From Brevinematia bacterium (GTDB taxonomy: Bacteria > Spirochaetota > Brevinematia > DTOW01): a stretch of 59,354 nucleotides of DNA. The first letter of the stretch is position 1, and the number at the start of each line of letters is the position of its first letter. The stretch spans positions 1 through 59,354 of the forward strand of contig JBCNVF010000093.1 of NCBI GenBank assembly GCA_039630355.1, written 5' to 3'. The notes under the pieces were generated by a model that saw nothing but the letters and a program-made list of their open reading frames with translations, did no database searches and was not told the origin of the DNA. A program made the translations under genes and the position numbers. Below are positions 1-59,354 of this stretch, piece by piece.

Positions 1-2
1 CT

Positions 3-665
3 GAGGTGATAATATTTGTTTTACTTATAGATGAAAGGCCTGAGGAAGTTACAGATTGGAAGAGATCTTTAAAGGGTGTTCGTGTCATAAGCTCTACTTT
101 TGATGAAGAGCCTTCAAGGCATGGTGTTGTTGCAGAGATGGTTCTTGAGAGGGCAAAAAGATTGGTTGAGGAGAAAAACGATGTTGTCATACTTCTTGAT
201 AGTCTAACACGGTTGACAAGGGCTTACAATATAATTACTCCGCCTACCGGTAGGGTGATGTCTGGAGGTATTGAGGTTGGAGCATTTTATAAGCCTAAGC
301 ACTTTTTCGGATCTGCAAGAAAGGTTGAAGAAGGAGGAAGCCTAACCATTATTGCGAGTGCACTCATAGACACTGGTAGCAAAATGGATGAGGTTATATA
401 TGAGGAATTCAAGGGAACTGGCAATATGGAGATTCATCTTGATAGAAATCTTGCAAACAAAAGAATATTCCCTGCTATAGATTTAAAGCTTTCGGGAACA
501 AGAAGGGAGGAACTATTGCTTAAGGAGGATGTATTACACAAAATGTGGCTACTGAGAAGAGCTTTAAATGACTATTCCAATGAAGAGGTAATTCAGAAAC
601 TTTCTGAGGTATTGATGAAGACTAAGAGTAATAGTGAATTTCTGAACAACCTACAGCAGTTTTAG
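3..665 (+). CDS. rho: Transcription termination factor Rho, C-terminal part (5' end outside window)
   Basis: Hexameric RNA helicase that terminates transcription. Only the C-terminal ATPase half is present; the frame is open to the left edge, and the GTG at 6 is an internal valine codon, not a start. Visible motifs are [11 protein letters not shown], the Walker B stretch [16 protein letters not shown], the Q-loop region [10 protein letters not shown], and the R-loop region [11 protein letters not shown] ending in the family tail [10 protein letters not shown]. About 221 of the usual ~420 residues are seen. thrB follows after 7 bases, so they are probably co-transcribed. Identification is secure; the missing N-terminal RNA-binding half cannot be judged. 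Confidence 0.96.
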
Positions 666-672
666 AGTATTT

Positions 673-1611
673 ATGGATATTTACAGTAAGGTAATGGTTC
701 CGGGTAGTAGCGCAAATGTTGGGAGTGGTTTTGATATATTTGGCATAGCTGTGGGGATATACTCTTATTTTTCCTTTCAAGAGGAGAAAAGAGTTACTTA
801 CATAGGCAAAGATGGTATAGATACAGAGTTGGCGACTAACCTTGTGTTTACTTCACTCTCAAGGGTATTGAAGGAGTTTAAGCAAAGTATTCCAAATCTT
901 GGAATCTGGATAAAAAACCATATTCCCATAAAGAGGGGTTTAGGAAGTAGCTCAGTTGCGATAATTGGTGGTCTCTCTCTTGGTTATATATACCTTAAGT
1001 ATAAAGGGTTGTTACCTAGTAATCTTGAGGATTTTGAAGTTTTCAAGGAAAAGGTTATAATTCCCTTAGGAACTGAGGTAGAGGGTCATCCTGATAATAT
1101 TACTCCGTCAACTGTTGGAGGATTTACAATATCCAACATAGATGGTAAAAACTCCTACCAGAAATTAAAGGTTCCCTCTAACTTTCATCTAGTTTTTGTG
1201 ATACCGGAATTTGAGATTCCAACAAGCGAGGCTAGAGAGGTCCTGCCAAAGACATATTCTAGGGAAGATGTTATTTTCAACATAAGATCATCACTTAGTC
1301 TGGTTCTGGGAGTAACGAAAAACGACATAAATTTGGTATCCTTAGGACTTAGGGATAGAATACATCAACCTTATAGGGCAAAGTTATACAAGGGTTTTGA
1401 GAAACTTTTGGAACTTGGTAGAGGTGATATCTCTGAAAACTTTGTTGGAAGTTTTGTCTCGGGAAGTGGGCCTACAATATGCTGTGTTTTTAGCGACCAA
1501 CCATCGTTTGACGAGATTGAGAAATTAAGGAGCATAATATCTCAGAGAACTGATATACCTTACGATTTGCAGATTCTTTCTGTGGATAACTCGGGTGCGA
1601 GGATAATATGA
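673..1611 (+). CDS. thrB: Homoserine kinase (GHMP kinase family)
   Basis: Phosphorylates L-homoserine with ATP in threonine synthesis (cytoplasm). The 312-residue length is normal. The N-terminal VPGSSANVGSGFDIFG (residues 9-24) is diagnostic of ThrB. The GHMP ATP-binding loop PIKRGLGSSSVA lies at about 85-96, and the C-terminal SGSGPT glycine motif near 265 is intact. It starts 7 bases after rho and its stop overlaps the ybeY start (ATGA), so the three genes form a tight operon. No other threonine-pathway gene is in the window. Confidence 0.95.
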   Translation: MDIYSKVMVPGSSANVGSGFDIFGIAVGIYSYFSFQEEKRVTYIGKDGIDTELATNLVFTSLSRVLKEFKQSIPNLGIWIKNHIPIKRGLGSSSVAIIGGLSLGYIYLKYKGLLPSNLEDFEVFKEKVIIPLGTEVEGHPDNITPSTVGGFTISNIDGKNSYQKLKVPSNFHLVFVIPEFEIPTSEAREVLPKTYSREDVIFNIRSSLSLVLGVTKNDINLVSLGLRDRIHQPYRAKLYKGFEKLLELGRGDISENFVGSFVSGSGPTICCVFSDQPSFDEIEKLRSIISQRTDIPYDLQILSVDNSGARII

Positions 1612-2078
1612 GGAAAATAAACTTCGTAAACTATTGCCAGAAGAGGTTCGTTAAGAAATCTTTCGTTGAAGATGTCTCTAGCTTTATCTTGAGTGAGATG
1701 GGTGAGGATAAGGTGGAGGTAAGTGTGGTATTATGCGGAAACGATAGGATGAGAGAATACAATAGGATGTTCAGAGGCAAAGACTATCCGACAGATGTAC
1801 TTTCCTTTCCTGATGGTGAAAAGATGGGTAGGTATATGTATCTGGGGGATGTTGTAATCTCCGTTGATAAGGTATACGAGCAAAGTGTAGAGGAAGGTAT
1901 CTCACCTCTTGAGGAATTTGTAAGACTTTTAGTTCATGGGATTTTACACCTTTTGGGATATGATCATGAGAAATCAGAAAGTGACGAAAGGAGGATGATG
2001 AAATTACAGGAAACGATAGTGGACAGAGTATTAGGGAAGTTTCTTGGATCTTGGAGAGAAAAAGAGCAAAAAAGATAA
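1608..2078 (+). CDS. ybeY: Endoribonuclease YbeY, rRNA maturation factor
   Basis: Single-strand-specific metallo-endoribonuclease acting in 16S rRNA 3' maturation and ribosome quality control. The zinc motif HGILHLLGYDH is complete (H110, H114, H120), and the conserved PTDVLSFPDG precedes it at about 61-70. The 156-residue length is normal. It overlaps the thrB stop by four bases, indicating translational coupling. It ends the rho-thrB-ybeY operon; no T-rich terminator follows directly. Confidence 0.95.
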   Translation: MRKINFVNYCQKRFVKKSFVEDVSSFILSEMGEDKVEVSVVLCGNDRMREYNRMFRGKDYPTDVLSFPDGEKMGRYMYLGDVVISVDKVYEQSVEEGISPLEEFVRLLVHGILHLLGYDHEKSESDERRMMKLQETIVDRVLGKFLGSWREKEQKR

Positions 2079-2167
2079 AGGAGTATTTTGGTAACTTTGA
2101 TAGAGATTTTTAGGTTCAATGCCTGCATTTTTGTAAGTCTTTTTTGATTTTGCCTACTGATGTGGGT

Positions 2168-2328
2168 TTATCAAACTTCAGTCTTTCATCCCAAAACTGA
2201 AGTTTGTAGTAGAGTTTGGTAGAAATTAAACGAAAACCTCCTCTTGCCTCGTAGAATAAAGGCAATCGGAATACTCTTCCACAAAAAAATACCAAACTCT
2301 TGACCAAACTTCAGTCCCAAAACTATTG
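2168..2328. repeat. Diverged copy of the CAATAAATTCC-ended repeat family
   Basis: Read on the minus strand, the stretch around 2250-2280 (GGAAGAGTATTCC, then CTACGAG) aligns with the conserved core of other copies (AGAGTATTTACCCAG, then CTGCGAG). The right edge ends in ACTATTG, like other termini. The left boundary is approximate and no target duplication is visible. This is one of the most diverged copies. Confidence 0.45.
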
Positions 2329-2354
2329 AAAACAGTATTTTGTTTTTTTATAAT
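2326..2354 (+). promoter_or_regulatory. Sigma-70-type promoter of the envelope operon
   Basis: TTGAAA at 2326-2331 and TATAAT at 2349-2354 with a 17-base spacer. Expected transcription start is near 2361, leaving a short leader that holds the AGGGAGGT ribosome-binding site of the first gene. The TTG of the -35 box is the last three bases of the adjoining repeat copy. Confidence 0.7.
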
Positions 2355-2383
2355 TGGATTACCCTTAGAAAGGGAGGTATGAT

Positions 2384-3808
2384 ATGGAAGTAAGTGGTGT
2401 AAGGAGGTTTTTGGTAAGTGTGTTTTTGATTTTTGTGATTGCTTTTTGGTCCTATGGAGTTACTTCTTCTAACAAGAATATAGTTATCAGGGTATTGGGT
2501 AGTTGGGATCCGTTTACAATGGGTTGGGAAGCTGATGAGCTTCTTATCTCGCCAACCAATACTCTTAATAAACCGTATGGAGCTATTGTTGATCATAACG
2601 ATTTAACAAATGCTGGTGGTAGAATGCTTACCTATTTTGGCACTCCATATCAAAACAAATGTGAACCTACAAATGACTCTGCGTATCCTGGCAGAGAGAC
2701 AGATCCTTTAACAAAGGCTGAGCTTTCTGAGCTATGGCTTACTTGGGATGCAAATTACATATATTTTGCCGTTAGGGGACAGACAGCTGGTAGGCATAAT
2801 AATCTAATGATCTATTTTGACAGAGAAGCTGGTAAGGGAAGAACCAGCTTTGTTGAAAGTGGGGTTCACTGGAATAGAGGTGTTTTCTTTTCAGGTTTTG
2901 ATCCAGATATGTATATAGGGTTCTGGAATCCTAATGATAAGGTAGAATTTGACATCTTGCCTGATAAGAGTAAAGGAGGAGTTCAGCTCTTTTCTATAGT
3001 TGGTAATGATGAGGATGCTGCTATTAGTAGTTACAGTGATGGGACATATAGTGCTAATATGGATACTGATGTGTTTAATTTCTTTTTTAATGGCGAGTTT
3101 GAGCCCGATATGTTTAAGAGGGTTGTTGTGGGTAGAATAAGTTGGAACTTCTTTTTCACAAATGTTAATCCTACAAATATGTGGTTGAAGATAGCAGTTG
3201 CTACAACTGGCCCTGATAGTGGGAACTATAATTATGAATATATGCCCGATAACTCAACGCCGGTTAATCCTTCGTTTAAGTCTGTTGAAGATAATTTTGT
3301 TATGATAAGAGTAACTGATGAGGATGCGAAACCTAGGTTAGGTATAAATGTTAGAAATGAGGCTTATGTAAACTTTTATCCTGGGCTTAAAATACAGGCA
3401 GAAAAATCTCCAAGGTTCTATGCCAAAGTTGTGAGAGGAGGTGCTGAAACTAAAGAGGATGCCACTCCGAAGGTTTTTGCTCCTTCTAGGGGAGATAGAG
3501 TAAAGATAAGAATAGATATCCGTGAGGCAACTGACTTTTTTGCGCAGGGGTATATAAAGATATATGATGAAAGGGGTAACTTAGTTAGAACTCTTGCTGA
3601 TAACATAAATTTGGCTAAGGATATGTCTGGTCAGGTTAGACCTAATGCTAAGCCTGGTGTGTATGAGTTTCCTTATACCTTTGTTTGGGATGGTAGGGAT
3701 GATAAAGGAAATTTTGTTCCTATTGGCAACTATATTTTGGTGGTAGCTGGTAAGAATATATCGGCCCTTGATATGGTAGGTACTAGGTTAATTACGGTTA
3801 TTCACTAA
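2384..3808 (+). CDS. Secreted protein with carbohydrate-binding-like N-terminal region and C-terminal FlgD-like domain
   Basis: 474 residues; function not recognised with certainty. A signal peptide is evident (basic MEVSGVRR, then a hydrophobic stretch to about residue 25). The body (about 35-330) is rich in Trp, Tyr and Gly with LWLTWDANYIYFAVRG near 110-125, resembling DOMON/CBM9-type beta-sandwich domains that bind sugars. The last ~90 residues match the FlgD-like Ig fold: IKIYDERGNLVRTLAD, then WDGRDDKGN and IGNYILVVAG. The start is set by AGGGAGGT 7 bases upstream. It leads a six-gene envelope operon whose last product has a CBM48 glycogen-binding fold, so a role in binding or importing glucans is a guess supported only by context. 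Confidence 0.72.
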   Translation: MEVSGVRRFLVSVFLIFVIAFWSYGVTSSNKNIVIRVLGSWDPFTMGWEADELLISPTNTLNKPYGAIVDHNDLTNAGGRMLTYFGTPYQNKCEPTNDSAYPGRETDPLTKAELSELWLTWDANYIYFAVRGQTAGRHNNLMIYFDREAGKGRTSFVESGVHWNRGVFFSGFDPDMYIGFWNPNDKVEFDILPDKSKGGVQLFSIVGNDEDAAISSYSDGTYSANMDTDVFNFFFNGEFEPDMFKRVVVGRISWNFFFTNVNPTNMWLKIAVATTGPDSGNYNYEYMPDNSTPVNPSFKSVEDNFVMIRVTDEDAKPRLGINVRNEAYVNFYPGLKIQAEKSPRFYAKVVRGGAETKEDATPKVFAPSRGDRVKIRIDIREATDFFAQGYIKIYDERGNLVRTLADNINLAKDMSGQVRPNAKPGVYEFPYTFVWDGRDDKGNFVPIGNYILVVAGKNISALDMVGTRLITVIH

Positions 3809-3820
3809 GGAGGTGGGTTT

Positions 3821-4723
3821 ATGAAAAAAGTTTTGTCTGTTTTGTTTGTATTAGGGACTGTTTTTAGTGCAAATGCTTTGTTTGAGCCTGTGTTTGTTGG
3901 TGGGAAGTATGTGGGATTAGGTGGTGCTAATATAGTTGAGGTTCAAGATCCTTATGCTATGGTTTATAATCCTGCCGGTCTTTCTTATATAGATGGTATT
4001 TCTGTTTCCGTTTCTTACTCCGAACCTTTTGGAACGCCTGGAATGAATCTTATTAATGCTAATCTAGCTGGGAACTTGGTTGATATTTTGCAGTTAGGGG
4101 TTAATGTGTCGTATTACGGAGCTGATTTGAATAGCACTAGTGGGTTAAGGTATCTTGTTGTGGGAGTGGGAGTTGGTAGGAGTTTTAGTTTATCTGATGT
4201 TATTAGTTTTGTAGATGATCTTAGAGTTGGTTTGTCTGCAAAGGGGTTGATGATATCCCTTGCGGGGTATGAGCTTGATACTAGCGTGAATGGAAGCAAG
4301 ATGGGCTTTAGTGCTGATGCTGGAGTAGGAGTCTCTTTGATGAAAGAATTTTTAAAAGTAGGTGTTGTAGGATATAACTTGGTGCCTAATAGTTTTAGTT
4401 TCTTTTCTGATTCTACGAATGTAACTGAAGTTTATTCTGCTGTTAAGTTTGGAGTATCTGTTTATCTTGTAAGACCTTATATGAAGATATTTGGTGCGTA
4501 TGGTATGGGTCTAAATTCTGCTTCTCCATCTTCGCTTTCAGTGGGAACAGAACTGTCCTACGCTGATACTATATTTACAAGGATAGGTTTAAATGAAGGT
4601 AAGCTTACTATGGGTTTGGGGATTAAAGCTCCTAACTTTGAGATAAACTTTGGTGTTCAAAACAGAGATAATCTTGGTTGGTATTATCAGATAGATTTGG
4701 TTAGTTCTGTTAAACTTTTCTAG
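3821..4723 (+). CDS. Outer-membrane beta-barrel protein, UPF0164/FadL/PorV-like
   Basis: 300 residues with a clear signal peptide (MKKVLSVLFVLGTVFSANA). The mature N-terminus reads GGKYVGLGGANIVEVQDPYAMVYNPAGLS in pieces, the G(S/T)(G)A-D/N-PYA-x-x-x-NPAGL pattern of PorV/FadL-like and spirochaete UPF0164 proteins. Alternating hydrophobic residues and a final KLF terminus fit a barrel. FadL-like barrels pass hydrophobic compounds; PorV-like ones act in surface-protein export. I cannot say which applies. A strong AGGAGGTG precedes the ATG, 12 bases after the previous stop. Confidence 0.7.
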   Translation: MKKVLSVLFVLGTVFSANALFEPVFVGGKYVGLGGANIVEVQDPYAMVYNPAGLSYIDGISVSVSYSEPFGTPGMNLINANLAGNLVDILQLGVNVSYYGADLNSTSGLRYLVVGVGVGRSFSLSDVISFVDDLRVGLSAKGLMISLAGYELDTSVNGSKMGFSADAGVGVSLMKEFLKVGVVGYNLVPNSFSFFSDSTNVTEVYSAVKFGVSVYLVRPYMKIFGAYGMGLNSASPSSLSVGTELSYADTIFTRIGLNEGKLTMGLGIKAPNFEINFGVQNRDNLGWYYQIDLVSSVKLF

Positions 4724-4739
4724 CTAGGAGGTGTTGTGT

Positions 4740-6455
4740 ATGAAAAGGGTAATTTTAGTTGTTTTGGGTATTGTGGGTTGTATTTCTTTTGTTTTTGCTG
4801 GTGTTGAGTTTGGAACGTATGCTAGGATCGGTATGGAAATAAACTCTTCTGTTGTTACAAACGATGTAAGGTTGTGGTCTATAGATGCTAATTCTCCTTA
4901 TGGAAACTTTGAGTTAAACTTACAGGGAGCAGCTGCAAGTGGTATAAACTTTTGGACTATTTTCAAGTCTAGTTTTAATTCAACTTATTCTAGTGGAGGT
5001 TATCTATCTTCATATTTAGGTAGTTATGATTTTGCTTCTCATGTGCAGTTTTGGCAGAAGTGGGGAGAAGCGGTGTTTTTCTATAATGAAGGATGGAGAG
5101 TTAATATGTATCAACCACTTTTACAGTTTTCTGCGGGGGTGGGAACGGGTTATAATGCTGGGATACATATAAGGCTACCTAACTTTTTAGGAAGTGGTTT
5201 TGAATTTAAAACTACTTTTATTGATTATGCAAATGAAGTTCTTGAGAAGTCTTTTCAAGAAAACAAAAATGAAACTCTTTTGATGTATAGAATAGCTAGG
5301 TATGATATAAAAGATCCTTTGGGTAATAATTTTGGTATTGGCACTACCGGAGGGTTTTTACTCTATCAGTTACCGAGATTGAGTGATAACTGGTCCTTGT
5401 ATGTGGAAGAATCTTGGAAGAAAGGACAATACAATGTTTTGGGATTAGATCTCTCTTATTCTGGTAGTATTCCGTTTGTTAGGGGGTTGTCTTTTAATCT
5501 CTCTGGTGAGGTAGGGAGGTCCTTTGCTCCAGAGAATATTTCTCTTCCTGTTCCTGTGGGTTGGACTGAGAGTGATTGGATGTTGCATAGGTTTTTGCTT
5601 GGGGATGATAATGCAATGGTTTATAAGTTTGTCAGTAAGATTGGATACGATGCACCAGCAACTATCGGTGGTATAGAGCTTACTTACGTTGTTGTTGGGC
5701 TTCAACCAAATTATAGGCAGTATTTAGGAGGAAATGCGGACCCGGGTAGTGGAAGACAGTATGATTACTTTGAACAATTCATCCAGATTTCCTACGCATT
5801 TCCTGTGAAATTTGTTAACATCAAGTCCTACCTTAAATATTGTCATAGTTATGACTGGCCAGTGTGGGTTGGTAGTGATGGGAAAGAACACAATGATTAC
5901 AATATTTGGCAGTTCTTGTTCCAGGAGAAAATGGAGTCAAAAAATACTTCGCATTACTTAGAATGGGTATCAGAGTTATATGCTTCGTTCAAAGGAGGAG
6001 TTAAATTCATAGGTGAGTTTCAGCAGTATTTTGGTAGGGATTATTTGGATCAGGTAAATTCAACAAACTGGTTTAGGCATCTGGTTTTTTCGTTGGATTT
6101 TGAAGATGAATTTGCTAAACTTAGGCCTATGGTAAAGATGTTTAATCTGCAGGATCTTGAGAAGTTTTTCATAGGCTTTGGTGTTGAAGCTACGGTTAAT
6201 CTTCTCTCATGGATTAAGTTTTATTCAAGGTTGGGAGTTATGAGAGGATATCAAGAAAGAGTCTCAAGAAGTGGTAATTTGGCGTGGACATCTTTCTTTG
6301 GGCAGCTCCAGATCTATCCTGCAAATAATGCTAAGATCTTCATATCATATGGTAACGGAGGTGACATGGACAAAGGTTTAGTGGGAGATCCTGACTTTGT
6401 TAAAGGTGCTGAAATTGACAATAGGGTTAGAATAGAAGCAGAGATGTATTTCTAA
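4740..6455 (+). CDS. Outer-membrane beta-barrel protein of unknown specificity
   Basis: 571 residues from the ATG at 4740. This start is preferred over in-frame GTG/TTG codons at 4731-4736 because AGGAGGTG sits 6 bases upstream and those codons overlap it. Signal peptide to about residue 21 (ILVVLGIVGCISFVFA). The rest is a run of amphipathic aromatic strands ending in RIEAEMYF, with a C-terminal Phe as expected for barrel insertion. I see no sequence similarity to the next two barrels. A porin or polysaccharide-facing channel is plausible, unproven. Confidence 0.65.
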   Translation: MKRVILVVLGIVGCISFVFAGVEFGTYARIGMEINSSVVTNDVRLWSIDANSPYGNFELNLQGAAASGINFWTIFKSSFNSTYSSGGYLSSYLGSYDFASHVQFWQKWGEAVFFYNEGWRVNMYQPLLQFSAGVGTGYNAGIHIRLPNFLGSGFEFKTTFIDYANEVLEKSFQENKNETLLMYRIARYDIKDPLGNNFGIGTTGGFLLYQLPRLSDNWSLYVEESWKKGQYNVLGLDLSYSGSIPFVRGLSFNLSGEVGRSFAPENISLPVPVGWTESDWMLHRFLLGDDNAMVYKFVSKIGYDAPATIGGIELTYVVVGLQPNYRQYLGGNADPGSGRQYDYFEQFIQISYAFPVKFVNIKSYLKYCHSYDWPVWVGSDGKEHNDYNIWQFLFQEKMESKNTSHYLEWVSELYASFKGGVKFIGEFQQYFGRDYLDQVNSTNWFRHLVFSLDFEDEFAKLRPMVKMFNLQDLEKFFIGFGVEATVNLLSWIKFYSRLGVMRGYQERVSRSGNLAWTSFFGQLQIYPANNAKIFISYGNGGDMDKGLVGDPDFVKGAEIDNRVRIEAEMYF

Positions 6456-6472
6456 ATTTAAGGAGGTGTATT

Positions 6473-8299
6473 ATGAGGAAAGGTTTAGTTTTGATTTTTT
6501 TGGTGTTGTGCGTAAATATATCTTTTGCGGGAGTGAAACCTTTTGTTGAAGCTTATTTTTCTACTTCTTTGTTCCAGAATGTTGATGATAAGTATCTTAG
6601 AGAGCACTATGGCCCATATAAGTATGGGCAACAGTATGGGGACAATAGGATATATCTTAGGGATAGTAGGCTGTCATTTATATTTGGACTTGGGGTGAAG
6701 GAAGAGGGTTTATTTGGATCAGTTGACTTTTATGGAAATTCTTTCCTTGATGGTTCTACTCTTCTGGATATCAATAGTGCTGAAGTTGGATATTCGGACG
6801 ATGTTTTTACGGTTAAAGGCTTTTTTAAAAGTAGAAGTATTAAGATGAGAAACTTACCTTCCGAGGTTTTCTTTAACTTTCTTCCATCTCTTCAGATGTT
6901 TTCCTCTACCTTTGGTAGAGCACATTGGTTTGTTCCTTACTTTCTGTATCCGGTAGAGTTTTTGGATGGTTCAGTTGAAGCATTTTCTACTGCTGATGAA
7001 GATGTTACTAATCTTGTGCTTGGTGGTAGGGATTATTACGGAATATATGCTAGTTACTTTGATGGGGTGTTTGATGTGGAAGGATACTTCTCCAAGAATA
7101 TTTACGATAGTATTGGTAATCTAGAAAATGCTTCGTCTCTCTCTAATCTTATGACAGGCAACTACAGTGGGGCTAGGTTAGGGGTAGCGGGAAATCTTGG
7201 AATCGGAGATTTATACATAGGTGCAGCTTATAAACAGATGACTACTAACACTCTTGCTCCGTATGTGAAGGAATCTGACTATAGGTATTCTTTATTTTTG
7301 ACAGTTGCTTCTGGTGCTAACACAGGCCTGAGTAATACTTGTATTGTTTCTTTACCAGCTATGCTTATTGGAGAATATTCTTCTTACTCGTTGTTAGGAG
7401 GGTATCTCGCATTTGATATGACTGAGTTTTTATATGTAAATGTTGAGGGTGGTTTATTTATGAAAACTACCTATATTGGCACAAACAAAGTGGAAGGTAG
7501 GGATATTTACGCTGTTGGAGGGCTGGTTTTTAAGGGAGTAGAGGGACTGAAGGTTGAGATAAGTGGGGTAGGATTGTTGACTGAGAACAAGTCTAATCTT
7601 TCAATACTAGGAGGAGATTTAAAAACAATGTCCTACTATTATATTTCGTTGTTTTCTCCAGAAGATGAGGTTAAAACTTTAGCTAAGGTGGGGGTGAGAA
7701 ATATGGAAGTTTTAGAACCAAGACATATTGCTACCTCAATAGTCGGTGTTGGAAATGTTGGATACAAAGCTGAAAGTATTTTAGTGGATATCTTAGGGTA
7801 TGCCAATAATACTGTTGTTTACAATTCTTCCGTTGCATTGGCTACTAATTTGTTATACAGTGATCTTAGACTATATGTTGGATATAATCTTGTTTCACTT
7901 CTAGACAAAAAGATTAGGAAGGAAGTTGGTGATGATTTGTGGATTAAAGTAGGGGGAAGAGGAGTAGTTCAGGTAGGAAATGTGAATGTTGGTAATGTTG
8001 GGGAAAATACGACTATTACTCCTTATGTAGGTTTGTGGTATAGGATTCCAAAAGTTGATTCTTACATAGTTTTGTCTTATGGTTGGTATGGTGCGATGGA
8101 TGTTAATGACTTGGACCTAGGTAGAGGGCTTGAGTCAGTGTTGATTATGTATAATGGTGGAAGAGATTGGAGCAGGGGACTTGTTGTTTCTGATAATATG
8201 GGGTCTACTTTGTATTCTGATGGTAGGTATATAAATACTGGAGAATATAAGCTGTCTGTTGAGCCTGTGATTAGGTTTGATTTATACATTAGGTATTAA
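6473..8299 (+). CDS. Outer-membrane beta-barrel protein, paralog A
   Basis: 608 residues with a signal peptide (about 1-19, ending ISFAG). It shares a distinctive central block with the next gene: PYFLYPVEFLDGSVEAF followed by DEDVTNLVLGGRDYYGIYA (near residues 160-195). This shows the two are tandem paralogs. The rest consists of beta-strand-like segments and ends RFDLYIRY, an aromatic C-terminus typical of barrels. The start is fixed by AAGGAGGTG 6 bases upstream, 17 bases after the previous stop. Substrate unknown. Confidence 0.65.
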   Translation: MRKGLVLIFLVLCVNISFAGVKPFVEAYFSTSLFQNVDDKYLREHYGPYKYGQQYGDNRIYLRDSRLSFIFGLGVKEEGLFGSVDFYGNSFLDGSTLLDINSAEVGYSDDVFTVKGFFKSRSIKMRNLPSEVFFNFLPSLQMFSSTFGRAHWFVPYFLYPVEFLDGSVEAFSTADEDVTNLVLGGRDYYGIYASYFDGVFDVEGYFSKNIYDSIGNLENASSLSNLMTGNYSGARLGVAGNLGIGDLYIGAAYKQMTTNTLAPYVKESDYRYSLFLTVASGANTGLSNTCIVSLPAMLIGEYSSYSLLGGYLAFDMTEFLYVNVEGGLFMKTTYIGTNKVEGRDIYAVGGLVFKGVEGLKVEISGVGLLTENKSNLSILGGDLKTMSYYYISLFSPEDEVKTLAKVGVRNMEVLEPRHIATSIVGVGNVGYKAESILVDILGYANNTVVYNSSVALATNLLYSDLRLYVGYNLVSLLDKKIRKEVGDDLWIKVGGRGVVQVGNVNVGNVGENTTITPYVGLWYRIPKVDSYIVLSYGWYGAMDVNDLDLGRGLESVLIMYNGGRDWSRGLVVSDNMGSTLYSDGRYINTGEYKLSVEPVIRFDLYIRY

Positions 8300-8311
8300 A
8301 GGAGGGAGACT

Positions 8312-10090
8312 ATGAGAAAGGTTCTAGTTGTTTTGGTATTTTTGTTGGCTTACTGTGTTGCTTTTGGGGCTGTTAAGTTTAAGGGTGACTTGATAGGTAT
8401 TGGTGACTTTAAATATATGGAGTCAAACTTTGTTTATAACAACAGACCTACGGAACCGTATTTTGCGATGGATAATGTTGAATTTATAGTTAACTTTGAA
8501 ACAAAACTTGAGCTTACTTCTGATGTGTATGGAATTGCAAATTTGATTGTTCAGCCTACTGTTAAGTTTAAGCATTTTATTTTTGATAGCTTGATGATAA
8601 GTTATTTTCATAAAGCTTCTAAAGTTAAGATTGTGCCCTTCTATAGGTATAGGGTTGTAAGGTTTGATGATCCTGAAAACAGTGTAGGGTGGTTTAATTC
8701 TTGGGTTATTTCCTCAAGTGTTATGGGCGTGAGTAATGTAATGCGGGGTAAGGTTGATGCAAACGGATTTTACTTTGATTCTTCTTCTACTGCCAGAGCT
8801 GGAGGGATACCTTATATTTTAAGGCCTGTTGAGTTTATGGATGGAACGATAGTTAATATGCCTGGTATGGGTGAGGATACTACTAATCTTTCGCTGGTTG
8901 GTAGAGATTTGGGTGGATTCTATGCAGAGCAAAGGGGTAAAGGGTATTTGTGGCAAGTTTTTATGGGGTCTTATTTCATAGATGGTAGTGAGGGAAGGTT
9001 GAGTTTGAATGGGTTTGGTAACGTAAAGATTGATCTGCTTGAATTGGAGGATATTGGTTCTCTTTCTTTAGGACTCCTTGCAAACTTTTGTAGGTTTTCT
9101 GCTGCTTTAGCTTCTGTTGAGTTTTTGAATTCTCACATCTCTACTATTCCAGAGATGAGACCTTTTGCAGCATTGTATAATTACGGAGCCTATTTGATGG
9201 GAGATACAGAAATTGTTGACCCTTACCTTCAGTTTGTTATGAACTCCCAGGGTGAGTTATTTGAAAATGCTTACAATGAGGTTTTGAAGGGTGGTGGATA
9301 TAGGATTAGTGGAGGAGGTTTTTCCGATGTTATTCCTGGTATGCTCGTTCAACTGAATTTTAGTTATGCTTCCTACTACCTCGTAACTAACACAAACCAG
9401 AATGTTAAGCCTGAGTCTGCTGAAAGAGTTGATCTCTCACTTAGAGCGTTTGGTGAATATGAGACCATAGTGGGAGTTTCAAAGTTCGTTTTAGAAGCTT
9501 GTCTGTTTAATGAGAACAAATTGAATAGGTTTTTTGGGTTACCTGAGGCACCTGCTATTTTCAACGTTTTCCTTTTCGGTGGAAGAGTTGGGAAGGTAGG
9601 AGTTGCTCTAAATGCCTTTGAGGTTGTTGATTTGAATCTTGTTTGTTCTTATGAGTCTATTGACCTTATGCTAGCTGCTGATACTAATAAATTTGCAAAT
9701 GTTACTAAGATTGGTGTTAGAGGTAGAATAGGATTTGATTTTTCTTCGTTCTTAGTTGAGGGACTTAGACTAAACATTGATGGTGGGGTTTTTACCTGGA
9801 ATGACAACCTAAGAAGCTCAAGGTTTACAATGGCTAAATATGATAGTAATCTGCTCTATTACACTTTTTCACCTAATCTTCTTTTCAGTCCTTCTGAGAT
9901 AGTTAGTTTCAGAATAGGTTATGGTTATCCTGTTTTTGGAAATGTTTTTGACATAGACTATGGTTTAATAGCTGACTCTTTGCCGATGGGTTTCTATAAG
10001 AATCTGGATGGTCTGTATGAAGGAATCTATGGATGGTATGTTTTGCAGAATCTTCCGAGAGTTTATGTTGATTTGAAGATAAGTTTTTAA
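8312..10090 (+). CDS. Outer-membrane beta-barrel protein, paralog B
   Basis: 592 residues, signal peptide about 1-19 (VVLVFLLAYCVAFG). The block PYILRPVEFMDGTIVNM, then EDTTNLSLVGRDLGGFYA mirrors paralog A in order and spacing. Most conserved are PVEF-x-DG and ED-x-TNL-x-L-x-GRD, which may form a plug, loop or binding surface. It ends in DLKISF. AAAGGAGGG precedes the ATG, 12 bases after paralog A. Divergence outside the block suggests an old duplication with different loops. Confidence 0.65.
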   Translation: MRKVLVVLVFLLAYCVAFGAVKFKGDLIGIGDFKYMESNFVYNNRPTEPYFAMDNVEFIVNFETKLELTSDVYGIANLIVQPTVKFKHFIFDSLMISYFHKASKVKIVPFYRYRVVRFDDPENSVGWFNSWVISSSVMGVSNVMRGKVDANGFYFDSSSTARAGGIPYILRPVEFMDGTIVNMPGMGEDTTNLSLVGRDLGGFYAEQRGKGYLWQVFMGSYFIDGSEGRLSLNGFGNVKIDLLELEDIGSLSLGLLANFCRFSAALASVEFLNSHISTIPEMRPFAALYNYGAYLMGDTEIVDPYLQFVMNSQGELFENAYNEVLKGGGYRISGGGFSDVIPGMLVQLNFSYASYYLVTNTNQNVKPESAERVDLSLRAFGEYETIVGVSKFVLEACLFNENKLNRFFGLPEAPAIFNVFLFGGRVGKVGVALNAFEVVDLNLVCSYESIDLMLAADTNKFANVTKIGVRGRIGFDFSSFLVEGLRLNIDGGVFTWNDNLRSSRFTMAKYDSNLLYYTFSPNLLFSPSEIVSFRIGYGYPVFGNVFDIDYGLIADSLPMGFYKNLDGLYEGIYGWYVLQNLPRVYVDLKISF

Positions 10091-10113
10091 TAAATTTCTA
10101 GGGGGTGGAAATT

Positions 10114-10545
10114 ATGGCGAGAGTTTGGTTGGTAGTTTCGTTACTGATCGTTTTTGCGGTTGGGTTAAGTTCATGTTTACTTTGGGATGCTCTTAAGGAT
10201 AGGTATATACCCTATGAGGTTATTGGTAAGGATCCTGAGACTGGTAAGCTTATAGTTAGGTTTACATTTGATAGGCCCGCTGCTACTACTGTGCATCTAG
10301 CTGGGCAATTTAATAATTGGACACAGCCGGGAAGAGATACACCAGGAACTGACAATGTTTCAATTCCAATGCAAAAAGATCCAAAGACTGGGTATTGGGT
10401 TGTTGAGTGGAAAATAAAGCCTGGTAGATGGCAATATAAGTACATCATAGATGGTGGTATCGTTTGGTCGGAGGATCAGGCCAATCCATTGAAGGAGAAT
10501 GATGGGTTTGGAGGGTATAACTCTGTTGCGATTCTCAGTGAGTAA
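10114..10545 (+). CDS. Lipoprotein with CBM48/AMPK-type glycogen-binding domain
   Basis: 143 residues. The ATG at 10114 is chosen over the GTG at 10105 because the ribosome-binding site AGGGGGTG covers that GTG. Residues 1-20 are a lipoprotein signal ending in the lipobox GLSSC. The remainder is an early-set beta-sandwich of the CBM48 type: VRFTFDRPAATTVHLAGQF, then NNWT, and GRWQYKYIIDGGIVWSEDQ with its W-x-Y-K-Y-x-x-DG signature. Such domains bind alpha-glucans or act as regulatory modules. It closes the envelope operon and stops 10 bases before the convergent PBP2 gene. Confidence 0.78.
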   Translation: MARVWLVVSLLIVFAVGLSSCLLWDALKDRYIPYEVIGKDPETGKLIVRFTFDRPAATTVHLAGQFNNWTQPGRDTPGTDNVSIPMQKDPKTGYWVVEWKIKPGRWQYKYIIDGGIVWSEDQANPLKENDGFGGYNSVAILSE

Positions 10546-10555
10546 TAAGATTACT

Positions 10556-12382
10556 TTATTTTTGGGCTTTTGAGTAACCATATTTATCAAAATATGCATC
10601 AATGAGTTTTGCTGCAATAGGTGCTGCATAAGCAGATCCTGCTCCAACGTTTTCAACTACAACTGCTACTACTACTGTATCCTCGGGATTTGCTGTATCA
10701 GTAGGGCCGTAGCATACAAATATGGAATGTGGTTTACCGTGAGGGTTTTCTGCAGTGCCAGTTTTACCTGCTATGGGGTATTTCGTTATATACTTTAGTC
10801 CTCGTGCAGTTCCTTCTTCAAAAACCTTTATCATTCCTTTCTTTATGATATCAAACGCTTCTTTTGGTATCTCTTTTGTTTCGCGAAGAATTTCTGGTTT
10901 GATTTCTTTTATTGTTTCTTTACCATCTGGTGAGAGTATCTTTTTTACTATGTGTGGTCTATAAGTTACTCCTTCATTGAATATTAATGATGTTATTACT
11001 GCAAACTGAAGAGGAGTGAGTAACCAATCACCTTGGCCTATTGAGAGATTGGCCATATCTCCTCCCATTATATCTCTGTTGTATCTTTTTCTGTGAAAGG
11101 ATACCGAGGTTCTGAAGCCTTTCTTCTCATTTGGTAGATCAACGAAGGTTAATTCTCCTACTCCGAAAATTTTTGAAGTGTTTATTAAGTCCTCTGGATC
11201 TAGTGCTAACCCTAGTTTGTAAAAGTAAACATCACATGATACTTCTATTGCTTTGACTATATCTTTTACATAGCTGTGAGATGCCCAGTCCTGGAAAACT
11301 CTTTTGCCTATTCTTAGTGCTCCTAGACAGTTTTCACCTCTGTTTGGATTCCATTTCTTGCTTATGATTCCAGCAGTGGTTGTTATAAGTTTAAATACAG
11401 AACCTGGTTGGTATGTTCCTTGAATTGCTCTATTGAAAAGAGGAGTGTTTTTTTCGTCTGTTGACAGTGATAGAAAATACGAGAAATCTCCTAGAGATAG
11501 TTTGTTAGGATCAAATGAAGGAGAGGACACAATTGCTATTATCTCACCTGTTGTAGGTTTTAGCATTACCAAACTGCCTCGGTATTCATTTAAAAGCTCG
11601 TATCCTAGCTTTTGGATATCTATGTCTATTGATAACATCAAGGAATTACCTTCTACTGGTAGTTCTGCTACTTCCGAGCCTACTATGTTGTTTTTAGCAT
11701 CTATGTATCTGAGCAATTTCCCATCTTTGCCTCTTAATATTTTATCATAGACTTTCTCTACTCCATCCTTTCCTATATAGCTTCCGGAGTGGTATATTTC
11801 CTTGTCAGTCTCGGAAAGTGTTTTTATTTCTTGCTGATCTATGGGTCCTAGGTATCCTAATAGGTGAGCGGTTTCATAGGGGTATCTGTAGTTTCTAAGA
11901 TATATGGTGTCAATTACTACTCCGGGGAATTCTTCCTGTCTTTCAAGAATTTTTATTGCTTGATCTTTTGTTATTTCTGATATGAATATTGGGCCAAAAA
12001 TGTCCCACTTCCTTCTTTCAATGTTTGCTAAGATGAACTTTAGATCCTTTTCTATTACTCCTGAAAGCTTTGATAAGACAGCGATTTTTTCTGACTCGTC
12101 CTTAGGTAGATACTTCTGTATTACAAAAACTCCTATTGTATCATCACTAGAGACTAGTGGGGTGAGGTTTCTGTCATAAATGGTTCCTCTCTGCGCAGAT
12201 ATTGGTATCTGCTGAGCCATGTTTATAAACGCTAACTTTATAAATCTATCTCTGCTTAAGATTTGCATATCTACTACTCTTATAATCACTATTCCTAACA
12301 CTAGTGCTATAATCCCAGAGAATGCTAAAAGTCTTAACCTAGAGATACCTATGTTGTTTTCAGTTACTCTAAAATCTATCAT
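10556..12382 (-). CDS. mrdA: Penicillin-binding protein 2 (cell-elongation transpeptidase)
   Basis: Class B PBP that cross-links peptidoglycan with RodA during side-wall growth. 608 residues: one N-terminal membrane segment (about 17-36), the PBP dimerisation region including QISAQRGTIYDRN-like sequence near 55-70, and a transpeptidase domain with SxxK in PGSVFKLIT, the second motif SCD in SCDVYFYKLG (PBP2 often has SxD), and KTGTAE. It overlaps the purM stop by ATGA, so it is translationally coupled to purM. RodA is encoded elsewhere in this window (50972), not beside it as in many bacteria. Confidence 0.9.
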   Translation of the reverse strand: MIDFRVTENNIGISRLRLLAFSGIIALVLGIVIIRVVDMQILSRDRFIKLAFINMAQQIPISAQRGTIYDRNLTPLVSSDDTIGVFVIQKYLPKDESEKIAVLSKLSGVIEKDLKFILANIERRKWDIFGPIFISEITKDQAIKILERQEEFPGVVIDTIYLRNYRYPYETAHLLGYLGPIDQQEIKTLSETDKEIYHSGSYIGKDGVEKVYDKILRGKDGKLLRYIDAKNNIVGSEVAELPVEGNSLMLSIDIDIQKLGYELLNEYRGSLVMLKPTTGEIIAIVSSPSFDPNKLSLGDFSYFLSLSTDEKNTPLFNRAIQGTYQPGSVFKLITTTAGIISKKWNPNRGENCLGALRIGKRVFQDWASHSYVKDIVKAIEVSCDVYFYKLGLALDPEDLINTSKIFGVGELTFVDLPNEKKGFRTSVSFHRKRYNRDIMGGDMANLSIGQGDWLLTPLQFAVITSLIFNEGVTYRPHIVKKILSPDGKETIKEIKPEILRETKEIPKEAFDIIKKGMIKVFEEGTARGLKYITKYPIAGKTGTAENPHGKPHSIFVCYGPTDTANPEDTVVVAVVVENVGAGSAYAAPIAAKLIDAYFDKYGYSKAQK

Positions 12383-13362
12383 ATGACTCTACCGACAATA
12401 TAAATCTCGTAATCTACAGACTTTGACAAAACTTCAATCACTTCGTCTTCTTTATCAGTTATTATTGTCATTCCTACTCCCATATTGAACACTCTGAATG
12501 CTTCATCTTTAGGTATGTTTCCCTCTCTGACTATAAACTTCATAATTTCTGGTGTGATGATTTTGTCCTCATATATTTTTATACCTCTTCCCTGTGTTAC
12601 TCTCAGAGTATTATCCATTATTCCTCCACCGGTTATGTGTGACAAGGCTTTTACTAGGTTGTTTCTCACTAATGGATATAGGGTTGGAGAGTAGATTCTC
12701 GTTGGTTCTAAAAGAAGGTCTATCAGAGGTTTGCTGAAACCATATTCTTTTTCTGGGTTTATCTTCTTATCTTTCAGCACTTTCCTTATGAGTGAATAGC
12801 CATTACTGTGGAATCCGCTTGAGCTTAAAGCTATAATTGTATCTCCTTCTTTTACATTCTTTGGCAAAATATTGCTTTTTTCTGCTACTCCTATTGCTGT
12901 GCCGTTTAGATCAAATTCGCCATTTCCATACATTCCAGGCATTTCTGCTGTTTCTCCTCCTACAAGTGGCACCTTTGCAATTTCACAGCCTCTTATTATA
13001 CTTCTTATTACCCTCTCGTATACTTTTTCCTCAAGTTTTCCACAGGCAAAGTAATCAACAAATCCTATTGGCTTAGCACCAGTACATATGACATCATCTA
13101 CATTCATTGCTACTAAGTCAATTCCTATATAGTCAAGTTTATCGTATTCTCTAGCAAGCAAAAGTTTTGTTCCAACTCCATCGGTTGATATTGATATTAC
13201 AGGGTTTTTAAATTCTCTTAGATCTATATCAATCAACGCACCAAAGCCTCCTACTCCTGCTATAACACTAGGGTTATAAGTTCTAGAAATTTCTCTTTTT
13301 ACCTTTTCTATAAGTGTGTTGGCTTTCTCAATATCAACGCCCGCTTCTTTGTATGTGCTCAT
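12379..13362 (-). CDS. purM: Phosphoribosylformylglycinamidine cyclo-ligase
   Basis: Converts FGAM to AIR with ATP, fifth step of purine synthesis. 327 residues with the family motifs GVGGFGALID near 37-46, STDGVGTKLLLA near 79-90, GIDLVAMNVDDVICTGAKP, GGETAEMPGMYG and SSSGFHSNGYSL. It is joined at both ends by four-base ATGA overlaps: to an unrecognised membrane protein upstream and PBP2 downstream. No other pur gene is nearby, so this operon mixes nucleotide synthesis with envelope growth. Confidence 0.95.
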   Translation of the reverse strand: MSTYKEAGVDIEKANTLIEKVKREISRTYNPSVIAGVGGFGALIDIDLREFKNPVISISTDGVGTKLLLAREYDKLDYIGIDLVAMNVDDVICTGAKPIGFVDYFACGKLEEKVYERVIRSIIRGCEIAKVPLVGGETAEMPGMYGNGEFDLNGTAIGVAEKSNILPKNVKEGDTIIALSSSGFHSNGYSLIRKVLKDKKINPEKEYGFSKPLIDLLLEPTRIYSPTLYPLVRNNLVKALSHITGGGIMDNTLRVTQGRGIKIYEDKIITPEIMKFIVREGNIPKDEAFRVFNMGVGMTIITDKEDEVIEVLSKSVDYEIYIVGRVI

Positions 13363-14300
13363 ATCACTTTCCCCTTAAAATTTATGTATAGTGAGATCCT
13401 TATGAGTAGTAAATAGAGAAAATACATAGTTACCAAAATGAATACTAGTTTTGATTTTAACATAAGGTATGTTAGGAAGCCAATTGATGCTAATATGAAA
13501 AACATTTTCACAAGTTTTTTCTTTCTGACTTGTTTTAAAAACTGCTGAATGGTATTTAACCACTTCCATTTTTCTAAGGTCTTTTCCCAGAGCTCTGTTA
13601 TGCTATGGTAAAGATTTAGAATGAACTTGTGAAATTGATTTACAGCACCTTTTTGAAAGTTAGAGCTTCTTATTCTCCATTTGCCTTTTGAGTAAACTAG
13701 AGAGTAGTAGTTCGTGGTATCGGTTGAGACACTTATAGAAAAGGTTACTTTGTGAGGTAAAATGTATCTGCTAAATTTGACGATATCAACCCTTACAAAT
13801 TTTGAATCAAGGGGAATGACTTCAAAGAGAGAAGGGTATAGAGACTCTATGTGTATCTCTGACGGTATTATTCCTATCTTCCTGAGTAGTAAAAAGGAGA
13901 GGATTTTTAGGGAATAGACTGGATTTCTGTAAGTTATTTCAACTTTGTTATTCTTTATCTCCATAGTGTAATCCTGTGGTAGTAGTGATGTGTTAATTTC
14001 TGTTTTTAGGCGAAGAGAGGAGAAGCTTTCAGAAACTAGTGTTATTTTGCCTAGAAATATATTATCGTTTGCTATGAAATTAATTTCTTTGCCATCTAGT
14101 ATGATTAGATTGTCGTTTATCCTATGATGAAGTACGTTTTTTAACTCAAGAAAGTTCTTGTTTGCTGAAATATAGTTTTCAAGAACAAAAGACTTGAATT
14201 CTTCATTATTTGTTAGGCATAGAATGATCTTGCTTACCCAAGGATCGTAGCTAAACTCTGCTATATACTCTCCTTGAGGTTTAGTTATTTCTAGTAGCAT
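13359..14300 (-). CDS. Unknown protein with C-terminal membrane hairpin
   Basis: Not recognised. 313 residues from the ATG at 14298-14300. An in-frame ATG at 14334-14336 would lie in the -35 box of the promoter found here, so the downstream start is preferred and the mRNA would be leaderless. Residues ~1-230 look beta-rich and soluble. The last ~60 residues contain two hydrophobic segments (FFILASIGFLTYLML and FILVTMYFLYLLLIR) preceded by a basic stretch, suggesting membrane anchoring with the bulk in the cytoplasm. It heads the operon with purM and mrdA through ATGA overlap. Confidence 0.65.
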   Translation of the reverse strand: MLLEITKPQGEYIAEFSYDPWVSKIILCLTNNEEFKSFVLENYISANKNFLELKNVLHHRINDNLIILDGKEINFIANDNIFLGKITLVSESFSSLRLKTEINTSLLPQDYTMEIKNNKVEITYRNPVYSLKILSFLLLRKIGIIPSEIHIESLYPSLFEVIPLDSKFVRVDIVKFSRYILPHKVTFSISVSTDTTNYYSLVYSKGKWRIRSSNFQKGAVNQFHKFILNLYHSITELWEKTLEKWKWLNTIQQFLKQVRKKKLVKMFFILASIGFLTYLMLKSKLVFILVTMYFLYLLLIRISLYINFKGKVI

Positions 14301-14306
14301 ATACAC

Positions 14307-14336
14307 ATTATAAACAAGGAAGAACTTTTTTATCAA
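14307..14336 (-). promoter_or_regulatory. Promoter of the hypothetical-purM-mrdA operon (leaderless)
   Basis: On the minus strand TTGATA (14331-14336), 18-base spacer, TATAAT (14307-14312), then 6 bases to the ATG at 14300. Transcription would start at or next to the start codon; no Shine-Dalgarno sequence fits in between. Confidence 0.7.
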
Positions 14337-14352
14337 AGATGAGTGAGGCAGT

Positions 14353-14693
14353 CAATAGATTCCAACTTCCGTTAGACAAGTGAGCAGAATTCTAGACTTT
14401 TCTCACTTACCCTTTGGTTTTCCGTCAGTCACACTTCACTTTGTATCAGCCTCTTAGATGCTTACTATTTTTCTAGATAGCGTTCATCAATCACGAGTTT
14501 CATTTCACACTAAGCCTTTAAGTAGACAAGCCTAGAGGATAACGTTTTCCCCATTTAGGAATGTTGAGAAAGATACAAAAACTCATCAAGGAGGATTTCT
14601 GCGAAGAGAGTAGTTTTAGTCTACCCAACAAAGGTAAATGTGAGTCTGAGAGAAAATATTTTAGAATGTATTGAAATTCCGAAACTCTTATTG
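14353..14693. repeat. Composite copy of the interspersed repeat family
   Basis: The left end CAATAGATTCCAACTTCCG matches the family terminus. The next ~55 bases (GTTAGACAAGTGAGCAG, CTCACTTACC) follow the family order. TTCTAGATAGCG plus CATCAATCACGAG and TTTCA near 14475-14510 match the middle of the copy at 52855. The right edge AAACTCTTATTG (ending 14693) resembles a terminus. At 341 bases it is longer than the ~216-base full copy and seems to contain an extra or nested segment. The rest of the 14301-14747 gap holds only promoters. Confidence 0.6.
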
Positions 14694-14720
14694 AAATAGA
14701 TGGTTTTTCAGTCTTATAAT
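14691..14720 (+). promoter_or_regulatory. Promoter of the aminotransferase-tatD operon
   Basis: TTGAAA (14691-14696), 18-base spacer, TATAAT (14715-14720). Expected start near 14727, about 20 bases before the ATG at 14748, with a weak GAAGG ribosome-binding site. The TTG of the -35 box is the last three bases of the adjoining repeat copy. Confidence 0.65.
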
Positions 14721-14747
14721 ATATACAAGTTTTATTGAAGGCTTCTT

Positions 14748-15947
14748 ATGAAGTATGAATTTTCAGAGGCACATAGGTTGAAGAGGATACCTCCTTATAT
14801 TTTCTCTGTTGTTGATAATATGAAGTTGGAGGTTCAAAAGAGAGGAGTGGATACGATTGATTTTAGTTTGGGCAGTCCTGATATGAAACCTCCTCAGAGG
14901 GTTATTGAAAAGCTTAAGGAGGCTTTGGATAGAGATGATGTGCATAACTACTCAAGGCATGATGGTGAGATTGAGAGGGAATTTAGGAAAGAGGTTGCGA
15001 ATTGGTATGAGAGAAGATTTAATGTTTTGCTTAATCCTGATAGGGAGACTTTACAACTTATAGGTTCTAAGGAAGGAATAGCACATTTTGCATTAGGTGT
15101 GATAAATAGTGAGGATATTGTTATAGTTCCATCTCCGACTTATCCTGCGCACTTTAATGGAATAATTGCTTCTGGAGGGATTGTTTATTATGTTCCGCTT
15201 CTTGAGGAAAATAATTTCGTCCTAGACTTTAAGAAAATAGATCCGGGTATATTGAAACTTGCTAAGATAGTAATAGTGAGTTATCCTCAGAATCCTACTA
15301 CTGCGGTGGTAACGAGGGAGTTTTATGAAGAGTTAGTGAGTTTTTTCAAGGATAAGGAGGTTATAGTCATAAGTGACATAACTTACGTAGACTTAATATA
15401 TGATGAGAGTGTGAAACCGTCAAGCATACTTCAGGTTAAAGGTGCGAAAGACTTTTGTATAGAATTCAATACTTTGTCCAAGAGTTATAACATGGCAGGA
15501 TGGAGAGTTGGATTTGCAGCAGGAAATGCTAAGCTTGTGGAAATTCTTAAGAAGACTAAGAGTTATATTGATTTTGGAGTGTTTAAGGCTATACAGCTGG
15601 CTGCAATTGAGGCTTTAAGGTATTGTGATGATTTCATCCAAGAGGTGAAGGAAACTTACTATGACAGGATAACAACGTTTGTTGAAGGTTTAAATAGAGC
15701 AGGTTGGAGAATTGAGATGCCGAAGTCAACATTCTATGTATGGGCTAGGATTCCTATGAAGTATTCTGCTCTTACCTCGCTTGAGTTCACAAAAGTGCTT
15801 CTGGAGGAGACAGGAGTTGTGTGTTCTCCTGGAAGCGGATTTGGAGAGTATGGTGAAGGATTTGTAAGGTTTGCTATGGTCCAAAACAAACAAAGGATAA
15901 AAGAAGCAGTAATTAGAATAACTAGATTCCTCTCAAGAGAGGATTAA
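14748..15947 (+). CDS. alaC: Class I/II PLP-dependent aminotransferase, AlaC-like
   Basis: 399 residues. The N-terminal pattern FSEAHRLKRIPPYIFSVVDN resembles AlaC/YfdZ alanine (glutamate-pyruvate) transaminases. Fold-type I motifs are present: FSLGSPDMKPP near 40-50, VIVSYPQNPTTAV, VISDITYVDLIYD, and the PLP lysine in NTLSKSYNMAGWRVGFAAG at about residue 245. LL-diaminopimelate or aspartate aminotransferase activity is the main alternative, so the gene symbol is tentative. tatD follows after 15 bases. Confidence 0.8.
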   Translation: MKYEFSEAHRLKRIPPYIFSVVDNMKLEVQKRGVDTIDFSLGSPDMKPPQRVIEKLKEALDRDDVHNYSRHDGEIEREFRKEVANWYERRFNVLLNPDRETLQLIGSKEGIAHFALGVINSEDIVIVPSPTYPAHFNGIIASGGIVYYVPLLEENNFVLDFKKIDPGILKLAKIVIVSYPQNPTTAVVTREFYEELVSFFKDKEVIVISDITYVDLIYDESVKPSSILQVKGAKDFCIEFNTLSKSYNMAGWRVGFAAGNAKLVEILKKTKSYIDFGVFKAIQLAAIEALRYCDDFIQEVKETYYDRITTFVEGLNRAGWRIEMPKSTFYVWARIPMKYSALTSLEFTKVLLEETGVVCSPGSGFGEYGEGFVRFAMVQNKQRIKEAVIRITRFLSRED

Positions 15948-15962
15948 TTAGGAGAACTGTAA

Positions 15963-16724
15963 ATGTTCATAGACTCGCATTTTCACCTTAGCATGATAGA
16001 GAAAGATTTTGACAAACAGAAAGAGGTGGTGGTTGATTCCATAGAAAAAGGACTTTCCGGTGGAGTTAACATCTATACTTCTCCTAAAGCTTTCCTAGAA
16101 AATGTAGAGATTGCTCGGTATCTGCTTGAGAAGGGTATAAAGATAGCTTGTGGTTGGTATCCGGAATATTCTCCAACAGAAGAAATGGTAGAAGAGTTGG
16201 AGAACATAATAAAGGAGAATGATATATTTGCAGTAGGAGAGATAGGTTTAGAATATTACAGAATGCATAGACCTAAGAAAGAGCAGATTGAGCTTTTTGA
16301 TCTTCAGATGGAGTTAGCTAAAAGGTATGGTAAGCCTGTGATAATCCACTCTAGAGAGGCGTACAGTGACACTCTGGAGGTATTGAAAAATTATCCATCG
16401 GTGAGAGGTGTGATGCATTGCTTTTCGGGAACACCTGAAATAGCAAAGAAGTTTTTAGACATCAACTATTACATATCATTTGCTGGAAATCTGACTTTTA
16501 AAAATGCATTAGATCTACACGAGTCAATAAAGTATGTTCCTCTTGATCGCATACTTTTTGAGACAGATGCTCCTTTTCTAGCTCCAGTTCCGTTCAGAGG
16601 TCAGAAAAACTATCCGTTTATGGTTAGGTATATTTATGAGTTTGCATCAAATTTGCTGGGTATACCCCTAGAAGAGTTATCCCATAGGGTTCTCCAAAAC
16701 TGGAACGAGTTTATTGCTGGTTAA
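15963..16724 (+). CDS. tatD: TatD-family metal-dependent hydrolase (DNase)
   Basis: 253 residues, the normal TatD length. The metal-binding FIDSHFHL opens the protein. GEIGLEYYRMHRP (near 92-104), PVIIHSREAYSDT (near 127-139), MHCFSGTPE (near 156-164) and LFETDAPFLAPVPFRG (near 199-214) are the standard family motifs, and metal ligands H6, H8, E94, H131, H157 and D202 (approximate) appear intact. Family members are Mg-dependent nucleases or D-aminoacyl-tRNA deacylase-like enzymes. The last 14 bases overlap the convergent DUF2225 gene. Confidence 0.9.
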   Translation: MFIDSHFHLSMIEKDFDKQKEVVVDSIEKGLSGGVNIYTSPKAFLENVEIARYLLEKGIKIACGWYPEYSPTEEMVEELENIIKENDIFAVGEIGLEYYRMHRPKKEQIELFDLQMELAKRYGKPVIIHSREAYSDTLEVLKNYPSVRGVMHCFSGTPEIAKKFLDINYYISFAGNLTFKNALDLHESIKYVPLDRILFETDAPFLAPVPFRGQKNYPFMVRYIYEFASNLLGIPLEELSHRVLQNWNEFIAG

Positions 16725-17586
16725 GTGTTTCCAATTGTTTTTTCAGCTCTTCTTCGTCTTTGGACATTCTCTCATACAGCTCTCTGCCAAGTTCAAGAAC
16801 ATCTGCTGGTTTATTTACACTCTTCTTGCCTATTCCCACAAATTTAGCAATGTATCTTTTGCTTTCGGAAATTATCTCAAGTTTTTTAGTTATTTCCTCT
16901 TCTAGAAAGAGTAATTTATACCTAAGCACAGCATATATGTAGAACACCCCATCAAATCCGAAATCTTTATCAGTATCAGGACCGAAAAACTTCACCCCAT
17001 CAATGGTTTCATCTCCCTTTGCTTGTTTCTCTATGAATGCGGAGTAAAACTCAAGAGCTTTTTTATAAAACAAAAGCTGAAGTCTAGCATATTCGTGCTT
17101 TTTCTCTTCTTCAAATAGGTCACCAAGTAGCCATGCAGTTCTGAGTGAAGCTAAAGCTTTTTTAAACGATGGGGCAAGTTTCTTTGAAAGAAATGAGTAA
17201 GAACTTATAGCTAAGATGTAGCTTAGAATACCATGCTTGAGATCCCTAGGTTTCTCAAAGTCAACATTTCTAACAATGGCTATAGCATATTCCCCTCTAA
17301 TTTTCCTATAGCTTTCTAGCTTTGTCAACTCATCAGGAGTTAAATACTTGTTTCTGAAGTCTTCCTTAAATGTAGCATACAAACAGTTTGGACATACAGT
17401 TATCGGATATAAAAGTGGATTAACCTTTCCCCATTTCTGGGTAGGAATGTATAGCCTCCTAAGCTCTTCAGTAAGTCTACCAGCGTTCAGTCTTCCACTA
17501 CCTGTCATCAGTTCCTCTCTTCTAAATTTGTATTCGCAAATAGGACATTCTATAGTTTCTTTAGAGAAAAAGGTTATATCTGGCAT
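16711..17586 (-). CDS. DUF2225 family protein with zinc-ribbon cysteines
   Basis: 291 residues from the ATG at 17584-17586; the upstream in-frame TTG lies inside the -10 box, so it is rejected. The N-terminus has CPICEYKFRRE (two Cys) and, near residue 75, VCPNCLYATF (two Cys). This is the paired CxxC pattern of DUF2225, common in spirochaetes and Firmicutes. The C-terminal half is helical and TPR-like with many Arg/Lys/Glu. Function is unknown; roles in envelope or redox sensing are only guesses. It overlaps the convergent tatD by 14 bases. Confidence 0.8.
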   Translation of the reverse strand: MPDITFFSKETIECPICEYKFRREELMTGSGRLNAGRLTEELRRLYIPTQKWGKVNPLLYPITVCPNCLYATFKEDFRNKYLTPDELTKLESYRKIRGEYAIAIVRNVDFEKPRDLKHGILSYILAISSYSFLSKKLAPSFKKALASLRTAWLLGDLFEEEKKHEYARLQLLFYKKALEFYSAFIEKQAKGDETIDGVKFFGPDTDKDFGFDGVFYIYAVLRYKLLFLEEEITKKLEIISESKRYIAKFVGIGKKSVNKPADVLELGRELYERMSKDEEELKKQLETLNQQ

Positions 17587-17594
17587 AAGCAACA

Positions 17595-17623
17595 ATCTAA
17601 ACAATGCAAGTTTAGTTTTTCAA
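17595..17623 (-). promoter_or_regulatory. Promoter of the DUF2225 gene (leaderless)
   Basis: Minus strand TTGAAA (17618-17623), 17-base spacer, TTAGAT (17595-17600), then 8 bases to the ATG at 17586. There is no Shine-Dalgarno sequence. Confidence 0.55.
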
Positions 17624-17641
17624 CTTTTGTTGCCTAGGCTA

Positions 17642-17803
17642 CAATAAATTTCAATTTCTGCTAGATGAGTAAGCAGGATTCTAAACTTCTGTTTACTTAC
17701 TCCCTTCGGTTCCGGATGGTGTTCGTCAGTTATAAAACTTAACTTCACGCCAAGGTTCTTAGATACTTGCTAAGAGATAAGCTTTAGCAAGATTTTGAAT
17801 CTC
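17642..17803. repeat. Repeat-family copy, single conserved end
   Basis: It begins CAATAAATTTCAATTTCTG and continues GATGAGTAAGCAGG, CTGTTTACTTACTCCCTTC, GGTTCCGGATGG. This parallels the minus strand of the copy at 52855-53070 (GTTTACTTACACTC, GGTTCTAGATAG). The family match fades after about 17765. No matching second terminus or target duplication is seen. It separates DUF2225 from the BatA-like gene. Confidence 0.65.
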
Positions 17804-17806
17804 TTA
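17766..17806 (-). other. Two overlapping, mutually exclusive inverted repeats at the end of the BatA-like gene
   Basis: CTTGCTAA (17766-17773) pairs with TTAGCAAG (17784-17791). TAAGAGAT (17771-17778) pairs with ATCTCTTA (17799-17806), which includes the BatA-like stop codon. The two stems share bases 17771-17773 and so cannot form together. No T-tract follows, so this is not a standard terminator. Confidence 0.5.
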
Positions 17807-19330
17807 CGAGGCTGATATTATTCTCTCGGTTAGCAGGATGATTGCAAAAATACAAAATAGTAGCAATGTGATCCAGTTTTCTTTTTTTAGAACTTTATCT
17901 TCATCTTTACTATTACTTTTAATCACTTCTGAAACCTCTTCATTGGGTGTTAAAAGGATTTTGAGTTTTCCATCACCTTCTGAAACATTAGCAGAATCAA
18001 CATCGTAAGGATATACGAACTCAACTTTGCTGTCAACTAACAATAGTTCAAGGGTTTCTTTTATGAACCAGGGTAATTCAATATCACTGTAGTTAAGTTT
18101 GCCAAGAAGGATAATGTTATTCCTACTTCTATCAAATATTGCTATGGGGTTGCCATTGACTCCGTATACTTCAATTTCTGCGGGTATACGGAAGTTTGTA
18201 AATGGAATTATAGAGATCGTGGAGAAGTTATGCTCTTTCACCTCATAGCTACCATTGTTATCTCCATATGTGAATATGCTTTCCCCTCTCACAATTACTC
18301 TGCTCTTGTCGTCGTAAGGAATTATTATTGAATCTCTTAAGGTATCGGAGTTTACTGTCTTACCAATGACAATTTTGTATCTAGAGTTCCTAGAAGTCTT
18401 GATTCCTAGGCTTTTTAGAGCAGAATTTATATTTCCGATTTCTTCACTTGGAATCACTTCTACATTATCGTCAAAGAAATACACAGGTTCAACGAATTCG
18501 TTGGTTCCTTTGCTATTTGAGAGAATACTCTTTATAAACCCCATTCCTTCCCCAACTGCATTTACTTTCATCTCTCCTACTTTTCTACCATTAACTTTTG
18601 AAGAGAGTAGAACTTTTGAGTTTTTGTTAAACTCAAGAAGTATTTCAGCAAAGCATTCTTCTTCGGTATTGATCTCGTATTTAAACTCAATTGCACTACC
18701 AAACTTCTTCCAGATATGGAATTTAACACTGCCGTAAGGCAGTGCGAAAGGAAAAGTTATAACTTTCCCTTTAACTCCAACCTTTTCTAAGGCGTCAAGA
18801 AAACTTTTCTGCCCATCGGTGAGAATAATAACATCCGCCTTTTTGCTATAATCCTGGATTCTTTTTATCACTCTATCTTCAAGTTTGCTAACCCTAGGAA
18901 CGTAGAATCTGATCTTTTCTTCAACCTCCTTTCTTATGCCTACTATCTCATTCCCAGAGAGATCAATTACTCTAATGTATGTGTTCTCTGAAATAGAAGT
19001 GATATACTCCTTCAAGTACTTGATATACTTGTTGAAGTTTGCTTTTGCACTATAAGTAGTGTCCAGAATTACTAAGATTTCACCTTTCTTCTTATCCGAG
19101 AGGAGAGGTTGTGAGAAGATAAGGACTATTAGAGCAATCATTAGGGCTCTAAGTACAACACTAAGGAGCTCAAGGTTTATACTAATTCCCCTTGCTTTCT
19201 TGCTCTCTTCAATCAGCTTTAGAGTTGGCAGAAGATAGGTTTTTCTTGTAATGAACTTGAATAGGTAGATAAGTATAGGTATAAGAGATAATACCAGTCC
19301 CCAGAGGAAAGGATTTAAAAACTCAATCAT
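17804..19330 (-). CDS. BatA-like membrane protein (aerotolerance-regulator N-terminal domain)
   Basis: 508 residues. It begins with the BatA N-terminal signature (IEFLNPFLWGLVLSLIPILIYL, split here: a membrane segment followed by FKFITRKTYLLPTLKLIEES) and has a second segment near 57-76. A von Willebrand-A-like domain follows (GEILVILDTTYSAKANF near 87-103), but its DTTYS replaces the usual DxSxS metal site, so metal binding is doubtful. A final membrane segment lies near residues 488-505. Such proteins sit in the inner membrane and often partner with MoxR/Bat systems, not present here. The FlgD-domain gene upstream ends 1 base before it. Confidence 0.7.
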   Translation of the reverse strand: MIEFLNPFLWGLVLSLIPILIYLFKFITRKTYLLPTLKLIEESKKARGISINLELLSVVLRALMIALIVLIFSQPLLSDKKKGEILVILDTTYSAKANFNKYIKYLKEYITSISENTYIRVIDLSGNEIVGIRKEVEEKIRFYVPRVSKLEDRVIKRIQDYSKKADVIILTDGQKSFLDALEKVGVKGKVITFPFALPYGSVKFHIWKKFGSAIEFKYEINTEEECFAEILLEFNKNSKVLLSSKVNGRKVGEMKVNAVGEGMGFIKSILSNSKGTNEFVEPVYFFDDNVEVIPSEEIGNINSALKSLGIKTSRNSRYKIVIGKTVNSDTLRDSIIIPYDDKSRVIVRGESIFTYGDNNGSYEVKEHNFSTISIIPFTNFRIPAEIEVYGVNGNPIAIFDRSRNNIILLGKLNYSDIELPWFIKETLELLLVDSKVEFVYPYDVDSANVSEGDGKLKILLTPNEEVSEVIKSNSKDEDKVLKKENWITLLLFCIFAIILLTERIISAS

Positions 19331-19331
19331 A

Positions 19332-20120
19332 CTATCTTATGACTAGTAGAGATGTAGTGTAAGTTGATTCGCCAATTTTTGAGAAGATTATATACTTCCC
19401 GGAAGAGATATCTTTTCCTTTCTCGTCTTTCAAGTCCCAAGTGAAACTCTGTATGCCTTTCTCATAAAAGCTCTCCTTAACCAAGGTTCTAACTATGTTT
19501 CCAGCACTATCAAATATTATCAAAGTCAAGTAACAATCGCTAGAAAGATTAACTACAATCTTAGGTTCTGTTCCGGAGCTAGTGAAAACGGGGTTTGGGT
19601 ATACTTTGACTTCATTTTCGCCAATTACAGTGTCGTAAAATGTCTCTTTAGTCAAAACGATGAGATTTATCTTTCCGGCATCAGTGTATGAAGAGTATGA
19701 CTGAAAGATGAAGTATATTTCCTCGGTGTTCTTAGGTAGAGCTTTGTAGAGATCAAAGAAGTAGCTTTTCTGAGAAGAATTTAGGTAAAGCCTTTTAAGG
19801 TTTGCTCTACTCTTACCATCCATTATGTAGCACTCCACTGTTGTTGATGGCTTAAGGTCAACATTTATAAAAAGGTTGTGAAAGAATTCGTTTTTCTTCT
19901 TATCTATCCTAATATTTGTTACCTTGAAAGAAGAATAGGTACTACTAAGGAGTAAGCATTGGTTTGGAGGAGAAGTAATTATTGCATTCACCCGGTCATA
20001 GATCAAGTTAGTAGTAGGTGGAGAGAAGTCAATAATCAGGTTTTTATTTGTCATATCAATTCCAGAACTTTGTACCGCTAACACCACCAATATTGATGCT
20101 AGTACAAAAAAGCGTTTCAT
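19332..20120 (-). CDS. Secreted protein with C-terminal FlgD-like domain
   Basis: 262 residues with a signal peptide (MKRFFVLASILVVLAVQSSG). The C-terminal ~85 residues match the FlgD Ig-like/T9SS-type sorting fold seen also in the protein at 2384: LTLIIFDSAGNIVRTLVKES, then FTWDLKDEKGKDISSGKYI. The middle region is beta-rich and unrecognised. It is co-transcribed with the BatA-like gene. A surface or periplasmic role is likely; function unknown. The ATG is only 7 bases below its -10 box, so the mRNA should be leaderless. Confidence 0.65.
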   Translation of the reverse strand: MKRFFVLASILVVLAVQSSGIDMTNKNLIIDFSPPTTNLIYDRVNAIITSPPNQCLLLSSTYSSFKVTNIRIDKKKNEFFHNLFINVDLKPSTTVECYIMDGKSRANLKRLYLNSSQKSYFFDLYKALPKNTEEIYFIFQSYSSYTDAGKINLIVLTKETFYDTVIGENEVKVYPNPVFTSSGTEPKIVVNLSSDCYLTLIIFDSAGNIVRTLVKESFYEKGIQSFTWDLKDEKGKDISSGKYIIFSKIGESTYTTSLLVIR

Positions 20121-20127
20121 AATAATT

Positions 20128-20156
20128 ATTATACTAAAATTTTCGTAAAAGTTAAA
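20128..20156 (-). promoter_or_regulatory. Promoter of the FlgD-domain/BatA-like operon (leaderless)
   Basis: Minus strand TTTAAC (20151-20156, weak), 17-base spacer, TATAAT (20128-20133), 7 bases to the ATG at 20120. Confidence 0.55.
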
Positions 20157-20290
20157 ACAAAAAGCGATGTTTTTCCGATTGATGGAGCTTTAAACCTTAC
20201 CTGCTCACATAATGGAAATTGGAATCTATTGGAAGCAAGCAAAAAGTTTGGAGTCTTGTTCACTCACTCAATGAGAATTGGAATCTATAG
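20157..20290. repeat. Two tandem end-fragments of the repeat family
   Basis: ATGGAAATTGGAATCTATTG ends at 20231 and a second terminus, GAGAATTGGAATCTATAG, ends at 20290. Both are preceded by sequence like the right half of the 52855 copy (GAGCTTTAAACCTTACCTGC; GAGTCTTGTTCACTCACTC). The two right ends are 59 bases apart in the same orientation with no intact left end. Confidence 0.65.
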
Positions 20291-20352
20291 AGATCTGATT
20301 TTGCTTGAGGATCTTAGGGAAGGTTATAATAATCATAAAGGAGGGGAGAGGT

Positions 20353-20694
20353 ATGTTTATAAAGAATATCGTTTTGGGTGTTGTTGGAATGGTATTTTTT
20401 CCCTTATCTTACTTTGTCTTTTGGAACTTAAACTTTGTCTTGTGGGGAATAGTGGTAAGTGGAGTTCTTATATTTTTTTACTTTGTTAATGTCTATGTAA
20501 TAGGTAAGAGAAGAACTTTTTTTACTATTACATCATCATGGCTTGTTATTCTCTCTCTCGCTTTTCCTTTTAATTTCTTCTTTGTGGGCTCTGTGAAGCT
20601 AGTATTATTGTACTTAGCAGTAGTATCGTTTTCGCTTTCTTGGATGATGGTATTTTTTGAACTTTTTGCAAGTGAGACTTTCAAAGGGCATTGA
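20353..20694 (+). CDS. Small four-helix membrane protein, unknown
   Basis: 113 residues from the ATG at 20353, chosen because AAAGGAGGGGAGAGG lies just upstream; longer in-frame starts have no ribosome-binding site. Four hydrophobic segments (about 4-25, 28-48, 56-76, 81-105) fill the protein, suggesting an integral inner-membrane protein. I do not recognise the family. The last 14 bases overlap the convergent aroB 3' end. A TATAAT lies at about 20324-20329 but its -35 box is unclear. Confidence 0.6.
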   Translation: MFIKNIVLGVVGMVFFPLSYFVFWNLNFVLWGIVVSGVLIFFYFVNVYVIGKRRTFFTITSSWLVILSLAFPFNFFFVGSVKLVLLYLAVVSFSLSWMMVFFELFASETFKGH

Positions 20695-21799
20695 TTTCCT
20701 TAAGCGATTTCATGATCACACTCGGTTCTACTGTAACAACAAAAGAGTCAGTCATTTTACCGATTTTTTTTGGTAAGGACATCTTTATTTCCCTATAGAC
20801 GGACTTTTTGTCTCCTTTCATAAATTCTATCATCCTTTCAAACACCTTCTGTGTTCCTTTTAATCCAATTTCTCTTAGACTGATGGGTAGTTCAAATTTG
20901 GATATTAGACTAACTATTTTTTCATATTCTTCTTTCGGAAGGATTCCAATTTTCAGTGAAATGAATGCTTCTAAGATCATTCCTACGCTTACTGCAAGCC
21001 CATGTAGGATTCTGAAGTTTGAAAGAAGCTCAATAGCGTGTCCTATAGTATGGCCGAAATTTAGAATTTTCCTGAGTCCTTCTTCTCTTTCATCACTCTC
21101 AACGATTTCTTTTTTTATTCTACAACTCCATTCTATCACTTTGGATAGAATTTCTGCATCTTTATTTTTCACACCTTCGGAGTTTTCAAGCAAGAATTTG
21201 TAAAACTCTTCATCTTTTATTATTGAGTGTTTCAAAATTTCGGCTAGTCCGTTTTTGAAGTGTTCTTCTGGTAGAGTGTCCAAGAACATTAATTCCGATA
21301 CGACTGCTCTAGGTTGGTGGAATGCACCTATTGTATTTTTGCCATAGGGGGTATCTATACCTACTTTACCGCCTATTGAGCTATCAACCATTGCTAGAAG
21401 GGTAGTAGGTAACTGAATGAAGTTGATTCCTCTATGGTAAGTTGCTGAAACGAAACCTGCCAGATCTCCTATTACTCCTCCTCCAAATGCTAAAATAACT
21501 GCCTTCCTGTCAACTTTAGACTTGAGCATCTGGTTTTCAATCCGCTCTTTCATCTTTCTACTCTTGCTTTTCTCACCAGAGGGAACAACTATTTTGAGAG
21601 TAGGTAAGTTGAGAATACTCAGTTGGTATTCAACCTTCGGTAAGTGTAGTGATGAGACTGTTGTATCTGTGATAATAACAATCTGAGAGGGAGATAATTT
21701 GTTTATCTCTTCTACCAGAAACTTTAGGGTCTCTCTGCCGATGTATATAGGATAGGAGAAAAGAGTTTCTCTGGGTATCTCAACTGTCAATTTTATCAT
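20681..21799 (-). CDS. aroB: 3-dehydroquinate synthase
   Basis: Second step of the shikimate pathway; NAD- and Zn/Co-dependent, cytoplasmic. 372 residues with an NAD-binding GGGVIGDLAGFVSATYHRG near 104-122, the family block QLPTTLLAMVDSSIGGKVGI near 127-146, GKNTIGAFHQP, GLAEILKHSII, and the metal ligands of LNFGHTIGHAIE near 247-258. It follows ilvN by 2 bases in the same direction, so the two are one transcript. No other aro gene is in view. Confidence 0.95.
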   Translation of the reverse strand: MIKLTVEIPRETLFSYPIYIGRETLKFLVEEINKLSPSQIVIITDTTVSSLHLPKVEYQLSILNLPTLKIVVPSGEKSKSRKMKERIENQMLKSKVDRKAVILAFGGGVIGDLAGFVSATYHRGINFIQLPTTLLAMVDSSIGGKVGIDTPYGKNTIGAFHQPRAVVSELMFLDTLPEEHFKNGLAEILKHSIIKDEEFYKFLLENSEGVKNKDAEILSKVIEWSCRIKKEIVESDEREEGLRKILNFGHTIGHAIELLSNFRILHGLAVSVGMILEAFISLKIGILPKEEYEKIVSLISKFELPISLREIGLKGTQKVFERMIEFMKGDKKSVYREIKMSLPKKIGKMTDSFVVTVEPSVIMKSLKEINAL

Positions 21800-21801
21800 A
21801 C

Positions 21802-22302
21802 CTATTTCTTTTCTTTCTTCTCTAGGTATAAACCTCTTTCAAGTGCAACTTTACCAGTCCTAGCCATTTCTATTATTCCATAGGGCTTCATAAGTTCTAT
21901 GAATCCTTCAACTTTTTCACTAGCTCCCGTTATCTCAATAACTAAGGAAGAATGAGACACATCAACAACTTTCGCTTTAAAGACATCAACAATTTCAATT
22001 ATCTCACCTCTTCTCTCTTTTGGTATTGATACTCTGAGTAAGGCAAGTTCTCTTTCTACTCTTTGGGATTCCGTTATATCCTTGACTTTTATTGTCTCAA
22101 CTAGTTTTGCTAATTGTTTCCTCACCTGTTCCGCGGTTTTTTCATCTTCGTCAACTACTATTGTCATAACTGAGACTTCTGGGTCCTCAGTTTCACCAAC
22201 AGATAAGCTTTTTATATTGAAACCTCTAGCACTGAATAGTCCAGAGACTTTAGCTAGAACACCAACACTGTTCTCAACCAAAACTATAATTGTTCTTTCC
22301 AT
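21802..22302 (-). CDS. ilvN: Acetolactate synthase small (regulatory) subunit
   Basis: Regulatory subunit that activates acetohydroxyacid synthase and confers valine feedback. 166 residues from the ATG at 22300-22302, with AGAGGTGG just upstream; a GTG two codons earlier overlaps that site. The ACT domain starts at once: VLVENSVGVLAKVSGLF, then RGFNIKSLSVGET, and the C-terminal domain contains the RVERELALLRV block. The catalytic subunit ilvB/ilvI is not adjacent, which is unusual; instead aroB follows 2 bases downstream. Confidence 0.92.
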   Translation of the reverse strand: MERTIIVLVENSVGVLAKVSGLFSARGFNIKSLSVGETEDPEVSVMTIVVDEDEKTAEQVRKQLAKLVETIKVKDITESQRVERELALLRVSIPKERRGEIIEIVDVFKAKVVDVSHSSLVIEITGASEKVEGFIELMKPYGIIEMARTGKVALERGLYLEKKEKK

Positions 22303-22409
22303 ATCCACCTCTCTGGAAAAGTATATTTAGTATTATTCTAGAGTTTTCTCAATTTCAATCTTAAGTGGTAGTGTTCGGTAAAGTTCAAAGTTTAGCAGTT
22401 AAGTTAGGT

Positions 22410-25400
22410 CTAAACTTTCTCCTGTGAGGATAACAGAGTATTGTATTCTTCAAGTAGATCCCTTACAGCTGTGAAGTAGTTTTCATATCCTTGTTCAACT
22501 TTGTCCATCAACTCTTCCACATATCTTGTTCTTTCCTCGGATACGAATTTTTCGTATTCCTCCTTAAGAGACTCATAGGCCATGATGCCTTTTGTGGTGG
22601 GTATAAGTTTGTTATTCTTCCGGACAACATATCCCCTTTTAATGAGGATAGAAATTGTTTTTGAGTAAGTTGAAGGTCTTCCTATACCTTTTTGCTTCAT
22701 CATCTGGATTATGTCTCCTTCTGAGAAAAGAGAGACTTTAGGTTTTTTGATCTCTGTTACTGTTTTCAGTAGAAGCTTTGGCGGTAATTGTTTTTCAATC
22801 TGCAGATACCCTATCTCACTCCAACCTCTCTCTATAACCTCTATGTTCCTACTTATGGTAATTTCTCTACTGCCAACTCTTATAATGAAATCCACATTTT
22901 TAACGAGTGTGGGTTTCATCTGGGATGCAATGAATCGTTTGAATATCATATCGTATACTATGAGGTGTGATTTCTTTACTGTTGGTGCTACTATCACCCC
23001 CTCGTTTATGAGCTGTGACAATGTCAGTGAGTCAATGGATCTCGTGGGTCTTATGCATTCATGTGCTCCTTCGGACTCCCATCCTCTTGGAAACGATAGC
23101 TCTTCAAGTCCTCTAATGTGCAAATACTCTTTAGCGATATTCTGTCCCAATGTGGATACAGTAGTAGAATCAGTTCTGTGGTAGGTTATTAGTCCTTCTT
23201 CAAACAAATCCTGAAGTATGGCCATAGTCTCATCGGATTGCATTCCAAAGAGCTTATTTGTTTGGATGAGTACAGTATCAGTGGTAAATGGAGGAGGTGG
23301 GGAAAGTTCTACTTCTTTCTGGTTAGCTACCTCTACTTCAGTCTCTTCACCTTCCCTTAGACCTATTTCTTCCCTTCTACCTTCAACTATAAGTAGTATT
23401 TCTTCACCGCTTTCGCTAGAGAATGTCAACTTTGTAAAGTGTGATATTAGAGTTCTGTAGTCTTTAAATCTTTCAACAATCCAGCCAAGCACAGGAGATT
23501 GAACTCTTCCAGCCGAAACATTCTTCTCTTCAAGCTTATCCTTAAGAAAATCACTTAATCCAAACCCTATTAGTCTGTCTTGAATCCTTCTTAGCAGTTG
23601 AGCTTCAACTAGGTTGATGTTGATCTCCTCAGGGTGTTCTATGCTGTTTTTTATTGCGTGATAGGTAACTTCGTGAAACTTCATTCTTTTTACCTTACCA
23701 CCGAAGAATTTTACGTAAGCGTTGAGGAAGACAAAGATATCGTAGCTTATTTTTTCACCCTCGGTATCAGGATCGGATGCCAGAAGAACTTCATCAACTT
23801 CCTTAGCAAGCTCAATTAGTGCAACTATGTCATCAAATCTGTCCACATATTTTTCATATTTGCAGTATTTGCAACTATTTTCTATACTAACAAAGGTTCT
23901 GTTACACTTCTGACACCTTCTTATTGTATCATAGATGGGAATAGGAATGCCGTCTACTATTCTCATTCCATAAAGATTTTCGCTGTCAGTTGTTAGCTCA
24001 AAGATATGTCCTTTTGATGATGTGACTATGAAGGTTATGTTACCTGCTGTTACTTCATAGCAGTTCAATCCCTTTATTATCCTTTCGGCAGGAGTTCCCA
24101 ATATTCTTGATATTGTCTTTGCCTTTGTTGGAGATTCTACGATTATGAGGATTGTTTTGTTCAGTTGCTTTATTTCGCTTTCTGCTTTGCCTTCCACTAT
24201 AAGTTTTAGCTTTTTCCTGTCTTCTCTAGCTATACTAAGATCTTTCAAAACTTCACTCTCACTAAATTCTTTCCACTCAATTTCCTCTATCCACTTGTAT
24301 TTTCTTGCTCCAACATCTAGAAGTTTTCTATTGCTTTCAATTATTACTGAAATTCCTCTGGTCATACCTCCGGGGTATAGCCTAGAAGTTCTGCCACTGC
24401 CTTGAATGTAAGTGTTTATATCTGGGATAAGAACAAAGTTACCATTTTCGGAGCTTTCAAAAACAATGTCAGTTGCGTTTCTAAGAGTGCTTATGTATTT
24501 CTCTTGTTTTAAGAATTCTCTAAGGAAATCTTTTCCTTGGGTAATGAAAGGCTCATGATTCGTCCTTTGTCTAAACTTTCTTATAAATGACTCTACTTCT
24601 CTTTTCTTTTTAGTATCATCAATGTTTCCAACTATTTCCGAGAGAAGTTTCAGTATTTGGTAGGGTGAGACAATTAGATTGTTGGGGTCTACGGTAACTC
24701 TAAACTTTGGTAGTCCCAAGAAAACAGAGTAAACTATTCTTTCTGGTATATCAAGTCCTCTGACGAGGGTTCCATAGTATGTTGATACTCCTACGAGAAC
24801 ATTTATTTTTCTGCTTTTAAACATTCCTAATTCTTTTGCTCCTTTTTGATAGGATATGACTGCACTTTTTAGCTTGGTTTTTGAGTTTATAAGTGATGAG
24901 ACTTTCTCAGCATATTCTATTCCTTCTTCCGGTGGGACGAACACAATTCCACCGTCACCCAAGAGATTCAAAACCCTTATGAGTTCATCTTCGGTCTTCT
25001 CCGAAACTATGTAATAGTTTCCGATGTTTCTTACGACTTCTGACTTGTTTCCTATCTCAAAGTTGAATAACTCCTTAAATAGCTTTACCCTAGCTCCTCG
25101 CGGTTTTGCAGTAGCACTAGATACAACGATTATACCTTTATCTTTACTCTTGATTTTTCCTATCTCGGGTTCAATTTCCTTGTACTTTTCTAGATTGTTC
25201 TCAAACGTGTCCTTACCTTTTGATACTGCAAGGAGGAATTTTAGTTTTATAAACTCTAAGGCTGTTTTGATATCTTCTTTTGTAAGTCCGGATAGTGTTA
25301 TCAAATATTCTATGTTTTTTGAGCGTTTCAGAAGAGAGTCAACATCGTCTGCAAATATAAAGTCAAATTTCATGTTAGGTTTGAGTGAAACAAGGTTTTT

Positions 25401-25964
25401 CACCATATTAGAAGTGATCACAACTATATCGTAGCTACCTTTGGTGATATCCTCTTTGAATTTTTCTTTTTGTTTTTTAGGTGTAAACTTTGAGGAATAC
25501 ATAAGGATGGTTATTTTTTTACCTGCTAACTTGGAAAACTTTTTCAATTTTTCAAAAGTCTGGATTACCAAGTTTGTAGTAGGGAGGATGATTATTGACT
25601 TTTTACCTTTGATAGCAAAGTTTATTGCGGTTACTAGGCCGAAGGTGGTTTTTCCTACCCCTGTGGGAGCTATTAGGGAGAAGCTTCTTCCTAAGATTGC
25701 TCTTTTTGCCCATGTTACTTGGGTATTCCAAGGAGTTGTTCCTAGTATTTTGCTGAAAAGCTCCACCCATTCTCTAACTTCATTTCTTATGGCGACTAAT
25801 TCACTGATTTTTTGTCTGGAATGTAGTTCTGGTAGAATGTCTTCAAGGTTAGTAGTTGTTTTAGGGTAACACTTACTGCAGACGCCTAGAGTAGCCAATC
25901 TTTCATCTGTTATCTCACCACCACAGGAGATACAACCTCTTTTATAAATACTGTGGACTTGCAT
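22410..25964 (-). CDS. rgy: Reverse gyrase
   Basis: ATP-dependent type IA topoisomerase that introduces positive supercoils, the hallmark enzyme of hyperthermophiles and many extreme thermophiles. 1,184 residues in family order: N-terminal zinc finger (C11, C14, C29, C32), SF2 helicase-like half with Walker A APTGVGKT (99-106) and Walker B-type DDVD (206-209), then a topoisomerase I half with TOPRIM ILIIVESPTKAK (near 608), acidic DPDTEGEK, a second four-Cys zinc ribbon (CQKC...CKYC), and the catalytic tyrosine in LITYHRTDS (about Y928). The frame is unbroken and I see no intein. It is not clearly linked to its neighbours. Confidence 0.96.
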   Translation of the reverse strand: MQVHSIYKRGCISCGGEITDERLATLGVCSKCYPKTTTNLEDILPELHSRQKISELVAIRNEVREWVELFSKILGTTPWNTQVTWAKRAILGRSFSLIAPTGVGKTTFGLVTAINFAIKGKKSIIILPTTNLVIQTFEKLKKFSKLAGKKITILMYSSKFTPKKQKEKFKEDITKGSYDIVVITSNMVKNLVSLKPNMKFDFIFADDVDSLLKRSKNIEYLITLSGLTKEDIKTALEFIKLKFLLAVSKGKDTFENNLEKYKEIEPEIGKIKSKDKGIIVVSSATAKPRGARVKLFKELFNFEIGNKSEVVRNIGNYYIVSEKTEDELIRVLNLLGDGGIVFVPPEEGIEYAEKVSSLINSKTKLKSAVISYQKGAKELGMFKSRKINVLVGVSTYYGTLVRGLDIPERIVYSVFLGLPKFRVTVDPNNLIVSPYQILKLLSEIVGNIDDTKKKREVESFIRKFRQRTNHEPFITQGKDFLREFLKQEKYISTLRNATDIVFESSENGNFVLIPDINTYIQGSGRTSRLYPGGMTRGISVIIESNRKLLDVGARKYKWIEEIEWKEFSESEVLKDLSIAREDRKKLKLIVEGKAESEIKQLNKTILIIVESPTKAKTISRILGTPAERIIKGLNCYEVTAGNITFIVTSSKGHIFELTTDSENLYGMRIVDGIPIPIYDTIRRCQKCNRTFVSIENSCKYCKYEKYVDRFDDIVALIELAKEVDEVLLASDPDTEGEKISYDIFVFLNAYVKFFGGKVKRMKFHEVTYHAIKNSIEHPEEININLVEAQLLRRIQDRLIGFGLSDFLKDKLEEKNVSAGRVQSPVLGWIVERFKDYRTLISHFTKLTFSSESGEEILLIVEGRREEIGLREGEETEVEVANQKEVELSPPPPFTTDTVLIQTNKLFGMQSDETMAILQDLFEEGLITYHRTDSTTVSTLGQNIAKEYLHIRGLEELSFPRGWESEGAHECIRPTRSIDSLTLSQLINEGVIVAPTVKKSHLIVYDMIFKRFIASQMKPTLVKNVDFIIRVGSREITISRNIEVIERGWSEIGYLQIEKQLPPKLLLKTVTEIKKPKVSLFSEGDIIQMMKQKGIGRPSTYSKTISILIKRGYVVRKNNKLIPTTKGIMAYESLKEEYEKFVSEERTRYVEELMDKVEQGYENYFTAVRDLLEEYNTLLSSQEKV

Positions 25965-26164
25965 AGGTTAGTTACCTCAGGTATTTTTTAAGAAGGTTAT
26001 GTTAGGTATTTTTAGAATTCTCTCTTTCACTTTTATTTTCCCTTTTGCTTTAGTTTCTAGGGGAGTTTAAACTTTCCCAAGTTGGAATGTAAGAATACTA
26101 TAATTGGCGGTGTAAGCTTTTCAAGTTTCACTTTTAGTAAGCTCGTTGGAGCAAAATTAGTAGA

Positions 26165-26806
26165 TTAATACTTCGGTTCTGTATTACTTCTTCTTAGGCT
26201 AAAATCCTGCCCTAGTATAACAACTATTCCGCTTAGGTTATCCTTCAGTGATTCATCAAAGATGAAGTTAGAGATATTTGTTATTCCAAGAGTTTTGGAT
26301 ATCTCTTTTACGAGTTTATCGTTATGTGACCTGTTGAGGATAATTGATTTTGGTATATTTGAGATATAGTTGTGGTAGTTTCTTACTCTGAATCCTTCTC
26401 TGATAAGTGTTATTGAGACATTCATGGCTAGATTATTTTCACCCTTTCCATTGAGCACCGTTACATCAGGAGAGCTGAAGGAATAGCAGGAGATTAGTTT
26501 GCTGTCTAGGAACATTTTTACTACTAGATCTGTTGAAGATACCTTTTGTGAAAGTTCAAGTATTTTATTCGTTACATAATCAAATAGAAAGCTATTTTTC
26601 GTATCTGTATCAGTTAAGAATACGAGTATCTCATTATCTCTTAGAAAGATGTTGTTGAAGGAGATAGTAGTTCTGTTATTTGTCAGAGATGATAGTAGGA
26701 CTACTAGTATAGCAGATAGAATGAAGATGAAAAGCAGAGAAACCCAACTTCTTAGTTGTTTCTTTTTAGGTTTTGATCTCTTTCTATATTCGTTTACTGT
26801 TATCAT
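26165..26806 (-). CDS. Membrane-anchored protein with LytR C-terminal domain
   Basis: 213 residues. A basic N-terminus (residues 1-20), then one membrane segment (about 22-42) suggest an inner-membrane anchor with the rest outside the cytoplasm. The C-terminal half matches the LytR_C (LytR/CpsA/Psr C-terminal) domain: DVTVLNGKGENNLAMNVS, GFRVRNYHNY, and the closing VVILGQDF. The catalytic LCP domain is absent, so ligase activity is not expected; cell-wall or envelope binding is plausible. The ATG lies 8 bases below its -10 box. Confidence 0.75.
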   Translation of the reverse strand: MITVNEYRKRSKPKKKQLRSWVSLLFIFILSAILVVLLSSLTNNRTTISFNNIFLRDNEILVFLTDTDTKNSFLFDYVTNKILELSQKVSSTDLVVKMFLDSKLISCYSFSSPDVTVLNGKGENNLAMNVSITLIREGFRVRNYHNYISNIPKSIILNRSHNDKLVKEISKTLGITNISNFIFDESLKDNLSGIVVILGQDFSLRRSNTEPKY

Positions 26807-26814
26807 ATACCAAA

Positions 26815-26843
26815 AGTATATAGGGTATAGCTCTGACCTTCAA
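26815..26843 (-). promoter_or_regulatory. Promoter of the LytR_C-domain gene (leaderless)
   Basis: Minus strand TTGAAG (26838-26843), 17-base spacer, TATACT (26815-26820), 8 bases to the ATG at 26806. Confidence 0.55.
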
Positions 26844-26959
26844 TTTCTGCTTTTTTGTGTTGTACTGTGTAAGAATGACGATGGTAGTAAAGGAGGATTG
26901 AAGACTCTCTTTGTAGGCTTTGATAGGGTAATGGGGTTGAGTAGCATTGAAAGTATGTA

Positions 26960-27138
26960 GTAGGATTTTTCTCTACATTGGGTTTGAGAGATATTTCCGA
27001 TCTTTGTTAGGTTCTGATGGTCAACAACTTGAGTACTTATCAAGGGAGATATTTATAGTCCTGATAGTGATTGCAAGGGTAATGAAAGGGTAGTAAGAAG
27101 AAGAGCTACATCCTGGTGTAAATTTTTAGAATTTATTG
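26960..27138. repeat. Diverged repeat-family copy
   Basis: The right part (GAGCTACATCCTGG, GTAAATTTTTAG, AATTTATTG ending at 27138) aligns with the minus-strand end of the 52855 copy (AACTACATCCTAG...AATTTGTTG). GTACTTATCAAGG near 27034 matches the 54394 copy. The left boundary is uncertain. This and two promoters fill the 400-base gap between 26806 and 27209. Confidence 0.6.
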
Positions 27139-27156
27139 TTCTGGTGATGAAAAATG

Positions 27157-27185
27157 TTGTTTTTGGGAAAGGTATTATATAAAAT
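27157..27185 (+). promoter_or_regulatory. Promoter of the STAS/kinase pair
   Basis: TTGTTT (27157-27162), 17-base spacer, TAAAAT (27180-27185). The predicted start near 27192 leaves a short leader with the GGAGGA ribosome-binding site before the ATG at 27209. Confidence 0.55.
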
Positions 27186-27208
27186 TAATTTCGGAAACGG
27201 AGGAAGAT

Positions 27209-27550
27209 ATGGAAGTAACTAGCGAGATACTGAACAACGATGTAGTTAAGGTTAAGGTGAAGGGAGAACTTAGTATATTCTACATAGATCCTTTTGAGAG
27301 TATAGTTCAGAAGAATATAATAGAGGGCAAAGTGAGATTTATATTTGATTTAACTGAGGTTACATACATTGATTCTATGGGGATAGGTCTTCTTTCTATT
27401 GCTGCCAATAATGCTTATCAGAAGGGTGAGAAAGTTGCGGTTATAGTGACTAATCCTAAGATAAGATATACACTCAATGTTTCAAGGTTACATGATGTTA
27501 TTCAGATTGTAGATAATGAGGAAGAGGCGTTAAAACTTTTTGCTAAATGA
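27209..27550 (+). CDS. STAS-domain anti-sigma factor antagonist
   Basis: 113 residues, one STAS domain of the SpoIIAA/RsbV type. The phosphorylatable-serine motif is YIDSMGIGLL (Ser near 57), preceded by the beta-strand VRFIFDLTEVT. Such proteins bind and relieve an anti-sigma kinase when unphosphorylated. GGAGGA sits 6 bases upstream. The next gene encodes the probable partner kinase. No sigma factor or PP2C phosphatase lies beside them, so the downstream target is unknown. Confidence 0.88.
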   Translation: MEVTSEILNNDVVKVKVKGELSIFYIDPFESIVQKNIIEGKVRFIFDLTEVTYIDSMGIGLLSIAANNAYQKGEKVAVIVTNPKIRYTLNVSRLHDVIQIVDNEEEALKLFAK

Positions 27551-27565
27551 GAATGGTATTAGGGT

Positions 27566-27994
27566 ATGATATTTAGAAGAAAGATTCTCTCAAACTTTTC
27601 TGAGCTTAGAGAATTAGAGGAGGACTTTGAAAGTTTTTTGAAAGTGAATAGAATTCCTAGTGATATAATTTATGATCTGAAGATGGCAGTGCATGAGTAT
27701 GCGCTTAATGTCATAGAGCATGGGTATCACTGGGCTACGGACAAGGAGATAGAATTTGAGGCTGTTATTGTAGAGAAAGATAGGGTTTTTGAGATTGAGG
27801 TGGTGATTAAGGATAAAGCACCAAAGTTTGAGATATCCAAGGAGAAGATAATAAAGGAAGCAGACTCCAAGAGCTTTAGAGGCAGAGGCTTGATAATGAT
27901 CCTAACTTTTGTTGACGATATAGTCCGTGATTCTAGTTATGATGAGGGTAATAGGGTTATTTTGAAGAAGAAGTTTTCTTTAGGTTTAAAGTAG
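27566..27994 (+). CDS. Anti-sigma factor serine kinase (RsbW/SpoIIAB-like HATPase)
   Basis: 142 residues with a GHKL ATPase fold: the N-box helix KMAVHEYALNVIEHGY near 43-58, a G1-like KDKAPKF region, and the G2-type SFRGRGLIMI near 109-118. It follows the STAS gene by 15 bases, and the pair fits a partner-switching module: the kinase phosphorylates the STAS protein. The partner could be a sigma factor elsewhere or a non-sigma target. Its last 9 bases overlap the convergent CBS gene. Confidence 0.85.
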   Translation: MIFRRKILSNFSELRELEEDFESFLKVNRIPSDIIYDLKMAVHEYALNVIEHGYHWATDKEIEFEAVIVEKDRVFEIEVVIKDKAPKFEISKEKIIKEADSKSFRGRGLIMILTFVDDIVRDSSYDEGNRVILKKKFSLGLK

Positions 27995-28381
27995 CTCCAC
28001 AAAGTATTTCACAACATCTACCATACTGAAAACGCCTACAATTTCTCCCTTGTCGTTGATGACGGGTAGTTTACGTTTATTCTTGGATAGCATGATTTTT
28101 AAGGCATCTTTTATAAGCATATTTTCTTGCAATACTACCTCCTCTTGTTTTTCTATTACTTCTTCAACTGTTATGTCTTTAGCTTTCTCTGGAGCGAATA
28201 TATACTTTACAAGATCAGTAGCGTATACTATTCCCACAGGTTTATCTTTGTCCATAACTATAACTCCGCTTGTTTTCGTTTTTATCATTTTATCTACTGC
28301 TTTTGTTAGGGGGTCCTTAAGTCCTACATGGTATACTGGTGAGACCATAAGATCTTTTACCTTCATTTTTGATAGCTCCAT
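27986..28381 (-). CDS. Tandem CBS-domain protein
   Basis: 131 residues made of two CBS motifs (about 8-62 and 72-130): VKDLMVSPVYHVGLKDPLTKAV and the second with MLIKDALKIML, KLPVINDKGEIVGVFSM (shown in pieces). A stand-alone CBS pair usually binds adenine nucleotides and regulates a partner. No catalytic domain is fused. AGGAGGT precedes the ATG. It diverges from the PilZ-like gene, with a 16-base palindrome between them. Confidence 0.88.
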   Translation of the reverse strand: MELSKMKVKDLMVSPVYHVGLKDPLTKAVDKMIKTKTSGVIVMDKDKPVGIVYATDLVKYIFAPEKAKDITVEEVIEKQEEVVLQENMLIKDALKIMLSKNKRKLPVINDKGEIVGVFSMVDVVKYFVELL

Positions 28382-28404
28382 ACCTGTGACCTCCTAGTTA
28401 GAAA

Positions 28405-28433
28405 ATATAATAGAGAATAATATTAAGTTACAA
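28405..28433 (-). promoter_or_regulatory. Promoter of the CBS-domain gene
   Basis: Minus strand TTGTAA (28428-28433), 17-base spacer, TTATAT (28405-28410). The predicted start is near 28398, with a leader carrying AGGAGGT. The -35 box overlaps the left edge of the palindrome at 28432. Confidence 0.5.
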
Positions 28434-28447
28434 CTCACTTGTGAGTT
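28432..28447. promoter_or_regulatory. 16-base perfect palindrome between divergent genes (possible operator)
   Basis: AACTCAC-TT-GTGAGTT is a perfect inverted repeat. It overlaps the -35 box of the CBS gene and ends at the base before the TTG start of the PilZ-like gene. It could bind a dimeric regulator or fold as an mRNA hairpin at the start codon. Confidence 0.5.
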
Positions 28448-29641
28448 TTGTTGAAAAGAAACTACTTGGGATTTAATATTTCTGTTGTGAGTAGTAGTGA
28501 AAATGTTGTAAACATAATGAAGTTTTTTGTATCTTCCGGCAAAGAAGTAGTTTTGATAATAGATGATCTGAAGGTAAAGGGTAGTGTTGTTAGAATGGAC
28601 GATGTATATTTCTATTTAAAACCTACTGTGTTGCCAGATGTACAAAAGTTTCCCTATGGTGTTAGTTGCTTGATCCCTTATGGTAAAGACTTATTTTTCT
28701 TCAATTCTGAGACTGTTAAGATAGAGGGTGATGAGATATGTGTAATGCTCCCGACTAGTATCGTCAAGAAGCATCACAGGGAGTATGAGAGGTATAATGT
28801 TGAGGGTATGTTGTTTGCAAGCCTTAATTTTGTTAAAGAGATAGATGACAAGGACTTTATAAATAGGTTTCCTTTAGCTATGAGGTCTATGTTTGCTCAA
28901 GGGCTGAGTAGTGTTTCGTATGAGGATATGTTGGGGAAAGCAATAGAGATCCTGAGCGCTCAATTTGGTGCTGCTGTGTTTATAGAGGAATTTTCTCAAC
29001 TGCCTTGGTTGAAGTATTGTAGGTATAATAGGGTTGGTTTGATTGTGCCGGATATGGAGTCAGGAAAGTTTTTAGAACCTATGAGAGTGTATGGTTTTGC
29101 GAGCTATGGTTTTTTTCTTGAGCCTCAGAGGAGGAATATTCTTGATGCCGAGGTAAAGGTTTTTGTTAACTACCACACTTTCAAAGGTTTTAGAGCCTAT
29201 ATTTATGTTCCTATTTTTGTTGTTGATACTTTACTTGGGTATATAATGATAGGCAGTAACGAAACTATTAGCACTGAAAGATTTGAAGACATTTCTAAGC
29301 TTATGAGGATCTTAGGAATAGTGGATTTGGTTGAGCAGTTTTTTTGTTATAATAGGTTTTTTGTTCTTAACGAGCATAGAGACTATCCTATACCGGTAAT
29401 TGACATAAGCTTTGGTGGCGTAAAAATTAAGATAGACAAGCATATCTCATACTTTATAAACGTTGGGGATACTGTTAAGCTCTATTTTAAGATAGGGGGT
29501 AAATTTTTTGAGTTTATTGGTGAGGTTATAAGAGTGGGGTATGAAGGTGGTAACTTTATATCTGCTATAAAGTTTTTGAACATGGACAAAAGTGAGTTTT
29601 TAGTTATAAAGAGATGGTTTGGTGGTTTTGAAAGGTGGTGA
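28448..29641 (+). CDS. PilZ-type c-di-GMP-binding protein with inserted GAF-like region (paralog 1)
   Basis: 397 residues, TTG start. An N-terminal YcgR-like beta domain (about 1-105) leads to an RxxxR motif (R111-E-Y-E-R115). The second PilZ motif DISFGG appears only at residues 319-324. The ~200 residues between look GAF-like (IYVPIFVVDTLLGYIMIG near 252-269), resembling the DUF1577 family. It would sense c-di-GMP and may tie it to motility or secretion; the next genes encode a GspC-like protein and a CRP-like regulator. A same-architecture paralog lies at 48944. No Shine-Dalgarno sequence is seen, so the start is uncertain. Confidence 0.72.
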   Translation: MLKRNYLGFNISVVSSSENVVNIMKFFVSSGKEVVLIIDDLKVKGSVVRMDDVYFYLKPTVLPDVQKFPYGVSCLIPYGKDLFFFNSETVKIEGDEICVMLPTSIVKKHHREYERYNVEGMLFASLNFVKEIDDKDFINRFPLAMRSMFAQGLSSVSYEDMLGKAIEILSAQFGAAVFIEEFSQLPWLKYCRYNRVGLIVPDMESGKFLEPMRVYGFASYGFFLEPQRRNILDAEVKVFVNYHTFKGFRAYIYVPIFVVDTLLGYIMIGSNETISTERFEDISKLMRILGIVDLVEQFFCYNRFFVLNEHRDYPIPVIDISFGGVKIKIDKHISYFINVGDTVKLYFKIGGKFFEFIGEVIRVGYEGGNFISAIKFLNMDKSEFLVIKRWFGGFERW

Positions 29642-29642
29642 G

Positions 29643-30140
29643 ATGGGTGGTAAGTTAGTCAAGTGGTTGCTTGTAGTGATTGTTGTCGGTATATGGGCAA
29701 ATATGTTAAGAGTTTCTATACCGGTATTGATGGAATATTTTACCTATAAAGAGGGTCAAGAGCATAAGATTGGGGTTGAGGGTAATTTTGCAGAGTCTCC
29801 AGGTTTTTATCAAAAGGAAGTTGATATAAATTACATAAGAAACCCCTTTGCTAGGGTAGATAAAGGTGAGAGTAGAGTTGCTAGAGGTAGTAAAAAGCCA
29901 CTCTCGGCAACGCAAGTTTCTAGGAGTAGTACTTATTCTCTTTTTAACCTTAGAGGAACTCTTACTGTCAATAACAAAATGGTGGCAATACTGGAAGGAA
30001 GACAAGATCTTGGAGTAAGTGGAACTTTTTATGTTGCGGAGGGAGAAGAAGTGATGGGTGAGAAAATTGTTGAGATAGGTGAAAACTATGTTATAATATT
30101 TAAAGATGGGGAGAAAATTACTTTGTATGAGGTGAAGTAG
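29643..30140 (+). CDS. GspC/PilP-like single-pass membrane protein
   Basis: 165 residues from the ATG at 29643 (AAGGTGG upstream; the PilZ stop is one base before). One membrane segment (about 6-25), a linker with IRNPFAR near 60, then a ~75-residue beta domain (STYSLFNLRGTLTVNNKMVA, then EKIVEIGENYVIIF) of the type-II-secretion C / pilus assembly P homology region. It would form a periplasmic ring contact. No other secretion gene adjoins it; a GspF is at 38865. Confidence 0.65.
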   Translation: MGGKLVKWLLVVIVVGIWANMLRVSIPVLMEYFTYKEGQEHKIGVEGNFAESPGFYQKEVDINYIRNPFARVDKGESRVARGSKKPLSATQVSRSSTYSLFNLRGTLTVNNKMVAILEGRQDLGVSGTFYVAEGEEVMGEKIVEIGENYVIIFKDGEKITLYEVK

Positions 30141-30141
30141 T

Positions 30142-30765
30142 ATGGATAAGGCGGATCAGCGTTTTGAGGTTAGATTCAATGAGGGTGATATAATATTTTG
30201 CGAGTTTGAGCCTGGTGAGGAGATGTATGTTATAAAAGAGGGTAAAGTCAGAATAACCAAAATTCAGAACAACAAGGAAAAAACCATAGATGTGATAGGC
30301 CCTGGTGAGATATTTGGTGAAATGGCCCTTATTGACAACGACAAAAGAACAGCAACTGTTATTGCTGAGACTGATGTTGTATTGGTGAGAGTTGATAAGG
30401 GTAATTTTGAGATGCTTGCAAAGAACAATCCTCAATGGGCACTGAAGTTAATCAAGAATTTTTCAAGGAGAATTTATGATGCTAGAAGAAAATTAAGAAT
30501 ACTTAGCATAAAGGATGTGGATACCAGGGTTTTGGAGACTTTGATTATGTTATCGGAGGGAATAGCTAAGGAGGATGAAAAAACTGTTGTTATTAATACT
30601 TCTGCCGAAGACATTGCGCATTGGTGTGGTATTTCAATTAGGGAAGCTGAGGATATTCTAAGTAGGTATGCTAGGATGGCAAAGATTTCTTTTGAGAAGG
30701 AGGGGATAAGAATTAATAACATAAATGACCTTAAAAGGCTGTCACAGAACAAGCAGAAGTTATAG
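30142..30765 (+). CDS. CRP/FNR-family cyclic-nucleotide-binding regulator
   Basis: 207 residues. The N-terminal cNMP-binding beta-roll shows FNEGDIIFCEFEPGEEMYV and the phosphate-binding cassette GEIFGEMALIDNDKRTATV (near 55-73). A long C-helix (near 105-125) leads to a C-terminal winged-helix region (TSAEDIAHWCGISIREAEDI near 153-172) that would read DNA. The ligand cannot be deduced. It lies 1 base after the GspC-like gene and 9 bases before mutS2. Confidence 0.85.
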   Translation: MDKADQRFEVRFNEGDIIFCEFEPGEEMYVIKEGKVRITKIQNNKEKTIDVIGPGEIFGEMALIDNDKRTATVIAETDVVLVRVDKGNFEMLAKNNPQWALKLIKNFSRRIYDARRKLRILSIKDVDTRVLETLIMLSEGIAKEDEKTVVINTSAEDIAHWCGISIREAEDILSRYARMAKISFEKEGIRINNINDLKRLSQNKQKL

Positions 30766-30774
30766 CTTAGTTTT

Positions 30775-32838
30775 ATGAAACAGGAGTATTTCACAGATTT
30801 GGAGTTTGATAAACTTCTAGAAATTGTAGCAGGATATTGTTTCACTGAAGAAGGTAGAAGAAAAGTTTTATCCTTGAGACCCTTTGCATTCACTATGAAG
30901 TATTCCGATGCAATACAAATGGTAAACTATAGGCATTCAGTTATATCTAAGGCTAGGTTGATTTGTAGTCATATAAGGATTCCTTCAATACCCTACGAGA
31001 TTGTAGAAATATGGAAAAAGGCTTCAAAGGAAGGAAGCATCATTTTACCTAAGCAAATATACGAGATATACGAGTTTTTGAGATCGTTTAGAGAACTGGT
31101 GTTGTTTATTGATAACTTGAGTGATGAGTTTGAAGTTCTCAAAGAGCTTGTTGAAATTGATCTTGAGTATTTTTACGAGAAATTTGGTGAGATAGAGGAT
31201 GTAGTAAGAAGGAGTATAGATCGTGATGGTGCGATACTAAGAAGCGCTAGTACTAGGCTTGACAAGATACTCTCAGAGAAGGAAAGGATTGAAACTACTG
31301 TCGTTAGGTTATTGACCAATTTTGTAAACGAGCCAGAGAACGAGGAATTTCTGCAAGAGAAGTTTGTAACTATCAGGAATAACAGGTTTGTTATACCAGT
31401 TAAGATGGGATATATTAATGCTATTGATGGTTTTGTGCAAGATATTTCTTCAACGGGTCATACTGCATTTATAGAACCTCGTTTTGTGCAGTCTTATACG
31501 GTTAGGTATCTTGAGCTTATAGATGAGGAGAGGAGGGAAGTAGAGAGGATTCTTAGAGAGATTACGTCAAGGATAGGAGAGATTTCAGAGCTTGCTGATT
31601 CAATTGTTGAGATTATAGGGAGGTTTGATGAGATTCAGGCATTAGCTAGGTATGCAAATACTACAAACTCCAATAGACCTAGATTATCCTCAAAGCCAGT
31701 TGTGAAGCTTATAGATGCCAGACATCCTTTTCTAAGAGATCCGGTTCCTATTACTGTTGAGATCGGTGATGGTGAAGAAAGTTTTGGGGGACTTATTATC
31801 TCTGGTCCCAATACCTCGGGTAAGACGGTTTCTATAAAGACTCTGGGTCTTTTGACAGTTATGGCTTTATCAGGTATGCTTATTCCTGCAAGTGGTGATT
31901 CTGTCATAGGTTACTTTGATAAGATTCTTACCGATATAGGTGATTCGCAGAGTATTGAGAAAAATCTTTCAACTTTCTCGGCACATATTGCTAGAGTGAA
32001 TGAGATAGTAGCTCTTGCTGATAGAAATTCTTTGGTGATACTTGATGAGCTAGGGACGGGAACTGATCCTAGGGAGGGAGAAGCACTCGCAGTTGCTATT
32101 CTCAGATTTCTTTCAGAAAAGAAGGCAAAAATAGCGGTTGCTACACATTATGCGCTGGTTAAAAAGCTTCCGCTCTCTTGTGAATATTTTAGAAATGCTT
32201 ATATGGAGTTTGATGGTAATACTCTCAAACCGCTGTATAGGGTTGTTTTTGGGATGCCGGGTAGTAGTAATGCTATTCTTATAGCTAGTAAGCTGGGATT
32301 GAAAGATGAGATAGTGCAAAATGCGCTGAGAGTTATGGTTGAGGGGGTAGATGTTTATGAGAAGTTTGTAATTGAGGTGCAGAATGAGAGAAGAGAGATA
32401 CAGAAGTTGAAAGAGGAACTTAAGGAAAAAATAGATGAGCTTGAAAAGTTGAGAAAGGAATACAAGGTGAAAATAAGTGAGCTAGAGGAAAAACTTGAGA
32501 AGATAAGGCGAAAAGAGGTAAATTCACTACTTTCTGACATTTACGAGGCAAAGACTTTGGTTTCAAAAATAAGGGAGAGGTTGATTTCTGAGAAGGTTTC
32601 TCAAAAGGAGCTTGAGAGTATGAATCAGGAACTTATGAGGGTTGACTTAGAGATGAGAGAAGGAAGAAGGGTATCGGAACTTGTGAAAGTAAAAGAGCCA
32701 AAGATTGGTGATAGGGTGCTTTTGGGTAGATTTGGGCAAGAAGGAACTATATCCAAAATATATGGAGATGGGAAAGTGGAAGTACATGTAGGTAAGCTTA
32801 AGATGATTACAGATGTAAGTGATCTCTTTGAGCCTTAA
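30775..32838 (+). CDS. mutS2: MutS2 ATPase lacking the C-terminal Smr nuclease domain
   Basis: 687 residues. Core and lever regions are followed by an ABC-type ATPase: Walker A SGPNTSGKTVS (near 340-350), ESISTFSAH-like signature NLSTFSAHIARV, Walker B SLVILDELGTGTDP, and ATHYALVKKL. A long coiled coil (about 510-625) and a small KOW-like beta domain (KIGDRVLLGRFGQEGTISKI) end the protein. Full-length MutS2 (~750-800 residues) then has an Smr endonuclease domain with LDLRG; here the frame stops right after the KOW-like part, and no remnant follows. It would act on recombination intermediates or collided ribosomes, without its own nuclease. Confidence 0.9.
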   Translation: MKQEYFTDLEFDKLLEIVAGYCFTEEGRRKVLSLRPFAFTMKYSDAIQMVNYRHSVISKARLICSHIRIPSIPYEIVEIWKKASKEGSIILPKQIYEIYEFLRSFRELVLFIDNLSDEFEVLKELVEIDLEYFYEKFGEIEDVVRRSIDRDGAILRSASTRLDKILSEKERIETTVVRLLTNFVNEPENEEFLQEKFVTIRNNRFVIPVKMGYINAIDGFVQDISSTGHTAFIEPRFVQSYTVRYLELIDEERREVERILREITSRIGEISELADSIVEIIGRFDEIQALARYANTTNSNRPRLSSKPVVKLIDARHPFLRDPVPITVEIGDGEESFGGLIISGPNTSGKTVSIKTLGLLTVMALSGMLIPASGDSVIGYFDKILTDIGDSQSIEKNLSTFSAHIARVNEIVALADRNSLVILDELGTGTDPREGEALAVAILRFLSEKKAKIAVATHYALVKKLPLSCEYFRNAYMEFDGNTLKPLYRVVFGMPGSSNAILIASKLGLKDEIVQNALRVMVEGVDVYEKFVIEVQNERREIQKLKEELKEKIDELEKLRKEYKVKISELEEKLEKIRRKEVNSLLSDIYEAKTLVSKIRERLISEKVSQKELESMNQELMRVDLEMREGRRVSELVKVKEPKIGDRVLLGRFGQEGTISKIYGDGKVEVHVGKLKMITDVSDLFEP

Positions 32839-32921
32839 AGTTTGGTGTTGGATTTTACGATCCTTTGTAATGGTTGTTATAGCGAAGGAGTTGTAAAAGA
32901 GATTTTTGTTTGAAAGGATGC

Positions 32922-32950
32922 TTGACAATTGCAGAAGATTTATAAATAAT
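32922..32950 (+). promoter_or_regulatory. Promoter of the HEAT-repeat gene
   Basis: TTGACA (32922-32927, perfect consensus), 17-base spacer, AATAAT (32945-32950). The leader contains AAGGAG before the ATG at 32974. Confidence 0.55.
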
Positions 32951-32973
32951 TTTATTATACAAGGAGTAGGGAT

Positions 32974-33684
32974 ATGAGGCAACTTTACTGTTTAATCGTT
33001 GTTGTAAGTCTTCTCTTGTTGAGTATTCTTGGATTTGCTGTTCACAACTACCCTGAAAAGAAGGACTTGGAAAAATATTTTGAGAGCCTTCCTATTAACG
33101 AAAATTCAATTGACGAGCTATGCAATGCTGCTATGAATAGTGATGATGAAGTTGTCAAAACCTTGGCTATAAGAAGGCTCGGTGATATGTTTGAGAAAGG
33201 TGCTAAAAAAAGTATTTCTGAGAAGCATTATAAGAAGGTTATAGATACTCTTATTGCAGGCCTTGAGGAAGGAAATGATAGGATAGTCAGGGTTGGGGCT
33301 AGACAGGTAAATCCTTTCTGGGAGGTTAGGTCGGCTGCAGCTAATGCTCTTGCGAAAGTAAATGACCCATCAACAGTGCCAAACATGATTAAGGCTCTTA
33401 GGTATGATCAAGACCCAATAGTAAAAAGAAATGTTGCCTTGGGGTTAGGGAAAATGAAAGCTAAGGAGGCAGTTCCAGCTTTGATAGATGTCCTAGAAAC
33501 AACTCCTGATCAGGGACTTGCAGCAGATATTGTTAAGGCTTTGGGAGAAATTGGCGATAGAAGAGCCTTTGGTGCTCTAATTAAAGTCATACGAGGAAAT
33601 TTCATGCCTAAAGTCAAAGAAATGGCTCAAGAGTCTCTTGAAAAAATACAATGGGCTGAAGAGCCAGAAGAAGTTATAAGATAA
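32974..33684 (+). CDS. Exported HEAT-repeat protein
   Basis: 236 residues with a signal peptide (about 1-23, LIVVVSLLLLSILGFA). The rest is helical with repeated HEAT/PBS-lyase-like units: EVRSAAANALAKVND, IVKRNVALGLGKMKAKEAVPALIDVL (in pieces), ADIVKALGEIGDRRAFGALIKV. Such scaffolds mediate protein contacts; here the signal puts it in the periplasm. No clear partner is adjacent. AAGGAG sits upstream. Function unknown. Confidence 0.8.
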   Translation: MRQLYCLIVVVSLLLLSILGFAVHNYPEKKDLEKYFESLPINENSIDELCNAAMNSDDEVVKTLAIRRLGDMFEKGAKKSISEKHYKKVIDTLIAGLEEGNDRIVRVGARQVNPFWEVRSAAANALAKVNDPSTVPNMIKALRYDQDPIVKRNVALGLGKMKAKEAVPALIDVLETTPDQGLAADIVKALGEIGDRRAFGALIKVIRGNFMPKVKEMAQESLEKIQWAEEPEEVIR

Positions 33685-33906
33685 AACATAATGTGTGTAT
33701 TTTTTATATAGTAGTTACTTTTTATACATCCTATAAGTTACACAGTGGTGAGTTGAGAAAGTTTTATTTTCTATTTAAGGTTCTTGTTTTGCGCTTTGTT
33801 TGGAGTTAGGTATTTGGAGGGGTGGTTTAGTTTGTTCACTATTAAGGTATTTCTTGATCTTCTTTCTGAAGATAAAGTTTTGTTTGTGGTTTTTGTTTTG
33901 AAGAAG
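33685..33906. other. Upstream region of the grpE-dnaK operon
   Basis: There is no gene in these ~220 bases. Around 33785-33845 a T/G-rich stretch (GTTTTGCGCTTTGTTTGG) resembles one at 38600-38660 (GTTTTATGCTTTGTTTTTGG), perhaps old repeat-family debris. If the sigma-54 element downstream is real, activator-binding sites should lie in this region; I could not identify one. Confidence 0.4.
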
Positions 33907-33923
33907 TTGGCACGTTGTTTGCA
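33907..33923 (+). promoter_or_regulatory. Sigma-54 (-24/-12) promoter of grpE-dnaK
   Basis: TTGGCACGTTGTTTGCA matches the sigma-54 consensus YTGGCACGRNNNTTGCW at every defined position except the R (T here). GG and GC are 10 bases apart as required. The -12 C is at 33922, so transcription should start near 33934, 14 bases before the grpE ATG, with GGAGG in between. Confidence 0.75.
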
Positions 33924-33947
33924 TCACTAAGAATATTGGAGGCTGAT

Positions 33948-34751
33948 ATGGAGGGGATGGAGAAAGAAGTTAGGGATGAAACTGGGTATATTTATAGTGA
34001 AAAAGAGGTAGGAAAAGGTAATATGGAGGGTAGTTCTGAAGTAGTGGATAGTGTTAATGTGGAAGTTGGTAAGGATGGTGAGAGATTTGGAGGTGGGGAG
34101 GGTGGTGAGAATAGTATGGATAAGAATGTGAGTGATAAGGTTAAGCAGATTAAAGAGTTTATACTTTCGCTAAAGCAGCAGATAGAGGAGAGGGATAGAA
34201 GGATAAAGGAGTATGAGGAGTTGGTAAGAAGGATAGCTGCAGACTTTGATAACTACAAGAAGAAGGTTAGTAAGGAGAAGGTTGAGTATATTAGATTTGC
34301 TAATAAAGATTTGGTGTTGGATTTGCTTCCTATAATTGACAATTTTGATAGAGCTATTTCGGCTATAGAAAATTCTAATCTTGATAATAGTGCTAAAGAT
34401 CTGTTTGTTGGAATAAAGCTTATACGCAAGGAGCTTATGAATGTTCTTCTTAAATATGGCGTTGTGAGTGTTGACGTAGAGGGTAAGATCTTTGATCCTA
34501 ATATTAGTGAGGTTATAGAGGTTGAGGAGGTTGAGTCTAATGAAGGTGAGGATAAGGATGTGGTGGTTAAGGAGTATTTGAAGGCATACAAGATGTATGA
34601 TCAGGTTATAAGGCATGCTAAAGTTAAAGTTCAGAAGAGAAGGAGAAAGACTGAGAAGCAGAGTGATATTTCTTTTCAAGAGAATAAGCAAGAAGATAAA
34701 TTTGAGGATGTAGGAGGTGGTGGAGATGAAAATGTTTCTCCTTCTTCGTAG
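33948..34751 (+). CDS. grpE: GrpE nucleotide-exchange factor
   Basis: Co-chaperone that releases ADP from DnaK. 267 residues from the ATG at 33948, set by GGAGG 6 bases upstream; the in-frame TTG at 33915 lies inside the sigma-54 element. A long acidic, disordered N-terminal extension (about 1-70) precedes the coiled coil (IKEFILSLKQQIEERDRRIK) and the GrpE core with RIAADFDNYKKKV, LLPIIDNFDRAI and LLKYGVVSVDVEGKIFDPN. The C-terminal tail is unusually long and rich in Lys, then Asp/Gly/Ser. It is larger than the usual ~190 residues. dnaK follows after 33 bases. Confidence 0.93.
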   Translation: MEGMEKEVRDETGYIYSEKEVGKGNMEGSSEVVDSVNVEVGKDGERFGGGEGGENSMDKNVSDKVKQIKEFILSLKQQIEERDRRIKEYEELVRRIAADFDNYKKKVSKEKVEYIRFANKDLVLDLLPIIDNFDRAISAIENSNLDNSAKDLFVGIKLIRKELMNVLLKYGVVSVDVEGKIFDPNISEVIEVEEVESNEGEDKDVVVKEYLKAYKMYDQVIRHAKVKVQKRRRKTEKQSDISFQENKQEDKFEDVGGGGDENVSPSS

Positions 34752-34784
34752 AGGGGGTGTTTTTATTTTTATAGGAGGTTATGT

Positions 34785-36713
34785 ATGGCTAGTAAGATTA
34801 TAGGTATTGATTTAGGGACAACAAACTCAGTTGTTGCTGTGATGGAAGGTGGCAAACCTGTTGTTATTCAGAATCAGGAGGGTAGTAGGACTACACCTTC
34901 CATAGTTGGATTTACACAGAAAAACGAGGTTTTAGTTGGAGCTCCTGCTAAAAATCAGATGATTGTTAATCCTGAAAATACGATATACTCCATAAAGAGG
35001 TTTATGGGTAGAAGATATGAAGAGACTGAAGAGGAGAGGAGAAGAGTTCCGTATAAGGTAATTCCTTATAAGGATAGTGTTAGGGTTCAGACCATAGCTG
35101 GTGAGTTTTCGCCTGAAGAGATTTCTGCAAGGATACTGATGAAGCTCAAGTCTGCAGCTGAGGATTATCTTGGAGAAAAGGTTGAGAGGGCGGTTATTAC
35201 TGTGCCTGCTTACTTTAACGATGCTCAGAGGCAAGCTACTAAGAATGCTGGGATAATTGCTGGGCTTAAGGTTGAGAGAATTCTTAATGAGCCTACTGCA
35301 GCAGCACTTGCTTATGGCCTTGATAAAGAGGTTTCAAAAAGGGGCAAGGAGCTAAAAATAGCTGTTTATGACTTGGGAGGTGGAACTTTTGATATATCTA
35401 TTCTAGAGATAGGAGAGGGTGTTTTTGAGGTTAGAGCGACAAATGGTGATACTCACCTTGGGGGAGATGATTTTGATAGAAGAATAATGGATTGGCTTAT
35501 TGATGAATTTAGGAAGGAGACAGGGGTAGATCTTTCTCAGGATAGAATTGCTCTTCAGAGGATAAAGGAGGCGGCGGAAAAAGCTAAGATAGAACTTTCT
35601 TCAAAGATGGAAACGGAGATCAACCTTCCGTTTATTGCGGTGGTAAACTCTACTCCTAAAAATTTGATAAGAACTCTGACTAGGGCAAAGTTTGAAGCAT
35701 TGATAAGGGACCTTGCGGAGAAAACTCTAAAACCCTGTGAAGATGCTCTTAGAGATGCAGGCCTTACTATCAATGACATTGATGAGGTTATACTGGTTGG
35801 TGGTTCTACGAGGATACCACTTATTCAGAACCTTGTTAGAGATTTCTTCAAGAAAGAGCCTAATAAATCGGTCAATCCTGATGAAGTTGTTGCTGTTGGT
35901 GCTGCTATACAGGCTGGTATACTACAGGGTGAAGTTAAGGATATATTGCTACTAGATGTTACGCCTCTTTCTCTTGGGGTTGAAACTTTGGGTGGGGTGA
36001 TGACTGTTATTATTCCAAGAAATACTACCATACCTGTGAGGAAATCCCAGATCTTTACTACTGCTGAGGATAATCAGACTGCTGTTACAATACATGTTTT
36101 ACAGGGAGAGAGACCTCTTGCTTCACAAAACAGAAGTTTAGGAAGGTTTGAGCTGTATGGCATTCCACCAGCTCCTAGGGGCGTTCCTCAGATAGAGGTT
36201 ACGTTTGATATTGACGCTAACGGTATATTAACGGTGTATGCAAAGGATCTTGGCACTAACAAAGAGCAGAGTATAAGAATTACTAATTCAACCAATCTTA
36301 CTGAAGAGGAAATAAAGAGGATGGTAGAGGAGGCTCAAAAACATGCGGAGGAAGATAGGAAGAGAAAGGAGCTTATTGATCTTAGAAATCAAGCTGATGG
36401 CGTGGTCTACGCTTCTGAGAAACTTCTTAAGGAGCAAGGGGATAAAATGTCTCAACAAGATAGACTTGACCTAGAAAGAGCTATAAACAGGCTGAGAGAA
36501 GTTATTAGCTCAGAGGATGCTAATACTATAAAGAAGGCTATGGAGGAAGTTACTAATGTAACCTATAGGATAAGTCAAGAGCTTTATAGACATGCTGGTC
36601 CTACTTCTTCTGCGTCTACTTCTAGTTCAGCTTCTTCTGGTGCAACCTCTTCTGAGAAAGACGAAAAAGTTGTTGATGCAGACTATAAGGTAGTTGATGA
36701 AGATAAGAGATAG
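34785..36713 (+). CDS. dnaK: Chaperone DnaK (Hsp70)
   Basis: 642 residues, complete. The ATPase domain shows [18 protein letters not shown] at the N-terminus, [30 protein letters not shown] and [11 protein letters not shown]. The substrate-binding domain has [19 protein letters not shown] and [13 protein letters not shown]. The C-terminal lid ends in a Ser/Thr/Ala-rich linker and [12 protein letters not shown], the family tail. GGAGG precedes the ATG. It shares the sigma-54-type promoter upstream of grpE. dnaJ is not adjacent; a terminator-like hairpin follows. Confidence 0.98.
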
Positions 36714-36718
36714 AATTA

Positions 36719-36744
36719 GTAGGGGGTTTTTAATCCCCTCTTTT
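36719..36744 (+). terminator. Probable intrinsic terminator after dnaK
   Basis: AGGGG...CCCCT inverted repeat around a T/A-rich loop (TTTTTAAT), followed by CTTTTG. It lies 6 bases after the dnaK stop. The T-tract is short. Confidence 0.6.
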
Positions 36745-36823
36745 GAGTTTGTTGCTAGCTTGTCTCTAATATATTCTTGCTCTTTGTTTTTCCTGATATA
36801 AAAAGATTAAGGTGATTACACTT

Positions 36824-36945
36824 CAATAAACTTCAGTCTCCACATAATGTTACCTCTTGGATGCTTATTAAAAAGGGTATTTACTCGGCCCGGAGAGTGC
36901 GAGGAAAAAGAAAAAACTACACTAATTGTGAACTTTAACTTATTG
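36824..36945. repeat. Short-form repeat-family copy (122 bases)
   Basis: It starts CAATAAACTTCAGTCTCC and ends AACTTTAACTTATTG. The internal order (CTCTTGGATGCTTATTAAAA, GGGTATTTACTCGG, GTGCGAGG, CACTAATTGTGAAC) matches the copy at 40571. Both lack the ~100 bases found in the full-length copies. No convincing target duplication remains. Confidence 0.7.
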
Positions 36946-36998
36946 TGCTTTACTTAAGTTTTAACAGAAGGTTTGTGTATTTTAAAATAGTTTCTGAT

Positions 36999-37634
36999 AT
37001 GAAGAGATTATCAGTAGCTTTTATATTGCTTATTGCTTGTGTGATAGCTTTTCCTGCAACTACCGCTGATGTTGCTATAAGAAAACTTAGGGAAGCTTAC
37101 AGCTCTGTTTTCTCTTTCTCAGGGAGCATTACGATAAAGATAGGTAGTAAGACCTATAGTGGGACTATCAAATACAAAGTTCCTAACAAACTGAAAATAA
37201 GTTTTTACTCTCCTTCCGTAATAGATATGATAAGCGATGGTACTTCCATATGGATATACATCAAAGGTAACAATACTGTCATTAAACAGCCTATTCTTTC
37301 TAAAAAGGGTGGTAAACTAATATATGCTTCTGAGGTGATAAATCCTTACGAGAAGTATGACAATGAATACATAATTGTTCTAGATAAGTATGATGATAAA
37401 ACTTTTTCATTTACTCTCAAGGCAAAACCTGATGTTTTTACTACATTTAGTACTGCCAAACTTATAGCCTACAAAAGTGGATTAATTTCTTCAATTTCTG
37501 GTATAACTATAACCCGTGAGAGTCTATCAATAGAGATTAAATACACTGGTGTCAATATTAACATTGATGATAGGGAATTCTTCTTTACTCCTCCGGCTGA
37601 TGCTCAGGTTCTTGCAGATATATTTCAAGAGTAG
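36999..37634 (+). CDS. lolA: LolA-like outer-membrane lipoprotein carrier protein
   Basis: 211 residues from the ATG at 36999, where a proper signal peptide begins (MKRLSVAFILLIACVIAFPA); an upstream in-frame start would bury it. The mature part fits the LolA/LolB half-barrel: SGSITIKIGSKTYSGTIKYK, KLKISFYSP, SDGTSIWIYI and YEKYDNEYIIVLD. LolA shuttles lipoproteins across the periplasm, agreeing with the lipoproteins in this window. A TAAAAT box lies 10 bases before the ATG. pyrD starts 3 bases after its stop. Symbol tentative. Confidence 0.72.
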   Translation: MKRLSVAFILLIACVIAFPATTADVAIRKLREAYSSVFSFSGSITIKIGSKTYSGTIKYKVPNKLKISFYSPSVIDMISDGTSIWIYIKGNNTVIKQPILSKKGGKLIYASEVINPYEKYDNEYIIVLDKYDDKTFSFTLKAKPDVFTTFSTAKLIAYKSGLISSISGITITRESLSIEIKYTGVNINIDDREFFFTPPADAQVLADIFQE

Positions 37635-37637
37635 CTT

Positions 37638-38525
37638 ATGTTGGATTTTTCACCAACTGTTAGCGGAGTATATTTTAAAAACCCTATACTCTTAGCGTCA
37701 GGAACTGCATCTTTTGGTATAGAACTTACGAAGCTGTACGATGTTTCCATTGTTGGCGGAATTGTGCTTAAGACTATAACTCTTGAAGAAAGAGTAGGAA
37801 ATGAGCCTCCAAGGATTGTAGAGTGTAGTGGAGGAATGTTGAACTCTATAGGGCTTGCTAATCCTGGGCTTAGAAAGTTCAAGGAGGAAATACTGCCCGA
37901 GGTTGTTAGGAGTGTAAGTACCAACATTATAGTTAGCGTAGCTGGTGAAAGTGTTGGTGAATTTAGAGAGATAGTGGAAGAAGTTTCTACTTTAGAGGGA
38001 GTCAGTGTCATTGAGCTAAATCTTTCATGTCCGAATGTTGAGGAGGGAGGAATTACTTTTGATAGCAAAGAGGGGAATGTTAGAGAGGTTGTTAGGATTG
38101 TTAGAAAGGTTAGTAAGAAGCCTTTTTGGGTTAAACTCAGTCCAAATGTTCCTGATATTGTTAGGAATGCGGTAATCTCTCAAGAAGAGGGGGCTGATGG
38201 AATAACCGCAATAAATACAATATTGGGTATGAAGATAGACCCAGAGAGTGGTAAGCCTGTCTTCAAGAACATATTTGCTGGATATTCTGGGCCGTGTATA
38301 AAGCCTATTGCTCTTAGGTATGTCTATGAGATATGTAGAAAAGTGTCAATACCAGTGATAGGTGTAGGAGGAGTCTCATCTTATGAGGATGTTTTGGAGT
38401 TTATGTGGGCTGGGGCAAAACTTGTGCAGATAGGTACCTCAAACTTTGTGGATCCAACATTACCAGAAACTATAATTGAGAAAATACGTGAGTTTGAGGA
38501 TAGCTTAAGTCACGGTGAAACTTGA
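37638..38525 (+). CDS. pyrD: Dihydroorotate dehydrogenase, class 1
   Basis: Oxidises dihydroorotate to orotate in pyrimidine synthesis. 295 residues. FMN/substrate motifs are NPILLASGTASFG near 16-28, GGIVLKTITLEERVGNEPPR, the substrate loop IGLANPGLRKF, and the active-site region ELNLSCPNVEEGG with the catalytic Cys typical of class 1. VIGVGGVSSYEDVLEFMWAGA binds the FMN phosphate. Class 1B enzymes need PyrK, which is not adjacent, so the subclass is undecided. It lies 3 bases after the LolA-like gene. Confidence 0.92.
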   Translation: MLDFSPTVSGVYFKNPILLASGTASFGIELTKLYDVSIVGGIVLKTITLEERVGNEPPRIVECSGGMLNSIGLANPGLRKFKEEILPEVVRSVSTNIIVSVAGESVGEFREIVEEVSTLEGVSVIELNLSCPNVEEGGITFDSKEGNVREVVRIVRKVSKKPFWVKLSPNVPDIVRNAVISQEEGADGITAINTILGMKIDPESGKPVFKNIFAGYSGPCIKPIALRYVYEICRKVSIPVIGVGGVSSYEDVLEFMWAGAKLVQIGTSNFVDPTLPETIIEKIREFEDSLSHGET

Positions 38526-38828
38526 CTTCTTTAGGAAAGGTTAACGAATTCTGAACAGTTTACCTAATTACCTTTTTGGTTTTGGTAATGTTTGTTGTTC
38601 GTAAAACTCGTTTTATGCTTTGTTTTTGGGTGCTTATTGTTGGAGGATTATTTACTTTGTCCAAACAGGGGTTGTGGAAGAAGTGAAGAGTAGAGCATAG
38701 TTAGTTGTAAGTTTTAAGTTCTATTGCTGTTTATTGAAGGTTTTTATGATAAGGAGTTTTCTTTTGAAGGATATGTTTTTGGTAAGAAGTGGCTGAAGGG
38801 AAATTTGTAAGATCCTAGTGTAGTGATT
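38526..38828. other. Gene-free gap with possible old repeat debris
   Basis: I see no gene. ATTACC...GGTAAT at about 38572-38592 is a weak hairpin that could end the pyrD transcript. GGGTGCTTATTG, then ATTATTTACTTTGTCC near 38628-38664 distantly matches the middle of the repeat family. The rest is featureless up to the gspF promoter. Confidence 0.4.
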
Positions 38829-38858
38829 TTGCGAAAAGTTTGGATTTGGGTCTAAAAT
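38829..38858 (+). promoter_or_regulatory. Promoter of the GspF-family gene (leaderless)
   Basis: TTGCGA (38829-38834), 18-base spacer, TAAAAT (38853-38858), 6 bases to the ATG at 38865. There is no Shine-Dalgarno sequence. Confidence 0.55.
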
Positions 38859-38864
38859 TAGAAT

Positions 38865-40061
38865 ATGTTTTTCAGATATAAGTGTATTTCAGATAGTGGT
38901 GAAAAGGTTGAGGGTATTATTGAGGCAAGTGATAGAAGTAGTGCAGTTATTGAGCTTAAGAAAATTTTCTCTCTTGTTCTTGAGCTTAAGGAAGAGAAGG
39001 TGATAAGAAGAGCTCGTAGGATTAGTAAGAAGGATCTTATAACCTTTACTGATGTTTTGAGTATCTCCATAAACGCAGGTTTACCAATAGTTAAGGCTTT
39101 AGAGCTTGCTGGAGCTAATGTTCAAAATAAAACTTTTAGAGAGGTTTCAAATCTTATTATTTCGGCGGTTAGAAGTGGAAAACTACTTTCTGAAGCGTTA
39201 TCTATGCATCCGGATGTCTTTGATACTCTGTATGTTAGTGTTGTTAGAGCTGGAGAATCCTCTGGGGAGCTTAGTCAGGCGTTTGATAGTCTTTCCAAAT
39301 ATCTTGAAAAATCTTTTAACATTGCATCAAAAATAAAGTCTGCAATGACTTATCCTATTATCATTCTTGCTGTAGCGGTGGGAGTTGTCATGTTTTTTCT
39401 CACTTCAATTGTGCCAAAGTTTTCGGAGATCTACTCCTATTACGCTACGGAATTACCAGAGATTACTCAAATAACGATAAGTGTTGGAAACTTCATGAAA
39501 GCTAATGCACTTTACGTTCTTTTTGTTTTGGGGGTAGGTGGCTTTTTGTTTAGCTATCTTTACAGAAATTTTGAAGAGTTTAGGAATTTACTCCAAAGGT
39601 TGCTGATAGGAGTTATTCCCGTTTTAGGTAATTTTCTACTTAAAAGTGAGATAGAAAGGTTTTCAAGAGTTATGTCTGTAATGTTGGTTAATAAGGTTAT
39701 GATTCTTGAAGCTCTTGAAACCTCTTTGGGTGTTATGAGAATAGTTTTTCTTAAGAGAGCAATAGGATTTGCGATCTCAGAAGTGGAAAAGGGAAAACTT
39801 CTCTCAGAAGTTTTGGCAGACTATCATTTTTTCCCCCCATTTCTTATACATATGATAAAGGTAGGTGAAGAAACTGGGGAACTTGATAAAACGTTAAAAA
39901 AGCTTGCAGATTTTTACTCTTTTGAGCTAGAAAGACAATCTGAGGTTCTAATTTCCTCACTTTCACCAGTTTTGATAGTGATTGTTGGGTTGATTGTAGC
40001 TTTTCTAGTAGTGTCAATCTTTATGCCAATGTTTTCCTTACAACAGTTACTTTTGAGATAG
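38865..40061 (+). CDS. Type II secretion / type IV pilus inner-membrane protein F (GspF/PilC)
   Basis: 398 residues, the polytopic platform protein of T2SS or type IV pili. Two T2SSF domains (about 60-185 and 260-390) are visible through paired motifs: LSISINAGLPIVKALELAG with VVRAGESSGELSQAFDSLSKYLE, and VMLVNKVMILEALETSLG with MIKVGEETGELDKTLKKLADFY. Membrane segments lie near 165-190, 215-235 and 365-390. No GspE/PilB ATPase or pilin adjoins; a GspC-like gene sits at 29643, so the apparatus genes are scattered. T2SS versus pilus cannot be decided here. Confidence 0.88.
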   Translation: MFFRYKCISDSGEKVEGIIEASDRSSAVIELKKIFSLVLELKEEKVIRRARRISKKDLITFTDVLSISINAGLPIVKALELAGANVQNKTFREVSNLIISAVRSGKLLSEALSMHPDVFDTLYVSVVRAGESSGELSQAFDSLSKYLEKSFNIASKIKSAMTYPIIILAVAVGVVMFFLTSIVPKFSEIYSYYATELPEITQITISVGNFMKANALYVLFVLGVGGFLFSYLYRNFEEFRNLLQRLLIGVIPVLGNFLLKSEIERFSRVMSVMLVNKVMILEALETSLGVMRIVFLKRAIGFAISEVEKGKLLSEVLADYHFFPPFLIHMIKVGEETGELDKTLKKLADFYSFELERQSEVLISSLSPVLIVIVGLIVAFLVVSIFMPMFSLQQLLLR

Positions 40062-40062
40062 T

Positions 40063-40506
40063 TTAGTTGAAATCTTCAAAGAGCGTTGGAAGCATCTGTG
40101 AAAGCTTATTGTATTTTTCCATAATGTCTGGGTTTTTTTCAGAAAATTCCTGTAGATTCTTGTAGTTACCAATGGAGTAATTCTCAAACTCTTCTATTGT
40201 GAGTCCGAATGAAGAGAGAAGTTCTTTTTTCTTTTCTATTCTATACTGCTCAAGAAATTCAGACGAGACATTGGTTTCAGTTTTGATTATATCCTTCGTC
40301 CAGAAGTAGTTACTAACCATCAGTATGGCATTAAGTTCTATGAATCTTCTTGGGGTTAGGGATATGTTTTTAGGTGTTTTTAGTTCAAGTACTATTTCGT
40401 TAAGAATAGCTAATATGTCTTCCTCTAGTTTTTTACCTTCGTCTTCTTGGACACAGCCGAAAACGGTGAAGATTATCACTAGAAAAGAAAAAATTGTTTT
40501 TTTCAT
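40063..40506 (-). CDS. Small lipoprotein, unknown
   Basis: 147 residues. MKKTIFSFLVIIFTVFGC is a lipoprotein signal with lipobox TVFGC (Cys18). The mature part is helical and charged (EDEGKKLEEDILAILNEI; QYRIEKKKELLSSFG) without a recognised domain. It would be anchored to the inner or outer membrane facing the periplasm. It is convergent with gspF, which stops 1 base before its own stop. GAGAGG precedes the ATG. A role with the pilus/secretion protein is only a positional guess. Confidence 0.65.
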   Translation of the reverse strand: MKKTIFSFLVIIFTVFGCVQEDEGKKLEEDILAILNEIVLELKTPKNISLTPRRFIELNAILMVSNYFWTKDIIKTETNVSSEFLEQYRIEKKKELLSSFGLTIEEFENYSIGNYKNLQEFSEKNPDIMEKYNKLSQMLPTLFEDFN

Positions 40507-40522
40507 ATTGACCTCTCTAAGA

Positions 40523-40552
40523 ATGTTACACTAGATTGTTTCCTAGAGTCAA
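40523..40552 (-). promoter_or_regulatory. Promoter of the small lipoprotein gene
   Basis: Minus strand TTGACT (40547-40552), 18-base spacer, TAACAT (40523-40528). The leader holds GAGAGG. Confidence 0.55.
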
Positions 40553-40570
40553 CTTAACTAGGGAGTATTC

Positions 40571-40701
40571 TAATAAATTCCAAACTTCGTAACGATCCTC
40601 TTGGTGGTTTATCAGAAAGAGTATTTACCCAGTCCCGAAAGGGACTGCGAGAATAGTGAAAAGAGAAACTGCTTCCTAATTGTGAACTTTGGAATCTATT
40701 G
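40571..40701. repeat. Short-form repeat-family copy with perfect hairpin
   Basis: 131 bases with ends TAATAAATTCCAAACTTCG and GAACTTTGGAATCTATTG. The centre has AGAGTATTTACCCAG then a perfect 7-bp hairpin CAGTCCC-GAAA-GGGACTG (40630-40647). The same stem occurs at 52908-52925 with a different loop. The right terminus runs into the O-antigen ligase gene and supplies its last codon and stop. Confidence 0.75.
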
Positions 40702-41979
40702 AGAAGTATCAAGGTTGTTTGATTTATTGGGTGAAAGTGTGAACTCCTTATTGTTCTGGAGACATCGTTGGGAATTGTAGCTTTCACTTTCTTTCTTGGG
40801 CAAACTTTGGATAGATATTCCTAGGAACAACCAAAATAGTAAACCTAAGGGAACTACATAGAGGGTGTTGTCAATTAGTCCGTGAGTCAAAAATGAGAAT
40901 ATGCTTACCATGTAACCAAGTTTAGTTATTTCAAACTTTGCTACTAGGTTTTTTATCGCTTTGTGTAGAGACACTGCTAGTAAGCTTGTGAATGCAGTAA
41001 GCCCTAGAATTCCTGTTTCAACAAGAATACTTAGATATAAGTTGTGGATATAATTGCCAAAATATGGGGCTACATGTTCTTTGAAGTTTATAAGTCCTAT
41101 TCCAACTATTGGGTTAGTTTGGAACAGATTAAGACCTAGTCCGTAGGCATCCAGTCTGTTGAACAAACTTGTATAATCCTTCCACTCAAAGATGAGTTTT
41201 ATTCTCTCAATTATAAAGTTTGATATGTAACCTAGCAAGATTACGAATACGGATATTGATACTACCGTAAAGACAAAGATACTTTTATGCTGTCTAGAAA
41301 AGTATAGAACTGCTAATGTTGCTAATGGAGCAAGAATTAGAAAACTGCGAGAATTTGATAAAACTAAAACCATCACTTCAATAATTGAAAGAGCCAATAT
41401 GGATATCCAAAAAGCTATTGGTTTGTCATTGAGTTTTGTAATTAACCAGGATAGGATGACTGGGATTATGTATAAAACGGAGGAAGAGAAGATTACAGGA
41501 TTGGGAGTGATAGAAGGGCTTCTTAAAACCGAGTTATGTGAAAAAAATTTCGCAGATGGGATTTCTATTAGGTTTATGTTCTCTACTCTAATGAATAGAG
41601 CTAAGTCTGGAAATAGGTAGAATATTGCTCCAAAGATGGTAAGGATTATAACTGCTACTAATCCACCCCAGTATATTCCACTATATTCCCATCGCCAGTT
41701 TTTACCGAGATTGAACACGAAGTAGTATAAAACAAGAACTAAAACACCACCTACTGCTAATTCTTTGTTTTTTGCAAAAATAATAGAGATTGTGGAGACT
41801 CCTATAAACAAGAAGAATAAAAGATCTTCTATTGACAAGTTCGGTTTGAACTTTAGTGAGGTTATGGTAAATAAAGTAAGAAGTGCTATTATGGGAATTA
41901 GTACCAATTGTGAGGTTAGAAGTAGAAATATGGTTAATGCTAGTGTGATAGATAGGACCTTGTTTCCAGCTTGGTTCAT
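40696..41979 (-). CDS. O-antigen ligase / polymerase-like membrane protein
   Basis: 427 residues with about 10-12 hydrophobic segments. The large extracytoplasmic loop in the second half carries the Wzy_C/O-antigen ligase pattern (FQTNPIVGIGLINFKEHVAP, then HNLYLSILVETGILG), typical of WaaL-type ligases. It would join or polymerise surface glycans at the periplasmic face. The final Gln codon and TAG stop come from the terminal CAATAG of a repeat element, so the native C-terminus may be altered. A TAAAAT lies 9 bases before the ATG, but no good -35 is seen. Confidence 0.82.
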   Translation of the reverse strand: MNQAGNKVLSITLALTIFLLLTSQLVLIPIIALLTLFTITSLKFKPNLSIEDLLFFLFIGVSTISIIFAKNKELAVGGVLVLVLYYFVFNLGKNWRWEYSGIYWGGLVAVIILTIFGAIFYLFPDLALFIRVENINLIEIPSAKFFSHNSVLRSPSITPNPVIFSSSVLYIIPVILSWLITKLNDKPIAFWISILALSIIEVMVLVLSNSRSFLILAPLATLAVLYFSRQHKSIFVFTVVSISVFVILLGYISNFIIERIKLIFEWKDYTSLFNRLDAYGLGLNLFQTNPIVGIGLINFKEHVAPYFGNYIHNLYLSILVETGILGLTAFTSLLAVSLHKAIKNLVAKFEITKLGYMVSIFSFLTHGLIDNTLYVVPLGLLFWLFLGISIQSLPKKESESYNSQRCLQNNKEFTLSPNKSNNLDTSQ

Positions 41980-42057
41980 ATTTTTATAATTTTAATTATG
42001 TGATAGTGCTAGAAGCTACATACAGAAAAAATAGGCAGATGATAACCTTGATGGAAG

Positions 42058-42078
42058 TTCTCACCTTTTATGTGAGAA
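42058..42078. other. Short perfect hairpin upstream of tRNA-Cys
   Basis: TTCTCAC-CTTTTAT-GTGAGAA, a 7-bp stem with a 7-base loop, between the divergent O-antigen ligase and tRNA genes. No T-tract. Role unknown. Confidence 0.4.
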
Positions 42079-42138
42079 TTGAAGAAGTTGTCCTAGAAAT
42101 ACTTTGTTGTTTTGATTTTTGAACACATCATTGTGATT

Positions 42139-42168
42139 TTGAAACAGCTGAAGATGATTATTTAAAAT
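42139..42168 (+). promoter_or_regulatory. Promoter of tRNA-Cys
   Basis: TTGAAA (42139-42144), 18-base spacer, TAAAAT (42163-42168); start expected about 10 bases before the mature tRNA end. Confidence 0.6.
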
Positions 42169-42184
42169 ACCAGAGAGAGAAAAT

Positions 42185-42258
42185 GGGGATGTAGCCAAGG
42201 GGCCTAAGGCGGCGGTCTGCAAAACCGCTATTCGTCGGTTCAAATCCGACCATCCCCT
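42185..42258 (+). tRNA. tRNA-Cys (anticodon GCA)
   Basis: The cloverleaf closes completely: acceptor GGGGATG/CATCCCC, D arm GCC...GGC, anticodon stem GCGGT/ACCGC with loop CTGCAAA (anticodon GCA), and T arm GTCGG-TTCAAAT-CCGAC. 74 bases with discriminator T. CCA is not encoded, so it must be added enzymatically. Confidence 0.95.
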
Positions 42259-42530
42259 TATTATTATTTCATTCTTATATAGTCTTTACTTTTCTTACTT
42301 CTCTTGCCCCTTCTAGGGATTTTGAGTAATAATGTTCAGTTTTTGTTAGGTAAGGACGAGATCTCAAACTTTCTACTTACTCAGTTTTCTCAGTCTCAGG
42401 TGGTTGTTGCAAGTATCATCTAAGTTTTGTAGAGAGCTTTCGTTCTGACAGAGACTGTGAAAAAGGTAGAAGAGATACACTTGGTTGTAGATTTTGGATC
42501 TCGTTAGGTTTCAGACTGAAAAGCCGTGAG
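42259..42530. other. Gene-free region after tRNA-Cys
   Basis: I see no gene, no clear terminator and no convincing repeat-family end in these 272 bases. Confidence 0.4.
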
Positions 42531-43166
42531 TTAAAAGAAGGTGTAGATCTCGTAAACCTCAACTGAGGAAGGGTTGCTTTGACTAAAGGTATTGATTATA
42601 TCCTTTATTTTCTCGTAATCTGTTTCTTTTACATACTTTGGAAGGAAGTAGATCAGTCTATAGTTTTGTCCAGAAGCTTTAGCGAAATCTTCAAAGTGCT
42701 TGTAAAAGATGTAAATTGCATTTTTTGAGACTGAATACCAGAAGTATTTTCCTGAGAAGGGCTTTTTCACACAATAGTCAAAAAACTGTATCACGGTTCC
42801 GCCAATAACTCTTGGCAGTATTTTGCTAAGGAGTGATACTTGGTTAAGGAAGTTTGCTTTTATAGTAATTCTGATCCTCTTGTTGGTAGTTTGGTAAGGA
42901 GTTTCATCGAAGATTGAGAGCAGATTTATTAGAATATCTATCTTTTGGGGGAGTTTTTCTAGAAATCTCTTGATGCTTTTTACACTTAGGATATTCATTT
43001 CAAGAAGATCAATTTTCTTGGTAGTGTTAATTTGTGGTGCTTCTATTTTGTTTGAGTTAAACTGCAGAAATAGGTGTTTTGTTTGTGGTAGTAAATTATT
43101 CTTAAGTATTTCTTTGTAGAGGTATCTTCCAACTTTGCCAGATGCTCCTAGTATAACTACGTTCAT
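42531..43166 (-). CDS. Short-chain dehydrogenase/reductase-like protein
   Basis: 211 residues, Rossmann-fold SDR. The cofactor loop GASGKVGRYL (residues 7-16) suits NAD(P)(H), and the catalytic pair is YSVSK (about Tyr143, Lys147) near the middle, followed by FYKHFEDFAKASG. The region ILINLLSIFDETPY corresponds to the NNAG/substrate strand but is atypical. The substrate is unknown. Its ATG overlaps the lysS stop by four bases, so it is translationally coupled to lysS. Confidence 0.75.
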   Translation of the reverse strand: MNVVILGASGKVGRYLYKEILKNNLLPQTKHLFLQFNSNKIEAPQINTTKKIDLLEMNILSVKSIKRFLEKLPQKIDILINLLSIFDETPYQTTNKRIRITIKANFLNQVSLLSKILPRVIGGTVIQFFDYCVKKPFSGKYFWYSVSKNAIYIFYKHFEDFAKASGQNYRLIYFLPKYVKETDYEKIKDIINTFSQSNPSSVEVYEIYTFF

Positions 43167-44899
43167 TGCTTTTGCCTGAGTGTTGGGAAGATGATGACTT
43201 CCCTTATTGATGGTGAGTTTGTTAGTATCATTACCAGTCTATCAATTCCAATTCCTTGTCCTGCAGTAGGTGGTAGTCCGTATTCAAGTGCAGTGATAAA
43301 GTCTTCGTCCATCATCTGTGCTTCTTCGTCTCCTAGTTCTCTTTGCTTGAGTTGTTCTTCAAATCTTTTTCTCTGATCAATAGGATCATTTAGCTCTGTG
43401 TAGGCATTTGAAATTTCAAGTCCACCAGCGAAAAGCTCAAATCTTTCAACTAGGTCCGGATCGCTACGATGGGTTTTGGCTAAAGGTGAAAGGATTTTTG
43501 GAAAATCAGTCACAAATGTTGGGTTTATAAATTTGCCTTCGGAGAAGTGTGAGAATATTTTGTCTATGACCTTGGGAAAAGTAAGTTTATCTTCTTTTAT
43601 CCCCAACTTCCTTGCAAAGTCTCTGGTGTTATCCTCATTTAGGAAGAATTCTTTGGTTTTGCCTGTTTGCTCGTAGAGGTAATCGAAATACTTTATCCTT
43701 CTAAATGGAGGAGTGAAGTCTATTTCATACTCTCCGAACTTGACTTTGTGACTTCCGTTTATCTCAGCAACAAGCCAGCTTAGAAACTCTTCTGAAAACG
43801 TCATTAAGTCATTATAATCCCAGTAAGCTACATAAAACTCCATCATTGTAAACTCAGGATTGTGTTGAGTGTCTATTCCCTCGTTTCTGAAATTTTTGCC
43901 GATTTCATAAACCTTGGTGAATCCGCCGACAATAAGTTTTTTGAGAAAGAGTTCTGGGGCGATTCTTAGGTAGAGGGTCTGGTCTAATGCGTTGTGGTAT
44001 GTAGTAAATGGCTTTGCTGAAGCTCCACTTGCAATATGACTTAAAATAGGAGTTTCAACTTCGTAAAATCCCTTGGAGTTAAAATATTCTCTTATCTTGT
44101 TGATTATTTTCGCTCTTTTAGTGAATATCTGACCTATTTCAGGGTTAGCGATAAGATCTAAGTATCTTTGTCTATACCTTACTTCAGGGTCTTTCACTCC
44201 GTGCCACTTTTCTGGTAGTTCATTAAGGCATTTTGATAGCATCTCAAAGTGTTCAACTTCAACTGTAAGTTCACCAGTTTTAGTTCTAAAGATCCGTCCC
44301 TTAACTCCAACTATATCTCCAACATCAACGAAATCCTTGAACAGTTTAAATTTATCCTCACCGACGATATCCTTCTTTACGTAGATCTGTATTTTGCTCT
44401 CAATGTCTCTTATATGTGCAAATATTGCCTTTCCCTGGTCTCTGATGGCTACTATCCTACCAGCTATTGATATTTCCTCATAGCTTGGCTCTATGTCAAA
44501 CATGTTTACTATGCTTTCTATTGAAGTTTGGAAGGGTATCTCTAGAGTTGGGTCATATTCTATGGATAGGTTATCATTCACTCTTTTTACCTTGCCTTTT
44601 ATGAAAATCTCATCGCCACTTTTTTTCTCTGTAAATTCGCCAGCGTACTCTTTATTCACATAGACTGTGATTTGCTTTTCATTGCCTTCAAGTCTTATCA
44701 TAAGCCCATCATCCGTATTTGAGATTCTTTTAATCTTTCCTATCACTCCAACAGATATCTCTTTTGGGTCAAGTTCGTATCTTTCTCTTGTTTGTTTTAT
44801 GGTGGTGTTGGTAGTAAATTTGTAGGGGTAGGCTTCTATTTTCATTCGCTCAAGATCTTGGATCTTGTTAATTCTTATGTTCTTCAAGCTTTCACTCAT
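43163..44899 (-). CDS. lysS: Lysyl-tRNA synthetase, class II, with an extra N-terminal OB-like domain
   Basis: Charges tRNA-Lys. 578 residues against ~490-510 usual. The canonical anticodon-binding OB fold begins near 143 (SIAGRIVAIRDQGKAIFAHI). Before it, residues ~47-120 form another OB-like unit (VGVIGKIKRISNTDDGLMIR, then GDEIFIKGKVKRV) inserted after the family's usual KIEAYPYKF. Class II motifs are intact: RYLDLIANPE, FRNEGIDTQHNPEFTMMEFY and GIGIDRLVMILT. Borrelia and Treponema pallidum are known to use a class I LysRS, so class II here differs from those spirochaetes. GGGAG lies upstream. Confidence 0.93.
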   Translation of the reverse strand: MSESLKNIRINKIQDLERMKIEAYPYKFTTNTTIKQTRERYELDPKEISVGVIGKIKRISNTDDGLMIRLEGNEKQITVYVNKEYAGEFTEKKSGDEIFIKGKVKRVNDNLSIEYDPTLEIPFQTSIESIVNMFDIEPSYEEISIAGRIVAIRDQGKAIFAHIRDIESKIQIYVKKDIVGEDKFKLFKDFVDVGDIVGVKGRIFRTKTGELTVEVEHFEMLSKCLNELPEKWHGVKDPEVRYRQRYLDLIANPEIGQIFTKRAKIINKIREYFNSKGFYEVETPILSHIASGASAKPFTTYHNALDQTLYLRIAPELFLKKLIVGGFTKVYEIGKNFRNEGIDTQHNPEFTMMEFYVAYWDYNDLMTFSEEFLSWLVAEINGSHKVKFGEYEIDFTPPFRRIKYFDYLYEQTGKTKEFFLNEDNTRDFARKLGIKEDKLTFPKVIDKIFSHFSEGKFINPTFVTDFPKILSPLAKTHRSDPDLVERFELFAGGLEISNAYTELNDPIDQRKRFEEQLKQRELGDEEAQMMDEDFITALEYGLPPTAGQGIGIDRLVMILTNSPSIREVIIFPTLRQKQ

Positions 44900-45005
44900 A
44901 TTTTTTCTCCCAGAGTAGAAGAATATTTTAAAGAACCTTTGCTGGACTTTCCTAGTTAGAGCCCAGCTTTTACTCGGGTTTTGAGTAAGACAAGAGAAAG
45001 TAATG

Positions 45006-46328
45006 TTATACTTGTGTAATTTTCTCAGAGACAGTAACTTCCTCTGGTGTTAGAGGTTTAGGCTTTTTGGAGAAGGTTACAAGGAGGATTAGTGAGATGA
45101 ATAGAAGTAAACCTACTACAAGATCAACCATAATCATCTCCTCAAAAGTTGAGTGGAAAATCATAAAACCGCCAATAAGTGCAAGGTCAGCGATGAGTAA
45201 AGGTATAATAAAATACCAGTTTTTAAAGGTTATGCTATAGTTTATCAGAATGAACGATACTCCTATTGGTATAAAAGCTATGGTGAAAAGAAACAGTATC
45301 GGCTTGGCTTCCAGATATCTTTCACCAAATATCTTAAGGATAATATCGCTAAAGAGAAATATAAAAAGTGCGTATGCTAAACTTGATGCAATAGCTAGTG
45401 CAAGCCCTTTAAACAAAGTGATAACACTAGCTCTATAGCCTCTTGTTGATAGATCCTCAATCATTCTTGGTAGGACTACGTAGGATATTGGGATTATAAC
45501 AAATAAGTTTGCCTTAGCTATGGTGGAAGCTATAGCAAATATGTCTGTAGCTATTTCGTTAAAATACCTTCTTGAAAAAATTACGTCACCGAAATTCAGA
45601 ATGCTGTATGATAGGTTTATGAGAACTATTGGTATTAGGGGAACAAAGTAAGATAACTCTATCTTTTCGTCATTGTTGTTGGAAGTAGACTGATTGTAAT
45701 TTGTTCTGTTGAGTAGTAGAATGATAGAAGTTAGGACGAAGGATGCTATTATTCCAACAAGCATTGAAGCTGTTGCTCCAATATATCCATTCCACACCTT
45801 TATGTAAGGGTAAGTGAGAACAAATCTAATGAAAGGATAGGAGAAAGATACTATTCCTAGGAAGAGGAACATCTTCAGAGATTGAAACAAAGACGAAGTG
45901 ATATTGATTAGGTATGTGAGTGCTATTATGATGAGTGCTATTAAGAGGGGAAAGTAGTCTACGTTCATAAAGGAAATTAGGTGTGAGTAGAGAGGAGTTA
46001 ATAGAATGAATGTTATCATCAAAAAGGCAAAGGAATAGAGTGCAAACTTATAGGAAACATTTATTGCTTTGGAGTATAGACCTTTTGATGCAAGCTCTGT
46101 GGTCTCTCTAACATTAAACATCCTGAAAGCTATTGCAACTGTTCCTAAGATATTGATCAGAGAATTTATGGACATAACTGCACCATACTGTCCCGGTGGT
46201 AAGGTCCAAGTGTAGATTATATTCACTAGAAAGGCAAATAGGTTACCTAGGATAGTGAATAGTGTTAGAATTAGTGAATCTAAGTAGAATCTATCAGTTC
46301 TTATTTTAGTGATTATTCTGTTTATCAT
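45006..46328 (-). CDS. Polysaccharide flippase-like membrane protein (MOP superfamily)
   Basis: 440 residues from the ATG at 46326-46328, preceded by AGGA 9 bases upstream; a start at 46361 has its GAGG too close to the ATG and would overlap dut by 56 bases. About 12-14 hydrophobic segments in the Wzx/MurJ-like layout, with [21 protein letters not shown] near the N-terminus typical of the polysaccharide-export family. It would flip lipid-linked glycans and could feed the O-antigen ligase at 40696. It overlaps the dut 3' end by 23 bases, so it is likely in its operon. Confidence 0.78.
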
Positions 46329-46770
46329 TTTCGGTAAGTCCTGTTGAACCAAATCCGCCATCTCCTCTTGTGGTAGGTGATAACTCTTCTACAACTTTTA
46401 TATCTACCCTTTCAAATTTGGATATTACCATTTGAGCTATTCTCATTTGGTTTTTCACCACGAATGGCTTATCACCCAAGTTTATTATTATCACCATTAC
46501 TTCGCCTCTATAATCTGGATCAATTGTTCCGGGGGTATTTAGGACTGTTATGCCATATTTTACCGCGAGTCCGCTTCGGGGTCTTATTTGTGCTTCATAT
46601 CCATCTGGTAATTCTATGCTTATACCTGTGGGAATTAGCTTTATTTCTCTAGGATTGATGACAATATCTTCTTCTGTGCAAGCATAAAGATCTAGTCCAG
46701 CTGAGTGTGTAGTTTGATACTTCGGTAGAGTAGCGTTCTTCTTGAGCAGTTTTACCTTCAGTTCAAGCAT
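46306..46770 (-). CDS. dut: Deoxyuridine 5'-triphosphate nucleotidohydrolase
   Basis: Hydrolyses dUTP to dUMP, keeping uracil out of DNA. 154 residues, the trimeric family, with the five motifs in order: HSAGLDLYA (near 22-30), [29 protein letters not shown] and the C-terminal [10 protein letters not shown] that closes the active site. The ATG lies 7 bases below its -10 box, predicting a leaderless mRNA. It overlaps the flippase gene downstream. Confidence 0.95.
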
Positions 46771-46777
46771 AGGAAAA

Positions 46778-46807
46778 ATGTTAATTACCGCAAACTTGCT
46801 CTTTCAA
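46778..46807 (-). promoter_or_regulatory. Promoter of dut (leaderless)
   Basis: Minus strand TTGAAA (46802-46807), 18-base spacer, TAACAT (46778-46783), 7 bases to the ATG at 46770. Confidence 0.55.
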
Positions 46808-46825
46808 GAAAATTAGAGAAGTTCT

Positions 46826-47010
46826 AGTGGATTTCAAGATTTAACGATTGAATACAGTCTTTCTTTTATTTCTCTCACACTTCTTGCTGGGGCTAGATGA
46901 ACATTCTCAATAAACACTTGAAACCTGATGTAAAGTAGCATTGTAGAAGTTAAATTTTTAGTTTTAAAACATTTTGCTTCTAGACTGTTCTTGACTGTAG
47001 GTAATTTTGT
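46826..47010. repeat. Diverged repeat-family copy
   Basis: TTCTCAATAAACACTTG (near 46897-46913) and the flanking TTTTATTTCTCTCAC, GGGGCTAGATGAAC match the core of the 52855 and 54394 copies in order. The left end GATTTCAAGATTTAACG is a degenerate terminus; the right end is unclear. It fills the gap between dut and the Spy-like gene. Confidence 0.55.
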
Positions 47011-47029
47011 GGTGTAAAGCAAAGTTTTC

Positions 47030-47548
47030 TTATCTTGAAGGAAGGTTTTTGTTGATTCGTTTTCTAGGCAAAAGCTTATCTAGTTTTTCTCTTTGTTCAG
47101 GAGTGAAAATTGACAAAATCTCAACCAGCGAGTTTTTGATGTTAAGTTCAAACTCACTTGTTAGTTTGGTAATCTGTGAATTTAGAGACTTTATCTTGTT
47201 AAAATCAGGTTGGGTTTTTGACATTTCCTTCAGAATTTCGTATTTCAGTTTCAGGATATCTGTTGAGAGAGGATCATTTTTCTGCTTGGTTTGTATGATT
47301 ACGTTAAATATCTTATCTTGTTGTTCTTGGGAAAGATTTAGTTCTTTTGCAAATAGAAGTATTTTCATAAGTTTATGTTCTAGGATAGCAAAAAGAGGTT
47401 TTCCTTCTCTATATTTGTCAAAACGTTTCCACTCGTTCAATTCTTCTTCTAGCCCTTTGTGAATAAAGGGTTCAGAAAATCCTTGAAGATGTAGAAAGAG
47501 AATTGCTACTATTGTAAAAAACCTGAGTATCATTTTGTAGGCTTTCAT
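47030..47548 (-). CDS. Spy/CpxP-like periplasmic protein
   Basis: 172 residues with a signal peptide (about 1-25, FFTIVAILFLHLQGFS). The mature part is helical with two LTxxQ-type motifs, LSQEQQDKI (near 73) and FTPEQREKL (near 150), as in Spy/CpxP/ZraP envelope-stress proteins. It lies beside an ECF sigma/anti-sigma pair and shares with the sigma gene a promoter motif at identical spacing. This suggests it is a regulon member, acting as chaperone or stress sensor. AAAGGAGG precedes the ATG. Confidence 0.78.
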   Translation of the reverse strand: MKAYKMILRFFTIVAILFLHLQGFSEPFIHKGLEEELNEWKRFDKYREGKPLFAILEHKLMKILLFAKELNLSQEQQDKIFNVIIQTKQKNDPLSTDILKLKYEILKEMSKTQPDFNKIKSLNSQITKLTSEFELNIKNSLVEILSIFTPEQREKLDKLLPRKRINKNLPSR

Positions 47549-47570
47549 AAATTCCTCCTTTCTTAATATA

Positions 47571-47597
47571 GATACATTAGAAACACTTAAGGTTACA
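47571..47597 (-). promoter_or_regulatory. ECF-type promoter of the Spy-like gene
   Basis: Minus strand TGTAACCT (47590-47597), 15 bases, TATC (47571-47574). The same two elements at exactly the same spacing precede the ECF sigma gene. An AAC-containing -35 is typical of ECF sigma factors. Confidence 0.55.
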
Positions 47598-47643
47598 TTT
47601 GCTATAACTCTCTGAAAGAACTTATGTAGGATAAGAAGTAGTT

Positions 47644-48225
47644 CTATTTGTCCAGAAGGAAAGAGTAGTATAATCTATAGAAGTCAGTGTTTTCTTGATC
47701 TCCGATGCCTTCGGGGTTATCTTGGTCTTGGTAACTAAGGATGATAGATCTTATTTCTTCCCCTAGGGGAATTTCTGGATCATTAGTTTCAACCGAGACG
47801 AAATACCGGTAATATGATTCAAGGTATGGGTAGATATTGTTAGAGTAGTTTTTATTTAAGACTACTGTGGACTCATTTTTTGTTTTTTGGTATAAACTTT
47901 TGATTGAGAATATTTGTAATACAATTGCGACAATTATGGTCAGCATAAGAATGCTTAGGGTAATAGGTTTAAGGTTTTTGAATATCATCATATATTTAGG
48001 TGCTGGAGTTGGTATATTTTGAAAATTAAGTGGTAGTTTGAACTTCTTTGAGATGATTTTCCCTTGTAATTTTATTTTGTTCAGTCCTTCCAAGAATTTT
48101 TGTGACTTTAAAAAGTAGTTTTTGCAATCTTCACATTTTGATAGATGGTCCTGTATTTCATTGGAGGTAGAAACTTTATCTAGAAGATGTTCGGTTATTT
48201 TCTTTTTGAATTCTTTATGTTTCAT
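47644..48225 (-). CDS. Anti-sigma factor with zinc-binding N-terminal domain
   Basis: 193 residues from the ATG at 48223-48225, which gives MKHKEFKKKITEHLLD; longer in-frame starts run deep into the sigma gene. The ZAS-like motif HLSKCEDCKNYF (HxxxCxxC) lies near 27-38. One membrane segment (about 88-108) separates it from a ~85-residue periplasmic domain of unknown fold. It should hold the ECF sigma factor at the membrane and release it on envelope stress. It overlaps the sigma 3' end by 11 bases. Confidence 0.85.
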   Translation of the reverse strand: MKHKEFKKKITEHLLDKVSTSNEIQDHLSKCEDCKNYFLKSQKFLEGLNKIKLQGKIISKKFKLPLNFQNIPTPAPKYMMIFKNLKPITLSILMLTIIVAIVLQIFSIKSLYQKTKNESTVVLNKNYSNNIYPYLESYYRYFVSVETNDPEIPLGEEIRSIILSYQDQDNPEGIGDQENTDFYRLYYSFLLDK

Positions 48226-48709
48226 TGGGATCTTCCAATAAACTTTTGATTTTTTCTCTTGCTCTAAACAGTCTAACCTTGCAGTTTGTTTCCGAAATGC
48301 CAAGAATTTCGGATATTTCTTTTATACTTTTTTCGTCAATATAGAAGAGAATAAATACATCTCTGTAAGGTTGTGGGAGTTTATTTATAATACTTAGTGC
48401 AAATTCAATATCTTCTTGATGGTTGCCATTTTGGTGTGTTGTGATATTATCATCTAAAGAGGTTATGATTTTTCTATGTTTTTTTAAGATATTTTTGTGT
48501 GTCTTTAGGACATTTTTTGCTATGCTAAATAGCCAGTTTTTTGCTTTACTCTTCTCCTTTAGGCTATTTCTATATTTCCAGGCAAGAAGAAAAGTCTCAT
48601 TTAAGAGGTCAAATACATTGTTATTGTGAACCCCATTGGCTAGGAAATAGCCTACTAGCATATCTTTAACCTCTTCAAACAGAGAGGAGAAGAATTCTTT
48701 ATCCTCCAT
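48215..48709 (-). CDS. ECF-family RNA polymerase sigma factor (RpoE-like)
   Basis: 164 residues. Region 2 includes VFDLLNETFLLAWKYRNSL and AKNWLFSIAKNVLKTHK (near 33-75); region 4 includes LPQPYRDVFILFYIDEKSIKEI and LGISETNCKVRLFRAREKI (near 110-155) with the DNA-reading helix. There are no regions 1 or 3. It is co-transcribed with its anti-sigma factor. A TGTAACCT/TATC promoter motif in front, shared with the Spy-like gene, suggests autoregulation. Confidence 0.92.
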   Translation of the reverse strand: MEDKEFFSSLFEEVKDMLVGYFLANGVHNNNVFDLLNETFLLAWKYRNSLKEKSKAKNWLFSIAKNVLKTHKNILKKHRKIITSLDDNITTHQNGNHQEDIEFALSIINKLPQPYRDVFILFYIDEKSIKEISEILGISETNCKVRLFRAREKIKSLLEDPNET

Positions 48710-48719
48710 TTAAAATAAT

Positions 48720-48746
48720 GATAATTTCTATTCAGGGTAGGTTACA
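48720..48746 (-). promoter_or_regulatory. ECF-type promoter of the sigma/anti-sigma operon
   Basis: Minus strand TGTAACCT (48739-48746), 15 bases, TATC (48720-48723), 10 bases to the ATG. An overlapping sigma-70-like reading (TTGTAA, 17 bases, TTATCA) is also possible. Confidence 0.55.
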
Positions 48747-48900
48747 AAGTGTGGGAAGGTTGGAGAAGGATGGGAGTAGTAATTGTGTTGGGGGTTAGAA
48801 GTAGGATTGGATGAATAGATGTGGTGAATGTTGAAGTTAGCCTGGGTTTGGGGAGAAGGTTTTAGATGGACAGAGTTTTCAAACTTCAGTGTCAAAAGTG

Positions 48901-48929
48901 TTGAGAATTTTTCTTTGTCCTGCTATAAT
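48901..48929 (+). promoter_or_regulatory. Promoter of the second PilZ-type gene
   Basis: TTGAGA (48901-48906), 17-base spacer, TATAAT (48924-48929), 14 bases to the ATG at 48944, with no Shine-Dalgarno match. Confidence 0.65.
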
Positions 48930-48943
48930 ATTAAGTGTAGTTT

Positions 48944-50131
48944 ATGGCTAATAGAGTAATTCTTGAGTATGGTGAGATAATATCAATTCTGAGGTTATGC
49001 AAATTGTATGACATAAGACTCACTATAATTTTTGACAACAGTAAGGTAACTGGTAAGATTTCTGATATTTCCGAGTATACTTTGACGATAAAGACTGAAT
49101 CTGAGTTGCCACCGAATATCAAATCTTTAGATTTGTCTTTTGAGCTGAATAAGGAGCCGTATCATTTCAAGGGAGATGTTGTAAAAATTTTGTCAAAGGA
49201 AGTTATGGTGCTCATTCCTTCGCAATTGGAAATATGGGCTGTTAGGAAGTATGAGAGGAGTTATTGCTATGGTAAAGTTTTTTGCAACATAAACATCATA
49301 AAGGATTTGTCTCAAGATCTGAAAAATAGGGCATTTTCTATGCCATCTAGGCTTGGAGCAATATTTAGAGAAGTTTCCAAAGATGTACCTGATATTCCAT
49401 CGGTGATAAAGATGGTGCAAGATGAGCTTAACAATGTGTCTGATATAGGTGAGCTCTTTTTACACAAACAAGGTGAGAGTTTACCGCTTCCAGTGATTAT
49501 TCTGACGAAGTATAAAAAGCCAATTCTTATAGAAAATACTCAAGAAGAAGCGTCTTATTTTAAAAAGTATCTCGGGGAAGAAGCTATAGCTTTTGGTAAG
49601 TTTATGGAAGATCTAAAGTGGCCAGGAGAGAAAGTGGATGAAGAGATAAAGAAGTTTATATCGTTTTTCCAAAAGAGTAATATAAAAAGCATAATTTATG
49701 CTCCAATCTTCTTATTTGAAAATGTAGTTGGACATATTAGGGTTGCGAGTCTTCTGAATAAGACAGGTAGATCCTTATCCCTAAGGGATGTGTTCTATGT
49801 CCAGTCTCTTGCTGATATTACCTCAGAAGCGTTGGCGAAGTATAAACTTTTCTCACTTACTTCTTCTTCAGAGTTTCCATTGCCTGTACATGATATAAGT
49901 GTGGGAGGACTAAAAGTAGAGATTGAGCAGTATCTTGCAAAATTTCTAGATGTAGGCACAAGGGTGAAGATAAGCATAAAGTTTGATGACAATAGGACAA
50001 TAGTAGTTAAGGGAAGAGTGCTGAGAGTTGAAACTGAGGGTAGTAAACTCTTCTCAGCTATACAGTTTGAGGATTTAGATAAGACTGACGAAATTGTAAT
50101 AAGTAGTTTTGTAGATAAGAATAGGGGGTAG
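48944..50131 (+). CDS. PilZ-type c-di-GMP-binding protein with inserted GAF-like region (paralog 2)
   Basis: 395 residues with the same layout as the protein at 28448. An N-terminal beta domain is followed by the RxxxR motif in VRKYERSYCYG (about 100-110), a ~200-residue insert with the GAF-like IIYAPIFLFENVVGHIRVAS, and a C-terminal PilZ half with HDISVGGLKVEI near 317-328. Overall identity to paralog 1 is low, so the duplication is old. It leads a group with a helical protein and RodA, which could link c-di-GMP to cell elongation (positional inference). Confidence 0.72.
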   Translation: MANRVILEYGEIISILRLCKLYDIRLTIIFDNSKVTGKISDISEYTLTIKTESELPPNIKSLDLSFELNKEPYHFKGDVVKILSKEVMVLIPSQLEIWAVRKYERSYCYGKVFCNINIIKDLSQDLKNRAFSMPSRLGAIFREVSKDVPDIPSVIKMVQDELNNVSDIGELFLHKQGESLPLPVIILTKYKKPILIENTQEEASYFKKYLGEEAIAFGKFMEDLKWPGEKVDEEIKKFISFFQKSNIKSIIYAPIFLFENVVGHIRVASLLNKTGRSLSLRDVFYVQSLADITSEALAKYKLFSLTSSSEFPLPVHDISVGGLKVEIEQYLAKFLDVGTRVKISIKFDDNRTIVVKGRVLRVETEGSKLFSAIQFEDLDKTDEIVISSFVDKNRG

Positions 50132-50134
50132 TGT

Positions 50135-50944
50135 ATGGCTATAAAGCGAATTGAAAAGGAAAAGAAAGAAGTTTATCAACGACTATCACAACCGTTGAAA
50201 GAGGAGATAGAGAGAATAAGAAGGAAGATTCAGGAGATAGAAGTTAATGCATTGCGTGGTAATACATCAATTGGAAAGTATAGGCATTTTTTAGTTGCAA
50301 ACTACTACGTAGATATAGCTCTAAACTACATAAAGATGAATAGGCTTAGTATGCATTTAATGGATTTGAAGCAGGATGAGCTTCTTGAAAACTCCAGAAA
50401 AGCTATATATAATGCTATTGCAACTCTTGAAAAGCTGGTCAGCGATACTCTTGATGGCGATCTTAACGAAATAAGTGAGAGGCTTAGTGGCACTGAAAGA
50501 ATGAACCCTTACAGAAAGCTTTATCTTCTTAAAAAAATGGAAAATGCATTGAAGGTGCTTTCGGAGGAATTGGAGGGAGGTAAGTGGAGATATAAGATTC
50601 TTGAGATGTTTGGGAAATTTGCAGTTGTGGTGAAAAATTCTATAAACTTTAAAGAGTATATGAGTATGGATCCGACTAGTTCTAACTACAGATATTATAC
50701 TGAGCTAATTAACTACGCTAAAGATCTGTTGAAGAGGTCTGCTGATGAATATAGGGAGAAATATGAGGTATCTGGACATGAGGTTTCTGATATGAGGAAG
50801 GCACAAGAGTTTCTTAAGGCGATAATGAGGATGAACAATGTTCTTGGGTATTATGATGAGTCAAAGGAAATAAAGAAAATCATAGAAAAATGGTCTCAAA
50901 AGATGGAAGAGGATCTTAAAGCAAAAGAGAAGAAAAAGTTTTAA
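50135..50944 (+). CDS. Unknown helical/coiled-coil cytoplasmic protein
   Basis: Not recognised. 269 residues, with no signal or membrane segment. Highly charged and helical: residues 1-35 (KEKKEVYQRLSQPLKEEIER) and 240-269 (KEIKKIIEKWSQKMEEDLKA) look like coiled coils. The middle has conserved-looking aromatic stretches (KYRHFLVANYYVDIALNYIK). It starts 3 bases after the PilZ-type gene with AGGGGGTAG upstream and lies 27 bases before rodA, so the three are probably one operon. Confidence 0.7.
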   Translation: MAIKRIEKEKKEVYQRLSQPLKEEIERIRRKIQEIEVNALRGNTSIGKYRHFLVANYYVDIALNYIKMNRLSMHLMDLKQDELLENSRKAIYNAIATLEKLVSDTLDGDLNEISERLSGTERMNPYRKLYLLKKMENALKVLSEELEGGKWRYKILEMFGKFAVVVKNSINFKEYMSMDPTSSNYRYYTELINYAKDLLKRSADEYREKYEVSGHEVSDMRKAQEFLKAIMRMNNVLGYYDESKEIKKIIEKWSQKMEEDLKAKEKKKF

Positions 50945-50971
50945 GGACACTTATTCTGGAGTAAGAGGAAC

Positions 50972-52279
50972 ATGGTCAGAATTCCGTTTGATAAGGTAAT
51001 CTTGTCGGTAGTGTTACTACTTGTGGTTATAGGACTTGTGAACCTTTATAGTGCTAGCTTTTATTCTGATAGGTCTATTTTCTTGAAGCAGGTGATATGG
51101 GTAGTGGTAGGATTTTCTTTGATGATAGTTCTATTTTTCACGAAATACGAGGTTCTTGTGAGCTGGGCAATTCCTATATATATCGTCTTCTTGATACTCA
51201 CGGCATTAACGCTTTTTATTGGTAAGGAGATAAGAGGAACGAAAAGCTGGTTAAATATAGCTGGAATGGGTATACAACCATCAGAGTTTCTGAAGGTTGG
51301 TGTGCTCCTACTTGCAACCAAATATCTTTCAGCTGAAGGAATTAACCCTAAAAAATTGTCAACAGTTGTTGTTCTTGCCATGATTTTCATCTTGCCTGTT
51401 GGTGTGATTCTTCTCCAACCGGATTTGGGGATGGCTATATCGTATTTTTTGTATTTCCTACTTTTTTCTATGATTGCTGGAATAAATGCAAAATACTTGT
51501 TACTTTTACTTTTTTTGGGATTCTCTTTGGCTTTCTTCCCCTTTTTAAACGCATATATAGACTTTTTGCTCAAGATGGGAGTGATTGAAAGGGTGTCAAA
51601 GACTGTGAGTGTATTGATTTCTAGAGAATTTGCTTACGCTTTGTTGTTTTCGTCTATTTTTATTTTCCTTGTATCATTTGTAGTATCAAGAGTTGTAAGA
51701 GAGAAGACTAGATTGATTTTGGGAATTTTGTTATTCCTATTCTCTTTAGCATTTTTGTTAGGCAATATTGCTTATAACACGCTAAAACCTTATCAGAAAA
51801 ATAGGTTGATGGTATTTTTTAGTCCTGAAGTTGATAGGCTTGGGGCTGGGTATAATGTGATTCAATCAGAGATAGCCATAGGTTCTGGAGGAATTACCGG
51901 CAAAGGGTTTCTAAATGGTTCTCAGAACAAACTCAATATACTACCTGAAAGACATACGGACTTTGCTTTCTCAGTCCTTGGGGAGGAGTGGGGTTTCATT
52001 GGAGTAGGGGTGGTAATAACATTGTTTGTAATACTTTTTATACGATTGCTTTGGCTAATAAGCAATGCGGAGAATATGAAGTCTTACTTTCTGTTGTGTG
52101 GAGTAACTATAGTGATTCTTATAAATTTCACAATAAATATGCTGATGGTATTGGGACTTGCACCAGTAACAGGTTTACCTTTACCGTTCGTTTCCTATGG
52201 TGGTTCTTCAATAATAACAAACTTAGCTCTCATTGGAATTGTCAACAATATCTATAGAGAGAGATTCATTATGTATTAA
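50972..52279 (+). CDS. rodA: RodA, SEDS peptidoglycan glycosyltransferase
   Basis: Polymerises glycan strands during elongation, working with PBP2 (encoded at 10556). 435 residues with about 10-12 membrane segments and SEDS motifs: GLVNLYSAS near the N-terminus, GTKSWLNIAGMGIQPSEFLK near 88-107, LLQPDLGMAISYFLY, the extracellular loop with GSGGITGKGFLNGSQ and LPERHTDFAFSVLGEEWGF, and PLPFVSYGGSS near the C-terminus. An extra hydrophobic stretch near 215-265 makes it slightly longer than typical. AAGAGGA precedes the ATG. Confidence 0.93.
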   Translation: MVRIPFDKVILSVVLLLVVIGLVNLYSASFYSDRSIFLKQVIWVVVGFSLMIVLFFTKYEVLVSWAIPIYIVFLILTALTLFIGKEIRGTKSWLNIAGMGIQPSEFLKVGVLLLATKYLSAEGINPKKLSTVVVLAMIFILPVGVILLQPDLGMAISYFLYFLLFSMIAGINAKYLLLLLFLGFSLAFFPFLNAYIDFLLKMGVIERVSKTVSVLISREFAYALLFSSIFIFLVSFVVSRVVREKTRLILGILLFLFSLAFLLGNIAYNTLKPYQKNRLMVFFSPEVDRLGAGYNVIQSEIAIGSGGITGKGFLNGSQNKLNILPERHTDFAFSVLGEEWGFIGVGVVITLFVILFIRLLWLISNAENMKSYFLLCGVTIVILINFTINMLMVLGLAPVTGLPLPFVSYGGSSIITNLALIGIVNNIYRERFIMY

Positions 52280-52282
52280 AAA

Positions 52283-52801
52283 TTAGTATCTGTATATACC
52301 TATTTTGTTCTTCTTAGCTTTGCTTTCTGCCTGTCTTATTCTCCAGGCGTATTTACCCTTTACCATATATGGTCTTGCTAACCCGTTAGCAACCATATAC
52401 TCGTTTATGAGTACGTCATCCAGCCATAACCATCCTAAATTTCTTTTGTATCTATCAACCCCCTCTATCTCAACTTTAACAACTTTGTTGTATACTAAAC
52501 TATGCAGTTTCCACTTTGCTGTTTCTCCTATTCTTAACAATTCACTGGGGGGAACCCTAATAAAAACATTGAACTCACCGTTAATGTAAACTTTAGTTGT
52601 ATCCTTCTTGAACTTTGCATTTCTTCTCGTTTCAGGAGTGTCTATACTCAAAAGTCTGACCTTGTAATACCCATCATTTGCTTTAACTGTAACGGTGTCA
52701 CCGTCATCAACATCTACGACTTTACCAGTTATGGTGACTCCAGATAGTGCACAAGAAATGAAGATAAAAATAGCTACTAATATCCAAACTAACTTTCTCA
52801 T
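52283..52801 (-). CDS. Exported staphylococcal-nuclease-like (thermonuclease) protein
   Basis: 172 residues with a signal peptide (about 1-20; ISC could be a weak lipobox, so surface anchoring is possible). The SNase fold has the catalytic residues in order: VDVDDGDTVTV (Ca-binding Asp), VRLLSIDTPETRR (Arg, Asp, Glu) and the second Arg in DRYKRNLGWLW near 122. It ends NKIGIYRY, as usual. It would cut nucleic acid outside the cytoplasm. The ATG lies 6 bases below its -10 box. It is convergent with rodA (3 bases apart). Confidence 0.85.
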   Translation of the reverse strand: MRKLVWILVAIFIFISCALSGVTITGKVVDVDDGDTVTVKANDGYYKVRLLSIDTPETRRNAKFKKDTTKVYINGEFNVFIRVPPSELLRIGETAKWKLHSLVYNKVVKVEIEGVDRYKRNLGWLWLDDVLINEYMVANGLARPYMVKGKYAWRIRQAESKAKKNKIGIYRY

Positions 52802-52807
52802 AACCGT

Positions 52808-52837
52808 ATTTTAACTACTACTGCGGATGCTTTACAA
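52808..52837 (-). promoter_or_regulatory. Promoter of the nuclease gene (leaderless)
   Basis: Minus strand TTGTAA (52832-52837), 18-base spacer, TAAAAT (52808-52813), 6 bases to the ATG at 52801. Confidence 0.55.
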
Positions 52838-52845
52838 ATTTAGAT

Positions 52846-53079
52846 ACCGGTTCCCAACAAATTCCAAAATTTGTAACTAGGATGTAGTTTTTCTTTTACT
52901 ATTCTCGCAGTCCCTGACGGGACTGGGTAAATACTCTTTCAATAAACACTTAGGAGAGTTGGCATAGGGTGAAATTCTGTGATTGATGGACTACTATCTA
53001 GAACCAAAGAGTGTAAGTAAACAAAAGGTTGAACCTTATCTACTTGCCTGGCGGAAATTGGAATTTATTGACCGGTTCC
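52846..53079. mobile_element. MITE-like element with 9-bp target-site duplication
   Basis: The element spans 52855-53070 (216 bases). Its ends are inverted: CAACAAATTCC on the left and GGAATTTATTG on the right (reverse complement CAATAAATTCC). It is flanked by perfect direct repeats ACCGGTTCC at 52846-52854 and 53071-53079. It encodes no protein. Inside lies the hairpin CAGTCCC-TGAC-GGGACTG (52908-52925). This is the best-preserved copy of the family and sits between the nuclease and coaBC genes. Confidence 0.85.
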
Positions 53080-53135
53080 AGGAATGAGTGCTTGAGTATT
53101 TCAAGAATCTTGCTAGAGGCTACTAGTTAGGAATG

Positions 53136-54341
53136 CTAGCTAGACTGTGTTTCTATATTTTTGGAAATGTACTCTATGATTGATCTTGCGACTTTGAGCT
53201 TGCTTCCCTCAAATTCTACTCTACTACCATCTTTACTGAAGATGGTTACTTTGTTTGTCCTACTTCCCATTGGGTTGAAAGTTATTTTGCCATCTTTCAA
53301 TTCCAATTGATTTGCTACTACGAAGTCAAGCTTTTTTTCCCTCATTTTTGCAATAGCGTATTCTTCGGCTTTATTGCTTGTTAATGCAAATCCTATTACT
53401 ATTTGATGTCTTTTTTTCTTCTTTGAGATTTCCTTTAGTATATCTGGGGTTTTTTCTAACTTTATTTCTAGTAATTGGTCCTTTGAAAGTTTTCCTGAGA
53501 ATTTCTTACTAGGTTTGAAGTCTGATACTGCAGCAGGCATAAGAAGAATGTCGGAGTTTATAAATTCCTTTTCCACCTGCTCCAGCATATCATGAGTGGA
53601 GACAACTTTGATAGATTTTATGAATTTAGGAGGAGTATATTTCATCTCGCCATATATTAAGCAAACATCTGCTCCCTCTAAATAGGAGACTAGAGCCAAT
53701 GATAGCCCCATAAGGCCCGATGAGTCGTTAGATATAAATCTTACATTATCAATGTATTCCTTTGTAGCTCCAGCAGTTACTATTACTTTCTTATCTTTTA
53801 AAATACCGTTGTTTTTTCTTAGTATAGAGTATACTATTGTCTTCTCGTTTGGTAGTCTTCCTTTCCCTTTGCCTTCTAGAGGTGAAGCAAAGAGTCCTTC
53901 CTCAGGTTCTACAATGTCCCAGTTGTATTCTTTAAGTTTTGTTATGTTTTTCTGGTTTATAGGATTTATCCACATTTCTTTATTCATTGCGGGAACTATC
54001 ATTCTCTTTTTGGAGTAAGGAAAAGCTAATGCGATAGTGCTGACTAGATCATCGGCTATACCATTTGCAATTTTGCCTATGATATTGGCAGTAGCAGGCA
54101 CAACTACAAAGACATCTCCCCATTTTGCTAAAGTTATATGGATTAAAGGATCGTCATTGTTGAAATTGTCAACATATACCTTGTTTTGGGATATAGTTTG
54201 AAAAAGCAATGGAGAGATGAGTTTTGTAGCATTGTGACTCATAACTACTTTGACTTCATTACCTCTTTTTATAAGCCCCCTTATCACATTCAGCACTTTG
54301 TATATGCTTACGCTACTTGTGACACCTATGACTATCCTCAT
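53136..54341 (-). CDS. coaBC: Bifunctional CoaBC: phosphopantothenoylcysteine synthetase/decarboxylase
   Basis: Two steps of coenzyme A synthesis. 401 residues. The N-terminal flavoprotein decarboxylase (CoaC, about 1-180) has IGVTSSVSIYKVLNVIRGL, the PASANxxGK-type VVPATANIIGKIANGIADD and PAMNKEMW. The C-terminal synthetase (CoaB, about 185-395) has KVIVTAGATKEYID, the ISNDSSGLMG loop and LMPAAVSDFKP, with KTPDILKEI. A TTAAAT lies 7 bases before the ATG, again suggesting a leaderless start, but its -35 is weak. Confidence 0.93.
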   Translation of the reverse strand: MRIVIGVTSSVSIYKVLNVIRGLIKRGNEVKVVMSHNATKLISPLLFQTISQNKVYVDNFNNDDPLIHITLAKWGDVFVVVPATANIIGKIANGIADDLVSTIALAFPYSKKRMIVPAMNKEMWINPINQKNITKLKEYNWDIVEPEEGLFASPLEGKGKGRLPNEKTIVYSILRKNNGILKDKKVIVTAGATKEYIDNVRFISNDSSGLMGLSLALVSYLEGADVCLIYGEMKYTPPKFIKSIKVVSTHDMLEQVEKEFINSDILLMPAAVSDFKPSKKFSGKLSKDQLLEIKLEKTPDILKEISKKKKRHQIVIGFALTSNKAEEYAIAKMREKKLDFVVANQLELKDGKITFNPMGSRTNKVTIFSKDGSRVEFEGSKLKVARSIIEYISKNIETQSS

Positions 54342-54393
54342 AGAAAAAATTTAATATTCCATCTACCTAAATCTCTACTTAATTTTTTATCTT

Positions 54394-54608
54394 CAATAAG
54401 TTCCAAAATCTGCGCCTAGGATGTAACCTTTCTTTTTACTGTTCTCGTGGTCTCTGTTGGAGCTAAGTGAACACCCTTCTTGATAAGTACCCGAGAGACT
54501 TGGTATAAGGTGAAGTTCTGTGATTGATAGACGCTGTCCAGAACCAAATAATGTAGGTGGACAAAGGTTAAACTCATCTACTCACCTGATGGAAATTGTA
54601 ATTTGTTG
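54394..54608. repeat. Full-length repeat-family copy (215 bases)
   Basis: It starts CAATAAGTTCCAAAATCTG and ends GGAAATTGTAATTTGTTG, in the same orientation as the element at 52855. The two align over their whole length (GGATGTAACCTTTC; GGTGAAGTTCTGTGATTGAT; CCAGAACCAAATAATGTAGG). The central hairpin is degraded, and flanking 9-mers TTTTATCTT/TTTAGTTGC do not match, so it looks older. Confidence 0.8.
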
Positions 54609-54848
54609 TTTAGTTGCATTGAAGTTTAGTTTTGTTAGCAAGTGATTGGGAACTGGCTTTACCTGATTACTTCTCTTGCTGTGTGAGAGCTTATCTAGTT
54701 TCTAGTAACTGTGATGGAAGTGGAAGATGTGCTTGTTTCTAAGATAGTTTCGGAAAGTTTGCGTTGACAATCGGGATCAATTGGAGAGGGTAGTAAAATT
54801 TCTGTCTACTTGATGAGAGTAAGCTTTATTGTTGCCTCGGGTGAGAAC
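54609..54848. other. Gene-free region before thiS
   Basis: I see no gene, riboswitch or repeat end in these ~240 bases. A TPP riboswitch was looked for, because thiS follows, and was not found. Confidence 0.4.
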
Positions 54849-54876
54849 TTGAAAAAGTTGATAAGTTTAGTTAAAT
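54849..54876 (+). promoter_or_regulatory. Promoter of thiSG (leaderless)
   Basis: TTGAAA (54849-54854), 16-base spacer, TTAAAT (54871-54876), 7 bases to the ATG at 54884. There is no leader in which a TPP riboswitch could fit. Confidence 0.5.
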
Positions 54877-54883
54877 TTACCTG

Positions 54884-55081
54884 ATGAAGGTGATAGTAAA
54901 TGGTCAGGAGCGGGAAGTTGGTGTTACAAATTTGAGAGAGCTGGTTGAAGAGTTAGGATTTGATGTGAATAGGTATGTTGTGGTGGTCAATAATGAGATT
55001 ATTCCTAAAAGTAGGGTAGCGGAGATTACTCTTAAAGAGAATGATGATATTGAGATACTGACCATAATGGGGGGAGGTTGA
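54884..55081 (+). CDS. thiS: Sulfur carrier protein ThiS
   Basis: 65-residue ubiquitin-like sulfur carrier for the thiamine thiazole ring. It begins MKVIVNGQEREV and ends IMGGG; the C-terminal Gly-Gly is the adenylation and thiocarboxylation site. VVVVNNEIIPKSR (near 36-48) and ENDDIEILTIMGGG are typical ThiS features. Its TGA overlaps the thiG ATG (TGATG), so the pair is coupled. ThiF, ThiH/ThiO and ThiE are not adjacent. Confidence 0.92.
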   Translation: MKVIVNGQEREVGVTNLRELVEELGFDVNRYVVVVNNEIIPKSRVAEITLKENDDIEILTIMGGG

Positions 55082-55857
55082 TGGACGAGTTGCTGATAGC
55101 GGGATTGAGGTTGAAGAGTAGGTTAATAATAGGCACAGGTAAGTTTAGTGATTATGCCTATATTCCTGATATAGTGGAGAAGACGGGATGTGAGATGGTT
55201 ACAGTGGCGGTTAGGAGGGCGAAAGACGGTATCCAAAAACCGCTTAAGGATTATATTCCTAAGGGGGTAAAGGTGTTGGTGAATACTTCGGGAGCGAGGA
55301 ATTCTGAAGAGGCGCTGAAGATAGCAAGGATAGGAAGGGAACTTCTAGGGAGTGATCTTGTGAAAGTTGAAATAATACCTGATACTAAGTATTTGATGCC
55401 GGATAATAGGGAAGTTATAAGAGCATGTGAACTTTTAGCAAATGAGGGGTTTAAGCCTTTTCCTTATGTTATGCCAGACTTAGTGTCTGCTAGGTATATG
55501 GTGCAAGCTGGGGCAGTCTGTATAATGCCTCTTGGAGCACCTATTGGAACCAACAAAGGTTTGCTTACAAGGTATTTTATTGAAATGTTGAAAAATGAAC
55601 TTGATGTTCCGGTTATTGTTGATGCTGGGATTGGAAGACCTTCTCATGCTGCTGAGGCTATGGAGATAGGAGTAGATGCAGTATTAGTAAATACTGCTAT
55701 AGCGACTGCAAAAGATCCTGTTGGGATGGCAGTAGCTTTTGCGAAAGCAATTCAAGCTGGAAGGGAAGCTTTCCTAATAGGTTTGCCACTGGAAAAAACT
55801 TTTGCAGAGCCTTCATCTCCAGTGGATGAGTATCTAACGGGTTTTTTGAGAAAGTAG
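55081..55857 (+). CDS. thiG: Thiazole synthase
   Basis: Forms the thiazole phosphate of thiamine from deoxyxylulose 5-phosphate, dehydroglycine and ThiS thiocarboxylate. 258 residues from the ATG at 55081, with GGGGGGAGG 3 bases upstream; the TTG before it is part of the spacer. TIM-barrel motifs: LIIGTGKFSDY (near 16-26), VTVAVRRAKDG, NTSGARNSEEAL, KVEIIPDTKYLMPD, PLGAPIGTNKGL, VDAGIGRPSHAAEAMEIG and VLVNTAIATAKDP. Normal length and all family blocks present. Confidence 0.95.
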   Translation: MDELLIAGLRLKSRLIIGTGKFSDYAYIPDIVEKTGCEMVTVAVRRAKDGIQKPLKDYIPKGVKVLVNTSGARNSEEALKIARIGRELLGSDLVKVEIIPDTKYLMPDNREVIRACELLANEGFKPFPYVMPDLVSARYMVQAGAVCIMPLGAPIGTNKGLLTRYFIEMLKNELDVPVIVDAGIGRPSHAAEAMEIGVDAVLVNTAIATAKDPVGMAVAFAKAIQAGREAFLIGLPLEKTFAEPSSPVDEYLTGFLRK

Positions 55858-55947
55858 GTTTGAGGGATTTGTGATCTTACGGTTTCTGGAGTTATTTTGA
55901 ATTGTTGTCTACCCTCATTTAAAATTTTCTAAAGCTAGGGGGGGAAG

Positions 55948-57129
55948 ATGAGTTTTTCTCTGTCAAAAAGAGCTATAGAAATAGAGCCTTCGCCTACTCT
56001 ATCAATTGGTGCAAAAACGAAAGAACTGATATCTAAGGGTCTGGATGTAATAAACCTGACGGCGGGAGAGTCTGATCTGCCTGTTCCTGAGTGGGTCCTT
56101 AAGAATCTTGAGAAATGTATCAGAATAAACGGCTCAAACACTTATAAGCCTACTGCGGGAATAACTGAGCTGAGGAAGGAAATTGCGGAGAAGTATAGAA
56201 AGTATAACAACGTTGACTATTCTTACAAAAATGTTGTAATATCCATAGGTGCGAAGCAGGCTATCTACTTGGCCCTAGCATCTGTGTGTAACGAGGGAGA
56301 TGAGGTTATATTGATTTCTCCTTACTGGGTAAGCTACGTTGAGCAGATAAAGTTAGTGGGTGCAAAGCCTGTTATTCTTGAAACAAGAATAGATGATGGT
56401 TTCATTCCTAGTTTGAAGGAACTTGAGCAACTCATAGGACCTAAAACGAAGGCTATAATCGTAAACAGTCCGTGTAATCCTACTGGTGCTCTATATCCTC
56501 AGGATATACTTGAAAAGTTACTAAGCTTAGCAATTCGGAAGAGGTTTTATATAATTTCCGATGAGATATACGAGAACTATGTGTATGAAGGTAAGTTCGT
56601 AAGCTTGGCATCGCTTTCCCCCGATGCTAAAGAGGTGACCATAACAGTAAATGGATTTTCAAAGTCTCATTCAATAACTGGTTGGAGGATAGGATATGTT
56701 TGTGCCTCAGAAGAGATTGTCAGTGCTATGGATTCTATCCAGAGTCATATATCTTCTGGAACTTCCTCTATTGTGCAGTATGCGTTACTAGGTTTTCTTG
56801 AGCATTATGAGGAAGATGTTTCTGTGATTCAGAGGGAGTTTACGGCAAGAAGAAATTACATAAGAGATGAGCTTATGTCAGAAAATAAGATAAGAATTTT
56901 TGTTCCTCAGGGAGCGTTCTATTACTTCATAGATGTTTCAAAGTGTTTTAACGACAAGATCAAAAACTCTGTGACTTTTTGTTCGGAACTTTTAGAGAAA
57001 AAGCTTCTATCAGTTGTTCCCGGAATAGCCTTTGGTGATGATAAGTTTGTAAGGCTTTCTTTTTCCGCTAGTATGGACTCAATAAAGGAAGGAATAAGGA
57101 GATTGAAGGAATTTATTAACTCGCTTTAG
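55948..57129 (+). CDS. aspB: Aspartate aminotransferase (subgroup I-beta)
   Basis: PLP enzyme interconverting aspartate/2-oxoglutarate and oxaloacetate/glutamate. 393 residues with INLTAGESDLPVP near 36-48, SIGAKQAIYLAL, SPYWVSYVEQ, NSPCNPTGALY (PLP contact Asn), ISDEIYENYVYEG and the PLP lysine in NGFSKSHSITGWRIGYV (near 233). The I-beta pattern resembles thermophile AspATs, some of which also accept prephenate. GGGGGGAAG precedes the ATG, 90 bases after thiG. Distinct from the AlaC-like enzyme at 14748. Confidence 0.87.
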   Translation: MSFSLSKRAIEIEPSPTLSIGAKTKELISKGLDVINLTAGESDLPVPEWVLKNLEKCIRINGSNTYKPTAGITELRKEIAEKYRKYNNVDYSYKNVVISIGAKQAIYLALASVCNEGDEVILISPYWVSYVEQIKLVGAKPVILETRIDDGFIPSLKELEQLIGPKTKAIIVNSPCNPTGALYPQDILEKLLSLAIRKRFYIISDEIYENYVYEGKFVSLASLSPDAKEVTITVNGFSKSHSITGWRIGYVCASEEIVSAMDSIQSHISSGTSSIVQYALLGFLEHYEEDVSVIQREFTARRNYIRDELMSENKIRIFVPQGAFYYFIDVSKCFNDKIKNSVTFCSELLEKKLLSVVPGIAFGDDKFVRLSFSASMDSIKEGIRRLKEFINSL

Positions 57130-57140
57130 CTTGTTAGTAT

Positions 57141-57668
57141 TCACTTTGATAAGGAAGATTTTATTTCCTCAATATCAGGTAGTTCAGAGATGCTCTTTAT
57201 ACCAAAGTAATCTAAAAATCTATCTGTGGTAATGTAGCTAATTCTATCAGAGATGTTAGAATTGCTTACAGGCTTTATAAATCCTTTTTCCAGAAGGGTT
57301 GATATTGCTCTACTTGAGGAAACACCTCTTATTCTGTCTATTTCCGTTTTCTCAATGGGCTGTTTGTAAGCTATTATCGTTAGAGTTTCAAGCAGAGCAT
57401 CTGTCAATTCAGTGTCATCGTCTTGTGGAGGGAAGATTTCCTTTAGAATGTTGTGGTAAAGCTTTGATGTCACCATTTCAACGTAGTTATCAGTTGATAT
57501 TATTTCTAAACCTGAGTGTAGATTTTGATAGCGAGTGTTTAGATTCCTTATAGTGTTTTCTATATCAGCAACTCCAAAGTGCTTTTTTAGTAAGGAGTCT
57601 AGAAATTCTTTTTTTACCTTTTTACCGCTTAAAAATAGGACTGATTCTACAAGTCCTTCAGGATTCAT
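57141..57668 (-). CDS. scpB: Segregation and condensation protein ScpB
   Basis: Winged-helix kleisin-interacting subunit of the SMC-ScpAB condensin. 175 residues. It opens with LVESVLFLSGKKVKKEFLDS and has LLETLTIIAYKQPIEKTEIDRIRGV (in pieces; near 90-115), the family signature, then the second winged helix with LLEKGFIKPVS. scpA is not adjacent. It lies 37 bases downstream of acpP on the same strand with a strong hairpin between, and no Shine-Dalgarno sequence is evident. Confidence 0.9.
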   Translation of the reverse strand: MNPEGLVESVLFLSGKKVKKEFLDSLLKKHFGVADIENTIRNLNTRYQNLHSGLEIISTDNYVEMVTSKLYHNILKEIFPPQDDDTELTDALLETLTIIAYKQPIEKTEIDRIRGVSSSRAISTLLEKGFIKPVSNSNISDRISYITTDRFLDYFGIKSISELPDIEEIKSSLSK

Positions 57669-57683
57669 TACAAAAGTTGGTTT

Positions 57684-57697
57684 GGGGCATAAGCCCC
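57684..57697 (-). other. Hairpin between acpP and scpB
   Basis: GGGGC-ATAA-GCCCC, a perfect 5-bp GC stem in the 37-base acpP-scpB gap. On the transcribed strand it is followed by AAACCAAC, not a U-tract. It may be an RNA-processing or attenuation point between a highly expressed gene and a low one. Confidence 0.5.
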
Positions 57698-57705
57698 GAA
57701 GTATA

Positions 57706-57942
57706 TTACTTTGAGTGATCTTCTATATACTTTACAGCGTCACCAACGGTTCTTATTTTCTGTGCATCCTCATCCGAAATTGTTATACCAAATTCTTCTT
57801 CAAGAGCCATTATTAGCTCAACTATATCAATGGAGTCTGCGCCAAGATCCTCAATAAATGAAGCTTCGGGAGTGACCTTTGACGCGTCAATTCCGAGTTG
57901 ATCAACGATCAAATCTTTTACTTTTTCAAAAATATCAGCCAT
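57706..57942 (-). CDS. acpP: Acyl carrier protein
   Basis: 78-residue carrier of growing fatty acids. The phosphopantetheine serine lies in the diagnostic [20 protein letters not shown] (Ser near 37). The acidic composition and the [20 protein letters not shown] helix are standard. AAGGAGG precedes the ATG, and a strong sigma-70 promoter lies 25 bases upstream. No fab genes adjoin it; scpB is downstream. Confidence 0.97.
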
Positions 57943-57967
57943 ACGATCCTCCTTAAAGTTTTGCGTT

Positions 57968-57997
57968 ATTATAAATATTGTCTAACTTGTCAGTCAA
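57968..57997 (-). promoter_or_regulatory. Promoter of acpP
   Basis: Minus strand TTGACT (57992-57997), 18-base spacer, TATAAT (57968-57973). The leader carries AAGGAGG. Confidence 0.75.
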
Positions 57998-58013
57998 TTA
58001 AACCAACACTCCG

Positions 58014-58080
58014 CAATAAGTTCCAATTTCCGTTGGGTGAATAAACAAGATTTTATGTTTTGTTTATTTGAGTGGTTTTT
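58014..58080. repeat. Truncated repeat-family copy between acpP and fliW
   Basis: CAATAAGTTCCAATTTCCG is a near-perfect terminus, followed by GTGAATAAACAAG and TTTGTTTATTTGAGTGG, as in the first ~60 bases of other copies. There is no second end. It separates the divergent acpP and fliW promoters. Confidence 0.7.
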
Positions 58081-58107
58081 GAAAGTTGCTTTTTGTTTAT
58101 ATATACT
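58079..58107 (+). promoter_or_regulatory. Promoter of fliW-csrA
   Basis: TTGAAA (58079-58084), 17-base spacer, TATACT (58102-58107). The leader carries GAGGT before the ATG at 58126. Confidence 0.6.
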
Positions 58108-58125
58108 TTTAGAAGGTTTTGAGGT

Positions 58126-58563
58126 ATGAAGGTTCTTTCTAAGCATTTTGGTGAAATAGAGATAGAAGAGGAACACGTTGTTACATTTGAGAAGGGGCTT
58201 ATAGGTTTTGAGGAGTATAAGAGGTATGTTTTCATAGAGTTTGAGAAGGATTCTTTTGTATACTGGATGCAGTCAATAGAAAATACGGATCTGTGTTTTT
58301 TGGTAGCTAATCCGTATGTTTTTAAACCTGACTATATCCTTGATGTTTATGAAGATGATCTTAGGGGTATATATGCGGAGAAAAGTGAGGATCTAATGGT
58401 TTTTGTTATCCTCAATGTTAATCTTGAAGAGCAGAAGGTTACTGCTAATCTTTTGGGGCCGGTTATAGTGAATACTAAGAACAATAGGGGAGTTCAAGCT
58501 GTTTCAAAGATAAACGACTATCCTACGGATTATGATATAACATCTAAGGTTGGGGTCAAGTAG
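58126..58563 (+). CDS. fliW: Flagellar assembly factor FliW
   Basis: Binds flagellin and CsrA; by sequestering CsrA it couples flagellin synthesis to secretion. 145 residues, the usual length. FEKGLIGFEEYKRYVFIE (near 24-41) is the family signature, with FLVANPYVF and NLLGPVIVNTKNNRGVQAV (near 112-130) also conserved. csrA starts 9 bases later, the common fliW-csrA pair. No other flagellar gene is in the window. Confidence 0.95.
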   Translation: MKVLSKHFGEIEIEEEHVVTFEKGLIGFEEYKRYVFIEFEKDSFVYWMQSIENTDLCFLVANPYVFKPDYILDVYEDDLRGIYAEKSEDLMVFVILNVNLEEQKVTANLLGPVIVNTKNNRGVQAVSKINDYPTDYDITSKVGVK

Positions 58564-58572
58564 GGGGAGTAG

Positions 58573-58821
58573 ATGTTGGTTTTGTCAAGAAAGGAGGAAC
58601 AGAGCATAATAATAGGTGATAACATTGAGGTGAAGATACTCTCAATAAAGGGAGATACTGTAAAAATTGGAATTTCTGCTCCTCCGGAGTTGAAAATATA
58701 TAGAAAAGAGATTTTGGAGGAAATCCAGAAAGCTAATATAAGGGCGGTTGCTAGCTCTAAGAATCTTAAGGATATAATTCTAGGTAAGGTTAGGGAGGCA
58801 AGAGGAGAAAGTAATCTGTGA
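58573..58821 (+). CDS. csrA: Carbon storage regulator CsrA
   Basis: Dimeric RNA-binding protein that blocks translation at GGA-containing leaders, including flagellin mRNA in FliW-containing bacteria. 82 residues. [20 protein letters not shown] opens as in all CsrA, followed by [18 protein letters not shown] with the RNA-contacting Arg/Ile region. The C-terminal ~20 residues are a slightly extended basic tail. It follows fliW closely with GGGGGAG upstream. Confidence 0.96.
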
Positions 58822-58944
58822 GGAGTCGTACACTAAGTGGATTGGAGGATATTAGAAAACACTGTGTAGGTGAGTGAAAGGTAGCTTAAGTTTTGTTGTT
58901 GAGTAGGTATTGTGAGTTGGTATTTTTAGCCTGTTGAAGGGTTT

Positions 58945-59029
58945 GCCGGGATGGCGGAATTGGCAGACGCGTGGGATTCAGGATCCCATACCCTTTGCGG
59001 GTGTACGGGTTCAAGTCCCGTTCCCGGCA
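58945..59029 (+). tRNA. tRNA-Leu (anticodon CAG)
   Basis: 85 bases, class II with a variable arm. Acceptor GCCGGGA/TCCCGGC, D arm with GCGGAATTGGCAGACGC, anticodon stem TGGGA/TCCCA with loop TTCAGGA (anticodon CAG), long variable arm CCCTTTGCGGG, and T arm ACGGG-TTCAAGT-CCCGT. Discriminator A; CCA is not encoded. Confidence 0.95.
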
Positions 59030-59058
59030 AAGTGATATATACATCATAGTGATGCTAC

Positions 59059-59354
59059 ATGCATCCATTGGAGATTTCATTAATTTCGGTAACATACGGT
59101 GTAACTGCTTTTATTTTCTTACACTCTCTAGTTAGCAACTACCTTTACTCTATGCTAATGAAGGAATTTAGAAGACTTTCGTTTATTACCGTTTCAGCTT
59201 CATTTATTTCTTCAACTTTCAATTTTGTTTCTTTTTTTTTAGGAAGTATTATTTACTTGCAGGTTGTGGAGCTCCTTTCAATTGCTACGGTGCTTGCTTT
59301 CATAGTCCTAGCTGGAATTTCTTTTAAAAGTACTTATAATATTTCTGTTGTTAT
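59059..59354 (+). CDS. Membrane protein, N-terminal part (runs off the window)
   Basis: 98 codons from an ATG at 59059 without a stop before the window ends. Three hydrophobic stretches are visible (residues ~5-28, 40-68 and 72-92). The polytopic topology suggests an inner-membrane protein. The family is not recognised. There is no Shine-Dalgarno sequence at this ATG, and later Met codons (near residue 32) are alternative starts. Confidence 0.5.
   Translation, partial: MHPLEISLISVTYGVTAFIFLHSLVSNYLYSMLMKEFRRLSFITVSASFISSTFNFVSFFLGSIIYLQVVELLSIATVLAFIVLAGISFKSTYNISVV

Follow-up and report, generated by a model that had tools for sequence, protein, structure and literature searches.

We analyzed a 59,354-bp stretch of a Brevinematia genome (hereafter, the window), which is ∼89% coding. 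Its thiG gene is most similar to that of a MAG (81%), followed by a Spirochaetes MAG (77%) and, at 54%, a Brevinematales MAG, so that the host is probably a spirochaete related to the Brevinematales. The feature of interest, here called the query, is a 216-bp element lying, like the other elements of its kind, in an intergenic gap (Table 1). Its ends are inverted, and a perfect 9-bp direct repeat brackets it: on the left, ACCGGTTCC runs directly into CAACAAATTCC..., and on the right, ...GGAATTTATTG runs directly into ACCGGTTCC. The earlier note on this DNA had described the element in these terms, and the sequence reads exactly so. It had also mentioned a similar full-length copy 1.3 kb away, which we found to be 215 bp long and 74% identical to the query, and related pieces in most of the large gaps. 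A family profile located 14 pieces in the window, occupying 12 of the 17 noncoding gaps of at least 150 bp, in agreement with that description.

The left side of the query faces a predicted promoter that reads away from the element into the gene of a putative nuclease-like protein, and outward promoter matches of varying strength also adjoin other copies in the window. For the coaBC-like gene beside the second full-length copy, the promoters of congeners were too weak to decide whether a promoter had been present before the element.

Table 1. Query element, neighboring genes and promoter boxes, and other family copies in the window
Position	Strand	Feature	Basis or remark
14353..14466	-	Another copy, 3' part	Outward promoter score 17.4 at the fixed distance; then a 325-aa ORF
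17642..17777	-	Another copy, 3' part	Outward promoter score 13.3 at the fixed distance
46826..46942	+	Another copy, 5' part	Outward promoter TTGAAA-18-TAACAT on the left at the fixed distance
52283..52801	-	172-aa ORF, putative nuclease-like protein	Labeled from reading its sequence; gene of the targeted promoter
52808..52813	-	Predicted -10 box TAAAAT	18-bp spacer; 6 nt before the ATG
52832..52837	-	Predicted -35 box TTGTAA	Starts at the 18th base out from the left end of the query; reads away
52846..52854	+	Left copy of the 9-bp target-site duplication, ACCGGTTCC	Sequence and flank statistics
52855..53070	+	Nonautonomous MITE-like element, 216 bp, best family copy	Sequence and family profile
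52855..52872	+	Left terminal inverted repeat, CAACAAATTCCAAAATTT	Family consensus and comparison with IS end
53053..53070	-	Right terminal inverted repeat, CAATAAATTCCAATTTCC on the minus strand	13 bp in common with IS end
53071..53079	+	Right copy of the 9-bp target-site duplication, ACCGGTTCC	Sequence and flank statistics
53136..54341	-	coaBC-like gene	Faced by the left side of the copy at 54394..54608
54394..54608	+	Second full-length copy	Left side towards the coaBC-like gene; weak promoter match at the fixed distance
58014..58068	-	Another copy, 3' end	Outward promoter score 15.7 at the fixed distance

Element family and target-site duplications

This genome (1.75 Mb) gave at least 156 matches to a sequence-only search model built from 31 copies, and a congener (G002) gave at least 53; with the same model, no matches were found in the congeners G001 and G003 or in 17 more distant relatives. 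The copies are short (about 170 to 235 bp), noncoding, and numerous, as is characteristic of MITEs. Terminal inverted repeats CAATAAATTCCAA occur at both ends, a further MITE trait, with 150 genome-wide matches compared to 4 for a reversed control. Pairwise identity among copies had a median of 0.71 and reached 0.925 in the best pair. Substitutions among copies were strongly skewed towards transitions (977 to 223) and roughly even in both directions.

The flanks of 78 near-full-length copies showed a strong excess of flush 9-bp direct repeats relative to re-paired flanks (z = 7.4), and 12 of these copies had repeats matching at 7 or more of the 9 positions, compared to 0.25 expected. The repeat is a perfect 9 bp in two copies (the query and L147), and L050 has a perfect 10-bp repeat. 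A smaller excess was also present at 10 bp, and there was none at 7 or 11 bp in the same comparison. In G002, the duplication was not detectable on 14 old full-length copies. The excess of 9-bp repeats is what insertion through a 9-bp staggered cut leaves behind, and a duplication of fixed length (9 bp, in some copies 10) is likewise expected of MITEs; it has disappeared from older copies, in which the element sequences are decayed as well.

These results support the identification of the family as a nonautonomous DNA transposon (MITE) that makes 9-bp duplications. The earlier note had proposed this for the query and had named an absence of further copies as evidence against it, but many are present; both the genome-wide search and the comparison of flanking 9-mers extended its proposal to the whole family. 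The note was incomplete in one respect, as it had missed the fixed placement of the elements upstream of promoters, described below.

Neighboring copies are frequently arranged back to back or in tandem, within ∼10 to 20 bp of one another (L085 and L089 in G002; L006, L017, and L021 in this genome, G000), which suggests that insertion recurred at one promoter or went into the ends of existing elements.

Predicted promoters at a fixed distance

Base composition in the flanks revealed TTCAA at positions -22 to -18 and TTGAA at +18 to +22, with TATAAT-like signals ∼23 bp farther out. Read outward from either end, this is a sigma70-type promoter pointing away from the element. We counted promoters per flank as a TTGACA/TATAAT pair with at least 9 of 12 matches and a spacer of 16 to 18 bp; the promoters in all counts are sequence predictions. 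Counting spacer variants separately gives slightly higher numbers. Among 217 flanks, the -35 box started at 17, 18, 19, and 20 bp from the element end in 9, 54, 19, and 7 cases, respectively. The background at positions 25 to 100 bp had a mean of 0.88 and a maximum of 4, and the inward and reversed controls gave 0.77 and 0.87. A fitted matrix scored a promoter at this place in 56% of the flanks facing an outward gene versus 8% of those facing a convergent gene; these flanks had themselves served to fit the matrix, which leaves the consensus count as the figure without bias. The pattern was replicated in G002, where the -35 box lay at 18 bp in 8 and at 19 bp in 3 of 43 flanks, and in all, the fixed distance to predicted promoters was observed in four genomes.

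Promoters were found beside both element ends (36 left and 49 right). Of the 76 full-length copies with both flanks, 21 had no promoter over the threshold on either side and 10 had promoters on both sides, which we attribute to what may be decay and recombination between copies. Two-sided promoters were confined to copies without a duplication; recombination between copies joins unrelated flanks and would thus explain them. Among the 18 duplication-bearing copies, 12 had exactly one promoter at the fixed place and none had two. Where the promoter was clear, the -35 box lay at 18 bp in all 8 copies with a 9-bp duplication and at 19 bp in all 3 with a 10-bp duplication (L050, L004, and L137). 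The distance to the -35 box thus shifts with the length of the duplication, which means that 8 bp always separate the duplicated target from the -35 box and that the promoter sets the nearer cut.

We examined orthologues of the nuclease-like gene in two congeners. Neither has an element; at the same promoter position, G003 has TTGAAA-18-TACAAT-ATG and G002 has ATGTAT-18-TATCAT-ATG, in both cases 6 to 7 nt before the ATG, as beside the query copy. This supports the interpretation that the predicted promoter at the query site pre-dates the element. The earlier note had looked to related genomes for empty sites with a single ACCGGTTCC, and this expectation was borne out in part: both congeners lack the element before this gene, but a single ACCGGTTCC is not recognizable there because the intergenic DNA has diverged too far.

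Of 87 genes downstream of such promoters, 27 start 6 to 8 nt after the -10 hexamer, and the spacer is 18 bp in 67. Judged from these predicted distances, the short spacing between -10 box and start suggests that leaderless transcripts may be frequent in this lineage.

A candidate autonomous partner

Exact matches to the end sequence outside the MITE copies revealed another class of elements that terminate in the same way. On contig C117 of this genome, a 528-bp element contains a 165-aa ORF, an internally deleted transposase gene that had no meaningful family match of its own. A search with the C-terminal part of this relic identified an uninterrupted transposase ORF of 376 aa in G003, with the end TAATAAATTCCAAAATTTGAGAG; this ORF is the only intact one in the genus, and its start lies 2 bp from a contig end. 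G002 has a truncated copy that is 98% identical to the G003 ORF over 230 aa. The compared assemblies are mostly fragmented, and the copies in both G002 and G003 run into contig ends. Three G002 contig ends share the same transposase stretch, as expected for a multicopy IS.

Over 18 bp, the MITE consensus CAATAAATTCCAAAATTT does not differ from the right end of a transposase-derived relic, and it matches the end of the intact G003 IS at 17 of 18 positions; such ends in common with an autonomous IS are also expected of a MITE. The interiors of MITE and IS are unrelated, and the ends alone are in common. The -35 box of a predicted promoter lay at 16 to 19 bp in the flanks of the G003 IS, the G002 copy, and the relics on C117, C37, C63, C49, and C30. 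The earlier note had reasoned that an autonomous partner must exist elsewhere or be extinct; this assembly contains only internally deleted relics with the same ends as the MITE, whereas the intact ORF is found in G003 and several truncated copies lie at contig ends in G002. We regard the IS with the 376-aa ORF, a putative DDE transposase, as the likely autonomous partner of the MITE.

Several other remains were seen. The relic L192, on C117, and L187, at the end of C63, have a common far flank (GTAGTAAATC) and different other sides, as if recombination between copies had joined the flanks or the contigs overlapped. A 126-bp element made of both IS ends (L222, G000:C49:212-337; L223, G000:C46:51-176) lies upstream of a tRNA-like sequence, with the -35 box at 16 bp; the region differs slightly between C49 and C46, perhaps through strain variation or duplication. 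Clusters of nested IS ends with transposase fragments containing stop codons (L321 on G002:C28; L319 and L322 on G003:C2 and C6) are remains of the same IS in the congeners.

The 376-aa transposase matched PF01609 (DDE_Tnp_1) with an E value of 4e-4 and 20.6 bits, below the cut-off of 23, and PF13808 (a DDE_Tnp_1-associated N-terminal domain) with an E value of 0.004 and 17.7 bits, below the cut-off of 32.3. By inspection, the C/D(2)H signature that Mutator transposases have 11 to 19 aa after the second catalytic D does not follow DGLYYARTFIRKTRKKVLIKSKE, and no Mutator-type profile was among the Pfam and NCBIfam matches at E values up to 10. PF00872 was absent from four congeners, in which no match to DDE_Tnp_1 or Transposase_mut exceeded the family cut-off. 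Searches for IS4-type (PF01609) and IS256-type (PF00872) transposases gave a single match, below the threshold, and this was the candidate partner transposase itself. No solved structure matched the transposase, and searches of viral contigs, plasmids, phages, and a named genome collection did not find it.

The transposase family was present in 4 of 393 genomes of the phylum. In G029, from another family, a 429-aa homologue is 34% identical to the 376-aa transposase and matched no Pfam or NCBIfam model. Its IS is complete (1,656 bp), has ends CAATAATTTCTCAAA, and is bracketed by a perfect duplication of 9 bp, CATTTTACT; a gene on one side is preceded by TTGATT-17-TATATT, whose -35 box lies at exactly 18 bp. 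IDG and RWxIE motifs are conserved between two homologues that are 27% identical overall, with catalytic residues assigned by inspection. We take the transposase to be a putative DDE enzyme of a small, so far unclassified IS family.

Targeting model, alternatives, and known systems

We consider it highly probable that the query is a MITE moved by an unclassified DDE-type IS that inserts upstream of sigma70-type promoters, always at one fixed distance. The MITE would be, or would have been, moved in trans by a DDE transposase recognizing CAATAAATTCC ends, which the IS family found here probably supplies. Insertion would proceed through a staggered cut of 9 bp, sometimes 10 bp, leaving 8 bp between the -35 box and the nearer edge of the duplicated target; given this gap and an ordinary spacer, the cut would fall at about -44 to -52. 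That region is contacted by the C-terminal domains of RNA polymerase alpha. The element may be directed there by RNA polymerase already at the promoter or by a protein of that complex, in line with the proposal in PMC3942029, drawn from Ty3, that TnGBS makes contact with the promoter complex.

A compact genome that retained only those random insertions sparing its promoters would also show elements confined to intergenic gaps, as in this densely coding window. Such survivorship would allow any distance beyond the promoter, however, and the observed peak is 1 to 2 bp wide (54 flanks at 18 bp versus ∼0.9 per position from 25 to 100 bp), which leaves this explanation very improbable. It is quite improbable that the promoters arose after insertion, with the AT-rich element end serving as an UP element or activator site and the fixed distance favored later. 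The low median identity marks the elements as old, and fixed-distance promoters on both sides occur in 10 old copies and no young ones, as this would predict; yet 12 of the 18 young, duplication-bearing copies already have a single promoter at the fixed place, the distance moves by 1 bp with the duplication length, element-free orthologues in two congeners have the same promoter, and the single complete IS in the distant genome G029 shows the promoter together with a perfect duplication.

If the repeats were structured or cis-acting RNAs kept for their function, with the direct repeat incidental, one might expect the query to fold better than shuffled sequences, as it does (z of about -3.2), and transitions, which keep wobble pairs, to predominate among the substitutions, as they do. 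RNAalifold nevertheless gave no consensus pairs, covariation was 0.188 compared to 0.183 in shuffles (64 of 500 as high), no Rfam match fell at the element, and the duplication statistics demand transposition; with no covarying base pairs beyond the shuffles, we rejected a structured RNA family, and the RNA explanation is almost certainly wrong. It is also unlikely that a different, unseen transposase moves the MITE and that the IS ends are alike by coincidence. The unrelated interiors and the lack of an assembled intact transposase of this kind in the genome would agree with such an enzyme; the 18-bp identical ends, the same target rule and distance within one genus, the G029 homologue with its 9-bp duplication, and the lack of above-cut-off DDE_Tnp_1 or Transposase_mut matches in four congeners argue for the IS described here.

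According to Guerillot et al. 2014 (PMC3942029), the Mutator-type TnGBS/ISLre2 (p-MULT 3) and ISKra4 (p-MULT 4) groups insert 15 to 17 bp upstream of -35 boxes. The family here has this Mutator trait of a fixed short distance (18 or 19 bp) and resembles TnGBS/ISLre2 in inserting upstream of sigmaA -35 boxes (∼15 to 17 bp in theirs), in its DDE transposase, in direct repeats of 8 to 9 bp, and in a terminal C. Their transposases, according to the same paper, have a Mutator catalytic domain with C/D(2)H after the second D, whereas the transposase here has none and matches no such model, and most of theirs insert in one orientation, whereas both ends adjoin promoters here. The ISKra4 group is similar in its promoter targeting and in having promoters on either side of the element and differs in its transposase superfamily; a small MITE family of such size is not described for it in the consulted sections of that paper. 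The element acts like the Mutator groups but is not assigned to them because the tested signature and profiles were absent.

IS4/ISAs1-type families (PF01609, PF13808) are similar through the weak profile matches and the RWxIE motif; the 376-aa transposase falls below both curated cut-offs and its G029 homologue outside all Pfam and NCBIfam models, and none of the papers found attributes promoter targeting to these families. MITEAba12 of Acinetobacter (PMC6382973) is likewise small and nonautonomous, makes 9-bp duplications, and matches its IS by the ends only; however, it is reported to have outward promoters inside the element and to prefer AT-rich DNA, whereas the promoters here lie outside, in the target. 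The yeast retrotransposons Ty1 and Ty3 (PMC5911963) integrate beside promoters of a defined RNA polymerase, an analogy of strategy only, as they are eukaryotic retrotransposons. A search among open-license papers found no other promoter-targeting families.

Insertion directed to promoters has been described for two Mutator-type lineages, as an unusual kind of specificity. The family found here shares their geometry, yet its transposase does not match that superfamily; this suggests that transposons land recurrently on the upstream face of the promoter complex, and the family offers a second system for finding the contact with that complex. We think it fairly probable that a bacterial IS family outside the Mutator superfamily independently came to target RNA polymerase bound at promoters, at its upstream edge, and that its MITEs thereby spread to lie at many promoters of a small-genome spirochaete. 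Such placement would explain how a dense genome bears more than 150 insertions with little gene damage, and the element ends would mark promoter positions genome-wide in an uncultured lineage.
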